DNA of 64,000 nt from Tremella fuciformis. Its lineage: Eukaryota > Basidiomycota > Tremellomycetes > Tremellales > Tremellaceae. The notes below the pieces were generated by a model. That model was not told the origin of the DNA. It did no database searches and was given only the letters and a program-made list of their open reading frames with translations. Positions 1 to 64,000 of this stretch are shown here, one piece after another. The position numbers were made by a program, and so were the translations under genes. The stretch lies in the NCBI GenBank assembly GCA_032768795.1, contig CP136494.1, positions 682,001-746,000 of the forward strand. The letters run 5' to 3'. Position 1 is the stretch's first letter; the number at the start of each line of letters is the position of its first letter.

Positions 1-710
1 CAGATCCGGCCAAACGGCGCCGCGTCACCTCCCGTGCCGTCCTTCCTGTCAATCGACGTGGACGCCCGTGTCCTGCGCCTCGACTCGATGTCCAAGATCG
101 TCGCCCCCGGCTCGCGTCTCGGGTTCATCACCGGGCCCCGCCCGCTGCTGGAACGCGTGATGCTTGGCAAAGAAGCCATGGGTGCAAACCCGTCCGGTCT
201 GAGCGTGGCCGTGGTCGCCAGCGTCCTACGCGCCTGGGGCGGACACGAAGGGTTCGAGAACAACTACCTTCCTCACATCTCCTGTACGCCTCTCCCTTGA
301 GACCCGCGCCGGGGCCGGGGCCGCGCTGATGCAGTGCAGCAATCTACTCGGACCGCTGCCTCGCCATGGTCAAGTGGTTTGAGGCGTACCTGCCCTCCGA
401 GGCGTGCGCCATCCCCGCGCCGTCGGGCGGCATGTTCCTGTGGCTGCGCCTCAAAGTCGAGTCGCATCCTCAGTACGCCGACAAGTCCCTCTCAGAGCTG
501 GAAGAGCAGATCTTCACCAGCATGATCGACGAGGGCGTCATCACTGCTCCTTCGTCCTTCTTCAAGGTACCCGGCAAGGAGTGGACCAAGGAGGAAGAGG
601 CGCAGCGCATGTTTTTGCGCCTGTCCTTCACCAAGGAGACGTTTGAGGTCATGGAGGAGGGGGTGAGGCGCATGGGCCGGGCCCTGAGGAAGGAGTGGCA
701 GCTGGCGTAG
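1..710 (+). CDS. ARO8-like aromatic/2-aminoadipate aminotransferase, 3' part
   Basis: The 5' end is cut by the window: the reading frame is open from base 1. Two exons are visible, joined by a 56-nt intron (284-339, GT..AG) in phase 1, which restores one continuous frame. The first exon carries the PLP-lysine segment of fold-type I aminotransferases (SMSKIVAPGSRLGFITGP, with the Schiff-base lysine in SMSK). The second carries the C-terminal small domain (PAPSGGMFLWLRL, then FLRLSFT). This pattern fits the fungal ARO8/kynurenine-aminoadipate aminotransferase group, cytosolic PLP enzymes of aromatic amino acid and lysine metabolism. Substrate preference cannot be read from this fragment. Only about the last 200 residues are present. 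Confidence 0.85.
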
Positions 711-929
711 ACAAAGTAAGCGCAAGGGTACAGAACAGAGTGGTGGTAGGGTTGTATATAGATCTTCTCGTAGTTATGGATACTCTGGTGCTCACCAGTG
801 GACAGGCACCGGTCCGAGACCGACGGTCTCGGCGACGGCGTTCACGACCTGCTTGCTGTGCTCGGCCTCGACGATGGAACGGAGGGGGATACCTTGCATC
901 TGCCCTCCCACCGCAGGGCAGCTGACACC

Positions 930-2213
930 ATGGCAGCCGAAGCTCCTGACGGTCCCCTGCAGCTCGTCATCCTCGGCGGGTCCTATGCGGGCCTCTCCAC
1001 CGCGCACTACCTCCTGCGACACGCCGTGCCCGCTCTGGCCAAAGCACACCCGTCCTCGCCAAAGACATACGAGGTCGTGCTCGTCTCTCCCTCGGAGACT
1101 GTCCTCTGCCGCCCAGCATGCCCGCGCGCCCTGTTGTCCGACAAATTCTTCGACCAGGACAAACTGTTCACGGACATCCCCGCGCAGTTCACGCAGTACC
1201 CTGCGGGGTCGTTCCGCTTTGTCCACGGGACCGTCACGGCGCTCGACCATGTCGCGCGTACAGTCACGGTCTGCGGTTCTGGGACGGGAACGGAAGTGGG
1301 GGATGAGGAGACCATCGGGCCGTACCACGCGCTGGTCCTGGCGACGGGCGCCTCGACGCCCTCTCCCCTGCTGGGCATCACCCGCGACGACGTCTTCCTG
1401 CGGCGGCAGTGGGCGGCCTTCCGTGCTGCTCTGCCTGGCGCCAAGACGATCGTCATTGCCGGCGGGGGCCCGGCGGGGGTCGAGACGGCCGGCGAGCTGG
1501 GGGAGTTCCTGAACGGCCGCCCCGGGTGGTTCAGCACGCCTCGCCCGAGCGTCCGGATCGTGCTGGTCACCAGCGGAGAGCGGCTCCTCCCTGCTCTCCG
1601 AGCTTCTTTGGCGGTCGAGGCCGAGCGGCTGCTCAAAGCCCTCGGGGTGGACGTGCTCAAGGCAACCCGAGTGATGTCCGTGTCGCCCGCCGCAGCGGGC
1701 ACAAGCGACGTCGCGGCCAAGGCCGTGGTCTCGCTCGACCAAGAGCCAAACACGATCGAAGCGGACCTCTACATCCCCGCCACGGGCACAACCCCCAACT
1801 CGTCCTTCGTCGACGCGAGCCTTCTCGCGCCCGACGGCAGAGTACAAGTGGACCCTCGTACGCTGCGGGTCTCGGCCCCTGCGGTCGGCGCGCGGGTCTA
1901 CGCAGTGGGCGACGTGAGCACGTACGGCCGACCGGCGATCCACCTGGCGTTCAACGCGATCCCCGTCCTGGGAGCAAATATCAAGCGCGACCTCTTCCTC
2001 GCTGCTGGTCTCGAGCCCCCGGGGCCGGAGAGGGTATACGAGGAGGACAAGACGGAGACGCAGCTGGTGCCGATTGGCACGGCCAAGGGCGTCGGCGCGG
2101 CGATGGGCTGGCGCGTGCCCAGCTGGTTGGTCTGGGCGATCAAGGGTCGGGATTACTGGTTGTGGACCACGGGGTCGCTGTGGAGCGGCAAGCAGTGGGC
2201 CAAGGAGGCTTAG
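930..2213 (+). CDS. FSP1/AIF-like NAD(P)H flavin oxidoreductase
   Basis: An intronless 427-residue protein. The start at 930 is chosen because the dinucleotide-binding strand (LVILGGSYAGLSTAHYLL) begins about 12 residues later; the frame extends upstream but without family-like sequence. Domains in order: FAD-binding Rossmann motif GGSYAG, the LATGA motif of pyridine-nucleotide-disulfide oxidoreductases, a second NAD(P)H Rossmann motif (IAGGGPAGVETAGEL), the FAD-contacting YAVGD motif, and a tryptophan-rich tail. This is the architecture of single-chain AIF/AMID/FSP1-type enzymes that oxidise NAD(P)H and reduce quinone-like acceptors at membranes. No redox-active CxxxxC pair and no clear N-terminal targeting peptide are seen. 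The exact acceptor is inference. Confidence 0.85.
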   Translation: MAAEAPDGPLQLVILGGSYAGLSTAHYLLRHAVPALAKAHPSSPKTYEVVLVSPSETVLCRPACPRALLSDKFFDQDKLFTDIPAQFTQYPAGSFRFVHGTVTALDHVARTVTVCGSGTGTEVGDEETIGPYHALVLATGASTPSPLLGITRDDVFLRRQWAAFRAALPGAKTIVIAGGGPAGVETAGELGEFLNGRPGWFSTPRPSVRIVLVTSGERLLPALRASLAVEAERLLKALGVDVLKATRVMSVSPAAAGTSDVAAKAVVSLDQEPNTIEADLYIPATGTTPNSSFVDASLLAPDGRVQVDPRTLRVSAPAVGARVYAVGDVSTYGRPAIHLAFNAIPVLGANIKRDLFLAAGLEPPGPERVYEEDKTETQLVPIGTAKGVGAAMGWRVPSWLVWAIKGRDYWLWTTGSLWSGKQWAKEA

Positions 2214-2549
2214 AACCGTTTCCGAGCAGTGTGGGTTGTATGTGCATGATGTTCGGCACGTCGGCGTCGGCGGTGGCAATGCCGACACCGTCACCGCCTC
2301 CTTCGGTGCCGCCGTCGCGTGTTTACGGCTCCGAGGGACTTTGTGCGCCTCGAGGAAGCTGTCCAACTGACACGTCGACTCCCATCACTGACACGACTCG
2401 GCCATGGCCGAGAACGCCGCACCATGCATGCAAGCAGCCTGACAAGAGGGGCACTGATCCTGGCGCTCGCCACTATCGTACATTTCATCTAACAAGAGAA
2501 AGATCAACACCTAGTAGAAGGAAGAGACCGAGGACCGCACCTCGACGAC
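2214..2549. other. intergenic region
   Basis: About 340 bases between the oxidoreductase stop and the BCS1-like start. No coding segment, RNA gene or repeat is recognised. It presumably holds the terminator of the first gene and the promoter of the second. Confidence 0.5.
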
Positions 2550-4508
2550 ATGACCTCGCAGGCATTCTCATTCTCGCCGGCCTTAGCCGGTCTGATGACC
2601 CTCATGACCTCTTCCAGGGGGTACGAGGCCACTCGCTCCGTTCTAATGGATGCTGCACGCTCGACGGCGGTGTTTGTGGGGTACGAAGTGATGCGCTGGC
2701 TTTGGCCGTTTCTCAACCAAGTGGCAGAACGGGGTGCGCGCCCCTCAAGCGCAGATGGAGCTGGGGCAGGGCTGAGGAGACAGAGCTGTACACGACTCTG
2801 AGGATCAGACAGACTGACGCGGCCTTCGACTGGGTCGACACGTATCTCTCCCGTCTGACCCAAGATAGGCTGGACCACCCTCCCTCGAGGCTGGAGTCGG
2901 TCCTCGACGTGTTCTGGCCGCGCGGCCGCAGGTCGGCGGCTGATCTGGCGTTGGACACGGCGCAGCTGGTCAAGGCCAATGTGGGATGGGATACGACTAA
3001 ACTTGCCTACAGGCCTTTCCAGGGTAGGTGCCGACTGAGTTGCGCTTCGCTTCACTCATGGCGCAGAGGCCACGCAGGTGGTCCGGCTCGGCCGACGCAC
3101 CATCACCGTCACCCTCACCCAGACAGTGGAGGACGACTCGATGACATACAAGTGGTACACCCTGCGCACGCTCTTTGGCTCCCTCCGTCCGCTCCACGAA
3201 ATCCTCCGCCGCGCGCGCGAGCTGCACACGTCGTGCGACTCGGAGCGGCCCCGACTGGACATACACCATGCGAGGGGCTCGTTTTGGGAGTACACGGCCT
3301 CGAAGCCGATTCGAGCATGGGAGTCTGTCATACTCCCGCGCGGGCTCAAGGAAAGGGTCTTGGAGGATGCGCGCGAGTTCTTCGAGGAGGAGGGGTACTA
3401 TCGGGCGCGCGGGCTGGCGTTCAGGAGGGGGTATCTGCTACATGGAGTTCCGGGCAGCGGCAAATCCAGCCTTGGTGAGCTGTCGTCGTCGCGGCGTCGC
3501 GGCCGGGAGCTGGGCAGAGCTGAAACCAGTCGCTGCGCTAGCTGCACAACTGGGGATGGAGCTGTACTCGCTCAGCCTGGTCTCGTCCGAGTGAGCATTC
3601 CCAAAGCGTGAGCAATCCAGTATATGTTGACGCGCAGCCTCGACGATTCGTGCCTGCTCGAACTCATGAGCCGGTTGCCAGAACGTACCATCCTTCTGAT
3701 GGAAGACATGTCACTCTGCTTCGGCCACAAGGCGTACAGCTGACGTCCAGCGACTGTGCCCTGAGAGAAGATGCGCGGGATGCGGAAGACAGTGAAGACG
3801 GGAACGACGACAAGGGCCCGCGCCCGCGAGGCAAGCCGAGGAACGAGCGGCGGAGTGCAGTCACGCTCTCAGGGCTGCTGAACGCGCTGGATGGGGTGGC
3901 AGCCTCGGAGGGACGGCTGTTGATCGCCACCACCAACTACCCCCACCGGCTCGACCCTGCCCTTTCACGTCCAGGCGAGCCTCTCTTCCAACCTGCGACG
4001 CGGGCAATGCTGACCTGCAGGCCGGTGCGACGTGTGGATCGAGTTCTCTCACTGCACGCAAGAACAGGCCCGTGATCTCTTCTTCCACATGTACTCTGGC
4101 AAACAAGACGCACGACAGTCCGAGATGTCCTTCGACATGGCCGTGGACGAGAAGACATCGCTACTGGGCAAGGAGAAGGCTGGCGTGCTCACTCCGCCCC
4201 CCACGCCCGGTACGGATGCGGATGAAGCATTGCTGGACATGGCCGGGCGGTTCGGGCGGGCGATACCGGAGCACACGGTCACCGCCAGTGGTATACAGGG
4301 CTACCTCATGCGATACAAGCGACGGCCAAGAGATGCGGTGGAGAACGTGGAGCAATGGGTGGAGGAGGGGTTCCCGCAGGCTCTGGCAGAGGCTGTGCAA
4401 GTCATCAGGTAAAGCTGATGAACAGTCTCTACCTGATGCATGGCGTAACATTACAGCGGCGCGTATCCGAGGTGGGTTTGGGCCGACTATCGGGTGCAAT
4501 TGGTGTAG
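2550..4508 (+). CDS. BCS1-like mitochondrial AAA ATPase
   Basis: Eight exons: 2550-2733, 2784-3023, 3067-3474, 3530-3590, 3638-3709, 3751-3974, 4021-4408 and 4457-4508. They total 1629 nt, exactly 543 codons. An N-terminal hydrophobic stretch is followed by a BCS1-type N-domain ([15 protein letters not shown], then [12 protein letters not shown]). The AAA domain has Walker [11 protein letters not shown] at the end of exon 3, Walker B TILLMEDID, sensor-like IATTNYP and the arginine-finger-like [16 protein letters not shown]1 proteins sit in the mitochondrial inner membrane and translocate the folded Rieske protein; fungi usually have several paralogues, so this need not be the true BCS1. An acidic insert follows Walker B. 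The sixth intron (3975-4020) has a GC donor (GCGAGC), required by the reading frame. Confidence 0.88.
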
Positions 4509-4510
4509 GG

Positions 4511-5290
4511 CTACACGAAATTTAGGCCAGTGAGAGCTGAAAGGTTGTTGAGAGTCTGTCGATTGTACTCGTGCTCCCAGATCCTGAGATCTGGCCGCGG
4601 GCCGCGCGTGGTCGTTATCTCAACGCGAGTATGAAGTATCCCTGTATCCCAGAGCACGCGCTGGGCCGCGTATCTCACTCGATATCCATACCATTCAAGA
4701 TCTGCGTCCGGATGCACGGCCGCAGTGCTCTTGAGATGGTCCAGCTCCCACTCCGCGGACGACGAATTTGGAAGCACAGCCGCCCGTTGTTCGATGTCCG
4801 CCCAGCAGAGCTCGAGCAAGGCATAAGTGTCCGCGTCGTATGGGGTGACCTCGCCCGGTAAGGACCGCCAGAAGGACAGCCTGCCGTTATCGTCTTTGGA
4901 CACGGACATCCACGCTGTGAATTGCGCCTGCTGCTTCAGCGTTTCTTCCGCAGTGGCCACACGCGTCATCGTTTGCCTCTTCTCGCGCTCTCCTAATACC
5001 TGCAAAGCGCGGTAGGAACGATAACGTTCAGACGCGCATGCGCTCTGCACATGGCCGTCCCACTCATACCCCAACGCAGGGGCAGAGCCCCCTCCGTTGT
5101 CTAGCGCCTTGGCGTAGACAAGATCCGCCAGTGCTCTCGCGTCTGGCCCCGCCGAGTCTCCAGTCAGGGGCAGTACCCCGTAGGACTTCGTCTCTGGTGA
5201 GAAGAAGCTCACTAGAGCGATCGACGTCCACCGCATGGAGGTCATGCGACCCGGAGTGCTGGACTCTTCGGTCAGATGTGAGTTGGACAT
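4511..5290 (-). CDS. Array family member 1 (unknown function)
   Basis: A 259-residue protein from a family I do not recognise, first of about ten same-strand paralogues between 4.5 and 24.6 kb. The start at 5290 is chosen because related members begin with MS/MT/MA just before the first conserved block; the frame runs open further upstream without conservation. Conserved blocks: a short N-terminal strand region ending FSPETKSYGV, a glycine-rich motif aligned with NxGxAPGSxxEW (here GGGSAPALGYEWD), a central segment with DDNGRLSFWRSLP, and the C-terminal signature LEWYGYRVRYAAQRVLWD followed by an RVEI strand. The C-tail is longer than in most members. No signal peptide or membrane segment is evident. 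The stop lies 3 bases from the end of the BCS1-like gene, so the two genes are convergent. Confidence 0.7.
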   Translation of the reverse strand: MSNSHLTEESSTPGRMTSMRWTSIALVSFFSPETKSYGVLPLTGDSAGPDARALADLVYAKALDNGGGSAPALGYEWDGHVQSACASERYRSYRALQVLGEREKRQTMTRVATAEETLKQQAQFTAWMSVSKDDNGRLSFWRSLPGEVTPYDADTYALLELCWADIEQRAAVLPNSSSAEWELDHLKSTAAVHPDADLEWYGYRVRYAAQRVLWDTGILHTRVEITTTRGPRPDLRIWEHEYNRQTLNNLSALTGLNFV

Positions 5291-5737
5291 GCTCCTGTGG
5301 AGAGTGGCGGACGTCGATGCTAACCGCGAAATCCCGCTACACAGTGTGTCTCGCGGATTTCGGTCGTTGGTTGCTGTTCCTGGTTGAGATTGACACTGAC
5401 TGGTTGTCCTGAGACTCTGCGCGGGCGGGGGAAGCGGGCTTTTCCGGGGTGCGCACGGACGAAATGTGAGGGTGCCACCTGCATTCGACCCCATTTGTGC
5501 GCAAACGGATTGTGCGCGCGCAACCACCGATTCCGCAAGGGAGACTGTGAACATGGGAGAATCTGTACTGTAATGACATGGAACGCTACGTGTTTAGAAA
5601 GGCCTCTCAAACACCGCGTTTTCCCACGGGTGGGGTCGTCTTGTAACACCTCCTTCAACACTTCTCTGGCGTCTCAGGCTCTCTACCACAGCCGACAGCC
5701 AACGCGATACTACGTCTCTCAGTCTGATCCCTTAGCC
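5291..5737. other. intergenic, upstream of member 1
   Basis: Presumed promoter of member 1 and 3' flank of member 2. No clear TATA box at the distance seen for other members; no gene recognised. Confidence 0.4.
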
Positions 5738-6439
5738 TCAACGAGGGCAGTACGGGCACAGAACAGCCTCGACACGGACGTTCACGTTATTTTCCCACAG
5801 AACGTTCTGGGCGGCACTTTTCACCCGTTCCGTGTAGTAATCCACAACGCCTCCCCCTGAACTCGATGGAAAGGGCTGATTTGTCCCCATCCAGGCCTTG
5901 TCAAAGCTGGTTGCTGTCATCGCTGATCGGCTCAAGATTCCTGCAAAATGGCGCTCCAGCACGCCCTGAGCCTCTGAATCGGTATAGCCAGGATCGAGCG
6001 GCATAGGCGTCCAGCACATGAGTGTACCATTCCGATCGATAGTTGTGAAAATTGTGGCAGTGCGTGTGGCAGCTTCTCTTCGATACTTGTCCCATGCGCC
6101 TCTCGTTGACATTGCCGCCCGCTTATCCTGCTTCAGCGGCTCGCCCGTAGTTGTCACAAGGCCCATATGACCACCGGCTGCGTTGATGCTGCGCGACCCT
6201 TCTTTCACCCATGAGTCCCACTCCTCGGCGGTGGCGGGCGCAGCGTTCCCGCCAAACTCGAGTGCGGCAAAGTACGTCCGGCGGATCAGCTCTGGGGCAT
6301 ACTTCCGAGCCGTCTCGTGGCAATCCCAGATGATGTCGTACGTCTCGGGTGATTCAAGAAATAAGGAGTCGATGGCGACACAGTCGGGCATGACGACAGA
6401 GGTATCAGCGATCGTGTCGCTTGTTGGGCAAGAAGACAT
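5738..6439 (-). CDS. Array family member 2 (unknown function)
   Basis: A 233-residue intronless protein starting MSSCPTSD; the start is chosen to match the MS-type starts of its paralogues, although the frame stays open for 68 more codons upstream. It carries the family blocks: ALEFGGNAAPATAEEWDSWV (aligned with NxGxAPGSxxEWDxLV), a central strand around TIFTTIDRNGTLMCWTP, and the C-terminal signature YYTERVKSAAQNVLWENN followed by VRVEA. It belongs to the RVKxAAxxVLWEN subgroup. A TATA-like element lies about 150 nt upstream (6586-6592). Function unknown; no catalytic motif is recognisable. Confidence 0.72.
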   Translation of the reverse strand: MSSCPTSDTIADTSVVMPDCVAIDSLFLESPETYDIIWDCHETARKYAPELIRRTYFAALEFGGNAAPATAEEWDSWVKEGSRSINAAGGHMGLVTTTGEPLKQDKRAAMSTRGAWDKYRREAATRTATIFTTIDRNGTLMCWTPMPLDPGYTDSEAQGVLERHFAGILSRSAMTATSFDKAWMGTNQPFPSSSGGGVVDYYTERVKSAAQNVLWENNVNVRVEAVLCPYCPR

Positions 6440-7141
6440 ATTCAGCGCACGCTCAGGGTCTCGGAGGAGGCGAGCAGGGAATGTAGAGCGATGTGTATCC
6501 AGCGGAGAGGAGAGGGTCAAGCTCGCAAGTGACCTGTGGAAGACGCACAGCACGGGGCCAAGTTCTTCGCAGCACCCAAGCAGATGTATATGTCCTGCCG
6601 GTACTGTCCCATCCGTCCTGGGAATTTCGTGCCCCATACCCACACGAAGGACGCTGAGAAGCTGTGGGACGAAGGCATCTCCGGGGATGCCGGTTAGAAG
6701 GCCATCTCAGCATCACAAACGCAGGCACTCGGCCGGCAATTATTGGTCTAGGGGCATCGGCGCCTCGTCAAACGGACGTGCAACAGATGCTGGTGCACGA
6801 CGCGTGGGAATGCATGGCTTATTCTTCAGCCCCCGTCCAGATGTGGATTCCGTATGACGGACGCGACCACCGAGCTGGGCCGCGACCGGGCTTCCTCGCC
6901 TGCAATCTACGTCGGGTCGCTTGCACTGCCCATGGCTTACGTCTGTCGAAGATCACCCTCACCGCCTGTCAGAGGGCCGTTCGCATCGAGCCTCGACAGA
7001 CGCTCATGTGAAGTTCCCTGCACATGCCGAGAAGGATTTATTGTTGTCTCCTTATGCTGGTCTGCAAGCGGCGTGTGTTGTTTTCACCTGGTCACTCTAA
7101 TCCTATCACTATGTACGATGCAGAATTGCATGCTGGCATAA
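6440..7141. other. intergenic between members 2 and 3
   Basis: About 700 bases. The only supported element is the TATA-like site of member 2; no gene recognised on either strand. Confidence 0.4.
6586..6592 (-). promoter_or_regulatory. TATA-like element of member 2
   Basis: CATATAC on the minus strand about 147-153 nt upstream of the member 2 start, comparable with TATA sites of three other members of the array. Confidence 0.4.
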
Positions 7142-7921
7142 CTACGGTGACTCATCAGGATTAACAAGAGGCAACTGACGCAAGTTGTCCTGCCTCTCTT
7201 TTGTGCTCTCTTCGGCATGCAACCCGGGGTAAAAACTCACGTCGACGGCGATGTTGGTGATGTCGTTCTCCCAGAAAATTGATTCTGCGGCAGCCTTCAC
7301 ACGCGACAGGTAGTACTCAAGAGCCGTTTCTGGCCCATTGTAATAGTACAGGCTATCTATCGTACTTTGAGCGACGGAATTGTCTAGAGTGGCTACGCGC
7401 CTCTCGATGTCGAGAATGTAGCGGTTCGCGGTATATTGCCCCAAGTCGGTGCCGTCTGTAGTTCTAAGCGGCCAGAAATATGGCGTGCCATCATCTGTCA
7501 TGGACACCGCCAGGTAGGCAGTGCGAATACACCCACGCCGACGGGCTGCCTCGGCATTTTCAGTAGCCTGTATTGAACGCCACATCCCAGCGGTGGGGAT
7601 CGAATAGAATGATCCACCGAGGCGGCGGTCTGCAGAGTGATGGAGGCGACTCGACGCTGTACAAACCATTTCGCTCCACTCGGCAGAGCTCCCTGGAGCT
7701 GAACCTTGGTGTCCTGCGAGGGCTTCTAGGTAGATGGCACGCACAAGTTGCCGCGCAGGCCCGGTCGGGGCGAATCTAGGTTCGGTCACGATGCCGTAGA
7801 GCAAAGTCTCCTCGTTGAAGTAGGCCGCTATGGGGATGGCAAATGCAGCGCTACTGGACGGTACTGTGTGCGGCTCCGCGCCAGCGGAAGAAGATGGCAT
7901 CCTGCACAGAGGCTGGGGCAA
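7142..7921 (-). CDS. Array family member 3 (unknown function)
   Basis: A 259-residue intronless protein (an alternative start is the methionine at 7900). All family blocks are present: an N-terminal AAYFNEETLLYGIVTEP segment, the glycine motif AGHQGSAPGSSAEWSEMV, a central RTAYLAVSMTDDGTPYFW block, the dimer-like segment QYTANRYILDIERRVATL, and the C-terminal signature LEYYLSRVKAAAESIFWEND with an IAVDVSFYP strand. It ends in a charged, lineage-specific tail. It is one of the best-preserved members and a good query for homology searches. Function unknown. Confidence 0.75.
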   Translation of the reverse strand: MPQPLCRMPSSSAGAEPHTVPSSSAAFAIPIAAYFNEETLLYGIVTEPRFAPTGPARQLVRAIYLEALAGHQGSAPGSSAEWSEMVCTASSRLHHSADRRLGGSFYSIPTAGMWRSIQATENAEAARRRGCIRTAYLAVSMTDDGTPYFWPLRTTDGTDLGQYTANRYILDIERRVATLDNSVAQSTIDSLYYYNGPETALEYYLSRVKAAAESIFWENDITNIAVDVSFYPGLHAEESTKERQDNLRQLPLVNPDESP

Positions 7922-8296
7922 TTATTCACTGTATGACACTTCGAAGTGCCGAGTGCAATTTTTATTGGTGGGGCAGTGCTGAGGTCACAGATGAAGAGTT
8001 CTTGACGACGTTTGCGGGGCTCTGACAGCGATGCAGGGCGAATTCTTAGACCAGTCTGTACGACATCGCAGCGGGCATGCTGAGAAGTATCGTTCCGTGT
8101 GATCCCTTGTCGGCCCCTGTGTGAAGCTGGGATCAGCTGTGCCGCGTTTCGTGTGGATATGAGATCTTGTGAAGCTGCGTCCTCTCAGAGCAACGGTCTC
8201 CCACCCAAAGAAAAAGAGGAGAGCCAGGGAAGAGACGGGATTTAGTTGATCACATCGATTCAGCATCTTCCGACGAATATGGCAGCTTCGTGGCCC

Positions 8297-9049
8297 CTAC
8301 GAAAGACATGTGTAGGAGGTCAAGTCGTCAGCGGAAAGAGTCTCAATTGGGCGGCCTGAAATGCGTATGTCAAATCGTTCTTGTCGCGATTGCTCTGTTT
8401 CCCACAGCACCATTTGACCAGCACGCTCAACACATTTTGCGCAGTACTCCAAAGCGGCTGTCCTGCTCTCCTGGCTTCGAGTCACAATCACTGAGTGAAT
8501 CGTCGAGCCGTGAGGCATCCTTGCACGTTGCGAGATTCTGGTCAACAGACATTCGACTTCCATATGGGCCTGTTTGCTCCCCTCGGTCTCGTCGAGAGGC
8601 TCGGCCAGTCGAAAGTAGGGTGTGTGATCTCCAACCAGGCCCACATCGAGGCTAACGATCCAGAAGAGGTCTTGCCGTCGGTTTTCTTGCCCACTAATCT
8701 GAACGTGATCCTTTCGTGCATCGCATGGGAGGGCTGGTCTTGAACCGTCACGGTGTACCGCTCGTTCAGGTCATCTTCAGGTCCGATCTCTGTAACACTT
8801 CGTACCCAATTCGTCCACTCTGCTTCGGTGCCGGGAGCACCTCCTGAGCCGTGCACCAGAGCTTTGGAGAAGATCGATGACTCTATTCTAGCGTTCTCCC
8901 TCGAAGCAGCGAGATCTACCATGACACCGAAGGTCTCGGGGGGGTGGGGGGGGGGGGGGGGGTCTGAAGTACGGCACAACTTGGACTGTCGGCGGGGCAC
9001 ATGTTCCAGGCAGGGTGCCGGGTGTCTCGTACGTGGACGAAGAGGACAT
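8297..9049 (-). pseudogene. Array family member 4, two frame disruptions
   Basis: The start at 9049 (MSSSSTYE) leads into the family N-terminus (TVQVVPYF), but a run of 17 G on the plus strand (8946-8962) puts the rest of the N-half (GSGGAPGTEAEWTNWV) in another frame. A second one-base shift follows near 8702, in a short A run after PSHAMHER. Beyond it, the third frame resumes the family central block (DLFWIVSLDVG) and C-terminal half (ALEYCAKCVERAGQMVLWE) down to 8297. Either this is a decayed paralogue or the homopolymer length is wrong or variable. Confidence 0.7.
8946..8962 (+). repeat. G17 homopolymer inside member 4
   Basis: Seventeen consecutive G (17 C on the coding strand), preceded by seven G and a T. 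It lies between the family N-terminal strand and the next conserved block, and its length decides the reading frame. Confidence 0.9.
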
Positions 9050-9731
9050 ACTGTCTACCAGCGACAGCGCATCTGTTGCAGCAGTAGTAGGTCAACTGAA
9101 TGGGTTCTCGCTGAGGGACTGAGAATAGTCAAAGGCCGTCCGGATAGGCAGGCTCAGAGGGTGTGTATGTACGTATGACAGGTGACAGCGAAACAGAGAG
9201 TAGTGGGAGAGGGCGTCTCTTCGGTTTTTTTTTCCTGTGACAGCAGCCGGTGAGACATCGATGAGACGATGAGACTATGTGAGGCTGCGAACCGGTCTCT
9301 TGATGAAAAATCGTCCCGTTCAATAGCTGATATCTCTCACGGTGAAGGTGAGGCGGCGGCGAGTGGGCACCTTCACGTCTGGACCGTCTCGGCTTGTGAG
9401 TGCTTCACGGACACATGAATTCAGGGGCCCTCGTCCCTCCTGCCCCGCAGAGATGTCCTCCCGCAAGAAGCCGCAGTCGCGATTGTGATGACTTCAGGAC
9501 TTTAGGTTTATCAATACTGCAGATACAGCCTCATTGCGCCTGAGTTCCTGACCGACGATGAGATGCAGTGTGACATGCAGACCATGACAGGTTCAGGTCG
9601 ATCAGGCAGAAGGGTCGGAGCCATGGCGAAAGGCGGTCGATTGGAAGTTAAAGGGAAGCATGGCTCAAGACTATGCATTGTCCACGACATGGCAGAGAAA
9701 CGATCGACCGGTTCCATGTACAGTAAGTGGC
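9050..9731. other. intergenic between members 4 and 5
   Basis: About 680 bases, no gene recognised on either strand. Confidence 0.4.
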
Positions 9732-10418
9732 TCATCGAGGGGCAAACGTATGGAACACGTCTACTCGTACGTGCTCGTCATTCTCACGCATCACCTCGTT
9801 AGCCTCATGCCGAAAACGGTCGCACACGTACGAGATCCTGCTCATCGCGGTTTGTTTCCCCAGAAAGATTTGCTCAGCCTCCGTATCGGGATTCAACTGG
9901 GTGCGTTGTATGATATCATCCCAATAGGAGACCACGGTCTCCTGACCGGTATACACTTCAGCATCTACTTCGCTCCGACCCGGACAGCGGGGTGTCATGG
10001 ACCCGTCTTGTAGCGAGAACACTGCTGCACAAGCCGCGCTGGGGGCCGTTGCTCGAAAGTCAGACTTCAGTCGCTCCTTCTGAAAGACAGAGTCGCCAGT
10101 CTGCCAGGCAATCTGAAAGGGCAGGACCCTCACATTAAAGGAGTCGCTCGGATCTTGTGTGTCAAATTGATTTGTACCCGCTGTCTGCCTTATCCACCGG
10201 TCCCATCCCGGGGGACCACCCGGCGCAGACCCGTTGTTGAGACTTAATGCTTGTTTGGTGACGAGTCGACTGACTTCATCGTTGCGTTCATCGTCGGGCC
10301 CCTCGACAGCCACACCATACGTGAACCCGCCCGGGAAATAGTACCCTCGGATAAGATAGGTCGAACCACCGTGATCCTGCGCTGTCAACTGCGAACTCTC
10401 GGAACAGTCAAAGGACAT
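9732..10418 (-). CDS. Array family member 5 (unknown function)
   Basis: A 228-residue intronless protein starting MSFDCSES. Blocks: STYLIRGYYFPGGFTYGVAV, the glycine motif SLNNGSAPGGPPGWDRWI, the central VRVLPFQIAWQTGDSVFQKE segment, FSLQDGSMTPRCPG, VYTGQETVVSYWDDIIQRT, and the C-terminal signature RFRHEANEVMRENDEHVRVDV. The HEANEVMRE ending places it in a second subgroup with the interrupted members at 15.2/22.9 kb and 23.9 kb, as opposed to the RVKxAAxxVLWEN subgroup. It is the only intact copy of this subgroup here. No targeting signal; function unknown. Confidence 0.75.
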   Translation of the reverse strand: MSFDCSESSQLTAQDHGGSTYLIRGYYFPGGFTYGVAVEGPDDERNDEVSRLVTKQALSLNNGSAPGGPPGWDRWIRQTAGTNQFDTQDPSDSFNVRVLPFQIAWQTGDSVFQKERLKSDFRATAPSAACAAVFSLQDGSMTPRCPGRSEVDAEVYTGQETVVSYWDDIIQRTQLNPDTEAEQIFLGKQTAMSRISYVCDRFRHEANEVMRENDEHVRVDVFHTFAPR

Positions 10419-11123
10419 TGCAGACAGTGTATTGCAGTCAAGTGTTGTTTTTGAGAAGAGTCAAGAGTGTTCATACCAAATTTCCTTCGACGACCTGCGC
10501 TGTCTTTGTATTTTCTGGGGTGTCAAGGGCTTTTGCCGGCCAAGGGTGCCAAGAAGGCAAATCAACGTCCTCGACGTGTCACGAGATGACGACTGGCATG
10601 ACATCCTTTGCTCGGACCCCGCCTACATCATTTAGCGGTCCAAAGGTGTCTGAAATACAATGACGACGAGTTAGCCCTAGATCTTTTTCTACGCCATATG
10701 ACGCGTTCAAGAGTCTGTCCATAGCGGCGCGGACGTGGAGATGCAATATACCGGCCCTGAAACCGCGTAACAGAGCCGCATCTCACTTGATTGACAATAT
10801 ATCAAAAGGATGACATCATCAGAGATTCCCTGTGGATCCCCATGAGGCGGCGCCCACAGGGAACCGGAGCAATGACCGGCACTTACATGCGCACGGAACA
10901 ATCGCCCACTGTTGACTCTCGGCGATTGTTTGGGAACACAATACCGGCTCTCACAGAGAATGTCTGCCTGGAGTGAAAGAGTCGGATATTCCCCTCACAA
11001 CACATCAAAGCACTCAGCGAGATACATCGAGCACCACGAGATCGCACATGCGCGTACACAATACTGTATCTCCTTGGCGAGCGAGACAGCGGCGCAAAGG
11101 CCAGTCGGGCGTCATCGACGTAT
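10419..11123. other. intergenic between members 5 and 6
   Basis: About 700 bases, AT-richer than the genes. No gene or repeat recognised. Confidence 0.4.
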
Positions 11124-11795
11124 TCAGATGGCAGTAGAGAGGTGGGTCTCGGGGCGCCATACAGTACCCCTTGGTAGGGCTACAACCCGAATGTCGGGGC
11201 GGCCAATCTCCGAGAGGACCAGCTTTGCAGCCCATTGGACCCGTCGAGCGAAAATGCCCGTGGCTTGCTCGCGCGTGCTTGGGAATGATCGGAGAGCGTC
11301 GAGTTTGTATGCCTCGTCGGATCCGGGAGCCGGTAGGCTAAGGTACTCGACTCGTTGGAGATCTTGACTGAGGAGTTCTTGCGCCACCTGCGACACCATC
11401 GGAGTCCTTGAAGCTTGGGCGACCCTGACTGACTGCGTCTCCTTCCCGAGGTGGACCCAGAGCAATCCTATCGGTGCTCCCTCTGCCGTGAGGTCGTCCC
11501 ACTCCCCATCAAGATCGTCATCTTCCGGTTCGTCTGCATTCGTGGCTTGTCCAGACCAGTCGTAAGCCTCTACCGCTCCTGTGAGAGACAGGGAGCCGCT
11601 TGACTGCCAATGCTCTTCGGCTTCGCTGCCCGCGTTGCGATGAGGGGCGCGTGAAGCGCTCAAGGAATAGTGGAAAGGTGGCAAGAATCCGCTCAGCGTG
11701 GTCGAGCGTAGTGAAGGATTCTGCTGGGAGTGAAGCGTCTGCATGTTGTCAGTGAAGGGTGCAAGAGATGGGTCCAGGGTGGCCAAAGCGGGCAT
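11124..11795 (-). CDS. Array family member 6, divergent
   Basis: A 223-residue open frame. Similarity to the family is weak at the N-terminus (PPFHYSLSAS, then NAGSEAEEHWQSS where others have NxGxAPGSxxEW) and clear only near the C-terminus (IFARRVQWAAKLVLSE, then IRVVALPRG), which matches the YYxxRVKxAAxxVLWEN signature. An acidic insert (DEPEDDDLDGEWDDL) replaces part of the central block. The frame is intact, so it may be functional but fast-evolving, or an early stage of decay. Position and strand agree with membership of the array. Confidence 0.55.
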   Translation of the reverse strand: MPALATLDPSLAPFTDNMQTLHSQQNPSLRSTTLSGFLPPFHYSLSASRAPHRNAGSEAEEHWQSSGSLSLTGAVEAYDWSGQATNADEPEDDDLDGEWDDLTAEGAPIGLLWVHLGKETQSVRVAQASRTPMVSQVAQELLSQDLQRVEYLSLPAPGSDEAYKLDALRSFPSTREQATGIFARRVQWAAKLVLSEIGRPDIRVVALPRGTVWRPETHLSTAI

Positions 11796-12673
11796 CTTCT
11801 GTATTTCAATCTTGCCCCGTCAATGACTGACTACGTTTACCCGTGTACATCGTAGGAGGCATTGCGGTTCCTCGGGAAGCCCTTCACCTGTCTATGACGT
11901 ACTGCATATGCGGATGACCGAAGGCCCCCAGCTGTCAAAGGACCATGTCCATTTAGAAGGCAGAGTGGAGTCGGTCTCTGCGTGTTTATTGCTTTTTTGA
12001 CGACACCGTCAGAAGGCCTGACGCGGAGATGTTCGGATTTTCATTGATAGCCCCGTTCTCGGCCGTTGGCGACGCCTCGGGACCCTTCGGCCTGCCGCAG
12101 TCTATGCAGTTCAAGAATGCATGTTAGCTCCACACTAATCTCCTCCCAAAGTTGAATGTCGCACGGGTCGGCGAAATGGGACAAGCCGGCGCTTTTCGGA
12201 ACCCGCAAGACAAACAAACTTCGGGCCCGTTTGGTCTGAGGCTACAGGGAGTGTCTTCACTTGATCTCCTATCTTAGAGCGGCTACACCATTAGCGAGAC
12301 AAGCGAATCTCCAGGCCGAGAGAAAAGTATATTTCCTCCGCCTGCTTGCCTTGTAAGCAAAGCACTTCGGCTTCGATGGCGGAGGGAGTGTGTTCTAGAT
12401 TTCATTGGACCTGTTGTTATAGCGTGTTGACGCTGGAAAAGTGGCATTCGCATGACCTCCCTCGCTTAGAGGATCTGCAAGCCAGGTTGCCTAAGGACAC
12501 CTCCTCCACCTGAGACCACTCACCGCGAATACCGTCAAAACGACGGCGTTTTTGCTCCTTTAGTGGATGTGTACGCAAGACATGTGCATAAGGAACGTTT
12601 CCTATGACGATCTTCATATCCCGGGTCTTCTCACCGACTCAGTGTGAGGCGAGCCGGCTGAGCTTCAGACTAC
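11796..12673. other. intergenic between members 6 and 7
   Basis: About 880 bases. A 66-codon minus-strand frame at 12417-12617 matches nothing in the family; no supported gene. Confidence 0.4.
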
Positions 12674-13367
12674 CTACAGTAGCCCTTCGACTTGAATTCG
12701 CATTGGAGTCCCGTTGAATGACATGATGTCCTTCGCAGCGCTCTTAACACGAATACTGTAATGTCTGAGGGCGCTCTCGAGGCCTTCTTTCGTGAATCTT
12801 TTAGTGACAGCCACTTCCGCGTCAGTGTCTACATATAGAGCCGCACGTTCTCGAATCTCTTCGACATTCTCTTGCAGGCAGTTCTGTGTGGCTGTAGACG
12901 AGTTGGGCATCGTTGCAGCGTCGAAGGAGGGTACGGTTATGCCGTAAATACCGTCTTCCGTGCGGTATGTTTGCAGCGTACCGACGACGTTCGTTGACCA
13001 GGCAGTCAGCTTTTTCTGCTGCTCGTTCTCATATACTTCTCTCCCTCGGGGTTGCGACCATCACAATGGGTCTCAAAGTCACCGCAAACCGCTCGCCGCC
13101 GACTTGAGCTTGTAGTTCGGGGTACTCGACTTGTCGAACCAAGCTATCCCATTCGCGGTAGCTGCCCGGCGCATTGCCGTAATGAAGCTGCATGGCAGCG
13201 TTGTAAATCTGTGTGGCGATCGCTTGAGCAGGTTCATCGTCAAGAGGGCATCCGACGATGTCGAAAGTCTGATCAGCCGTGAGATAGTATGGCTGCAGAG
13301 TGACTGTGCGCGATATCTGAGGCTCTGAACCGATATCTGAGACTTCAGCGGTACTGTGGGACGCCAT
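12674..13367 (-). pseudogene. Array family member 7, one frameshift
   Basis: The N-terminal half (13367 to about 13029) starts MASHSTAE and has the family blocks VTLQPYYLTADQTFDIVG and HYGNAPGSYREWDSLVRQ. It runs into a stop after TPRERSI. A one-base shift near 13043 recovers the continuation (YENEQQKKLTAW, then a RVKSAAKDIMSFNG ending) down to 12674. The second part can also be read as a separate short frame beginning MPNSSTA. I see no plausible intron that repairs it, so a one-base indel is the simplest explanation. Promoter-like TATATA lies about 111-116 nt upstream of the start. Confidence 0.7.
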
Positions 13368-14378
13368 CTTGAATCTCGAATTGCAATGAAAACAACTGCG
13401 TGGCCCAAGAGTCGATGGGACAGTGAGAGAGGTGAATGAGAGAATGAAGATAGCGTGATGAGTCCTGTCTTCATACCTATATACCGCATAAAGGGGTCTG
13501 CAAGGGTGCTCATCCCATGATGACGCGGCCTCACGTCATTGAGCACACCATGCATGAGGAGCGGGGCCAGACACCATTGAAAGGTACTCATGGTAATCGT
13601 GTGCGGGCAATTTGGGTCGTTAACGCCATGATGTCTCAGCAAATGTATTCCTTACGACTGTAACACCCCTTGATCAATGGAGCAAGCTCCTTCCGGGTGT
13701 GGTAGGGGATTATGGCGTGCTGCATGGCGGCAAAGTGCTCGACACGGAGTCGGAGTGTCATAGCTGTGACGTGGACGGTGGAGTAAGCACAGGTCTACCG
13801 TCAAGTCAGCACACGCTTGGACGGGCTCGTCCGAGACTCGAGAGCTGGTTATCGTCGGTCAAGCGACTTGCTCTCCCAAGAAGTCGATCATACGAGCTGA
13901 CTCGGAACCTTCGTGTCCCACTCACCGTTACTGATGGGCAGTGCATTAGTCAGCCAGCTCATCGGCGTCAGATCAATTGGACGTCCCCTTCGACAAAGCA
14001 GAGATAATACTTACAAATCCAGCGTGCCCGAGCGAGGTGTTCTGTGGTGACATGTACAGTTTGGCAACGACGAAAAATATGCGCTCTTCTCAGGCGGTGG
14101 ACTGTGCAAGATGCCCATCATCCCAGACATGTGTGGCACTGGAATGATTGCCAAGAAAGGCGCTGAGCAGCTGAGCATTGTTGAGCAGTAATCCACGAGG
14201 ATTGGCCCACTGAAAAGGCTACAAGCAAGGCGGAGAGAGGTCGACCGCAAGTAGCGACGTCGAGAGTGAAGTCCTGTGTAGAAGATCTCACGCTTGATGT
14301 TTCTCGGGTGCATCGCTCATACGCCTGTCTCTACATTAAACGATAATGGTTCCTGCGACCTGACGGGAGACGCCTCCC
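13368..14378. other. intergenic upstream of member 7
   Basis: About 1 kb. Apart from the TATA element near 13480 nothing is supported; frames on both strands look non-coding. Confidence 0.4.
13478..13483 (-). promoter_or_regulatory. TATA box of member 7
   Basis: TATATA 111-116 nt upstream of the start at 13367; position similar to those of members at 23379 and 24562. Confidence 0.5.
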
Positions 14379-14687
14379 TTATGATCGCGGGTCGGGCCAT
14401 ACGCTGACTCTGATCCGACCGCCGTATGCGAGGGTCGCCTCTCGTGCCGCCTGTTGGACTCGATTGGTGTACATTTGAAGGGCGGATGTGGAATTATAGT
14501 AGACATGCCCATCGGGAGTTACCCTGTGAGTCGTGTGCCGAGACCCAAGTAACGGGGGCGTGTCAGCATCCAGGGCAAGCGCGCTCTGTGTGGAAAGCAT
14601 GTCCAGATGCTGGTCCAGATCCTCTTTTGTGATCTGGTCTGGTAGTGGCTTCCCAACCTGTAACAAGAACCTATCCTGGGTGGGAAC
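14379..14687 (-). pseudogene. Array family remnant (C-terminal half)
   Basis: An open stretch bounded upstream by a stop at 14688-14690 and lacking an ATG start. It encodes the family C-terminal signature (ALQMYTNRVQQAAREATLAY followed by a RIRVSVWPDP strand) and part of the preceding helix region. The N-terminal blocks are not found in the next 500 bases, so this appears to be a 5'-truncated relic rather than a gene with a missing exon. Confidence 0.55.
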
Positions 14688-14690
14688 CTA

Positions 14691-15229
14691 TGGACGTGCC
14701 CAAATGCACAATCACTGACGTTCGGATAACATTTTTATGAATTACGACTCTGCTCGACGCCCCAGAGTCCAATCGAGTGTGCGGTGACTTCGGAGGCGAT
14801 TCGTACAGAAGGCGCTCCTACGATGCCCGGTGCCACGGGCGGGAATCCCTCAGGCGTTGTGCCCGTATTAACATATGCATACAGCTTACACAAGCCACGG
14901 TAGCAGTTCTTCCGGCCTCTGTTGTTTCTACACCGCTGTCAAGATGCACTGTAGGGAGGTGCATGAAAGTACTTGTGCCAGTACGCGCACAGAGTACTGG
15001 GGCACTGGGCATATTACTTTGACATTCGATGAATGGAACCTACAGTACGTAGCTGTCGATTGGCATGAACCTGGGACGTTCTCATGACGAAGGCCATTGC
15101 AGCCCAGTGTCATGTGAGGCTTCTTTACCCTATCGAAGAATAGAAGAAGGCGAGACGAGTCTCTGTAAATGCATCTCTACCTCGGATGCGCCATCGTAAA
15201 CTGTCCATCATACCGTCGACAACTTCACC
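14691..15229. other. intergenic
   Basis: About 540 bases; a weak APG-containing minus-strand frame near 14820 is too degenerate to assign to the family. Confidence 0.3.
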
Positions 15230-15479
15230 TCAGCTGCTCTGAGCGCTAGCTCCTGTGTCGGGAAGAAACACGTTGGCGACATCGACCGATACACCATGCC
15301 CCGCCATGCGCATCACCTCGTTCGCTTCGTGGTGCACTCGGACTGAGAGGTAGTTTCCCTTCTCATCCAGGCTCTGGAGCTGGCCATAGGTGTCCAAAGC
15401 GGCGCTGTCCATACCAAGGCTGACACGCCGCTCGATCTCCTGGAAATGCCTGCTGAGAGTAAATTGCCCTGTATATCTC
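15230..15479 (-). pseudogene. 3' half of array member split by the retrotransposon
   Basis: Encodes the family C-terminal half (YTGQFTLSRHFQEIERRV, then VRVHHEANEVMRMAGHGVSV) with a stop at 15230. It ends exactly at the 5-bp duplication before the 5' LTR. The frame is continuous with the 5' half at 22904-23379 once the element and one copy of the duplication are disregarded. It belongs to the HEANEVMRE subgroup. Confidence 0.85.
15475..15479 (+). repeat. Target-site duplication, left copy
   Basis: ATCTC directly before the 5' LTR; the same five bases follow the 3' LTR at 22899-22903. Confidence 0.9.
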
Positions 15480-15792
15480 TGTCAGGACTGTGGCACTGAG
15501 ACTGTGGCGGAATGAGACAAGGCCAAGTGCCACACGGCCTGACTCAGCCAACCGCCCACTTGCCTCATCCGGGTGAAGTAGCCGAACTGCTAAATGCGGC
15601 ACTCGGACTGTCTAGTATAGTTGAACGGTTTTCGAATACATATAGTAGACATTCGAGTAGAGAAGATCTCTAGTCGAATGTATCTCTTGTACTCTCAGTC
15701 TACTTCTAGCAACCCTACTCGATTGCATACTCCCTGCGAGGCAACCTCGACTTCCCAGCTCGACGCGGACTATCCTACGTCCGGTCTTGACA
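15480..15792 (+). repeat. 5' LTR
   Basis: 313 bp, starting TGTCAGGACTG and ending CGGTCTTGACA; no difference from the 3' LTR was found on reading both. Confidence 0.97.
15640..15645 (+). promoter_or_regulatory. LTR TATA-like element
   Basis: ATATAG about 26-31 nt upstream of position 15671, where the self-complementary segment begins; this spacing suits a TATA box with transcription starting near 15671. Confidence 0.5.
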
Positions 15793-15794
15793 TT

Positions 15795-15809
15795 AGATAC
15801 ATTCGACTA
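15795..15809 (+). other. Primer-binding site, self-priming type
   Basis: AGATACATTCGACTA begins two bases after the LTR and is the exact 15-nt reverse complement of 15671-15685 inside the LTR. In Tf1/sushi-type elements the RNA 5' end folds back onto such a site to prime reverse transcription, with no tRNA primer. Here the complementary stretch lies about 30 nt after a TATA-like element, as expected for the RNA 5' end. Confidence 0.7.
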
Positions 15810-15840
15810 TACTCGCACTGAGTATTGCAAGTCGAGGAAC

Positions 15841-17115
15841 ATGAGTGCTTCCACTCGCCAACTACGGTCGCATGTCGACCCGGACTCGGAGGACCTCGAC
15901 ACTCCTACGGAGGTTGAGGAACTCCGACGTCAGATACTCGAGCTTCGCCAAGCCAAGGAGCAGAGCGACTCGGCCCTAGCGGCCGCCCGTCTCGCATTGG
16001 CCGAACGGGCCACCCCGGCAACCACTCATCACACGGGAGCCGCGCAAGGTACACCCCTGGAAGAGATCACGGACACGGATCTCGACCACGACCACTCGCC
16101 GCTCGAGTCCGCTCAGAGGATTTCGAACGCGACGAGATCCTTCAAGGTGAACCCCCCAGATGAATATCACGGTGACCGCGATAAGCTACCGCAATACATT
16201 ACCCAGGTACGAATGTACCTTAGCATGCAAGGCGGTGGCCTGGACTCGCGGAGGCAAGTCATTTGGGCGGCATCCTACCTACGGGGAAATGCCCTTCGTT
16301 GGTGGGAACCGTACTTCAACAGGCCGAAAATCGAACAACCCCTTTTTTGTTCCGACTTGGACCATTTCATTTCCGAGTTACAGGACATGTTCGGCGACCC
16401 GGATAGACACCGAATTGCGGTGCAGCGACTCAAGAAACTGTCGCAAACCCGCACGGTCTCGGAATACTATGCACGATTCCTGGCGATCTCAGCCGATGTG
16501 GAGTATGAGGACCGTAGCCTACGAGACATGTTCGAGTCGGGTCTGCGACCCGAGATCCGCCTGGCCATAGCGAATCGCGAGCACGAGCCCAGATCCCTAA
16601 AAGAACTGGCGGACGTAGCGATTCGTCTCAATGTACAGCAGGACAGTGTCCGCAACAACTTGCTGCAGCGCGAGCCGGAGCGAGCTACCTCGAAAAGGTT
16701 CGGCGAGGCGCCGGCGACAACTCACTCTCGCGACCGCGCCGACAGACCTTCGAGGGACTACGTTCGATCCCCGAATCCGCCCTCTCGACCCCCGACCAAC
16801 CAGAGATATCGGAAGGACGACGGACACTCGAGGGGTAGGATCTCGCCCAGCGAAAGACAGCGACGGATGGACAAAAACCTGTGTCTATACTGTGAGAGCC
16901 CGGATCACATTGTAGCCAACTGCCCCACGGCCCCGAAAACGCGAGCTCCTCGAAACAGCCCCGCATCGGGGGCGAACGCAGTCCGCCTCAATGGTATTAG
17001 ACACGAATCACCGAATGCGAACGCCAACCTCGATCATACGAAATTCGACAAAGACGATTCGGAAAACAAGTTGGCGTACCCCAGCCCCGCGGCGGCGAGG
17101 TACGCCCCAGCGTGA
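15841..17115 (+). CDS. gag: Retrotransposon Gag
   Basis: A 424-residue protein; the start is the first ATG after the primer site, and an upstream in-frame alternative would lie in the LTR. It begins with a coiled-coil-like segment (EVEELRRQILELRQAKEQ), followed by a retrotransposon gag domain (WAASYLRGNALRWWEPYF, then RLKKLSQTRTVSEYYARF). A CCHC zinc knuckle follows (CLYCESPDHIVANC, C-x2-C-x4-H-x4-C). It forms the particle and binds element RNA. Its last 115 nt overlap the pol frame, which lies in -1 relative to gag. Confidence 0.95.
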   Translation: MSASTRQLRSHVDPDSEDLDTPTEVEELRRQILELRQAKEQSDSALAAARLALAERATPATTHHTGAAQGTPLEEITDTDLDHDHSPLESAQRISNATRSFKVNPPDEYHGDRDKLPQYITQVRMYLSMQGGGLDSRRQVIWAASYLRGNALRWWEPYFNRPKIEQPLFCSDLDHFISELQDMFGDPDRHRIAVQRLKKLSQTRTVSEYYARFLAISADVEYEDRSLRDMFESGLRPEIRLAIANREHEPRSLKELADVAIRLNVQQDSVRNNLLQREPERATSKRFGEAPATTHSRDRADRPSRDYVRSPNPPSRPPTNQRYRKDDGHSRGRISPSERQRRMDKNLCLYCESPDHIVANCPTAPKTRAPRNSPASGANAVRLNGIRHESPNANANLDHTKFDKDDSENKLAYPSPAAARYAPA

Positions 17116-20100
17116 CCGCCACCTTCGCCGCACTCCCAATCTCGACGCCAACTATTCCTGATACCCCAGACCTTTTCCATATACCCGTCGCGATCGCAAA
17201 CAAACAATCACTAGTCTCCCGAGCGCTGCTCGACACCGGGGCCTCCCGGAACTTTATAGAGAAAACCTACGCCATCGAGTCGAAACTCGAATTGCGCCCT
17301 TCTAGAATCAAACAGACCCTACGATTAGCGGATGGCTCCCGCAGCGCTATCGAACAAGAGGTTACCCTCACCCTCTTGCTAGGGGAAGGGTTCCAGCCCT
17401 ACACAGCTACATTTCTGGTCGCCAGACTAGATGTGGGCCCCATCATCCTTGGGGCGCCATTCTTCAAAGAAGTCAAGCCAACGCTCGACTGGGATAACCT
17501 GGCCATTCAACCTCCTCCCTCGAGATCACACCAGGGCAAGTCGGGAAAACTAAAAGCAATCTCCCTCATCTCGGCCGAGGCATTCGAACAGATTACGGAC
17601 GAACCCAAGGGGGCGATCTACCTACGAGCCATCTCCGTGGACCCACCTCGGATGGAGGAAGTGGTACCTACGGAATACCACGAGTTCCTGGATGTCTTCT
17701 CGGAGTCGGAGGCCACCAAGCTACCTCCTCATAGGCCTTTCGACCACCGCATCCCGCTACTCGACGGCGCTGAGCCGACATTCGGCCCGATCTACTCGCT
17801 GTCCGTGACCGAACAGGAGGCCCTCCGAGACTACTTGGATACGAACCTCAAGAAAGGCTTTATCGTACCTTCGGAGTCGCCAGCGGCCTCGCCAATTTTA
17901 TTCGTAAAGAAGAAAGACGGATCCTTACGCCTCTGCGTGGACTACCGCAAGTTGAATAACATAACCGTTAAGAACCGTTATCCCCTACCGTTGATCGGAG
18001 ATCTACTAGACCAACTCCGTGCGGCCACTATCTACTCAAAAATAGACCTACGTGGCGCGTACAACCTCCTCCGGATCGCCGCCGGGGAAGAATGGAAAAC
18101 CGCATTCAGAACTCGGTTCGGGCTGTTCGAGTACCGAGTGATGCCATTCGGCCTCACAAATGCCCCAGCCTCATTCCAACACTTGATGAACCACATATTC
18201 CGCGATGTGCTGGACATTTTCGTCATAGTCTATCTGGACGACATACTTATCTTCTCGAAGTCACGGAGCGAGCACGAGAGGCACGTCAAAGAAGTCCTAC
18301 AACGACTGCGGAAATTCGAACTGTTCGCAAAACACGACAAGTGCCAGTTCCATACCGACTCCGTAGAGTTCCTGGGCTACATCATCGACCCGAAGGGCGT
18401 ATCGATGGACCCGAACAAGGTGCGAGCGGTGTCGGCATGGCCAGCACCTCGGAACGTCAAGGAAGTTCAATCCTTCCTGGGTTTCGCAAACTTCTATCGA
18501 AGGTTCATAGCAGGGTTCGCCAAGGTAGCTAAGCCACTGCACGAACTCACTCGGAAGTCGACCCCGTTCTCCTGGTCGGAACCGCACCAGGCGGCGTTCG
18601 ACCTGCTCAAGACGAAAATGACGACCGGACCCGTCCTGAAACACTATGACCCAGACCAGGAATGCGTGGTAGAGACCGACGCGCCCGATTTCGCGATCGG
18701 GGCAGTCATATCCCAGAAAGACGGGGAGAATGGACTGCGCCCAGTCGCATATTCGAGTCGAGTCATGTCGCCAGCCGAGTTGAACTACCCGATACACGAC
18801 AAGGAATTCTTGGCAATCGTGTACGCTTTCAAGGAATGGCGACACTACCTGGAAGGTGCCCGACACCGGACACAAGTGCTCACCGACCACCGCAGCCTGG
18901 AAACCTTCTTGTCAACCAAGCAACTGACCCGACGACAGGCACGATGGGCAGAGATGATGGCAGACTTCAACTTCGAGATCTCCTATCGTTCGGGGAAGCA
19001 AAGTACTAAACCGGACGCCCTCAGTCGAAGACCGGATTACCTCCCCACCGACTCGACAGCCACGAGCCTGTCTCAGGAACTCAACGGACACAATTTCCGA
19101 CCGCTCCTGTCCTCAGAACAGTTGCTACTCTCCCTACAAGTACAGCTGCTGGGCAAGACGCCGTCCGACTTGTACGAAGGGGACGACGAGCTAGGACCAT
19201 TGATCGCGGACGGAAAAGTAACCCAAGACACGCAAGGATACTATAGACACTCGAAAGCATACTACTGTCCCTCGAAGTCTCGGACAGAGGTCATCGAGGC
19301 ACATCATGATATAGTCTCGGCCGGTCACCCTGGACCCCGAAAGACTTATCAGGCAATTAGGCAACACTGGTGGTGGCCGAACATCAAGACGGATGTAGAG
19401 AAATCTGCGGCGGAGTGCGAGAAGTGCCAAAGAAACAAGCCCTCGAGACAGAAACCGTACGGCCTCCTTCGACCGCTCGAACCGCCACTACGACCATGGG
19501 CAGACCTGTCTGTGGACTTCATAGTCGACCTGCCCACCTCGAATACCTACGACTCCATCATGGTTGTCGTGGATCGCTTCTCGAAGATGGCAGTATTCGC
19601 GCCCTGTCACAAGTCGATCACCGCTAAAGGAATGTCCGAAATCTTCACGGATAGAGTATATACTCGTTTCGGCATACCCGACAGCATAGTGTCGGATCGT
19701 GGGAGTCTGTTCGTATCCAAATTCTGGAAAGCCTTCTGCCAAGGCCTAGGAACCAACCTGCGCTACTCGACAGCATACCACCCACAAACAGACGGACAAA
19801 CCGAGAGAACGAACCAGTGGCTGGAACAGTACCTACGCAACTATGTGAACCTCGAACAAGACAATTGGGTGCCCCTACTGCCGCACGCGGAGTTCTGCTA
19901 CAATAGCACGCACCACGCCTCGCTGGGTATGAGCCCCCTGGAGGCCTACACCGGGAGAGCATATCGTACGACCCTAGTCGATCCGCCAGGAGACCTGTCC
20001 GACCTGCAAGTTCCAGCAGCCGCCGACCGGGTTCAGCAGCTAGAACAGCTGCACCATCGAATACGAGGGAACTTGCTCAGAGCCCAAGAAGGGTGGAAGA

Positions 20101-20654
20101 AGCAATATGATAAGCGTCGACGTACACCGGACTTCCAAGTAGGGGACAAAGTCTGGCTAAATGGCAAGAACTTGCGCACGCTCCGTCCGACTAGGAAATT
20201 CGACCACCGTCACGTAGGACCGTACTCCATACTAGAAAGGATAAACGAGAACGCATATAAACTGGACCTGCCTCCGGAATTGGTCGCCAATCGAGTCCAC
20301 CCAGTCTTCAACGTAGAGCTCTTGTCGCACGTTCGTGGGGCTCGAGTCGAAGCGCAACCCGCGCTGGTCGCTCCGCCACCAGCCCCACACACTAGCGAGG
20401 AGGAGCTTTACGAAGTCGAAGGGGTACTGAAACGAGCTCGACGATCCCGGGGTAAGGCAAGACAACTCGAGGACCAGGTCCTTGTGAAATGGAAGGGGTA
20501 CCAACAACCGACCTGGCAACCAACAGACTCTCTAAAGGGGGACCCGCGGTTCGAGTCGTGGATGAAGGGCATCGAGGACAGCCAAGTCGAATCCCTAGTA
20601 TCCGATGCGAAACGCATAAGGCGCGCCCCGCGCTGGAGAACGGAGTCGGCATGA
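17001..20654 (+). CDS. pol: Retrotransposon Pol polyprotein with chromodomain
   Basis: The frame is open from 17001 (a stop precedes it) to 20654. It has no convincing ATG near its start and probably needs a -1 frameshift within the overlap with gag. Numbering from 17112: protease DTGAS at residue 41; reverse transcriptase with VYLDD at about 374-377; RNase H with ETDAPDFAIGAV at about 523; integrase zinc domain HHDIVSAGHP...CEKC near 730-771. The integrase catalytic triad is D802, D862, E898, with the typical 35-residue D-E spacing. A chromodomain follows near 1098-1160 (VLVKWKGYQQPTWQPTDSL). All catalytic residues are present, so the element looks competent. Chromodomains can steer integration toward particular histone marks. 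Confidence 0.95.
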   Translation, partial: TRITECERQPRSYEIRQRRFGKQVGVPQPRGGEVRPSVTATFAALPISTPTIPDTPDLFHIPVAIANKQSLVSRALLDTGASRNFIEKTYAIESKLELRPSRIKQTLRLADGSRSAIEQEVTLTLLLGEGFQPYTATFLVARLDVGPIILGAPFFKEVKPTLDWDNLAIQPPPSRSHQGKSGKLKAISLISAEAFEQITDEPKGAIYLRAISVDPPRMEEVVPTEYHEFLDVFSESEATKLPPHRPFDHRIPLLDGAEPTFGPIYSLSVTEQEALRDYLDTNLKKGFIVPSESPAASPILFVKKKDGSLRLCVDYRKLNNITVKNRYPLPLIGDLLDQLRAATIYSKIDLRGAYNLLRIAAGEEWKTAFRTRFGLFEYRVMPFGLTNAPASFQHLMNHIFRDVLDIFVIVYLDDILIFSKSRSEHERHVKEVLQRLRKFELFAKHDKCQFHTDSVEFLGYIIDPKGVSMDPNKVRAVSAWPAPRNVKEVQSFLGFANFYRRFIAGFAKVAKPLHELTRKSTPFSWSEPHQAAFDLLKTKMTTGPVLKHYDPDQECVVETDAPDFAIGAVISQKDGENGLRPVAYSSRVMSPAELNYPIHDKEFLAIVYAFKEWRHYLEGARHRTQVLTDHRSLETFLSTKQLTRRQARWAEMMADFNFEISYRSGKQSTKPDALSRRPDYLPTDSTATSLSQELNGHNFRPLLSSEQLLLSLQVQLLGKTPSDLYEGDDELGPLIADGKVTQDTQGYYRHSKAYYCPSKSRTEVIEAHHDIVSAGHPGPRKTYQAIRQHWWWPNIKTDVEKSAAECEKCQRNKPSRQKPYGLLRPLEPPLRPWADLSVDFIVDLPTSNTYDSIMVVVDRFSKMAVFAPCHKSITAKGMSEIFTDRVYTRFGIPDSIVSDRGSLFVSKFWKAFCQGLGTNLRYSTAYHPQTDGQTERTNQWLEQYLRNYVNLEQDNWVPLLPHAEFCYNSTHHASLGMSPLEAYTGRAYRTTLVDPPGDLSDLQVPAAADRVQQLEQLHHRIRGNLLRAQEGWKKQYDKRRRTPDFQVGDKVWLNGKNLRTLRPTRKFDHRHVGPYSILERINENAYKLDLPPELVANRVHPVFNVELLSHVRGARVEAQPALVAPPPAPHTSEEELYEVEGVLKRARRSRGKARQLEDQVLVKWKGYQQPTWQPTDSLKGDPRFESWMKGIEDSQVESLVSDAKRIRRAPRWRTESA

Positions 20655-20686
20655 GGTCTCTGCATAAAATACAACCTGGACTACAA

Positions 20687-22366
20687 TCACTTGCGGCGAC
20701 CGCGCTTCGTCTTGAGGGCGCCAAGCGCGGCGCGCTGTGGCGCCTTCGCCTCACTGGCAGTCTTCTCCTTGGTCTGCAGTCGGGTCGTGCGGTGCGGGAT
20801 GTCGGATTCCGACTCGAGGGACTCAGCTCGGGCAGACAGAAGTCGAGTAACCGAGTGGTGCCGGTCGGGAGACGAGTGAATGGAGGGCGCGGGCGAGTCC
20901 TCCAATAGCCGCTTCAAACCACCCCCACCGACCACCGAGGGACCCGCAACCCCCTCCTCAGCGCCTTCGGCCATCGCGTCGTCCAAAGAGCTCCAGTCGA
21001 GTGTAGACACCAACGGAGGATCACCCGAGCCTAGCAGAGCGACTTGAGACTCGCCGCGGAATGCAGTCCGGTTCAAATGCTGCAAGTCAGATCTCGACAA
21101 GACCAAGACGAAATCCGACTACACTTACCTGATATTCGGAGTAATTGATTCTATAGATCTCCAAGATAGCATTACGGGCCAGACCGGGTTTCGCGTCGGC
21201 AAGTAGAGCTGCCGCCTGGCGGTGAATCCCTGCGATAACACCCTTACGACGAACGACCTCGTCGGCGGGGAGGACGAGTTGAGCTCGGGGCCCAAGAGCG
21301 GTGTTGGGCGAAAGGGTGCAGTGTTTCGACTTGAGCATACACCCAAGACACCTATACGTCAGCGAAAATCGAGTACGGTAAGTCGAAAACATACTTCTGC
21401 GCCACATACCGCCTACCATCGACCTCCACAACCGGGCAGACGCAGAGTAGACCCGAGTAGCCCGACATGGGAGGGCGATTATGGGACACACAGGCTGCAC
21501 AACGCTCCGCCCCCATCAGGACGCCCCACGAGCCGGAGTCGAGCGCCTCGAGGATGTTCGACCCGGTATCCGCGGTGTCGCCAGTACGAGTCGAAATGTA
21601 CGACTCGATCCACGAGTAGAAGGACTCGATCCTCGAGTCGTCGTGTCCAACGACCTCCGGTTCTTTCAGCGGGTACCGAAACACGCGATTCAGACGCTTG
21701 ACCACCAACTCTTCGCCTTCAACCCTCGGGAACACCCCACTAGGAGTTCGACCTGCCTTGGTCGGCGAAGGAGTAGGGATCGGCTGACCCGGGCTCGAGT
21801 CGGGGGCCGAGCCGAACAAGTCGCTCAGACCGACCTCAGTAGCCGAAGACACGACTTTGGCAGGCGGAGATGCGGCCTTAGGGAAGCCCAAAGGGCGATG
21901 AGCATGACCCTTTTGACTAGCCGGTGTCTCGGGAATGCTGCTCGAGCCGAAGGGTGGTTGACGAGAGATAGGAGAGGGATCCAAGATGTGTTTCTTGGGT
22001 GAGAGACGACCGATGGGAGCAAGGGGAGCCTTGAAAGGCGATTGAATAGGCGGGAATACCGACTCAGCACGAGCAGGAGTCGACTTTACGGGAGAGGAAC
22101 CCTAACAGCTTAACTCGAAGTTCGTCTACTGGCATTCGACTCACGGATTTGTCCCTTTCTCGACGTAAAGCCGCCTTCCCCGCAGCAACCAGTTTGTCGA
22201 CCTCAAACTTGAAAATGGCATTTTCGGGCTGCGCTTCGAGGTTCTCTCGAGCGGCCTGGAGTTGAATTCGATAGTCGTCCGCAGAGGCCGTACCGAGGTA
22301 CGCCTCATCGTAGGCATCTTGTATGCCCTGCTCAACATTGAATCCGGCCAGCTCGTCGTCGACCAT
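20687..22366 (-). CDS. Antisense four-exon accessory gene inside the retrotransposon
   Basis: Four minus-strand exons: 22366-22145, 22101-21395, 21351-21129 and 21079-20687. They total 1545 nt, exactly 515 codons. The introns are 43, 43 and 49 nt with good donors (GTGAGT, GTATGT, GTAAGT). Order of the 514-residue product: an acidic helical N-terminus, a proline/serine-rich stretch, a segment with VVKRLNRVFRYPLKEPEV, and a cysteine-rich part (ERCAACVSHNRPP, then CLGCMLKSKHC) that could bind zinc. After these come a helical region (QAAALLADAKPGLARNAILE) and a basic tail (KTKRGRRK). I do not recognise the family. It lies between pol and the 3' LTR in opposite orientation, which explains how its introns survive copying through element RNA. 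A captured gene or an antisense regulator are both possible. Confidence 0.75.
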
Positions 22367-22567
22367 GATGAGAACAGTACGAAAGACGACTCAAGAAAGA
22401 CGAAGTCCGGACACAACAACCAGAACAACAACTTGCATGAAGGGGTAAACAACGGCGTCTCTCGGGCTTACGGGCGTGGCATCTACCTCAACGAACCGAA
22501 CACACAGTGCCAAAGGACGCAACGTCGAATAAAGGATGTCAACAACCGAGGATGTCGGGTCGACATC

Positions 22568-22581
22568 AAAGAAGAGGGGGG
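22568..22581 (+). other. Polypurine tract
   Basis: AAAGAAGAGGGGGG four bases before the 3' LTR, the expected plus-strand primer of reverse transcription. Confidence 0.8.
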
Positions 22582-22585
22582 CGAC

Positions 22586-22898
22586 TGTCAGGACTGTGGC
22601 ACTGAGACTGTGGCGGAATGAGACAAGGCCAAGTGCCACACGGCCTGACTCAGCCAACCGCCCACTTGCCTCATCCGGGTGAAGTAGCCGAACTGCTAAA
22701 TGCGGCACTCGGACTGTCTAGTATAGTTGAACGGTTTTCGAATACATATAGTAGACATTCGAGTAGAGAAGATCTCTAGTCGAATGTATCTCTTGTACTC
22801 TCAGTCTACTTCTAGCAACCCTACTCGATTGCATACTCCCTGCGAGGCAACCTCGACTTCCCAGCTCGACGCGGACTATCCTACGTCCGGTCTTGACA
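22586..22898 (+). repeat. 3' LTR
   Basis: 313 bp, apparently identical to the 5' LTR, ending TTGACA at 22898. Confidence 0.97.
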
Positions 22899-22903
22899 AT
22901 CTC
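22899..22903 (+). repeat. Target-site duplication, right copy
   Basis: ATCTC directly after the 3' LTR, matching 15475-15479. Confidence 0.9.
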
Positions 22904-23379
22904 GAGTCAACTTCATTTACAGGGGGACACCATGTCCGGCAAGTCCCGTCTGATCTCATGCCCACATATATCAGAGCACGTGTGGTCGCACGATAACGAG
23001 CCCTGCGCTTGTGCCCTTCGCTGTAATAGATTGGATCCTTCGTGAGGGCATAAGTTCGACAATCGCGTGCTACGATCGAGACCGGACCCTCCTCGTGATC
23101 GTCGTGCGACCACAGCCGGTCTACGGCTTCTTGCGCAAGGTCTTGCAACTCCTCCGGACTTCCAGGAGCTCCGCCGTCATTGAGGTCAAGTATATCCTCG
23201 TAGACGATCTCGGCCGCCCTCTCGTTCTCTGGGTCACCAGGCTGCTCGCTCGCGATCCCCCAGGAGTGATTCGCCTGGTAATAGTACGGTTGAACGTACA
23301 AGGTGTTGTTGCTCTGATCAGCTGTCGGCGCGGAGAATGAGAACGAAGATCCTGCCAAGAAAGTATCTTGCTGGGACAT
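22904..23379 (-). pseudogene. 5' half of array member split by the retrotransposon
   Basis: Starts MSQQDTF at 23379 (an in-frame ATG at 23448 is less likely by comparison with paralogues). Family blocks: TLYVQPYYYQANHSWGIASE, LNDGGAPGSPEELQDL and IYVGMRSDGTCRTWCPP. It stops at the target-site duplication; the remaining C-terminal half is at 15230-15479 in the same frame. The disruption is clean and the two halves carry no other lesion, so the gene was probably intact until the element inserted. A TATA box lies about 116-122 nt upstream. Confidence 0.85.
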
Positions 23380-23494
23380 GAAGAGCAGTGTGGGGCGGGT
23401 CGCCACCTCAGAGTAGTCTTGCAATGAGCTAGAGTGTGATGGAGGCAAGAATATGAACTGCAGTGAGGGGAGCCGTTCTGTGAATGCGACCTCG

Positions 23495-23501
23495 TATATA
23501 T
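23495..23501 (-). promoter_or_regulatory. TATA box of the split member
   Basis: TATATA-type run (TATATAT on the plus strand) 116-122 nt upstream of the start at 23379. Confidence 0.5.
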
Positions 23502-23887
23502 GTGTCGTTGTCTCGCCGTCAGCTGCTTGGACTCAGCTGTCCTCAGCGGACAGACTAGTCCATCTGGACCTGCACTCCTATGTAACTCGTATCGCTATCG
23601 AGTCGCAATCGCGACCACAGAGGCGATCACCGGCGTTTCATATGATTGCGAGACTCATCTGAATGGTGCGCCTCCGCGCGGTGCGAACTAGAAACGATCA
23701 ATGCGGCCACGGGCAATTAGACCATCTCTGAACGTCGCATCGCAATATCACCACGGCCTCGATGAGCTTTGCACAGATTGTACACAGATTGTTTTCGACC
23801 ATCAATTCCCTCGACACTTAAGGGCAAAAGATGACATCATGCGGGCAGGAATTTATACAAGTAAATGGATGAATCCTCCTGCTCCCC

Positions 23888-24562
23888 CTAATGCCTAGAG
23901 AGGACTTCGACTTGTACCGAGTGGCCAGTCTCGCGCATGACCTCATTCGCTTCGTGTGTGAGGCGCCAAGACAAGTAGGTGAGCTTATCATACGGCGTCT
24001 CTTGTGCCGCAAAGCTTGAAGCGGCAACTGACCCAGACGAGGTGCGCGCGCGCTCACTGATGACGTCGAAATACGACTGGAGGGTATCTTGACCGGTAAG
24101 CTCTGGTGCCCTTTCGTCAGGATCCGGACACGTAGTAGTGAAGCTGCCATCCGGATTGAGGACGTTCACGAGACGGCCCCTACCTGTTGCCCTCGACATG
24201 AATTGGGCTTTGCGGAGCTCGTTCTACCACACCACATCTCCCGTCTGCACGCTTGTCGCGAAGGGGAGAAGCCTGATGTCGATGGGGAAATCCTTGTGCG
24301 CATCACATGGCGCGGCTGTGGTTACGGCACTCTGAACGAGGTCATGCCACTGTTGTGCGCTTCCCGGAGCTTCTCCGGCATTGTACTCGAGTGCAACCTG
24401 TTTCACGGCTTCTGCGGCTCTGTTGCTCATCGCATCGGCGGGTCGAGCACTGGCCACTCCGTAAGAGTAGGTCGCTTCCAAGCAGTAGGGTTGTACTTCG
24501 AAAGTAGTGGCAGCGCTGCCAGTATTCCCCCTCAGGTCCCAGGAGCTTTGTGCGGAGGTCAT
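23888..24562 (-). pseudogene. Array family member 9, single in-frame stop
   Basis: Starts MTSAQSSW. One frame runs from 24562 to the stop at 23888 except for a single TAG at 24221-24223 (codon 113), directly after QTGDVVW. Both sides match the family: FEVQPYCLEATYSYGVA and YNAGEAPGSAQQWHDLV before the stop; NVLNPDGSF and WRLTHEANEVMRETGHSV after it. It is closest to member 5 (228 residues), whose corresponding segment is QTGDSVFQKE. It could be a recent nonsense allele, a readthrough gene, or two short proteins, the second with its own ATG at 24199. Confidence 0.75.
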
Positions 24563-25405
24563 GGTGTTTAGCAGGTCCGCACTTGTCTATGCTCGATGGA
24601 GATGTTTCTCGACTCTTGTATGTGAAGTATTAGGTCGGTAGGTCTTCTCAAAGCGAACTTGACCAGCGTCCGGATGGTCCGAGAAGCTCTATATACGCGG
24701 AGGGGCTCGCCCGGTGAGCCAACATCACCGAGGGTGGCATTTTCTCTAGCAAATGGCGCTGTCCGCGCAGGACATGGACTCCTTTGTATGGCCTTCATCT
24801 ATATGCGTCGATGGCCGCCTGCGAGAATCATTTCTCGAGCGCCCCACCACTCAATGGAGTCAGATATGTCGTCATTTCTCATTGGGGTTCGAAAGTAGAA
24901 AATAGAGGAGCGAGCGTCGCCTCTCCGTGTCCGAGGGATTAGATTCTCTGCAATGAAACGACTTTGAAGAGGACAGAAGTCATGAAACCATTGGGTCCGT
25001 CTGCGATAAAGTATGTCCGTGTCCGGGGAAGTTTCATACCGGTCACCATGCCTTCGTGGCTCTATTGGGCAGTGTGACCATCGGTCATACGGCCCCCGTG
25101 CCTTTCGGTCATCGCTTAGTCCAGTCCGTGCGCCATCAGACGTGAGCGGGCCATCGCCCCTGAAACCACGCAACTAGTGGCACATGCTATCCTTTCTACC
25201 ATCATCTGACACACCATTCCGCGTATGCGAACCATATACACCCTGGCCGAGAAAGGACCTCTCGGCCACGCACATGATTGCACGGGGGTCAACAAAGGAG
25301 GTCCACCTGCCGCCTTACGCGTTCATACTGTTTACATATCAGGCGCCGCGTGAACGCCTTCCCATCACCCTGCCCCAAGACTCGCATCAGCACAGCACAG
25401 CAGGG
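24563..25405. other. intergenic, end of the array
   Basis: About 840 bases with the TATA box of member 9. A 124-codon minus-strand frame at 24799-25173 resembles nothing known and is not called. Confidence 0.4.
24690..24695 (-). promoter_or_regulatory. TATA box of member 9
   Basis: TATATA 128-133 nt upstream of the start at 24562, similar spacing to other array members. Confidence 0.5.
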
Positions 25406-25909
25406 ATGAAGACCGCCGTTGCCCTCGGCGCAGCCGCCGCGCTCCTCTCCGGGTCCGCACTGAGCACGCTCGCTGCCCCGGGTCTCAAAAGCGCCCACCG
25501 TACCCGGGACAGCGACACCGAGTTCGACAAGACCGTCACGCTCGTCTGGCCCAACTTCACCCAGGTCATCCCGAGTACGCAGCTCCAGCAGTGGGCAGGC
25601 GGGTACGGCGAATGGTCCTATGCAAACTTTGTGACGGAGGCCAGCGGATTCCAGGCGGAAGAGTTTGAGCTGGTCATCTGGGCGGGAGAAGGGCCGTGGG
25701 ACCCGCCTCTGAACGCGGCACCGGTCGACAAGGCCAAGGTGAGTCGAGGGCGCAGACGCTGGGCGGCACGCTGACAGCAGTGTACTATCTCCGCGAGCGG
25801 TCTGGCGAATAATCTGGAGGAGTATGTGCTCCTCCAGCAGGCGCCGTATGTCGAGAGTGTCTGGCCCACTCCGGACCCGGTGGGCAAGGTCACCTGCGCG
25901 AAGGAGTGA
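25406..25909 (+). CDS. Small secreted protein with C-T-I cysteine module
   Basis: Two exons (25406-25738, 25781-25909) joined in phase 0 across a 42-nt intron give 153 residues. A signal peptide is obvious (MKTAVALGAAAALLSGSALS, cleavage probably near TLAAP). The mature part has VTLVWPNFTQVIPS, and the second exon opens with CTISAS and closes with WPTPDPVGKVTCAKE, giving two cysteines likely paired in a disulfide. The 26.4-kb gene is a paralogue with the intron at the same place, and related modules occur at 61.7-64 kb. Probably an extracellular or cell-surface protein; role unknown. Confidence 0.8.
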
Positions 25910-26403
25910 CCGCGGCTTTCTGCGGCGACAGACGGGGCCTGTCTCAGGCTGGTGACTACAGCTCTTATGTATCCCCGTATAGGCTATCGCACTAGTTGCG
26001 GACATATATGTGCCATGACACACCTACTTGCACTTCGTCTACCTCCACAGCCCAGAACAGTCCGTGCGCAACTTGTCCAGTCCCTGACATCTGCTGCACT
26101 TGCTGTATTACTCTGACCCCTGCGTGTCTCCCTTCAGAGAGACTTGGCGACACGCTTCATCCGCGAAACTCGTCCAAACTCCTCCGGGGCAGAAAGGAAA
26201 TGCCGCACCATCCAATCACCCCGTCTGATGCATGTACAGTGAGTATGAGGGATGGGGATTGAGAGCGGAAAGGAGCATCGTGCGCTTGGAGGCGCCCACC
26301 TGCCATCTGAAAGCATAAAGCCTCTGTCTGACCGGTCCATCCTCCCCCTAAGAGCTTCGCTGGGGGACTGCAGAACCGAACACACAGGGCCAACCCAAGC
26401 ACC
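25910..26403. other. intergenic between the two secreted paralogues
   Basis: About 490 bases; no gene recognised. Confidence 0.4.
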
Positions 26404-27110
26404 ATGAGCACCATGTTCACCGCTCTAGCCCGCAGGTCGGGATCCCTCGCGCTCATTCTCGCCATCTTCACCCTCCTGGCGCGCCACACCAGCGGCGCGG
26501 CCGTCTCCGTACCGGTCTCCAGCCTCGCCTTCGACCCCGCCCTCACCTCGGGGCCATCCGGCTCCCTGCCGGCCGTGACGACCACCGCCTCCCACGCTCA
26601 GGACGCTGCGAGCTCGGGGCGCAGCCCGACGCTGACGGCGGGGCCGAGCGCCACAAGCAAGGCCGCCATCGCCGAGGCGATCGTGCTCATGTGGCCCAAC
26701 TGGACCGTCGTCAATCCCATCGAGCCCACCGTGCCGTTCGGGGGGGGCAACGGGCAGTCGGGCGTGGCGCTCACCACTGCCGACGACGGGTTCGGGGTCC
26801 AGGTCTTCGCGCTGAATATCTACCCGGTGACTGGCGCGTGGGACCAGTCGCGGAACATGACGAGCGTCCCCGGGAATGACTCGGCTTTGGTGTGTGCCCT
26901 ACCACTGCATGTACGACGCAATGGGAGAGAGCTGACGGGCAGTGCACCATTTCGGCCAGCGCCAAGCCCGCTTATATGGAGGGGTATGTCATGCTCACGT
27001 ATCCGCCGTACTTTGAAAGCGTGTACGACACTCCCGAGCCGGTCGCCGACCTGCAGTGCAGACAGGTGTTCGGTGATTTGGTACAGAGTAGTCCGACGTC
27101 ATCTGTGTAA
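26404..27110 (+). CDS. Secreted paralogue with C-T-I cysteine module
   Basis: Two exons (26404-26889, 26943-27110) with a phase-0 intron of 53 nt give 217 residues. A hydrophobic signal segment (SLALILAIFTLLARHTSGAA) follows a short basic start. A Ser/Thr/Pro-rich linker of about 60 residues comes next, a likely O-glycosylation zone. The shared core has IVLMWPNWTVVNP, and the second exon opens with CTISAS and contains YVMLTYPPYFESVYD, ending with a second cysteine (DLQCRQ). The neighbouring 25.4-kb gene shares the same core and exon boundary, so the pair is a tandem duplication. Extracellular location is inferred. Confidence 0.8.
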
Positions 27111-27325
27111 AGTCCTGCAGCATATACGAGTACTGTTTAAACTGTACGAGAGTAGATCAGATACCCCAGACGCAGATGTATGTACTGTACATGACAAGCG
27201 GCCCAGTGTGCCTGTCCACAACTCGTGATCATATACATCATGGAATGATGCGCGCTCCGCCCAATGGCCGTGACCGGCCAAAACGAGTGATCTAGACCCT
27301 TCAGATGGCCCCGCCGCGTTCCCCT

Positions 27326-29113
27326 CTATGACCACTTGTCCATGAATTCTTTGTGGAACGTCTCGATCTTGCCCACATAGTCCTCAACACCGGGACAGAG
27401 GGCAGTTACACGGAGATGATATGTCCCTGGCACCTGACCGAATCCAGATCCTGCGACAGCGCAAATACCAGTGGCATCTGCAACCGTCAGCTTGTGGCCC
27501 GAATGCAAAGCTTAGCCCACCTAGGAGGTCCAACGCGTACATCACATCCGCCTCCTTGCCCTGCTTCTTCGCCTCATCGATCGCCTTCTGGGGCATGTCG
27601 ATCTTGGGCATGAGGTACATGGCGCCATCTGCCGGCTGACATGACATGCCGGGGAGCTGATTGAACTTTTCGACCATGTACTCTGAGCGGGACTTGAGGT
27701 TCGAGAGGATAGTCTGGGTCTCTTCTTCCCATTGGGCAAAAGAGGGATCTCCGGGTTTCGGCGGCGAGACCAGGAGGTCAACGCCAACCTATACATCAGC
27801 CAAAGACCAGGGCTAGGAGAACTGGGGCTCACCTGGCCGGTGACGGGTGGACACAGGTTGACACTGGCCATCTTGTATACCTGCTCCATGACGTCGTCCT
27901 GCACATTCACCACCTCAAAGTACCCTCCGCGCCTGCCGCACTCGCCGCTCATGCCCTTGGATATACTGTGGAAGCTGATCAGCTCGACGCTGTTGGCGAC
28001 TTCGGCCGGCATGTCCCTGAGGACCTTCTTGAAAGACACGAACGGCTTCTGCTTCGGATGGAAGATGTTGGCCTGATACACCTCGTCGGCGAGCAACAGG
28101 ATGCCCTCATCGTAGCAGAGCTGGACGACATCGCGCATTGCCTTGACGTCGAGACATGCGCCAGTAGGGTTCCCAGGGTTGATGATGACCAACGCCTTCA
28201 CCGGGGTTTCGGACTGTTTAGCCGACTCGATGGCGTCGAGTAGGACCTGGTGGTTCATCGACCAGTTCTCCTCCTCTTGCAGGTAGTAAGGCAGGGGTGT
28301 CGCCTGCAAGTTGGCAAGAGTGGCGGTATAAAGGGGATATTGAGGGATCGGGATGAGACAACCGTCGCCCTTGCGCAGCGCGACGTGCATGATGGACCCA
28401 ACACCGCCCGACGCGCCGGCAGTGAGGAAGATGTGTTCTGGGTCGGCAGGATGACCGTCGCGTTCTATCATCAGCACCACTGCGTACGCAATAAATCGGC
28501 TCCACTCACCCTCGATGAACTTGGCGACTCGCTTGCGGATCGCGAGGACCCCCTTGGAATGGGTGTACGCGCCGACACTGCCTATCTCGTGATACAGGCT
28601 CTTCGCCCTGGCGATGGCATCGCTGGGGTAGATCTGCTTGGCGATCTCGATATGCTCCTCCATCAACGCCGGGTACTCGAGCAGACTGATGACCTGGCGC
28701 CAGAACGTGATCGGGCGCTGGTCAAGGCCCGCCTGCTGAGGATTGCCAATGTTCGCGGTGACGACCTTGTCGAACGGCAGCTTGGCTGCCGCGTGGCCGT
28801 TCCCGTTGGCCTGCGCAGAGCCGGTACCGTTGCCCGCTGGCGCGGCGGCATCGGCGAGCTGGTGTGCGTACTTGTCGGCACGGAGGGCGAGCTCGCCTCG
28901 CACGGCATAGGCCACGTCGAGGACGGAGGGATTGATGGTGTCGAGTCGGAGGGCAGGCTGGCGGGCGTGCCCGTTCCCGTTGGCGATGCCGTTTGGCTGT
29001 GCGGCGGGCATGGTACTGTGTACGAGGCGCCTCTTGATGCTGGGGCTGGGGCCGAAGCGCGAGGCGAGGGAGAGACGTGGATAGATGCAGAGGGGCCGGA
29101 GAGGCCGGGGCAT
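27326..29113 (-). CDS. Alanine aminotransferase, probably mitochondrial
   Basis: Four exons are visible; introns include 28465-28509 and two more near 27.8 and 27.5 kb, each restoring the frame. The N-terminus (MPRPLRPLCIYPRLSLASRF) is basic and hydrophobic, suiting a mitochondrial presequence. A second start at 29011 (MPAAQPNGIANGNG) could give a cytosolic form. The core is typical of the ALT1 group: NIGNPQQAGLDQRPITFWRQ, LTAGASGGVGSIMHV, IINPGNPTGACL, LADEVYQANIFHP and the PLP-lysine motif SISKGMSGECGRRGGYFE. It catalyses L-alanine plus 2-oxoglutarate to pyruvate plus glutamate. The C-terminal exon carries FGQVPGTYHLRVT, also standard. Confidence 0.93.
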
Positions 29114-29967
29114 CGAAGTGTGTGTTGGATCGGTGGGGATCGGTCCGGGGGCCGGGTGTGTCGCGGGGCAAGAGGGAGGGATGAGGGAGGGAAGCGATAA
29201 TGAAAGGGGGCAAGGGCAAGAGTATCAGCTGTGACCTACGGCGACGCAACGATGCGAGAGAGAGGAGGGAGAGTGGTAGCAAGGGCTAGAGGAATATCGA
29301 GTAGTAAGTTAGAGCGAGAGAGGGCCGAGTTGCCGGAGCAAGGGGGACGGAATAGGCCCGACGATGAAACGGACGGCCGGCGGACACAACTAGTACTCAC
29401 GGCTCGCAATGTATTGTATGTGGGACTGGTCTACGGTCTGTCTGTAGACAAAGAGAGCGTCGAGGAAGTGGGGAAGAAGCGGATCAAGACAGTCCACACG
29501 ATGCTATATAGCCCGACGAGTAGAGTGCTTCGCGATGACGGCTCTTATCACCCACCTTTGATGAGCTTATCACGACTGTCGTCGGGATGAGCAGTCATCA
29601 CATCGACTCGGAGGCTGAAACAGCCGCCGGCGCACACGAAGCGACCCAGACAGGTAGAGACAGGTCCTTTCAAGGCCAGCCCAGAGAGAAAGACAGAGCG
29701 AGATGGGGCGTGATGCATCGCTGCAGGCTGATGGATCCCAAGCCACCACCCCATCCACCCGACCGGCCGGACCAAAGCGCATCGCTTCCAAGGCAAGATG
29801 GGCCTAGCGGGTATCCGTAGTGATGATGTACTGTACAACATGGCGAGCTCGGGCGCTCCTTTCTACTGGCTGACAACGGCAGTGCTGACGGCGAGTCGGG
29901 GGCTCGCTTGCTTATCGCAACCCTCAAGGCGTTGATGGGCTAGTTCCACTGGCCCGCATCCTGGCCA
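29114..29967. other. intergenic
   Basis: About 850 bases upstream of the aminotransferase, with purine-rich GAGAG stretches near 29.25-29.35 kb on the plus strand. No gene recognised. Confidence 0.4.
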
Positions 29968-30433
29968 TCAGCCTGCGTCAGCCTTGCCCAGAGAGACCGA
30001 GGAGCCCACCATCATGCGCTCGTTGGTCGCCGGTGACGGGCTCTTCCGTTCCGCCTCGAGCTTGGCGCTGAGCTGTCCGGCACGGGGATTGGACGAGTTG
30101 ACACCCTTGCTCCGAGCCTGCGTGTCAGCTCGCCAGCGTCGTTGTCATCCTCGGGCCCCTGCTGCGACTCTGAGGCTTCGCTTGACTACAGCAGACAGCT
30201 CGACGCACGCTCTTCTGCCGTTCTTCGGCGGCCGCTAGTGCTGCTACTCTCGGATCCCCACCGCCGTTCACGGCACCCTCCCCCCCGAGCGCCTGAGGCG
30301 GCGGTGCCGGTCGTCCATTTGATCGGCTGGTATTTGGTGCTGATGGAGGCGGTTGAGATGGGCGAGGGCCCGAGCCGAGTTTCTGTCCACCGCTCGTCTT
30401 CTTCTCTTCGGGTGAAGAGAGGCAGGCGCCCAT
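29968..30433 (-). CDS. Small myristoylatable protein, SVIP-like
   Basis: Two exons (30433-30209, 30117-29968) in phase 0 give 124 residues. The N-terminus MGACLSS is a good myristoylation signal with an adjacent cysteine for palmitoylation, so membrane anchoring is likely. A proline-rich linker follows. The junction then reads AALAAAEERQKSARSKGVN, resembling the AAxxR...RG VCP-interacting motif of SVIP-type proteins, followed by a charged segment. Similarity to SVIP rests on this short motif, the lipidated start and the small size; the assignment is tentative but the gene itself looks real. Confidence 0.6.
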
Positions 30434-30958
30434 TGCTGTTCACAGAGATGGGGGGAGCTAGCGTTGATTGTGCTCGAGGCGAGGGGTCTTTATCTTCGAG
30501 GTGCAGCACAAACAAACCCGGTCTGATATGCAGGCGACGTGCTTGGATAATGGCGCTTTGGCCAGAAGAGGGCGATGAGACTGTCGAGGCTATAAGCAAT
30601 GATCAAGGATAGGAGTGTCGTGCCAAGACGAGTCGAGTGTCCGGTAATCCCGCCTACGCCACCGGGTGAGCATACAATCACACTACAGTATCGACTGCGG
30701 ACCGAACACTGCCTCTGCCCTCTCTCTGGGATCACCCGAATGAGAAGCAAGGTACGGTGCATGGGTGATACATTGTGCTATAGTGAGAGGTGCCAGATAC
30801 TTCGTCTGCATGTTGGGGTCCTTCATCGTCTCCCGCATCAAACACCTCCGCTCAGCGGCCTCGGTAGGTTCCTCTCCATTCCATCCTTCCTCCCCAGGTC
30901 GCCCCGCCAGACCACACTTACTATCCGAACTCGCGGCACTTTCGAACGCCACCGCCGC
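30434..30958. other. intergenic
   Basis: About 525 bases between the SVIP-like start and the TOM20 stop, both on the minus strand; nothing recognised. Confidence 0.4.
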
Positions 30959-31799
30959 TCAGGCCGTCGGGACCCCGTCGCTCAGCCGCTCCCACTCGGT
31001 CCCACTGCCCATCCCGCTGCTCGCGCCATTCGGCGAGCCCATCTCGCCGCCCGAGGCGCCCGCAGAGCCCGAATCGGGCGACGCATCATCCACGTCGGTC
31101 ACGCTGGCCTCGGGCCTGGGAGGCGGCGCGGCAGAAGCGGCCGCACTGGCTGTCGCGCCGTCGGTGGGCGCTTGGAGGGTCGTGAGCTCGATGACGAGGG
31201 CGAAGACGGGCGGAGGGACGACCTTCTGGTAGACTGCCGGTCAGCACATGTAGGCGTGCGAGCCTGCGGGCGTACTCATGAGCAGCTCAAGGGGCTGGGG
31301 GTACTCGCGCATCGCGCGGTAGAAGTGGGCGGCGGCGTCAATGTGCATCTCGGGACCTGTGTGTCAGCCACTCGGAGCACTGAATGCCCATTGCGCCTAC
31401 CCAGCGCAGAGAGTTTCTCGCCCTCGGCGACGTTCTCCTGGAAGTACATCTCCTTCTGCTCTGGCGACTCGGGCCGCGGCTCGGCCATGATCTTGGCCAG
31501 TACCGCGCGCAGAGCCTACTCGTCAGCCTCTTATGATCTCCCTGCGGCAAAGTGGCTGACCTTGGCGTTGCGCTCCTTCTGCCTCGTCAGTTCCGCCTCG
31601 ACCGCCTGCACGGCCTTCTTGTGCTGTTTGCCTGGCTGTCAGCATGGTCGAGTGGGCGCAGAAGGCACAGACGGATGCCGTCCCGGAAGGTCTTATTGTT
31701 CCTGCGCATATAGTCAAAGTAGACGCAGTACCCCAAGACGCCGGCGGCGACTACCGCGGCGGTGGTGGTCGCTATTTGCGCGGCAGATCGGGTGGACAT
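30959..31799 (-). CDS. TOM20: TOM20 mitochondrial import receptor subunit
   Basis: Five exons with short introns. The start at 31799 (MSTRSAAQIATTTAAVVAAG) gives an N-terminal membrane anchor followed at once by the Tom20 hallmark LGYCVYFDYMRRNNKTFRDG. Next come a charged linker (KQHKKAVQAVEAELTRQKER) and the TPR-like receptor domain: AEPRPESPEQKEMYFQENVA, AAHFYRAMREYPQPLELLM, then IYQKVVPPPVFALVIE. The tail is acidic and serine/glycine-rich. Tom20 is an outer-membrane receptor of the TOM complex that binds presequences. An upstream in-frame ATG at 31847 would only add residues before the anchor. Confidence 0.93.
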
Positions 31800-32064
31800 G
31801 TTGACGAGTATGTCGGTGGGTGTGTCGATGAGCAGCAGATGCTTCACGATGAACTTCGATGGATGAAGCGGGACAGTGAGTCTGGAGAGAATGGAATTTG
31901 TCCGTGGGATGAATTGCCAACTATCGTCACGTGACTCGAGGCGTCACTTTCGGGCGGTGACTAGCTGGCTTCAGAAGAAGCAACTCTGTCTCATTTGCAC
32001 ACAACATTGAACTATCACTCGTCTGGCAGCTCGGTGAACAGCGCAGGCAGCGCCAAGAGCCATC

Positions 32065-33835
32065 ATGAGCTCTTCGTACCGCGCTCGCGAGGTGCAGTCG
32101 AGCACCAACACCTACCGACCCCCCGGACCAACCCATACGACTCCCTCGCAACCACGGCAAGCATGGTCGTCTGCGCCCTCCCGATTCGCCCCCACTCCCT
32201 CTCCCTCCTCCCTCACGCCCAGTCGAAGCTCCAACAGGGGCCACAGTAGGGCAACACCCGCACTGGCAATATACGGCGACTCGTTCGTCGGTCCGTTCAC
32301 TCTGTACCGCGATTCCGACAGGAGGATATGCAAGTTCAAGGGCGCGTCGGCCAAGGCATGTCACCCAATTTTGGGCCATGCGATGTCGCTGAATGGCAGG
32401 GACTGAACAACCCTCACTCGACCCTACGTATAGCAGAGGACCTCTTGCCTGATCTCGAGAGACACTTTGAGCTCGACGCGCTGAGACGAGGCCCCAGATT
32501 CGCCCTGCTCATCTTTGGCAACGCGAGCTCGTTGTCTAGGGTCTGTGTGGGGCTGAGACACAGGTCGACCTCCAGGTGAACTACCTCTTCAACCTCAGCA
32601 CCAAACCCCTCACCACCGCCTCCGTCCCACCAGCCCACCCGCTCTCGTCTGTCCTCCCGTCTCCCGAACCAGGCCAGCCCAGTGCCCTCGGGCCCAAACT
32701 GCACGTCGAAGCCGTCGCCAAGGCGTACATCGCCTTCATCGAGCGCGAGATCGTCCATGGGCCGGTGGCCAAGTCGATCAAGCTGGCGGCTGCCGAAGCG
32801 GCATCTGCAGGCGATAATTCGACCGGGCCCCGAGGGCCGAGCAGAGTGCTAGTGTGCGGAGCCCTGCCCCCCGTCGTGCCGGACGATGTGCAGCCTCGTA
32901 TACCCGAAAAGTATGTCATACGCCTCGGCAAGCGCCCCGATGACGACACGGAGCGCATCGACGATGCCCGAGGGAGGACGGACCTCTCATCAGCCCTGTC
33001 CAAGATGGATATCTCGACCGCTGACCCCGTCGCGCTCGACACATCCCCGCCGCCTTCCACCTCGAGTCTCCCAGACTCCGCCTCCCAATACGGCACGCCC
33101 ATCGACGTACTGCTCCAGACCCAGCCGGGACTGCTGAATCTCTCCGTCCGCACGCGCATGGTCAAACACTTCAACTCGCTCCTGGCAGACTTCTGCGCGG
33201 CGCACCCGGACGTACTGGGCTTTGTCGATATCGGCCCCCAGATGCTTGCTGGGTCCAGCACGCCGGGGTGGCAGTCCCTCGACGGCGAGGTGGACCAGGG
33301 GACGTGGCGCGACGTTGCCGACCCGAGCAATATCCACCCCCTGTGGGAGCCCGCGCTGCCTTTCTGGCTCGATGCCCTCCGGGCGCACGGGGTCGCTGTG
33401 GACGAGTGGAAGACCAAGATCGATCCGGAGCGCACGATGCGGTTCTTCGAGCAGGAAAAGGGCATGCGCGTGGCGCGACGAGGCTATGGCAGCCTTTCGC
33501 CCGCGTCGGCCCCACTTCCCCCGCAGACTCCTATGGCGGACGGGGCGGATGTGGCGCTTGTACCCCGCGCAGTCCCGCCTAGCCCAGTGTCGATCGTCGG
33601 TCCCTCGACAACGCGCGGCAATGACGGCAAGTACGTCCCGCCGCATCGGACCGCGTCGGATAGGGGACAAGCCCGGCTCAGTAGTGCATCTGGAGCCGAC
33701 AAGGCGTACCTACCTTCACCGCCGCCGACCCCGACGAAAGGCGATGCGGGGTCGGGTGTTACTCGGTCAGAGGCGGAAGTGCCCAAATGGCGCCCGTCCG
33801 GCCGGTGGACGCAGAGTCAATCGCAGCGGGCGTGA
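32065..33835 (+). CDS. SGNH/GDSL-like hydrolase
   Basis: Three exons (32065-32355, 32400-32522, 32564-33835), all in phase 0, give 561 residues. A disordered Ser/Pro/Thr-rich N-terminus precedes the first SGNH block, IYGDSFVG, with nucleophile-type S73. The last catalytic block, DPSNIHPLW (D391, H396), matches the DxxH motif. Both introns begin with GC rather than GT (GCATGT and GCGAGC); only these donors keep the frame and the block FGN-VDLQVNYLFNL intact. The C-terminus is long and disordered. The family includes esterases and lipases; substrate unknown. It shares a 265-bp divergent promoter region with TOM20. Confidence 0.8.
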
Positions 33836-34094
33836 CCGCGATGCCTTTACTGTTGTACCTCCTATATCGCACGTTGTACATGCATCAGCTCCTGCACGCC
33901 GAACAAACCAACATGCGTAGCCATGATTGAATGATACGTTGCATGCCTCGGTAGTATCGATACATAATGTGTTTGCTTCTCATTGACTTCTCTTCACACC
34001 AATCAATCAGTTAATCGGTCCGCTGTCCGCAAAGGCGATTGCTGCAAGTACGAATCGTTACAAGTGGACCACGTCACAGATGGACCACGGACAC

Positions 34095-34784
34095 CTAGGT
34101 CGTCTTGAACTTGGGTGTCATGCCCTCCTTGAGCTGCCCGTCAGTCGCGTACTCCATGCGATGGACGAGCTGTAGCACTGACCTGACGGATGTCCTCGTT
34201 GAGCGGGGGGAGCGAGTCTTCCATGTGTCCCTCACGCGTCTTGTGGCGGTACTTGAACAGGGCAGTTTCGCTCGAGATCAGCACAAGCAACCACGAACAC
34301 GATCGTAGGGCATGTCAGGAGAAAGCGGCTCACTTTGGGTTGGTGCCCATCTTGTCCTGCCCATCCCACGGGTTGACCATACCGCCGGCCAGCAGGGCCC
34401 GGTGCGGCTCGGTCTCGGTCGACTTGGACATGCTGCGAGTCAGCCCGACGACTTGTGGAAGCAGATGGGACGTGCAAGAAGTATCCGGCACAGGCGAGAC
34501 CGGCGACGACGATGAAGCTCAACGGGTAGAGCGCGGGGTCGCGTTTGGCGAATCGGTTCACGCGCTGGGTGGCCTGCTGGAAGTGCGCGGTGTGCGAGAG
34601 GTTGTGGGGGTCTTTCTGCTTGCGCGAGTGGCGAGAAGAGGAGGGGCGCAACGAAGCATGAGTTGGGCGAGCGAGGGTGATATGGGAGGGGTATGAGTAA
34701 GGGAGAGGAAGAGAGAGCGTGAGCCGCGCTCTATTCCTGGGCGACAAGACTCACCATCTCGGTGCGGGGAGGAAGGGACGACAT
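34095..34784 (-). CDS. MLRQ/NDUFA4-like small mitochondrial membrane protein
   Basis: A multi-exon small gene starting MSSLPPRTEM at 34784, with several short introns. The next exon encodes RFAKRDPALYPLSFIVVAGL and the rest of one membrane span. Further exons encode a NPWDGQDGH-type segment, an FKYRHKTREGHMED segment and the C-terminus LKEGMTPKFKTT. One central transmembrane segment flanked by short hydrophilic arms, plus the NPWD motif, resembles fungal MLRQ-like subunits associated with respiratory complexes I/IV. Exact exon edges are approximate. Confidence 0.55.
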
Positions 34785-34798
34785 GGTGGTGTTGGTTG

Positions 34799-34800
34799 CT

Positions 34801-34852
<52 letters not shown>
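34799..34852 (+). repeat. (GTTGCT)n hexanucleotide repeat
   Basis: About nine tandem copies of a GTTGCT unit just upstream of the MLRQ-like start. Confidence 0.9.
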
Positions 34853-34854
<2 letters not shown>

Positions 34855-35363
34855 CGATGCCGATGCTGATTGTAAGTCGGTTGAAGAGAGAGAAAAGAGT
34901 GAAAGCGGCCGCCGATCTTATACTTGTACTCTGCGGCAACTCGGGGGGCGAGGTGGGGGAAGGATGGGAGGTGACGAGTACGGGGCAGGCCTGGATCACG
35001 ATGTCGCGATTCAGGATCGACCGAGGTCTGACCGAGCTAATCCACGGCCTACTCGAGCAACCAAATCATTAGACTCACCTTGCTCAGACTGCTCCTCTGA
35101 TGGAAAGAGAAGGAAGGTAAAGAATGCGGCTATAGAACCTCCCTCATCGAGGTAACTATGCAGTGGAGCACGAAGTCTAGTGGTGACGTCACACGGTTAA
35201 GAGCAAGAGATCGGCGACCAAAAGATACCGGTCACCACCAACTCGACGGCGATCACCGCCAGGTGGGCCCCGCAGTACTATCGTTCGGTATCTGTCACCG
35301 TTGCTCAGAACACAGGCGTGGAGGAGGGAGATGCGGCCGACCGATGAGCAACAGCAGGCCTTC
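34853..35363. other. intergenic
   Basis: About 510 bases upstream of the MLRQ-like gene; no coding segment recognised. Confidence 0.35.
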
Positions 35364-35855
35364 TTAGCTGCCACTCGTGGTCTCTTCGGGGGCGACAGCG
35401 CTGCCCGACTGTCCATTCGTGACGTCGGTGTCCTGCCCGAGGCAGACGACCACGGTCACCGAAGACGAGTCGAAGGGTTCGGGGTGTCCTTCCAGGGGGT
35501 CGTCGAGCCAGGTCAGTCACTCACCCCCTTGGTATCACAATCAAAGACACTGAGATCAGGATGGAGCAATCACTTGGGGATGATGCATGGCGCTGCGTAC
35601 TGCTGGCTAGTCGACACGTGTGTCCTTCTGCCTTGCTCCGCGGGTGGCGCTGTCGCTCGGTCGGGGCGCTGAGCGTACTGTAGCTGCACCTCGGCCACAC
35701 TCGTCGCACTGAGCACCGACACATTCTGGGGCGCGCCGAACCTCTCGGGCGTCAGTGTCAGCATGGACGTCAAGTACCTCCATCCGGCGCCCGTGTGAGT
35801 GTCGTCAGGTCTGCTGACGCGAGCAAGGAGCTCACCGAAGGGGTTCAACGGTCAT
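35364..35855 (-). CDS. Hypothetical small multi-exon protein
   Basis: Proposed from splice logic only: ATG at 35855 (MTVEPLR), a GTGAGC donor, an exon encoding TSMLTLTPERFGAPQNVSVL and a disordered stretch, and a last exon with EPFDSSSVTVVVCLGQDTDV ending at 35364. I do not recognise a family. The codon pattern and matching splice phases suggest a gene, but the model could be wrong in any exon. Confidence 0.35.
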
Positions 35856-36121
35856 TGTGAGGTGTACGGTGCTAAAGATCAACCTGACTCTTGCGTGTGT
35901 GCAGTGCGATGTGAGGGCATGCTCCCTTGGCTACGAGTGGATGGGGCTGAGACCAGATCATGGATGAGACGGAGCGCGTGCTCGCCACAGGTTTGCACGT
36001 CAAGACGTGGCGAGCGAGCAGAAGCAAATTATGACTCGTCCCCGTCCGAGGAGATCATCTGCCATGAGACCCACCATGCACCCTGGGGCCATTACAAGGA
36101 GGTGGTGTAACGTCCCAATCG

Positions 36122-37167
36122 CTACTCGCTCTCGTTCCCATCGCCCACCAATCCCGCCCGCCGCCGCTCCTCTTCCTCTTCTTCTCTTCTGCGCTCATTC
36201 TCCCTCTCTTCCCTCGTATACTTCGAGAGGTCCACCTCCTCCGCATCATCCTCGTACAGCTTGTCGTCTCCCGCCAGGTTGCCGGCTTCAAAGAGCGCTT
36301 TGCCTGCCCGTCAGCCTGACCGACCCCCTTGCCTCACTCCAGCTACTCTCACCGGACAGGCGCTCTTTGCGCTTGCGCACCTCTTCCCTCTCCTTGGGCG
36401 CCAGCGCCTTTATCCGCTCCTCTTCCTCCTTCTCCCGCTTACGCTTGAGCTCGGCCATGAACGACTTCTTCCACGCTTCGAACGTTTCTCGCGTCAATGG
36501 TGTCCCGCGCGTCCGCGCCGCCTCCGCCTCCTCATAGGCTTTGGCTCGGCGGTCGTCTTCCTCCTGCTCCCGGATCGCACGTTGCTCCATGATGTTCGTC
36601 AGGGATTCGCGCGCGGATGCGGCGAGCGTGAATGTCATGGCTATGCCGAGATTCTCCTCACCCTGGGGTCAGTCTGCACTTTCTGCCCCGAGCTTATGTG
36701 TCAGGGGACTCACGTATTGCCTGAGGGTCTCCAGCACCTGCTGTTGTTCGTCCCCGTCTAGCCCGCCTATTTCTTCCTCATCCTCGTCGGCATCCTCTCT
36801 TGGTGGTGCAGGCTCGATGGAGATGAGAGGCAGGACATCGGGATACGTCTCGGGATACTCGAACGCGAGCACGAAAGCCACTGAGGCTCAGCTGGTCGCC
36901 TGCCCCCTGCGTTGCGCGCCCAGCCTACCTGGTTGGGGGACGAATCCTTCCTCCGGCTCTATCCGGATGGCCACGCTGCTCTCGCCCCGCTCTGTTCGTC
37001 AGAGAGCAGCTCGTCACACCTTCGGGGCAAAATTGTTGGCCCACTCTCATATTCGTCAGGAGGGAAGATGCTCTCCAGCACCTCGAACTCCTCTTCTAGC
37101 ATCGCTTTGTAGTCTGATAGCAATCAGTCCATGTGTCCGGCTTCTCAGAGTGGAGCGTACCCGTCAT
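36122..37167 (-). CDS. RWD-domain protein (GIR2/RWDD1-like)
   Basis: A tiny first exon (ATGACGG, 37167-37161) is spliced to the RWD domain: YKAMLEEEFEVLESIFPPDE, SSVAIRIEPEEGFVPQP, then LAFEYPETYPDVLPLISIEP. An acidic linker (DADEDEEE) follows, then long charged helices (ESLTNIMEQRAIREQEEDDR, TRETFEAWKKSFMAELKRKR) and an acidic/basic tail ending NESE. This matches the Gir2/DFRP2 family, which binds the Rbg2/DRG GTPase and GCN1 in translational control. The start lies 124 bp from the left end of the Mutator-like transposon, so the insertion sits in its promoter region. Confidence 0.85.
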
Positions 37168-37281
37168 CGTGCTGTTGGTGTCCAGTCGGGTTTCCTAGGA
37201 CGGACTTCCCTAGGACAATTGTCGCTGCAAATGTCAAGATAGAAGCGTTCAACGCCACGTGGTAGGTCTTCCGTACGATTT

Positions 37282-37291
37282 GAAGTGGAGG
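37282..37291 (+). repeat. MULE target-site duplication, left
   Basis: GAAGTGGAGG, repeated in the same orientation at 47589-47598. Confidence 0.8.
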
Positions 37292-37361
37292 CAGGGGCAA
37301 ATATTCTGGATATAATTGTAATTATTCCCGACAGGATTTCCCACGGTATCCCCGGTTTCCC
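37292..37361 (+). repeat. MULE left terminal inverted repeat
   Basis: Best-conserved stretch is ATATTCTGG and ATTCCC..ACAGGATTTC..ACGGTATCCCCGGTTTCCC, read here by eye against the reverse complement of 47518-47588; roughly 80% identical. Confidence 0.88.
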
Positions 37362-37732
37362 AATGCATAGCTCCGGAAAAGCAACAAGCTTGCGGAGGTT
37401 CTCTACACCTCTTGTCCTAGCCGTTCCCCAGCTCCGCACGCTGTCCCCCTCCTCCAGAGGGTGTCTGCTCACTGTCTGACCATACTACGCAGCGAGCGAA
37501 GCTGATTCTCACCCTTCTAATTGAATGGACCGCATCCATCAAGAAAGCTTCGCCGGAGGTCCTTTGTCGCAAGCGTAGAAGTTGATTCAACCTTACCTCG
37601 GCACAAACAAACATTGGGTTCGACGTTGTTGCCATCGTAGCTTCGCACTGTGTCTCTCACAGCTCTCATCTGCGTCTCTTCGCACCGCAACAACCGCAAA
37701 CTTCAGCCTATCTTGACTTTTTACCCTACAAT

Positions 37733-40129
37733 ATGGCTCCAAAGCAGACTACACGCTCGCCGCGCGTCTCAAAGACCGCCCGTACTTCCGCGTCGACAGA
37801 CCGCACCCTTCCTCCTCCTTCCGCTAAACTCTCGCAAGCCTTGCGGGAGTTTATGTCCAACGAAAAATCCCGCCATCCTATTCACAGAAATGAGGCGACC
37901 TTAGTCGCCGCAGAAAAACGATTTGGCGCTTCTATACAACCATGGTGGCACGCTAAGGACACTGTTCTTCCGGCCACGATGAGATCATTTGGCTGTCACG
38001 AGGCCGATTACGACAAGTTGACCTCCGGTCAATATTATACCTGTCGATCTAAGGGCCCCGCATGTCGCGACGGTTGTGTTCAACACAAAAAGGAGTGCCT
38101 ACCGGCGTTTGCATACGTGTGAGTACCTCCGCTGCCTTATATGTTACTTCCGCACACTCGCGGAACCGTCTCAAAACTTCCGCCCATGGCTCCGCTGACT
38201 GACAGGCATCCCTCCGCTGTGTGTGCCTCCGCCCAGAAGGCCGAGGGTGTCACACTCATCACTCGGACCTACGGAGGTCGGTTCGCCACCTGTCATGCGT
38301 GCTGGATGGACGGAAAACGTCCTCCCTGCAGTTGCGCACAAGTTCCGCTGAGCACTTCTACACAAGCCGGACCTTCGCAGCAAAGGGGCAATACCTCCTC
38401 TGAACCTCCGCCCTCCAGCGCCTCGCAAGACCAAGATCAAGACGAGCTGGCCGCCGAGTACGACATGGCCCCCGAGCAGTACGATCCTGACTCCATCCAC
38501 GTCGACAATCTGCCTGCGTCAGAACCGGTGGACGAGTCTTACCTCCGCAAACGACCTCTAGAGGAGGGCGAGGATGAGCTCGACTCGGACGGGGAGCCGA
38601 TCGACCCTCCGTCGAAGAAGGTCCGTCGTCCGCTAGACGTCCGCCGCCTCTCTGGAGCACTCCAGAAACTTCCGTCACCTCGTTCTTCTCCCCAACCATC
38701 CTCCGCTGGGACCCTGAGTCTCCCTCCTTCATCGCCGCTCAAAACTCCGAGGCTGGACAAAGGCAAGCAGCGGGCGGAACCTGTTACTTCCGCGACAGCG
38801 AAACCTCCGCCTTCTCGCGGTCCATCTTGGCGCACTGATTCTCAAGCTCCGCATGACTCCCCCTTAGCCGATAGATCATTTAACAATGAATCACTCCGGC
38901 CGTCAGTTCCGCCCTCGTCTCCTGCAAAAGCGCCTATCGACTATGAGGCCCGCTGGCGACATATGGCAACCGAGCCTGGCAGTTCTCGGACAGCCACACC
39001 ATATCAGACGCCTCCCGCACCTCCGCACGGTCAAGGACGTACCTCCGCTACCGTCGCACAGGTCCCTGCGCGCTCAGCTCTATCTCCGCTGGCCCTATCC
39101 TCTGCGCCAAAAACCTCCGCTGCTAGCTTAGCACCCTCCGCTCCCATCGTTTCAACCTCCGCTGTGCCGACCTCAACCTCCGCAGGCCCTAGCAAAACCT
39201 CCGCAATCCCTCGCTTGACCTCCGCTATTCCCGAGCTCTCTTCCGCACAAACCTTCGCTGTGCCAGGAAGCTCCGCTGGCACCGCAAAGTTGTCATCTGG
39301 CTCAGGTTTCCCGTTCCCTGGTTCTACCACAGCCACGACTGCGAAACAGCTGCAGACCACTTCAGAGATGTACGAAAAATTGTACTCCGCCATCGAAGAG
39401 ATTCAATCCGTGGCAGGCAGACAAGAGACATTTCTCAAGACGATCTTAGAGGATGCTTGGCACACGTACGCCGCATACTTCAAGAGCACTCGCGAAGCGG
39501 TAGAGGCCGATTTTCAGAATTTCCGATATTTCATGAAGACCTGCACGGAGGTTGCGAAAGACGACCGAGCATTCTTTGCCAATCTGGACAAGATAAGCAA
39601 AGAAAACGCGGAGGAGCTTATCAAATATAAGCGAACGGTTCGAATGCTTGAGGAGCAATGCTCCGAAGCACTGCAGGCCAAAGAACGTGCGGAGTCAGCA
39701 GCAGCAGAGAAGTTTCGAGCGTTGAATGCGGAGCTTGTGTCTAAGGAGAAGGCGAGGGAGGAATTAGCAAACCAGCTGTCCGATATGACCAACTTATGGC
39801 ATTCGGCAATCTCAGAGCGGAAGGTCGCGGAAGTTCGAGAGAAGGAGGCCTGGGAAAAGGCCAATAACATCGTGGAGGAGATGAAGACGCAGCGGGACGC
39901 AGCTGTTGCTGAGGCGACGCTCAATGCGGAGCTACGGGACGTCGCTCTGCGTCGAGCGGAGGAAGCCGAGGCTAGTGCGGAGGTTCAGCGGGACCGACCA
40001 AGAGTGCAGCGGAGGTACTCCTTTGGAGCTACGCCGTCTCTGGGCCCCATCCCCAGGCCTTTCCCCGCTCTGACTCTTCGCTCTTTGCCTTCTCACAAGA
40101 GCGCATCTCCTGTGTCGGGGAACGTTTGA
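37733..40129 (+). CDS. MULE accessory protein, cysteine-rich plus coiled coil
   Basis: Two exons (37733-38118, 38206-40129) total 2310 nt, exactly 770 codons. The N-terminal 180 residues hold a cysteine-rich region (YYTCRSKGPACRDGCVQHKK, then RFATCHACWMDGKRPPCSC) that could bind zinc and DNA. A disordered Pro/Ser/Thr segment follows, including many TSA tripeptides encoded by the ACCTCCGC octamer. Then comes a long C-terminal coiled coil (EELIKYKRTVRMLEEQCSEA onward). I do not recognise the family. Being inside the inverted repeats, it presumably serves the transposon, for example as a DNA-binding or assembly factor; that is inference. Confidence 0.8.
39019..39225 (+). repeat. Seven exact ACCTCCGC octamers in coding sequence
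   Basis: Exact copies start at 39019, 39041, 39113, 39155, 39176, 39197 and 39218; variants (ATCTCCGC, CCCTCCGC, TCTTCCGC) lie between them. In frame they encode Thr-Ser-Ala. Confidence 0.92.
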
Positions 40130-40268
40130 TGCGAGCATCGTGTACATAGTTTGTTTCTCAGCCTTTGGGTCTACGTGTAACATGACCGCAGCTCGTCTCT
40201 TCATGTATTGTGACATGCATGTCTTGTGGTATGTCTTTTTTACATGTACTATGCATCCCAACCACTTC

Positions 40269-43200
40269 TCATACCATCGCCATCAGCTCCTCTCGACTCC
40301 ACAGTCTGTGCGCCCACTGGCCTCGCGCTTCCGCTGTCAACCACTGAGTTCCGGCTGGCAACCTTGAAAGGCTTGATGATAAGGCAAGGCGTAGGGCCCA
40401 ATGGCGAAGAGCACGACCAAAATCAGGATTTTCGTACACGAACCGAAAGTCTCGCTCAACATCTCCGGGGCGATACCCGAGACTCAGCTCAACGATGGCC
40501 AGCAGCGCCAGTGGACCACAACTGTAGCCGTCGTTCTGTTCGAGCCAGCCAAGCTGATCTCTAGTCCTCTGAGTGTCAGCTGGCCGCATGACTAGGCAAC
40601 AATCTCTGACCGATCCAAGGGGAGCAATAATCCATCCTTCATTATCCCTTTCCGTCACCAGGTTCTTCCGCAGCTCCCAGTTCAGGCGCTCTTGCAGAGA
40701 AAAGCGAAGATTCTGCCTTCAGCCTGGCTCTCTGTTGCCTCGACTCACCTCCTCTCTTTTGGGGTCGTGCTTGCCGTAACCATCATAGATTGCAAGCAGC
40801 TTTTCGGGGCCGTAGACGACCAGCAGTACCCAATGCTGATTCGCGGGTAGGCCAAGCAGAAGTACCGAAATCTGATCGCGCCAAGAGGCGTCCTTGCCCA
40901 TGGAGTGGAAGGGTACGTCTTCCTTTTTCGGCAACTTCCAGCTTGGCGTTAGACAAGAGAAGCGGAGCCGGACGGCCGGAAGCTGTAGGGGTCGGCTTTC
41001 CCGCGAATCAATCTTCGATTTCGCTGAAACTAGTTCGGCTACAGAGGCTGCAAGGTTCTCGATTAGGAAGTTGCTCCACCATTCCGTCGGGGAAGACAGA
41101 TAGCCCCAAGATCTTTTGTTAAGAGTAGCATCTAAGCCGTAGAGCGGAAGTGTGCCGGAACGTATTCCACGCGGAGCAGGATCTGCATCGAATGCAGTAG
41201 TTATTGCCGCGATAGCTGCGGCGTCTGGCCACGGCGAGGTGAGCTCCATGGATATGCGATGCATTACCCTTTTCGAAGTGCTCGTTGCAACGCGCCAAGG
41301 AATGTTCGACAAGCGTCGCTGAATTTCCGCAAAGAGGGGGTCGATCTCGTATGATCGAACGCCTCTGTCCACTCCATGATCAGCAGTGTCCTGACGTTGC
41401 AGCTCGATAGTTTCGCCGGCGGAATCGGAGGCCGAGTGGCGGTGGTAGAAAAGGTGCTTCGGTAGGCGAGTCCCAGTGAAGACGTCACTCATCAACAAGA
41501 ACCTGGTGACCTTGCCGTCATCGATCTCCCACCAGGCTCCTTCTGAGAGGACAATACAAACGTAATGCCCGACATTCTTGTAGCAAATGACACCGCATAG
41601 CTGGTATTCCTCCCCATCGAAAGCTACCATACCGCGTCGATCGCCAGAGAGGACACTCAGCGGAAGGGAGACAGGAATTTGGAAAGTCCCGCTCATCGAA
41701 GGGCGGCCGTCTTCTCCCGCGAGCCATGCAATTTCGACAGACAGGATGGGAGGCGGTGACGCCTGGCCAAGCTCTACGAGCTGTCCAATTAATGCCTGGC
41801 GGGTTGGAACACCGCAAGTAGGACATATTGCTCCATTGTCCTGCATATGAAGAGAATGTCGAATCATATCCTCAAGGGAAGGGGACTGGCCGCGGAGGAA
41901 AGCATGATGACCGGGCTTGACGATTAGACCCAGCATGAGGCTATTGGCTCTTGCGCCCGGCGTGTCGACCATCGCCCTATGTTCGCAAGGACCCGGAAAA
42001 GTCCACTGGATCCTCAGGCCGACGAGGTTGCTGAAAGCCGTGGCTTCGAGAGCTCCATCAAGGCGTGAGAGAAGGCGTCCCAGTGTTTCTGAAGGGTCAT
42101 GGTGGTCTGGTTGTCCGGTTGAGGCAGGAGAGTCAAGGATTCCGTCAACTGTCAAACATTAGCAAGTCGAGCTCGAAGGAAAGACGAATTGAACGCACTC
42201 CGCAGTCTGTCATTCATGTTCTTGATGTCGACCACTGTCATAGTCCTAACGGCGTGCAGGAATTCCTCCAGTAAAGTCACGATGTTTGGACATGAACAGC
42301 GCAGCGCGTCTTTGTTTCGCTCAAAGACTTCGACGAAGGCCTTCTGACGGAGAACAATATGGAAGAGGCTGAGGGCAAAGCACTGGTTCCCCTTGTTGTT
42401 CTTGCCCCCAGCCGGACGGGTGACGGGGGCGAGCGGAATTGCAAGCGATGACTTTTGCCCACGATTCTTTGCCAATGAGCTTCGGTTTGGGTGAAGAGGG
42501 CGGAGGCGTGCAGGGCGCCCAGAGAGCTGAACTTCCGCTGGCGCTTCGCCTTGGGCTAGCGTCGTCTTCGGTGGGGAGGCAGATGGGGTCCGAGCCCGCT
42601 TGCGAGCTCTTGCTGCTCTTCGATTGACAGGCTCACTTGGTCTATCTTCCGCGTCGAGATCCGCGCTGTCGATAGAAATCATTTTGGAACCGTTTGGGCG
42701 ATAAGGTGCTTCCCCTGGCTCTGATGGTGTGAGGCGGGGATCGTAGGTTCCGCCATACCATTGGCGGAGGTCCCAAGCGTCCTCCTCGATATTGATGGCT
42801 GACGTGCGAAGTGCCTTGGAATTGATACTTCCGCATGCTTTTCTCCATTCCGAGCTCGCAGACTTTTCTATGGCGTATTGTATAGCCGTAGCTTGTGACT
42901 CAAACTCTTGCACGCGCCCACAGTGCTGTAGGTAGGCCCAAGCATACAGAGCGCAGCATTGCTTGCCGGTCTGTTGAAAGTATGGACAGGAGCAGAATTG
43001 CCTTTTGCCACCGGTTCTGATTCCGCAGTAATGGGTGATATGTGGGTCATCCGGGTCTTCGACAGCGTGAGTCTCTTCGAGCTGGGGAACTGAGGACGGA
43101 GTCTCGCTCAAGGAGCAGAGTCGGATGCTATCGGTCGACCAGAGGCGGAGACCATCTCTACTTGCTTTCCGGACTTGAGGGTCTGATCGCTGCTTCTCCG

Positions 43201-45755
43201 GAGGGTATGATTGGAACGAGGGGAAAAAGTCGACAACAATGATGACTACAAGTCGATCAAGTCGTTTGTTTGCGACTCCGTCGAGGTAAACTCTGTCGAA
43301 GACGCGAAAGGCTCCTTCCACCAGATTGTTAGTGGTAAACGGTCCCCCTCGAGTCACGTTGGGCGGAAGTCCATAATCGACAAGACATTCCCGCCAACGA
43401 TCGCTAAACCACCAGTTCATAAGCCAGGTATCGATCTTGCTCCATATCGTCTCGATCGACTGATCCGGCCGCAGCAAAGCTCTGATGCTTTGGCGGAACT
43501 CTTCGTAAACGTCCGGCCACTGGCTTTCGTCCGGGCATCTCTGGCATTTTCGTAATGCTCGCAGGAAACACACCGTCTGTAGTCTGCCTCGCTCATTCCT
43601 GCCGAAGAGGTGACCTCCCTTGAGACGAGCAGCTTGCATGAAGTGGAACTGGCACAAGATTATGGTGACATTTCCCCACACCTCTCGAATAGCGTTCCTC
43701 TCAGCGTCGTCGCAGTCGATGGTCACAAAGGCGGGACAAAATTCTTCCGCTACCACCACGTCCTCCGCATACGAGAGGAGATCTGCGGAATGCTTTGCCG
43801 GAAGGGTGGACCTGTCGGGCTCATCAAGTATTCGCTGTGCTTCGTCCTGGATCGCTTGTCGGACTTTGCGGAGGAACATGGTGTAAGTCTCGGTGTCGGC
43901 ATGGCTAGAAACCATGACAGCAACTACTAGTGAGCTTACGAGTGATGGACAGAGGAGTGCTAGGCGTACCTGGGACGAGGTGCCCATATTCATTTGACGT
44001 CGATACGATTGTGACGGGGCTACGATTCGCATTTTTGTTCCGCCAGGAGCTATCAACGTTGAGCCCGTTTTCAGCTGCAAAGCGCAGGGCGTTATGTAGA
44101 CCATGAGGGGGGGCGATGATACACATGAAGCGAGAATTTTTGTCGAAGCGAGGTGATCGCATGTCATAGAGAAGCGATGGATACTCGCAGCTGACAAGTG
44201 AGCATCTCCTCCCGGAAACTTGAGCACTTGCCGGGACTCACAATAGGAAGCTTTCGGGATGCCTTCGGTTCAGTACCTCGATAGCAGCTAGTGGCATCTC
44301 GTCCAGCCGTTCGCGCCGCATAGCTGTCTCCAGAGCTGTCTCGAAGTCCTTCTCGGTGGGTCCCTGATGCGCCAATGGCCCATTTGCCGCCAACATTGTG
44401 CGATGAGCACTCCCATTTCGCTCGCTGATCTTCCATAGCTTCTTCATCTTGCTCATCAAGGTTCCTAATGATGTGGCGGAGGTGTGTAGGAAGTTACGCG
44501 CGGCCAGGGAGATTCGGAGGAGCTCCTTGTTCTGCGGTTCCGCATGAAATTCCGGCATGCCGAGGATGAGAAACGCTACACCCTTCTCTATGGATGACGG
44601 CGTCATCTCAAGCTGGCGACTTCAGCCATTGGGACTCCAGGTGGAATGCAACAAACTCACAAAGAGATTGAAAGGGCAAGGAGCATGCTTTCTCGTGGGA
44701 ATGACTTCTTCCGGCGTATCATCTCGTTCTTGAGGATGATCAAGAAGCTGCAGGAAGTTGTCGGTCTTTCCGCTCGGGTTGACGTGTAGATGGTAGGCGG
44801 GATCCACTCTCTCGCAACTGCCCGAACACGTGTAGACGGATCTCCATACACATTTGTCCGGGCCTTCTTCCAACGCGTACGAATCGACGGCGAACTTCGC
44901 AAACCGCCCGCGTACATCGTAAGGCTTGAGACCGGGGGGTCCCAAGAATCGAACAGTCACGAGTTTGGAGACTGTTTGATATTGTAGGTTGTAATCGTTA
45001 TTCTACTTACTCAGCACGCTCATGAACAACATGGTAGTTCTCACCAGGGAATCGAAAACAATTGGCAGCTGATCGAGGAGAACCTGTTTCTTCTCATATG
45101 CGGCAGCATCGTGAAGCGGAGGTCCGACGCCGGAGAGGTATTTCTCGACCAGGCGATAGTTCGCTGCGAGCTGCAAGTTGATGCCCGGCATGGCTTGGCG
45201 GTCCTCAATTGCCTTCACTTCATCGTCATGCAGTATCGGCAGATCATCTCCCCAATCCTCCAAGGCCCGACGACTCCAGAATTCCTCCCGAGCCGGCAAA
45301 GAGTCGTCTAAAATGGGAGCGTAGGTGGTAGCATTCCGAGCGCGGAGCTTAGGCGTTTCCGCTGCCTGAATCGACGAGGCCTCGAGGGGCCGGAAACGGC
45401 CGATCCTCGGTGTGTCAGACGGAGTGTGCTCGTCATCTCTTGTATGAGTGCCGAACGAGACATCTGAGCCGAGATCTAGGTTCTGTGGGGCGCTGGCCGA
45501 GTTGTCGAGAAGCTCTGAAGAGGGCTGAGCGGAGAAAGGGGATGCGGCCGGCCTATCTTTTGCTCGATCAAGCACTGAAGCTTTAGACTGCGGGGTCGGA
45601 TAGGCAGTCGGAGTGGGTGAACAGCTGGACGATCGCGCGATCAAATCAGGGGAGCTTGCAGTGACAGGTCGGTATTGATATGCTGGTCGGCCAGGGGTAC
45701 GGCTGGCCAAGCTGCCGACCGGGATGCTCACCCGCGGTAGCGATTTCTTCCCCAT
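40269..45755 (-). CDS. MULE transposase fused to USP-like and Ulp1-like protease domains
   Basis: Seven exons: 45755-45011, 44971-44661, 44612-44242, 44190-43970, 43926-42199, 42148-40749 and 40712-40269. They total 5220 nt, exactly 1740 codons. Order: a disordered N-terminus (MGKKSLPRVS); a region ending CEYPSLLYDM; the MULE transposase core (VSSHADTETYTMFL, then TIDCDDAERNAIREVW near 620 and CQFHFMQAARL near 645); and a SWIM-like CSCPYFQQTGKQC. Next a USP Cys box (GNQCFALSLFHIVL, Cys near 1065), a CPTC pair and a USP His box (NVGHYVCIVLSEGAWWEIDD, His near 1320). Last a C48/Ulp1 triad: H near 1564 (NQHWVLLVVYG), D near 1581 (IYDGYG), Q1651 and C1657 (QNDGYSCGPLAL). Expected nuclear. MULEs with Ulp1 are known in plants; I know of none joined to a USP domain. 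Confidence 0.88.
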
Positions 45756-45995
45756 CGATGGCAAGTGAGAGACAGTCAAAGAGCAAGCAGTGATGAGGAA
45801 ACAGCAAGTCAGATGCGACACGCACGCACCTGTGAGAAGCAAAAACACACTAACGGGCAAACACGGGGAAGTTGGATGATTATCTACGCGCAATGACCCC
45901 GGCCATCACTTGAGCCCGTGATGTTTGTATCTTGCAATCCCAAATTCTTTCAACAGCCCTACAATACTTGCGACCTGCCCCAGCCGATCAATAGC

Positions 45996-46552
45996 ATGGC
46001 CGAAAGCATTAATGCGCACACCAGCAGGATCTTCCGCGAGTTGGAGGGGACAAGGGTCGGCATCGAAGGCGGGACAAGGTTACGACAAGGGCGGGGCTTC
46101 GTAGAATTAAGGCGGACCTACAACGCCGTCTACGGAGAGTACGGGCCTTTCGCTTGGTCGGTTGTGATGGCGCATGAAGGGCCTCTGGTGGCTACACAGT
46201 CAGTTCTGGCTGGCACAGCGTTTCCGGAAGTTCCGCTGACGTTGAGGATTGAATTTGACGGCTTGACTTTCACGATTCATGGCACACACCATAGCACGAT
46301 GTTTCCATTCTCGAATGGCTATACTCCTGGCATCATCATGGAGGAGTATGGCGCCTTCCTCAGGCTCATGAGTCCAAAAAAAAGGCCGGAGTGAGTAATA
46401 AGTGCCGAAGAGGACAGTCAGACTGCTGAGCTGATGTCAGCCTCGTCGAGCGGGTCCTGGACATTTTAGACGAGTGGGAGGTGTTGCTGCCCCAGGGTCG
46501 CAACTTCCTGTGGACGCTATGCAAGGTGTTTGCCCCGGAGGCCTTTCAGTGA
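45996..46552 (+). CDS. MULE accessory protein, 168 residues
   Basis: Two exons (45996-46390, 46441-46552) total 507 nt, 169 codons. An alternative in-frame ATG at 45921 would add 25 residues. Helical start (AESINAHTSRIFRELEGTRV), a beta-rich middle (GPFAWSVVMAHEGPLVATQS, LTLRIEFDGLTFTIHG) and a short helical end in the second exon (LVERVLDILDEWEVLL). I do not recognise it. It starts about 240 bp from the divergently transcribed transposase start, so the two probably share a promoter region. Confidence 0.65.
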
Positions 46553-47517
46553 CACCTCCAGCGAGGCGGAAATTCGGGCGGAAGTTGTAATGGCGAGGAC
46601 GGACGGGATGCTCCATCGAGGCGAGCCTACAAAGGGAGAAGCGGGGCAGCCAGCGGGCAGGGCGAGACAGAGATATGATCTGGACTCTTTACGGTAGAAT
46701 GTTAGGTCTTTTGGGACAGCTCTGTGTGTAGCAAGCCTCATGCACCGCTCTGCCGGCAGCATGATCCTGTGATCGTGATAGCTTGCGCTACGATAAGTGC
46801 GGACATGCAACATCAGCTCAATCAAATGTACGCCAGGGTGACAGTGCTCACCGCTTCTGTCGCAGAATGCCTGTAGTCATTGCAGCAGGTTGGATGTCTG
46901 AGATGCAACTGCCACCGCTGTGTCAAGCCGTTCCCTTCGACCCAAGGGACCATTCGTTCCGCACCACCCGCCGGCCAAGCGCCGCTTTGCAAAGGCTCGA
47001 ACGAGATCAGCGGATGCCTGCCCTTCCCGTTCTTTGCATCGCCGCCCGCAAAGTCGAAGACTGGCTCCCCGATGGACATACGTGCGCTTTGCCTTGGCCC
47101 CCTGTGTCTGGGTGTCGGCCGATGCTGCAGAGCGTACAGAGGAGTCCGGGTATGGTGACGACTTCGGGGAAAGCAGAGAATCAGAGGGAACTGGTGAATG
47201 CGAAGACCTTGCGACGTCGCAGCGGATCCGCAGCGGATCCGCAGGGATGGATCGGACCCTCTGCGGAGACGCAGTCGAAGCAGATCCTCCGCAGCGGTTC
47301 CGTTGCGACAGAAAGGAACCCTCGCCGTTGAGTCTGCGGAGGTTGGTGGCAATGTGTCTGACAGGCTTTCGCGCACCCTCAAAGTTGGCAGAGATGTCCG
47401 CTTCTGACTACATAAGAAGACTTGAGAGCTAGATATGCGCATATGCAATCTGGACTGGACGAAATAGACTTTGTATGGTTCCGCCGGAGATCTGTAGAGT
47501 TCTCCGCTGAACCTGTC
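46553..47517. other. MULE right subterminal region
   Basis: Non-coding, about 960 bases, with clustered CCGC/GCGG motifs, including a direct repeat of AGCGGATCCGC at 47221-47243 and GCGGAGGT at 47336-47343. Likely transposase-binding sites; inference. Confidence 0.5.
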
Positions 47518-47588
47518 GGGAAACCGGGGATACCGTGAGAAATCCTGTTGGGAATAAATACGATTATGTCCAGAATATCTGGTTTTGC
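47518..47588 (-). repeat. MULE right terminal inverted repeat
   Basis: Reverse complement of the left repeat with scattered differences; about 71 bp. Confidence 0.88.
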
Positions 47589-47598
47589 GAAGTGGAGG
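47589..47598 (+). repeat. MULE target-site duplication, right
   Basis: GAAGTGGAGG, matching 37282-37291. Confidence 0.8.
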
Positions 47599-48029
47599 AA
47601 GGCTGAAACGTCCTTTCTTAAGCGATCACGTCGTGCCCCAAGTGCTGTGCTAACACCCGTGCCCGGCTCCATGTTCGTCTCCACTCTACTATCTGGCGCA
47701 TAGGCCGTATCGGCTCTTCCTTACTCACTCTTGATGACCGACTCGATCTGTTCGACGCTGTCCTCGGAGGATCTTTCAGCCGCAACGGGCAGCTTGACCC
47801 GGGAGATGCAGCTGTGGGCCGCGTCAATAAGGCAACAGGGTATCGTGGACGTGACTTATTCCGGGCGAAGCACGGTTAACGGTGAGAGGGCTGTTGAATT
47901 GACAAGTGCCTGGCGTGAAAGCATGAGGGGGTAGGCTTGCGAGGCAATCCAAAGGATAGGCATCCGAGGTCAAGTCAAGTGCGACGCCCGTAAGACGGCG
48001 TGTCAGCGACGTTACATTTACTTACCTAG

Positions 48030-49554
48030 TGATGATGCGCTGCTCGCGACGTTGCGACCTTGGCCCGGAGCTGTCGGATCGCCGAGTGAGATCTTCAATG
48101 TCCCGTCCGAGCTGTATGACGCAGTCCAAACTAGCATAGGTGAGGTGAGTAGTGGGTTTGTTTCACTCGTGTGCATTCGCCGGACGGTGCATGAGAAGCA
48201 GCAAGTGAAGATGCGTATGGATGGCAGACGGCGTCTGACAGAGGTGATGACTGATCGGCAGGATCCGGGCAAAGCTCCCTTGGAAGACGCCATGGCCGGA
48301 TTCACCTCGCTCCCGTCATCATGTGTATCGCGTTTTCCGCCTCTTTCCCGCCAGCTGCTCGTGCTCTCGGTCTTCCGATACACGGTCGCGAACATCCGTC
48401 ACATGCGACGGAACTACTGCGAGGAGTCGCTCTGGCAGAGCAACGTGGAGAGCATGTTCAACGTTCTATTATCGTCGTCCCAGTGGCTCCACGCGGCGCA
48501 GTGAGTGTGCCTCCCCCCCCCCCCCCCCCCCCGGTCCTCCTCCTACCCCTCCTCTGATGGGAACGCATTGGCCAGGTCGGCGTTTGTGTGACCGCGGCGA
48601 GACCATGACCATTGAATACTAATCTTAGCACCGATACGCACCTTCATCGTGACGTGGCCGACCCATTCGGGGACTTCGTCGAGGTCAAGCCAGATATCAC
48701 CATCGGTATGCTCAAGGGCAGAATCGACTTTCGACAGGGAGATGAGTCGATACCGTCAGGCGAGGAGATCGAGATGTATGCAGCGAGTCGGGGTGTGCTG
48801 TACAACCTCAATCAGCGTCAGTGATCCACAGTACCTGCGCGTGTATACAAAACCGCTCGAGCTGACAACCAGTCTCGTCCAGCCCGTGGTTCCCTCACCT
48901 CATCTGCGAGGTCAAAAGTCTTCAATGCTCGCCGGCCGAGGTGGAGAGACAGATCGTCAACGGCATGTACTACGCCCTCAACATCCACCTCGAGCTCGCA
49001 ACGCTCGCTGAACAAGCCGACCCCGTCACCTACGCCCGGAACCCAATCGACCATGTATTGAGTAGTGTGTACGGCTTGACCTTTGTCGGAGAATACTGGA
49101 CATTGTGGATGCTGGCCGGGCGTGCGGATGGGGCTGAGCCGAAATACGTAAGTCGCGACGTCGTATGTGGTGTGGCGTGTCTTGTGGTGGTGGTATCGAC
49201 CAGTTGGGCATCGTGGGGGAAAGAGCGGCAAAATGTAGTCGAGTCGCGCCGGCCGGGAGAGGCAAGCTATCGCACAGAGTTTGAGCTTATGATCAGCCAA
49301 TGCTCCAGCTCGGCCACGGACTTGGGCGGGATGTTGGCGACATGAAACGTCTCTTTGTCCTACTGGAGCGGATCGAGGCAGAAGCACAGAAACGCGTGGA
49401 GGCGATCGGATTGTGGCTCTACTGTTTGCGCAACACATCTCCAAAACTCAAGCGGGCAGGGGCCCAGGTCGAGGTGGCAGCCCGCGATGAACATGAAGAG
49501 GTCACGCCCAAACACCCGACGAGCGCGACAATCCAGCTCGGCTCGTCACGCTGA
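48030..49554 (+). CDS. Fungal PD-(D/E)XK nuclease-like protein
   Basis: Several exons; both ends are uncertain, and coding DNA may extend upstream to about 47.65 kb. Visible parts in order: SEIFNVPSELYDAVQTSI; a helical segment with RRNYCEESLWQSNVESMFNV; then DFVEVKPDITIGMLKGRIDF, followed by SIPSGEEIEMYAASRGVLYN; PWFPHLICEVKSS; and EVERQ/MERQIVNGMYYALNIHLELA. Spacing of KPD...PHLICEVK resembles the D...ExK core of the fungal PD-(D/E)XK nuclease-like family, whose biological role is not established. The intron after 48504 contains a C20 run. It lies next to the right end of the MULE. Confidence 0.5.
48513..48532 (+). repeat. C20 homopolymer in an intron
   Basis: Twenty C directly after the donor region of an intron of the PD-(D/E)XK-like gene. 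Confidence 0.9.
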
Positions 49555-50709
49555 GGCTGGGGTTGGCGGCACCGCTGAGGAGAGAAAGCAAGTCGGCGCG
49601 AGAGAAAGACAAGACAGAGACCGCTTCTGAAAGAGGCCGAGTCCATGCTGGAGGCAGATCGCATGAGGAGTCGCCCGCATGAAGCAGGCAACTCCCAGAT
49701 GTTCGAGCTAGCCAGGGTGCTTGCGCGGGATTGCCGAAAGTCAAGGCTCAGGATCAAGTCATCGGGCCTCGGCAGAAGTGCTGCGTCGGTCTCAAGATCA
49801 AAGGCCAAGGTTCTCGGTTGGCTCTCAGGCGTGTCGGCTTCGGCCAGCAGCGACGATAGTGGCAGTGGGGAATCAGCCGTTTGAAACGATGAGGCACCAG
49901 ATCGTCAGGACGATATGTCGTTGTCCTTGGACAGGGAACGAGAGCCTGAGGACGTGAGATGAGCGCGCATTGCGCCGATCTTGCAGTCTACGCTGACGCT
50001 GGGGGACGTTGGAATTGGGCAATACGCTCTCTTCGCCGAGGCAACCTCTACGACTTCCGAATAGAACGACCTTGTAGAATGGTGCCTCCTGTTGTTCCTC
50101 ATCACTCATAGCAGCCGCTGAGCGAGCGACAGGTGACCGGGACTACACAGCCAGAGGTGTTTAGACTCCATCGGGTGGTACAGTTTCGTGTCACGCTCCG
50201 AGAGATCCCAGGAGAGCACTCTCTGACATTGCAATACTCCATGCAAGAGGATGTCTTGCAAAAGAAGAGTAAAGTGTATCAAGACAGATGGCGAGTGACA
50301 GTAGTCATTTTTCGTGTGACCGGTCAGTGTGCGCCGATACAGTACATCGACCCCTCATAACTGGTGACAACGACTCGGACAACTCGGACGACTCGTGCAG
50401 TACTGATCGTTCCCTTTGCATTGACTGAACTAACATCCCTTGAGCGCCGGCATGCCGACTGTCCAGTGTGATCCTTTGACTGGTCTGAGCTACCTGACGA
50501 GGATCTCGACGAGTCTGGGCGCCGCGCTATGTTAGACTAAAGCACTGTCCAGCTCAAAGCGAGGCCCGATTCCCGCAAAGGTCAGCGCTGCACCCTCGAT
50601 ACCGATCGAGGGTCCAGGGAGGCCGGCTGCAGGCCCTTGAGCACGTATAAGGGCCACTCTCATCGCTGATGCGGCTCATCTGGGTGATCTTACTGCTCCC
50701 GCTTGCAAG
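49555..50709. other. intergenic
   Basis: About 1.15 kb without a supported gene. Frames on both strands are short and composition-driven. Confidence 0.4.
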
Positions 50710-52672
50710 ATGACAAGCAAGAAGCCTGCGCACTTCGTGGCCATTCCGCTGGGCGCCTGGTACTTGGTATATATCTCATCTGCCACGGCAGAGACTGATG
50801 CGCAGGGGTCACCTGCGCCCTCATCTGCACCTCCTCCTCAACCTCCTACGGGTGCACCCCGAGTTACACCTCACGCTCCTCATTCAACCTTCTTCGCTAG
50901 CCAGCGTCGAGAAGGAGCTCAAGTCGGTCGCACTGCAGCATTCACAGCCGGCGTCCCTCTCCGCGAGGGCCGATGCGCCCGAGCTCGCCGCGTCGGCGGG
51001 CGCGCCCGCAGTGGACGACCGCATGCAGCTGATTGTCGTTTCGTCCCCTGGTGCGAGCAACAAAGCTGGCTTCGTCCCCGACGACATGGTCGCCGAAGCC
51101 ATGAACTTTGCCAAGCTCTTGCCTGACTTTCTCAAGGGCGCCTTTGCGGGAGAGAGGAAGCTCGGGGTTGGCCATATGGCCGAGAACAGGTTCGCAGATG
51201 TGCCCGTGTCCTTTGTGATGTACGACGCGAGTCCCGGTCCGCCCCTCGACGCGATTGCGCTGCTGACGGCCAGCTCTTTCAGAGCTTTGTGCCGGACGTC
51301 GTCGGCGACGTTCGTAAAGAGCTGGAGCTCGGCGGCCTCCCGCTCATCGGCGTGTTTCCAACTATCGCCGCATCCATATGGAAGTGCGTTCCCTATTCTG
51401 CCCACTCTCCCGGGCCTCGCTGACCGAAGCCATTTTGCCCCCGGCAGCTATGTCGAGATCATGGAAACCAAAGTGAAAGCGGCCATCGGACAAGGCATAT
51501 CTCCCCTGGATGCTTATGCCAAGTACGGGTTCGCTTCGTATGGCGACGTGGTCCGCGTCCCTGGCTTGCCGCCCAAGTACGACTACGAATACATGCCCAT
51601 GGGCGGCGCGATGATGATGCCGCCTTCCGTAAGCCAGCAGGTGGCGGGCATGTACCGCGCTGCTTGGCACCCCAGCACGACGGCCTTGATCACGACTACC
51701 ACCCAGGAGCTCGAAGAGGAGTGTCATGCCGCCGTAGAGCGTGCTCTGGGCAAGCCCGTGCTCATGGCGGGGTGAGCGGACACGCACGGACAGTGCTGAG
51801 CCTGACTGAAAGCTAGGATGCAATTCCCCGAAAGAATGTGGCGAGGCGCCAAGATGCCCAGAAGCTATGCGAGCGATGAAGACAAGCACGTCATGGGCTT
51901 CTTGGACGACATGCAGGCCAAGCACGGCGACAAATCCGTAGTCTACGTATCGTGGGTACCTGCGACTCACCTCGCCCGCTCGTTGACTGTCGCTGGCTGG
52001 TTGTCGCTCACCCGAACAGATTCGGTTCCATCTGGTATCCTGCTCTCAGACCAGAGCTCGTCATCTACCTCCTCGACTCGCTCATCGAGTCTGGCCAGCC
52101 GTTCATTTTCGCCTACGCGACCTGGCTGCTGCCCAACCAGCCCGATGCGGTCAAAGAGCGCCTCGCCGCCTACCCCGATGGCTGCCTGATCAAATTCGCG
52201 CCGCAGTGGCAGATCCTCGAGCATCCCGCTACTGCTTTCGCAGTCACGCACTGCGGGGCCAACACGACTGCCGAGTGCATGATGAACGGGCTGCCCATCG
52301 TGGCCATGCCTTTCGGTGCGGATCAAGGGGAACTGGCCGAGATGTGTGAGCGGGAGCAGACCTCGCTTGACCGGTCCCGCAAGAGCTGATTGCGATTCAG
52401 ACTGCGGCGTGTACAAAGCTGGCGTGACGCTCAAGCAGCCATACACGTTCAAGGAGGGCAACGACCGCTTCCACACGCTTTACGACGGGACAGAGATACT
52501 CGGTACCGAGGACGCCATCAAGGCGGAGATGAAGGCCACCTGGGCGCTGATGCGGGGTCCCGAGGGCGACACGATGCGCCAGCGCATGGCGGGACTGCGA
52601 GAGAAGGCAAAGCAGAGCTGGCAAGAGGGCTGCTCCCGCCGGGCCATGGAGGCTGTGGCGCAGTATTTCTGA
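50710..52672 (+). CDS. UDP-glycosyltransferase (GT1 family)
   Basis: Several exons; the first intron is 50760-50805. The N-terminus MTSKKPAHFVAIPLGAWGHL shows the GHxxP-like acceptor-side motif of GT-B enzymes after splicing. The C-terminal nucleotide-sugar domain contains KFAPQWQILEHPA followed by THCGANTTAECMMNGLPIV, the family donor-binding signature (HCG...E...P), and a MPFGADQGE end. It transfers a sugar from a UDP donor to a small acceptor such as a lipid, sterol or xenobiotic; the acceptor cannot be told from sequence. No signal peptide or C-terminal anchor is seen, so it is probably cytosolic, unlike animal UGTs. Confidence 0.9.
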
Positions 52673-52750
52673 GCGAGTGGCGAAGCCCGCATGCCATGCG
52701 TCGTGCCGCTCTCTACATATCCGTATGAACGTATGCGATGATGTTGCTGC

Positions 52751-53691
52751 TCAGTTTGGCACTACCCGTATGCCCCGCCGTCTTCTCCATAATGCCAGCC
52801 CCTCGTCGAACAGTCTCCGGTCTGTCCCGCTGCCGGGCACTAGCTGCATCGTCACGCCAAGAGACTCGACCTCGTAATTGCGGTGCTCGTCGTCGAAAAA
52901 TAACTGTAGATCAGCCACGCCCAATCTCCACTGCCCGCGAGTATGCTCACCATCTGCTCGTATGGTATGCCCGTTTTGCAGTGTATCTCCGAAAAGTGCT
53001 TCAGCTTGGACGAGGGGTATATTTCCATCTGCGTCTAAGATGCGGTTTCCCACAGAATCTGATCGACTGACTGTGTTGAAGTACTCGACCGCCCGTACAG
53101 GTTTGCCCCCTTCAGTGAGCAACAACATGTCGAGAGCATCGCGAGCACTGGCGGGTCAATACGGCTTCTCAAGCTTTCAAGTGACTGACAGCTCTTTGGC
53201 GCTTGTCCGCGAGGCCGCCGCGATGTGTATACGCCGCCGCTTGAGCTCCGAAAGGATACCGGGCACTTCGCGATAAAACTCGAGGGTCTGTCCCCTCCTG
53301 GCTCATCAGCAATGTCGGAGGAGGAGAGGAGCCAATACACCTGTCGACCAGTTGATTGATCGTGTTGTCTTTCCGTCTCAGCGGCGGAGAAATGTGTGTC
53401 TACGCATCAGCTCATGGGCCACCGCTCGCCTCGCTGTCTCGTGCAAATCTTCACCCACATCGATCCACAAGTCCCACAAGGTGTAGCTGCGCCCGATGAG
53501 CCCTCCTCGTCTCCTCAACCCACCCCTGCGACCCTGCTTCAAGTCTTGGCGTGGTCGATTGTCCCAACGCCCACTCACTCGAGGTCAAAGGCTACGAGCA
53601 AAGGCCAAGCATCGGGATCTTCGGGCCCGACATTCCGAAGACTCTTCTCTGGCACCTCTTCCTCCGCGCCGTATCGATTTCGGCGTGGCAT
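52751..53691 (-). CDS. MDP1-type HAD phosphatase
   Basis: Starts MPRRNRYGAEEE at 53691. Exon 1 ends within the HAD nucleophile motif; splicing gives VAFDLDYTLWDLWID, the DxD motif with both aspartates. Later exons give IHIAAASRTSAK (motif II), then VRAVEYFN, and FFDDEHRNYEVESLGVTMQL (motif IV with two aspartates). This is the pattern of magnesium-dependent phosphatase 1, which removes phosphate from small sugar or protein substrates, probably in damage control of glycated compounds. A GT repeat lies upstream near 53790. Confidence 0.87.
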
Positions 53692-54285
53692 CGCTTCTGC
53701 TTTCGAGTGACGATGAGCACCCCTCTGATCCCTGTCCTCAACTGGACCAAGGTGCTGTTGACGAGATGGAAAGAACGAGATGGAAAGCTCTGTGTGTGTG
53801 TGTGTCGAAAACGTCTGAGCACTTCTAATCTCAGGGTGTGACGTAATTAACACGCCCCCGTCCACAGGAACCTAATCACCCATCGCACCACGTGACACAC
53901 AACTCGCGGGCTTGGCTTTCTGCTGGAATATCTTGTCTCGGGCCGACTTTTCGCTCCTCTCCATATCTGTATACTCATCTCTTAGCTCCTCTCGATCTCA
54001 GCCCGGTCGTACGCCCACGGCATGTGTATATAGGGCTTCAGATCACGCTCGATCATATTAGTGTAATTTGGCGAGGTCCGTGGGTTGCCCCAAGGGACTC
54101 GGCCTCCAAATATCTGGCGTCCGATTCGCTGGCCTCGACGACTTCGTTGGACTGGGCAGGTGCTAAAAGGACCGTGTCGAGGTCTTCGAGCAGGAAGAGG
54201 CCTCACCAGAGACCAAGGGCAACACCATCTGGCTTTGTACAGTCACCAGCCATCGCGAGCAGTCGAACGCACGCGCGGACGCGCC
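53692..54285. other. divergent promoter region
   Basis: About 590 bases between the phosphatase and the ABC transporter, transcribed away from each other; includes a short (GT)n run near 53790. Confidence 0.4.
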
Positions 54286-57200
54286 ATGTCAGGCGACGAC
54301 AGCTGTCCGATATGGAATGGAGTGGATTTTTCGCCATGTTTCATACGCGAGTAAGTCGTCAATCCACTTCAAGGGCAGCTCTGACATGTAGGTATCTTGA
54401 GCGATTCCCGATTGCCTTGATCGCTATCGCGGGCCTGCTGATCGTCGCCAACCGGGCGTGGACTCGTTTGTCGAAGAGCACCGATGTGCCGCAGTGCGAT
54501 GTAGCGTCCCTCGTGTCACCGCTGGCCGATAACAATCTGTCAAGGCTTGAGGCTGAGGTCACCTTGACCTCCGTTGCCAGCAACCTCCTGCCAATACCCG
54601 ACGACGCGACTACGCCGCAGCCTCTCCCTGGGCGAGACGCCGAGAAGATCATCGATGAATTTGTTGCGGCAGATGAGCTCTCAGTGAGGCGCTGGGAAGA
54701 AGTCCACCGCTGGGTCACGCCAGTGGGAGCAGGAGTGTTCCTCGCCACACAATTGGCATCTTCAATCATTACCCGGCAGTGGCTTCGTTTGGCGTTTCCA
54801 GTCAGCTCAACTTACCCGTGTTAGACTCAGCTAAATTCAAAGGCCTTCATTTGCCTCGTCAGCTTCTTACCTTCTTCACCTGTCATCCCGCTTGTATCAC
54901 TACATCTAGTGCCAATGATCCTGATACTACGACATCAACTAATCAGTGGCCACGCGTCGGCAATCCGCATCCTGCCAACTGTGGCCGAGTTCGCGTACTG
55001 GCTAGTCCTCATCAGCATACCCTACGCCGACCCCTTGGACCGCATCCTGCGTGGTGGTCGGACGAAAGGAGGAAGTAGCTCTGGCAGCTATGGCACACAA
55101 TTGCCTAGGCATTTCGAGGATCCGACATCGGCGTTCTCCAAAACGACATATACATTCCTCATCCCATTCCTGCTTAAATACTACAGGACCCCTATTGCGC
55201 TCGAGGATGTACCCGCTCTTCGAGAGGACGACACGTCTGCTGCAAGCCTGGGAGCTTTTCGGCGGTTCAGAGCAGAGCGGGACAAAGCATACGCGGCTCG
55301 GCATGGTGGATCAGCGAGGAAGCAGGATCTCGGCTTCGACCTGATTCGATTTTTCCTCCCCGAGCTCAGTCAACAGGCCGTGCGTTCCTTTTGAGGCGTC
55401 TGATAAATGCTCAGGAGCTTATAACAGACGTGGGCCATCATCTTCATCTGTCTGCAATACCTTCCACCCAATGGACTTCGCCTTTTGCTTCAATATGTCA
55501 ACGACCGCGGGACCGATAACGCCAAACCGACCCATGTCGCCTACCTGTATGTCACCATGATGGCTGTGGGGCAATGTTTCGGTGTCTGTGCTATGGGCCA
55601 AAGCCTGCTTATCGGCCGTCGACTGTGTATCAGAATCCGTTCAATCATCGTCACAGAAGTCTTCACCAAAGCCGTTCGATGCCGGGAAATCACGGCGCCC
55701 ACAAAAAAGATTGTTATTGGAAAAGACGGGAAGCCAATCGAAGATCCGACAACAGCAGCTGCTTCTGGAGGAAAGATTGCTAACTTTGTCTCCGTGGACG
55801 CTTTCCAGATCAGCGAAATTTGTGCTTACTCGTTCTACATCGTCTCCTGCCCCTTTGCAGTCATCGTTAACGCTACATTTCTCTACCGGACACTCGGTCT
55901 GGCTTCCTTCGCTGGCATTGCCGTCCTGCTCCTGCTCATCCCTATTCAAGCGCTCGTCTCTCGTCTTCTCACCGTCGTACAACGCAAATTCCTCGCCGCT
56001 ACCGATGCTCGCCTCGAGGCTGTGACCGAGGTCATTGCGCACATCAAATTGATCAAGTTCAACGCTTGGGAGGACAAATTCTACGACAGGATGGAAATCA
56101 CTCGCAAAAAGGAGCTTGCCGTGCTGGCCAGAAGGTTCGGCATCTTCATCATGACTAGCGTTATCATCTGGGGCACCCCAGTGTTCGTAACTTCTGTCGC
56201 CTTTAGCGTCCACACCCTGGTGCTCAAGAAACCGTTGACTGCCGACCGGGCATTCTCCTCCCTGGTTTTGTTCAACATGCTGCGAGACCCTTTGGCTTTA
56301 TTCCAAGACACGCTCACTCGGCTTATACAATCGTATACATCTTGTGGCCGGATTCAGGCATTCTTGGACGAGCCCGACACGCCGAAGTACGAACAGCTCA
56401 CGGCGGCCAAGGACGATGAGCCCACTATCGGCTTCCGTGGTGCCGTCGTGGGTTATACGACGACCGAGGATATGGACAACGCCGAGTTCGACCCGTTCCT
56501 CCTGGGCGAAATGGATCTGTCCTTCCCGGTCGGACAACTCAGCATCGTTGTCGGTCCTGTTGGCTCGGGCAAAACCACGCTTCTTGCTTCACTACTGGGT
56601 GAAACCATGCTGCTTGATGGAAAGATCTTCATGCCGGACGACAAGGCCAACAGGGAGGCTTGTCCCATAGATCATGCCACCGGACTATCCGACACAGTGG
56701 CATACTGCGCTCAAACGGCTTGGCTCGTAGGGGCATCAATCAAGGACAACATCACTTTTGGTCAACCATGGGACGAACAGAGGTACAACTCGATAGTCGA
56801 TGCCTGCGCCTTGAGAAAAGACTTCGAGATCTTCGATATGGGCGATGACACGGAGGTGGGCGAAAAGGGAACCACTTGTTCTGGCGGCCAGAAGGCTCGA
56901 ATCGCCTTGGCGCGAGCACTCTACTCTTCGGCCAAGACGATCTTGCTAGACGATGTGCTGTCTGCGGTCGACGCGCAGACCGGCCGCCACCTATATGAAA
57001 ACTGCTTGCAGGGTCCCCTGGTCAAAGGGCGTACCATCATTCTTGTAACGCACTCGGTCAATCTGGTAGCATCAGCGGCGGCATACGTGGTCATGCTGGA
57101 CTCTGGGGCCGTGGTCGCCGCTGGATCCCCGTCCGAACTGGTCGCAGATGGACTTCTTGACCTACACGACGACGAGGCGGCTGCGAACGCATCCTCTCCA

Positions 57201-59883
57201 TCGGAAGCATCCTCATCTGCCGGTTCCGTCCCCACCGACGACACAAAAGTCGACCTCATCGAGGACAATCTCGACGGGGTCGAGGGCGACGCACTCGACA
57301 CTGCCAAGCAAGTCAATGCCGATAAAGCTGCTCCAGAGGCCACACAGCTGGACAAACGGCTTGTGGCCACCGAAACCCAAGGCAAAGGAACCGTCGGATG
57401 GGCGACGTATCGCCTTTACTTCAAGGAGATGGGTGGTCTGTTCTACTGGGTACTCGTCATCGGAGCTTTCGTTCTTGCTCAAGTTGCGCAAGTCTCGAGT
57501 AGCACCGCGATCAGAGATTGGGCAAATGCCGACGACGCCAAGCAGAGTCTCAGGGTGTACCTGCAGACGCGCTCCACCGGCTTCTATGTGGTGATGTACA
57601 TCTCGACAGCCATGGGTTTTGTTGTCATGATCATCCTGCGGAACGGTATCAGCATGTACGGATCTTTGACGGCCAGCCAGGGTTTGTATGCGAAACTTCT
57701 TCGTCGGATTCTTGGGGCCAAGATGCGGTAAGTCTGCCATCTCGATCAAGAGTCAATATGTCTGACGCTGAAGCTTTTTCGACTCTACCCCTAGCGGGCG
57801 TATCATGAACCGTTTGAGCAAGGACATGTCTGCTATCGATATCGAGGCTACCGAAAGTGCGTCGTGACCGGTGTCTGGGTAGACCGATCTGATACTCAGT
57901 AATGTTGTACTTTGGCAATACTTGCTTCTCGGTATTTGCGATCATCATTGTCGTGGTCTTCTCCACACCCGGTATGTTTCGGGTGTATGGCTTTGCAGGG
58001 CAAATGCTCATCTGCAGCTTTCCTGCTTGCTATGATCGTCATCAGCGCTATGTACTGGGTGGTCGGGGTGCTGTATGTCACTACTTCTCGCGAAATTAAA
58101 CGCATGGATGTTAGTGGCAGGATTGCGATCCCATGAGACACGATGCTGACAGCCAGAGCGTCACACGTTCACCCTTGTTCATATCCTTCTCCGAGGCCCT
58201 GGTCGGCATGTCCACCATTCGTGCATATGGAGATTCCGCCCGTTTCGTCCGCAAGATATTCCAGGAGCTCGACCAAAATCTTCGGTGTTTCTGGTACCTG
58301 TGGCAACTCAACCGTGTACTGAACAACTTCTCGAACTTTGTCGGATCGCTCGTCACCATTTCCGCCTGTGTCCTTGCATTGAACAACCCTTTGATGAGTG
58401 CCGGTGCCGTTGGCTTCACCATTACCTATGCTTGTGGGTCTCATTGGGTGAGGAAGAGGAACTGCCCGAGCTGACGCGCAGTGTCATTTACCGATTACGT
58501 TCTGTGGGTCGTCCGATTGTATGCGGCGTGTGAAATGTCTATGAACTCCGTGGAACGTGTTGCCGAGTGTGCGTCCGCATATCCGCTCGTATCAGGCGAT
58601 GCTGATCCCAGATCTTGACCTGGAAGTGGAAGAAGAGGCCGATCAGAAAGGGATCGAGCCGCCGGCATACTGGCCAACAAAGGATGGCTCGGTGATTGTC
58701 GAAAACCTTACGTGCCGCTACGCGCCTCAGCTGGATCCTGTATTGAGAGACGTGTCCTTCACAATTGGGCCGAAGGAGAAGATTGGTATCTGCGGCCGTA
58801 CAGGCAGTGGCAAGTCCAGTGAGCCCCACTGCCAGTGTTCAAGTGAGGAAAGGCTGACTCGCAGCGCTCGCGCTGTCATTCTTCCGCTTCTTGCATCAGG
58901 AATCCGGCAGGATTGTCATCGACGGGCTCGACATCTCCAGACTGTCTCTTACGACCTTGCGTTCCCGTCTGACCATTTTGCCTCAGGAAGCGCAGCTGTT
59001 CTCCGGCACGATTCGAGACAACCTGGACCCATTCACCCAGCACGAGGACTACGAAATCTGGGAGGCGCTTCGACAATGCGGACTGGCAGGCAAAACTCCC
59101 TTCACGTCCCGTGTAGGATCCAGAGCAGACTTGAAAGGCCTAGCAGCTACCCCCGCATCCACACGGTCTGCAAGAACTCGTCTGGCGGGCGTGAATTCTC
59201 GGCTCAATCTCAGAGGCAATCTCACGCCTTCACGGGCTGGTACGCCCATCCGGCCTTCGACACCCACATCACCGCTGACTGGTACGGCTGCCGGCGCCGT
59301 CTCCGCGACCGAGGATGTCTCAAGCGAAGCGGGCGAGGCCGAAGGCAGCGAATTCGAGGTCGAGGAGAGGGTCACTATTCGAAGTCTGGACGAGAAGGTC
59401 GAAACCGGCGGCAAGAACTTCTCGCAGGGTCAGCGACAGCTGTTGGCCCTTGCCCGTGGTCTCTTGAAGCTCCGCCAGTCGAGCTTTTTGGTCATGGACG
59501 AGAGCACGGCCAACTTGGATCACTGGACCGACCGGAAAATACAGACCGTCCTCCGGACGTCTCTTCGGGACACCCAGATGCTTGTGATTGCTCACAGGCT
59601 TCTGACGGTCTGCGGACTGGACAAGTGAGCTTCCGCGGTTGCGAACACAAACCAAGCTGACAAATGAGAATCCTGGTTCTGGACCACGGCAAGGTTGTGG
59701 AGTTTGGCACGCCATGGGATCTGTTGCAGAAAGAAGGCGGCGCATTCAGAGATCTTTGCAAACAGAGCGGGGAGGAGGCGCAGCTGTTGGAGGTATGTCC
59801 GAGGAGGTAGTACACTCTCAGAAGCTGACGGTCAGATGGCGAAGACTGTGCACGAGGCCAAGCAGCATGGTGAGGTGCTGTGA
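54286..59883 (+). CDS. ABCC-type (MRP-like) ABC transporter
   Basis: Many exons. The start MSGDDSCPIWNGVDFSPCF is typical of fungal ABCC proteins and is the only one whose phase fits the first donor at 54351. N-terminal membrane spans come first, then the first transmembrane domain and NBD1 with Walker A GPVGSGKTT near 56.56 kb, signature CSGGQKARIALARAL near 56.88 kb and Walker B TILLDDVLSA. The second transmembrane domain (57.4-58.5 kb) is split by several short introns. NBD2 has Walker A CGRTGSGKS near 58.79 kb, a degenerate signature FSQGQRQLLALARG and Walker B SFLVMDESTANLD. Full-length, vacuolar or plasma-membrane export of conjugates is likely; substrate unknown. A serine/threonine-rich insert interrupts NBD2. 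Confidence 0.92.
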
Positions 59884-59954
59884 GCGGGCGGCTTCGACAC
59901 AACGGCAATCATGTAGCAACATCAGCATAGATGCATCATCGCATGGTCGTGACC

Positions 59955-61275
59955 TCATGAGATGCTCAACGAAGATACTGCGTCTTCCGCCAATGCCCGC
60001 ACGTTGTCGAGCACAGCCCATTCGCGTCGGTGTTGGTATTCGTGGAATACGCTTACTATCGACCTCAGGCGCAGTCCAGAGGGAGCGCTGAATTCTGGTT
60101 CTGCTGGAGGATCGACAACATTACGCCGCACCGTCTCCCAGAACCCCTTCCACCCCCAGCCCGCGTCCCGCTCGAGCAGGCCCTGAACCTCGTCGGTCCA
60201 CTCCCGCTCCCAGTCCTTGACGCTTTCCTCGGCAGGCCCCCGCGTGCCCAGGCGCGAGATGATCATGTCCTTGACATCGGCTATAGAATCTTCCACTCTC
60301 CTCTGTGCTTCGTGTAGCGCGGCGTACACGCGCGGCAGGGCGAGCGAGGAGAAGAAGTTGTGGTTGATGGAGATACACTGCGGCGTCAGCTTGATAGCCA
60401 TTACATGCGCGACTGACAAAGTCGAGGTTGACCACCTGGTGGTGCCATCCCGAAGGCACGAAGATGATCTCGCCTTCCTGATCATCAACTACCGTCCCCC
60501 TGGCAAACTCTTGCATCCCGGGATTAGCGAGTGAGATTCTAAAGTCGGGAAGGTCTCATGAGGGGTGTACGCACCTCCTGCAGGACTATCGCCGAATCCA
60601 ATTCCGATTCCACGTCCACAGTCACACCGAGGTCCCGCACGTCGAACGGCAAGTCGCCCCCACCGAGTTGTAAGAGCCGGCCTGCGGCCTCGGGCGGGAA
60701 GAGCCACCATACTTTGCGCCCGACCACGTTGGCCGACCATGAGTACGACGCGTACACGTCTCTGTGTAACGGGGTGAACGTCCCACTCGGTCCGGCGTAT
60801 GTGAAGCGGAAGTCGGAGGCGGTTATAGACGGTGGGGAGGAGTCGGTCGGGGCGTTGCGAACTGGGTCCTTGTCGCGGTGAGACGCCGGTCCCTCTGTGC
60901 TGGATCTTGCTGCGGGCGTGTAGGGCGAATTCAGCCAGTCGTCTGATATCAGTACAAAGCCAATAACGGGATGACCCACCTCGGAAGATCAACGGGACTT
61001 CGTATACCTGCCCTGCATGTCCGCCCTCATGCTCAAGCTGCGCGACAAGATGCCAGTCCTTGACGTAGAGTCCACCGCCCTCGCCAGACTCCCATAGGTC
61101 CAACACCTCGCCGAGCCTCCGCTCCGTACGCTCAAACTCGGAAAACTCTCGTTGACGGGTATCGGCGACAGGTACGAGGTGGTGCGCGTACGCCCTCAGA
61201 GCGTTCAGATCAGGTCGAGATGGTATAGATTGAGAATCGGAAGAAAACCCTGCGCGGCTGCGCCAGGCTCTGCAT
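59955..61275 (-). CDS. JmjC-domain oxygenase, JMJD4-like
   Basis: Several exons; the start at 61275 is uncertain because no ATG precedes the long open N-terminal frame without splicing. Core: DFRFTYAGPSGTFTPLHRDV with the HxD iron-binding pair, YSWSANVVGRKVWWLFPPE, then GEIIFVPSGWHHQVVNLD with the distal histidine, and a helical C-terminus (TPQCISINHNFFSS...). This order and spacing fit JMJD4, a 2-oxoglutarate oxygenase that hydroxylates a lysine of translation release factor eRF1 in animals. Target in this fungus is unknown. Convergent with the ABC transporter. Confidence 0.82.
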
Positions 61276-61678
61276 GCTCGCCAGCTGCTGGTGGACTCTC
61301 GCGACAATACAAGCGGCTGATTTTGGCATAAATGTTGGGTCTGCCCATCAGCATGGACCGAGCAACCACTGAGACGACTGCACCAAGAAAGTCTCGTAGG
61401 TTAGATGGTCTGGATGGTACCGCTGCACTGGTCGTTTTCGGCTTCTGGCCCACTCCAACAGCGCAGAGACGTCATGGCTTGGGTGCATGGGTCATGTTGC
61501 GATGTCATCTTGCGGCTGTAGGTAGTGGTGACAACGAATGTGGCACTCGGACGTTGTGGCACAAGCGAGAGTACGCGGAGGAGGCAATGATCACATGCAG
61601 GACGTCTAATGCTCATCACATGAACTGGACAAAATATGACGCAAATGGTAAAAGTTAGAATATTCTGAACGTCTCCTG
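61276..61678. other. intergenic
   Basis: About 400 bases between the serine-rich gene stop and the JmjC gene start; nothing recognised. Confidence 0.4.
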
Positions 61679-63306
61679 CTATGAGCAGCTGAGGAACGCA
61701 TTGCCAGTAGCGGTGGGTTGCACGGGGTACGGGGAGCTCGCCTGGAGACTCAGTGTGGGGTAGCCGGAGACGCTGGCGGTGATGCCAATGGTGCACTAGC
61801 AAAATGAGCGGTCGATCCCGCGGGAATGTCGAGCTTACCTTGGCGGTGGCGGTGACTGTCTGTACCGCAGTGTCATAAGCAGACAGCATGAAGCCCTCCG
61901 ACGTGTAGCCTGTATTCTCGTCAAAAGGGAAGTTGCGCCAAAACGGCGCAAATCCGCCCCACCAGTTGTCGGGATTGGTCGCATTGATGTACAGCTGATT
62001 TGAGGAGATGTTGAGCATGAGGTAAGGCAGGTTAGGCGTTCCACCAGCGCCCGAAGCGCTGACGGCGGGTGCACTCTGACTCTGAGAATTACCTCCTACG
62101 GCGAACGAGGCGCTGGAGACAGACGCGGTAAGGGATGCCGTGGCACTCGAGGCGGTCTGACTGATGCTGCCCGAAGAGGCCCCTGCAGCACTCTGACTCT
62201 GACTTTGACTGGAAGGAGGAGGCGTCGAGGACGGCGCGCTGGAAGACTGGCCTGCGCTTGCACTTGCCGATGCGTAGGTGGCACTCATACTGGACGTCTG
62301 CGAGGCGCCGCATCCCGCCGGGGTGGAGACGTCGGTGGATCCTCCCGTCGGCACGGGGATGCACTTGCCGCTCATGGAAGGATAGGCAGACGTGCAGCCA
62401 GGATAAGCCGTCTGGATGTTGGTGGTGAAGTACGGCGACGTCGAAACTATGTCGAATTTCGGTACGACCCCCGTCACCAGAGAGTTCTGAAGGGTGAATG
62501 TGCACTGAAGACAATGAGCTCAGTGTCTGTGGGGCGTTGACAGAAGCTGCTCACCAATAGATCGGGTACTGGAATCTGTGTTGTTGACGCTCCGCATGTG
62601 AAAGTACTCGTCCGAGTGATGCTCCATGTTTCGACCGTGGTACTTCCCCTTCCCAAGCCCATCCAGCAATCGAATACTCCAGACCCCGCTGTCGCGTTGA
62701 CATTGCTAGCCAGGTTCACTGCGGTCGCGTATCCTGGTATTCCAATCATCGCGACTGGCTGACCGGGTGTGTTGCACACCGCCGTGGGCGTCATAGGTGC
62801 GGGACTGGGCCATGTCGCCGAAACGTATGGGGTCGAGGTGATGATGCTGACTGTGGGCGTTGCGGACAACGTCTCGGTGACTTGAACGGTGCACTGCACA
62901 TGAGCACGTCCACTTGCTCTGTCTTTCCAGTTCCACTGACCACTTGAGTCACGTTGCCGTTGGCCTGTGACATTGTCGCCCAGAACATCTCGTCGGTATA
63001 CGAGCTGCCATCGAACTTCAAGGGGAAGAAAAATCCCGGTTGGAGGGATATATCCTTGTCCTGGTGCAGAAACTTGTCCAGATACACGTCCGGGCCTGCC
63101 TTGAGAAGGATGTACGGTCCAAGACTCGCCGTTGCGCTGACACTTGCACTTGCACTTGCACTTGCACTTCCACTAGCAGCCGCACTCGCGCTGGCACTCG
63201 CGCTCGCGCTCCCGCTTGCGCTAGAGCCATCCCCTCTGACCTGCAGAGGGACATGACGAGCGTGAGCGATCAGGGCGAACGCCAAGGCTACACATACGCG
63301 CAGCAT
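61679..63306 (-). CDS. Serine-rich secreted protein with three C-T modules
   Basis: Four exons (63306-62944, 62893-62555, 62504-61839, 61795-61679), every junction in phase 0, give 494 residues. Signal peptide MLRVCVALAFALIAHARHVP. A Ser/Ala repeat (SASASASA type) follows, then a module, and a second long Ser/Gln-rich linker after module two. Exons 2, 3 and 4 each begin with a CT pair (CTVQVTE, CTFTLQN, CTIGITA) and each carries an SPY/TPY segment and a second cysteine. The final module includes NWWGGFAPFWRNFPFDENTG just before it. Likely cell-wall or secreted glycoprotein; role unknown. Next to a tandem paralogue at 63.7 kb. Confidence 0.82.
63140..63215 (+). repeat. CACTTG/GCACTC short repeat encoding Ser-Ala
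   Basis: Imperfect hexamer array (CACTTG, then related units) within exon 1 of the serine-rich gene; encodes the alternating Ser/Ala run. Confidence 0.85.
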
Positions 63307-63696
63307 TGCCAACACACCAGATATCAACGATCAATGAAACGAGATGCCAGTCAGCGAGCCTTGCCGCCTCGGGTATACCATAATGACGACGAATGCGTAG
63401 ACATGTGAACTGAGGGGAATACCAAAGGAAGGGCAAGCGGTGGGGGCAGCAGCCTGCAACACGCTTCATCCCCATGGTCCTTTCTGAGCTCCCTTGCAAC
63501 AGGCTCCTCTTCTGATCCGTCCATCAGGTGCGAGGACCACGCCCGGCGGCCATGGCACCCGTAGAGGTGGTTGGCCGTAGAAGGGAAGTTTCGGTCGGGA
63601 TTCGATGCAGACACGTCAGCTGCATACGTACGGGCGCCGGGAAAGGGTCCCGCTGCGGCAGTGGTGTCGCGCAAGACAAAGGACACATCTCGACAT
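63307..63696. other. intergenic between tandem secreted genes
   Basis: About 390 bases; presumably the promoter of the upstream-coded 61.7-kb gene; nothing else recognised. Confidence 0.4.
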
Positions 63697-64000
63697 CTAT
63701 GAGCAGTGGAGGTAAGCATTCCCGGTCTCGCTTGGCCGTGCAGCAAACGGCGAAGTGGGCAACACGCTCAGCGTCGGATACCCCACCACGTCCTTGGTGA
63801 CACCTATGACACACTGGTGCTCAGCGCGGTCCCCAAGTTCAAGCGCGTATGACACGCACGCTTCCAGTCGCAGTTACCGTCTGAACCAGGCTGTCGTAAG
63901 CAGAGATGATGAACCCCTCTGACAAATAACCGGTGCTCTCCAGGAATGGAAAGTTGCGGTCGAATGGCCCAATACCGCCCCACCAGTTTTCCGCGTTTGT
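63697..64000 (-). CDS. Serine-rich secreted protein paralogue, 3' end
   Basis: Truncated by the window. The visible exon (64000-63860) encodes NWWGGIGPFDRNFPF and GYLSEGFIISAYDSLVQTV, close to the end of exon 3 of the 61.7-kb gene. A 46-nt phase-0 intron follows, then a 117-nt last exon (63813-63697) that begins with a Cys-Val codon pair and ends HCS. The last exon has the same length as that of the neighbour and aligns along its whole length (VGYPTLSV, TGNAYLHCS), so the two are tandem duplicates. Confidence 0.82.

Follow-up and report, generated by a model that had tools for sequence, protein, structure and literature searches.

Several Mutator-like elements (MULEs) that carry Ulp1-type protease domains have been described in plants, namely, the KAONASHI/KIU VANDAL elements of Arabidopsis and elements of melon, rice and grapevine (PMC13317346, PMC2528002). 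In VANDALs, a protein encoded by the element recognises short motifs of its own family and counters silencing (PMC13317346). The comparisons made here draw on parts of each cited paper, and a feature said not to be mentioned is absent from those parts. The element that we describe, found in a 64,000-nucleotide stretch of the Tremella fuciformis genome (the window), resembles KAONASHI/KIU and the other plant Ulp1 MULEs in combining a Mutator-like element with an Ulp1-type protease domain, and some plant MULEs in that the ULP region is oriented as the transposase. However, KIU is of the VANC gene type, belongs to non-TIR elements and runs in reverse to mudrA in KI-MULEs, with no USP mentioned, whereas in the window the Ulp1-like domain is fused to the transposase together with a USP domain and the element has terminal inverted repeats (TIRs), which sets it outside KAONASHI/KIU.

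Proteases of these types also occur in other DNA transposons. Mutator transposons of hydra and lancelet carry Ulp1, and Ginger1 transposases have a C-terminal Ulp1 or OTU domain (PMC2836005); these share with our element ubiquitin/SUMO-type proteases in DNA-transposon proteins, in Ginger1 likewise fused C-terminally, but the table of that paper gives a single protease type per transposase and no USP. A Trichomonas protein joins Transposase_11 to Peptidase C19, that is, a transposase to a USP-type domain, but its transposase is of another type and an Ulp1 domain is not mentioned (PMC2836005). Plant CACTA elements combine Tnp2 and ULP1 domains, hence a DNA transposase with Ulp1, but their transposase is of the CACTA type and USP is not mentioned (PMC2528002). 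The 121 VTD-containing Helitrons that carry OTU too (PMC9741609) likewise have two different deubiquitinase folds per transposon, but in a rolling-circle RepHel protein and as VTD/OTU rather than USP/Ulp1. Among host enzymes, USP12/USP46 (C19) and SENP/Ulp1 (C48) resemble our two domains in catalytic residues and probably in fold, but they are not fused to transposases and the PDB matches of the two domains are at low sequence identity (7-22%).

The earlier note on this DNA knew of no described element that joins both protease types to a transposase, and we likewise found no MULE with USP and Ulp1 in the PMC literature, searched mostly by title or abstract opening, a scope outside which Repbase Reports and most subscription journals lie. 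MULE plus Ulp1, transposase plus C19 and double-deubiquitinase Helitrons are known already, and within the literature searched the combination MULE plus USP plus Ulp1 appears to be new.

A complete Mutator-like element

The following features delimit the element and its smaller genes.

37291..47588, no strand: complete Mutator-like element, 10,298 bp, defined by its TIRs and target site duplication (TSD)
37282..37290, no strand: left 9-bp TSD, GAAGTGGAG, identical to 47589-47597
47589..47597, no strand: right 9-bp TSD, GAAGTGGAG, same letters as the left
37291..37361, plus strand: left TIR, starting with GCA; over a 64-nt core it is 91% complementary to the right TIR
47518..47588, minus strand: right TIR, pairing with the left end
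37734..40129, plus strand: second gene (ORF2), convergent with the transposase gene; ORFs 37586-38122 and 38123-40129
45897..46394, plus strand: third, small ORF coding for 165 aa and running divergently from the transposase gene, in the 3 copies of the family

The gene had been taken for part of a transposon; all of it indeed lies between TIRs flanked by a TSD, and the complete element goes beyond the earlier claim. MULEs generate target site duplications of 9-10 bp. The 9-bp duplication here agrees with this, as do those at both copies of a diverged sister family, whose TIRs of about 100 bp are likewise in keeping with a MULE; an automatic search of the short loci of other lineages found no TIRs. 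The left-end sequence of the element occurs at three places in the genome, and there are three near-identical copies (in the window, on C3 and on C10). The copy at C3:207149-217456 is 99.835% identical to the window element over 10,314 columns and is flanked by its own, different 9-bp TSD, CCTCCAGAG, which indicates that the element moved recently; a TSD was looked for at the C10 copy and not found. We consider this anatomy of the element almost certainly correct.

ORF2 has one likely intron (about 38119-38205), its start and intron being assigned by eye, and encodes a protein with a Cys-rich N-terminus and a coiled-coil-like C-terminus. Pfam gives it no match above cut-off, and a database search at E 1e-3 found no homologue; the sister element on C4, however, contains a weak relative (28% identical, E 9.5e-5) in the same arrangement. 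The third ORF is confined to the family's three copies, is interrupted by a single stop on C10, and a Pfam search with it gave no match.

Gene model of the transposase

40269..45755, minus strand: transposase gene, 8 exons, 1723 aa, junctions adjusted to relatives
45755-45045, 45002-44661, 44612-44242 and 44190-43970, minus strand: exons 1-4
43923-42199, 42148-40749, 40712-40611 and 40568-40269, minus strand: exons 5-8

The seven-exon model first proposed could be rebuilt exactly (1740 codons in 5220 nt, a single stop at the end, 1739 residues), but relatives favour eight exons and 1723 residues. We rejected its exon 1/2 and exon 4/5 junctions and its last exon because they add residues that are absent from relatives. 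Intron 1 at 45010-44972 was replaced by 45044-45003, the end of intron 4 was moved 3 nt later, and the single last exon was split, within the Ulp1-like coding part, by an overlooked in-frame intron of 42 nt (40610-40569). P0007, a predicted protein of 800 residues, supports the first two corrections and stops short of the third. We infer all exon junctions of this gene from sequence.

The junction at 42199/42148 bears on whether the fusion is an artefact, that is, whether the transposase stops near 42152 and a host gene next to it encodes the proteases. The frame does change there and the junction is read from genomic sequence, but the shift can be bridged by a GT-AG intron of 50 nt that has a CTAAT branch-like site, and the sister-family model has an intron at roughly the equivalent place to 42198-42149. 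Moreover, the entire gene is enclosed by TIRs, other species have annotated fusion proteins, and the domain distances are congruent (see below), so that we regard an artefact as almost certainly the wrong explanation.

Domains of the fusion protein

43259..44132, minus strand: MULE DDE core (PF10551), residues 495-770, spanning intron 43969-43924
42929..43036, minus strand: SWIM-like cysteines C859, C861 and C871, from alignment with relatives
41463..42421, minus strand: USP (C19) domain (PF00443), residues 1050-1352, spanning intron 42198-42149
40356..41048, minus strand: Ulp1-like (CE clan) domain, residues 1491-1695, with introns 40748-40713 and 40610-40569 and the order H-D-Q-C

Pfam matches and alignment with relatives bear out the domain order and catalytic residues described earlier. 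On the 1739-residue protein, PF10551 scores 27.8 bits, just above its cut-off of 27.6; its scores are 37.8-42.5 bits in P0001, P0002 and P0004-P0006, and 28.0 in P0003. Together with D521, D618 and E751, which all 15 aligned sequences share and which we take to be the putative catalytic D-D-E, this upholds the MULE core. The three SWIM-like cysteines are present, but Ala873 takes the place of the SWIM His, which 10 of the 15 sequences have, and the Pfam SWIM match is below cut-off.

The USP boxes reported before are backed by PF00443 (UCH), which matches residues 1057-1342 of the same protein with 32.6 bits (cut-off 23.9). Cys box, His box and Asp follow in the order of peptidase C19 (N1058, C1063, D1141 box, C1232xxC1235, H1318, D1333/D1334). 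By analogy with USP7, we presume that the first Asp of the pair is the catalytic one; it is Ser in the C1 lineage. The Asn preceding the USP Cys is absent from P0006, and several members have an incomplete set of USP zinc-finger cysteines. We also considered a USPL1-like identity (a SUMO-cutting USP). The window domain reached two USPL1 chains in PDB at E 0.7-0.9, but Pfam C98 scored 13.5 bits against 25.2 for UCH on a fragment and did not match the whole protein, and USPL1 is absent among the 60 matches listed of the 80 PDB matches to the USP domain profile; our rejection covers identity, not specificity.

The complete C48 triad claimed for the last domain stands as to residues and order (H1562, D1579, Q1635, C1641; H and D in 10 of 10, Q and C in 8 of 8 aligned sequences), but Peptidase_C48 (PF02902) scores 15.8 bits on the 1739-residue protein, below the curated cut-off of 20.7, and we therefore class the domain as Ulp1-like of the CE clan rather than as C48. 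C48 had no match in P0001 (E<=10) or P0002-P0006 (E<=1), PF02902 found two loci resembling host Ulp genes and no element in the whole genome, and a PDB sequence search with the domain gave nothing useful. Of the two predicted folds, that of USP was seen, for the relative P0002 rather than for the window protein; the Ulp1-like model is of low confidence, with no Foldseek match at E<=1e-3. The better of its matches are SENPs and deubiquitinases, which argues against a role in maturation, whereby the Ulp1-like domain cleaves the element's own long protein and USP alone edits tags. The adenovirus protease, also of the CE clan, cuts viral proteins; even so, we find maturation very improbable.

Relatives and age of the fusion

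Diverged elements elsewhere in this genome, at about 25-50% identity, have the same domain order with catalytic residues kept, and the search of other basidiomycetes that had been proposed finds the order in proteins annotated in Tremella mesenterica and in Tremellales sp. Uapishka_1. The fusion therefore goes beyond chance, since three near-identical copies and diverged lineages share the order and the catalytic residues. The lineage keeps one protease of each type in cis with a transposase across several fungi, and its near-identical copies bear on why transposons repeatedly acquire ubiquitin/SUMO-type proteases. The Kockovaella entry P0006, labelled 'USP domain-containing protein', belongs to this group of transposases and should not be read as a usual deubiquitinase of the host.

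In a comparison made without the MULE relative C4:126813, the MULE, USP and Ulp1-like domains co-diverge with congruent distances, from which it follows that the fusion is old. The congruence holds with trimmed MULE segments for P0004, P0006 and C6; the USP-Ulp1 correlation is weaker without P0003 (r 0.47, 39 of 5000). Nonsynonymous changes per site are fewer than synonymous ones, which shows purifying selection, though on small counts. Some relatives are incomplete: C4c has a full USP and no Ulp1 that we found, C1b a full USP and a weak Ulp1 fragment, and C5b and L023 the USP Cys box alone. Hence the Ulp1-like domain can be lost, although a few of the loci concerned may simply not extend far enough. 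The 3.3-kb loci L001-L008, taken for ordinary MULE families and too short for proving absence, have no USP/Ulp1 profile match and no dispersed motif. Such losses, and the frequent capture of host sequences by MULEs (PMC13317346), would suit proteases that are captured, functionless host fragments, but the retention of catalytic residues across lineages at about 25-50% identity, the deficit of nonsynonymous changes and the greater divergence of both interdomain linkers than of the domains make such passive cargo scarcely plausible.

A dispersed motif and the possible roles of the proteases

37392..47507, both strands: 84 YTCCGC/GCGGAR motifs in CDS, introns and non-coding DNA

The motif reaches 8.2 per kb against a background of 1.35 per kb (about 6-fold); 200 dinucleotide shuffles gave a mean of 16.4 and a maximum of 31 against the 84 observed, and the count is about 3-fold above synonymous-codon shuffles. 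YTCCGC is enriched in the window element and the diverged sister family, another lineage carries GCGATCGC, and C6, C1b, C5d, C4c and C5b show no clear motif; the motif is thus family-specific across the lineages compared, and it is linked to the proteases solely by occurrence in the same elements.

The proteases probably serve in tag removal. The transposase, or the Cys-rich second protein, might bind the element via the dense motif and hold both proteases there; their targets would be the transposase itself, histones, or proteins of host silencing or repair, which they would free of ubiquitin- and SUMO-type tags, so that element expression would be maintained and the transposition complex would escape tagging for destruction. 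Taken as a whole, the explanation that we moderately favour is a TIR Mutator-like element, autonomous and mobile until recently or still, whose transposase has acquired two C-terminal cysteine proteases that are inherited together in Tremellales and would strip such tags at the element or the transposition complex. That they act against silencing at the element's own chromatin is conceivable, if somewhat doubtful. The earlier note, which proposed a transposon able to strip both tags, perhaps to protect its transposase or to reverse host silencing, is partly supported in this.

The proteases could instead clear ubiquitin/SUMO chains off the transposition complex and avert its proteasomal destruction, with the motif unrelated (e.g. 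transposase binding sites). The in-cis fusion fits such self-protection, and Helitron VTD deubiquitinases have been suggested to shield transposition proteins from degradation (PMC9741609), but a motif spread over coding and non-coding DNA is left unexplained, and we think it fairly unlikely. Action on ubiquitin/SUMO-regulated host DNA-repair or replication factors, easing repair at excision or insertion sites, has been proposed for Ulp1/OTU transposons (PMC2836005), and the fusion would put the proteases at the break; we rate it as improbable.

Returning to tag removal at the element, its most specific form is unlikely: these would be self-addressing anti-silencing machines. Selection would preserve the motif, which is YTCCGC in two lineages and GCGATCGC in a third, even where it lies in coding DNA, and the motif would draw in a protein of the element that either carries a deubiquitinase and a deSUMOylase or is accompanied by them; ubiquitin and SUMO signals of host silencing would then be erased on the element alone. 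The YTCCGC-rich elements recall the plant VANDAL/KIU system, where a motif-recognising protein, in some cases with Ulp1, counters silencing, but differ from VANDALs, as far as the available text goes (PMC13317346), in that the motif lies in coding DNA as well. Were the link to the motif true, mobile elements would have arrived independently for a second time at anti-silencing addressed by sequence, here in a separately evolved fungal counterpart of plant VANC/KIU with a known enzymatic output.

The transposase gene and its element

A repeat search around the gene detected inverted repeats of 64 nt, 91% complementary and spaced 10.2 kb apart; inspection of the ends found GCA at the start of both termini, and a perfect 9-bp duplication (GAAGTGGAG) flanks the element at 37282-37290 and 47589-47597. 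Therefore, the gene is the transposase of a complete Mutator-like element of 10,298 bp, with the following features:

37291-47588: Mutator-like element
45755-40269, minus strand: transposase gene
about 37734-40129, plus strand: ORF2, a second gene convergent with the transposase
45897-46394, plus strand: small third ORF, found only in the three copies of the window family

The ORF2 product, Cys-rich at its N-terminus and coiled-coil-like at its C-terminus, found no match in Pfam or database searches, and is a candidate DNA-binding partner. A weak relative (28%, E 9.5e-5) lies at C4:1832092-1832679 (C1 to C11 denote host contigs), inside a sister element with the same convergent arrangement. 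A 21-nt spaced repeat of ACCTCCGC-type units occupies 39112-39225 within ORF2. The third ORF had no match in a Pfam search.

The seven-exon gene model of the earlier note, encoding 1739 residues, was reproduced exactly, with 5220 nt, 1740 codons and a single, terminal stop. In a Pfam scan of this protein, UCH (32.6 bits) lay above the cut-off and MULE (27.8 bits) just above it, but Peptidase_C48 (15.8 bits) fell below. This model includes residues that are missing from P0007, a predicted protein of the same family (2.5-kb contig), and from relatives in other species. Because of this, the gene is better predicted to have 8 exons and 1723 residues, with intron 1 probably at 45044-45003, intron 4 probably ending at 43924, and a putative added in-frame intron of 42 nt at 40610-40569, a third change on which P0007, stopping short of it, is silent.

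Copies and relatives of the element

The window family has three copies in the 28.1-Mb, 11-contig host assembly. The copy at C3:207149-217456 is 99.835% identical to the window element over 10,314 columns (six mismatches, two gap openings), with two amino-acid differences between the proteins, and is flanked by its own 9-bp duplication CCTCCAGAG; the near-identity and the separate duplication show that it inserted recently and independently. The C10 copy has 98-99% identity across long pieces, and no target duplication was found for it. An insert of about 14.6 kb (C10:583596-598177) interrupts its MULE core, and the two halves share a 5-bp overlap, as might be expected if another element had made a 5-bp target duplication there. 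The sister elements at C2:15423-24290 and C4:1825130-1833993 also have GCA-ended terminal inverted repeats and 9-bp duplications.

A protein search with query residues 450-1739 identified P0001 of Tremella mesenterica (35% identity over 90%), and a six-row profile search, in which 7995 candidates were scored, recovered nine proteins:

P0001, P0002, P0003, P0005: T. mesenterica
P0004: Tremellales sp. Uapishka_1
P0006: Kockovaella imperatae
P0007: predicted protein, window family
P0008: Kwoniella newhampshirensis
P0009: Rhizoctonia, named as a deubiquitinase

MULE, USP and Ulp1-like profile matches all occur in P0002-P0005. MULE and UCH both exceed their Pfam cut-offs in P0002-P0006; in P0001 Pfam matched MULE and did not find UCH. 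Our USP profile (rows: window, C2, C1, C6, C1b and P0001) matches P0002-P0006, none of them a row, with E 3e-40 or lower. Our Ulp1-like profile (rows: window, C2, C1, C6 and P0001) gives a nearly full-length match in P0002-P0005, matches P0001, itself a row, up to the annotated protein end, and matches P0006 weakly, in a gene model from which the His/Asp part is missing. Both P0007 and P0008 stop short of the proteases.

Using a custom spliced aligner, we modelled the diverged lineages of the host genome, namely, C2/C4a, C1/C4b/C8, C6, C1b, C11a, C5d, C4c and C5b. C2/C4a matches the window protein at about 46% in the MULE part and 39% in the proteases (tblastn). At loci outside the profiles, the USP profile matched C11a (2e-36), C5d (8e-34) and C4c (5e-22), and the Cys box alone in C5b and L023; the Ulp1-like profile matched C11a (5e-23) and C5d (2e-22). 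Counting ten lineages, to the exclusion of one further relative (C4:126813), a full USP domain is present in eight (window, C2, C1, C6, C1b, C11a, C5d and C4c) and a full H-D-Q-C Ulp1-like domain in five (window, C2, C1, C6 and C11a). C5d has the H and D, and its locus ends too soon for the rest; in C4c, C1b, C5b and L023, profile search and modelling found no Ulp1-like domain or fragments alone.

Inheritance, catalytic residues and selection

Pairwise distances of trimmed domain segments are correlated between the MULE core and both USP (r 0.89, 13 sequences) and Ulp1-like domains (r 0.80, 10 sequences), with 0/5000 permutations as high in either case. Removal of P0003, one of the closest pair, left r at 0.82 and 0.67, respectively (both 0/5000), and lowered that between USP and Ulp1 from 0.74 to 0.47 (39/5000). 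The fusion therefore most likely predates the separation of these lineages, and the domains have remained linked since.

For residue counts we excluded near-identical copies (C3, C10, C4a, C4b, C8), P0005 (almost identical to P0002 but changed in part of its Cys box), the incomplete domains of C5b and L023, P0007 and, for Ulp1, P0006; P0008 entered for MULE only. The USP Cys and His are conserved in all 13 aligned domains, as is the second Asp of the Asp pair; the first, which we take to be the catalytic one as in USP7, is found in 12 (Ser in C1), and an Asn 5 or 6 residues N-terminal of the Cys also in 12 (Arg in P0006). The Ulp1-like His and Asp are present in 10/10 domains, and the Gln and Cys in all eight that extend to this region (P0001 and C5d stop before it). 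Putative DDE residues are conserved in 15/15 MULE cores, and the SWIM His in 10 of 15 sequences, with Ala in the window element.

Between the C2 and C4a proteases, 9 of 397 synonymous and 4 of 1193 nonsynonymous sites differ (Fisher p 0.0009), and between those of the window and C10, 9/400 and 9/1217 (p 0.023). The comparison of window with C2 shows saturation at synonymous sites, and the nonsynonymous proportion is 0.29 in MULE, 0.38 in USP and 0.44 in Ulp1, versus 0.47 and 0.57 in the two linkers. Both proteases are probably active, to judge from purifying selection and the conservation of their catalytic residues.

A dispersed motif

In the window element, YTCCGC/GCGGAR occurs at 84 sites, or 8.2 per kb, about six times the background of 1.35 per kb, whereas 200 dinucleotide shuffles gave a mean of 16.4 and a maximum of 31; the 21-nt repeat tract in ORF2 supplies seven of the 84. 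YTCCGC is similarly dense in the C2 and C4 sister elements (8.6 and 8.7 per kb). The C1/C4b/C8 lineage (C1:8166300-8173236; C8:1533232-1538820) has another motif, CGATCG, which occurs 30 times in 6.9 kb, mostly as the palindrome GCGATCGC; less clearly, TTCGAA is dispersed in C11a (14 sites in 8.7 kb). Top 6-mer scores were 9.7 for the window element, 14.1 for C2, 18.7 for C1 and 9.3 for C11a, against 3.2-6.5 in eight partly overlapping 9-kb window slices outside the element; since palindromes were scored twice, the C1 and C11a scores are inflated by about 1.4, which brings C11a close to the highest control scores. Shorter loci (3.1-4.6 kb), seven with host genes and eight with ordinary MULEs, scored 2.8-3.8, and the scan of C6, C5d, C4c, C5b and C1b (3.0-5.6) yielded nothing clear.

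In aligned coding sequence, four of the 34 core sites of the window coincide with the 43 of C2, above the 0.3 expected, but the majority do not, which means that simple inheritance does not account for most sites. The motif is common to two families with saturated synonymous sites, and its positions are mostly non-homologous. Compared with synonymous-codon shuffles, YTCCGC is in about threefold excess in the transposase (32 vs 10.7), in C2 (34 vs 11.2) and in ORF2 (34 vs 9.3 for 38171-40126, a stretch that takes in a few intron bases and the repeat tract), as is the C1 coding sequence's own motif (14 vs 3.9), each with 0/500 as high. Control coding sequences showed no YTCCGC excess (C6, 9 vs 7.7; C1, 8 vs 6.0), nor did CGATCG in the window transposase (4 vs 3.1). 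By eye, the likely ORF2 intron is motif-rich too.

Possible role and known elements

PMC13317346 describes how a protein encoded by VANDAL MULEs recognises short motifs belonging to its family and causes hypomethylation; some versions (KIU) bear an Ulp1 domain. The elements described here have similar ingredients, but differ in having terminal inverted repeats, the Ulp1-like domain on the transposase itself, an added USP, and a motif that lies in both coding and non-coding DNA. Given this resemblance, by a different route, we tentatively prefer the reading that the proteases might strip ubiquitin/SUMO-type tags locally, at the element; ranked next, and only slightly less likely, is that they protect the transposase itself.

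PMC2836005 reports Mutator transposons with Ulp1 from hydra, lancelet and plants, Ginger1 transposases that carry Ulp1 or OTU, and a Trichomonas protein that joins Transposase_11 to C19. Ulp1 is also reported in plant MULEs and CACTAs (PMC2528002), and VTD deubiquitinases in Helitrons, 121 of these also with OTU (PMC9741609). Mutator elements of Tremella fuciformis are mentioned without domain detail in the part of PMC13066641 available. Within these sources and the rest of the literature searched, to the extent accessible, we found no element combining a MULE transposase, USP and Ulp1, in line with the earlier note, which knew of none joining both protease types to a transposase. P0006 carries the public-database name "USP domain-containing protein"; it is a transposase of the same group as the window protein, and entries like it may get counted among host deubiquitinases.
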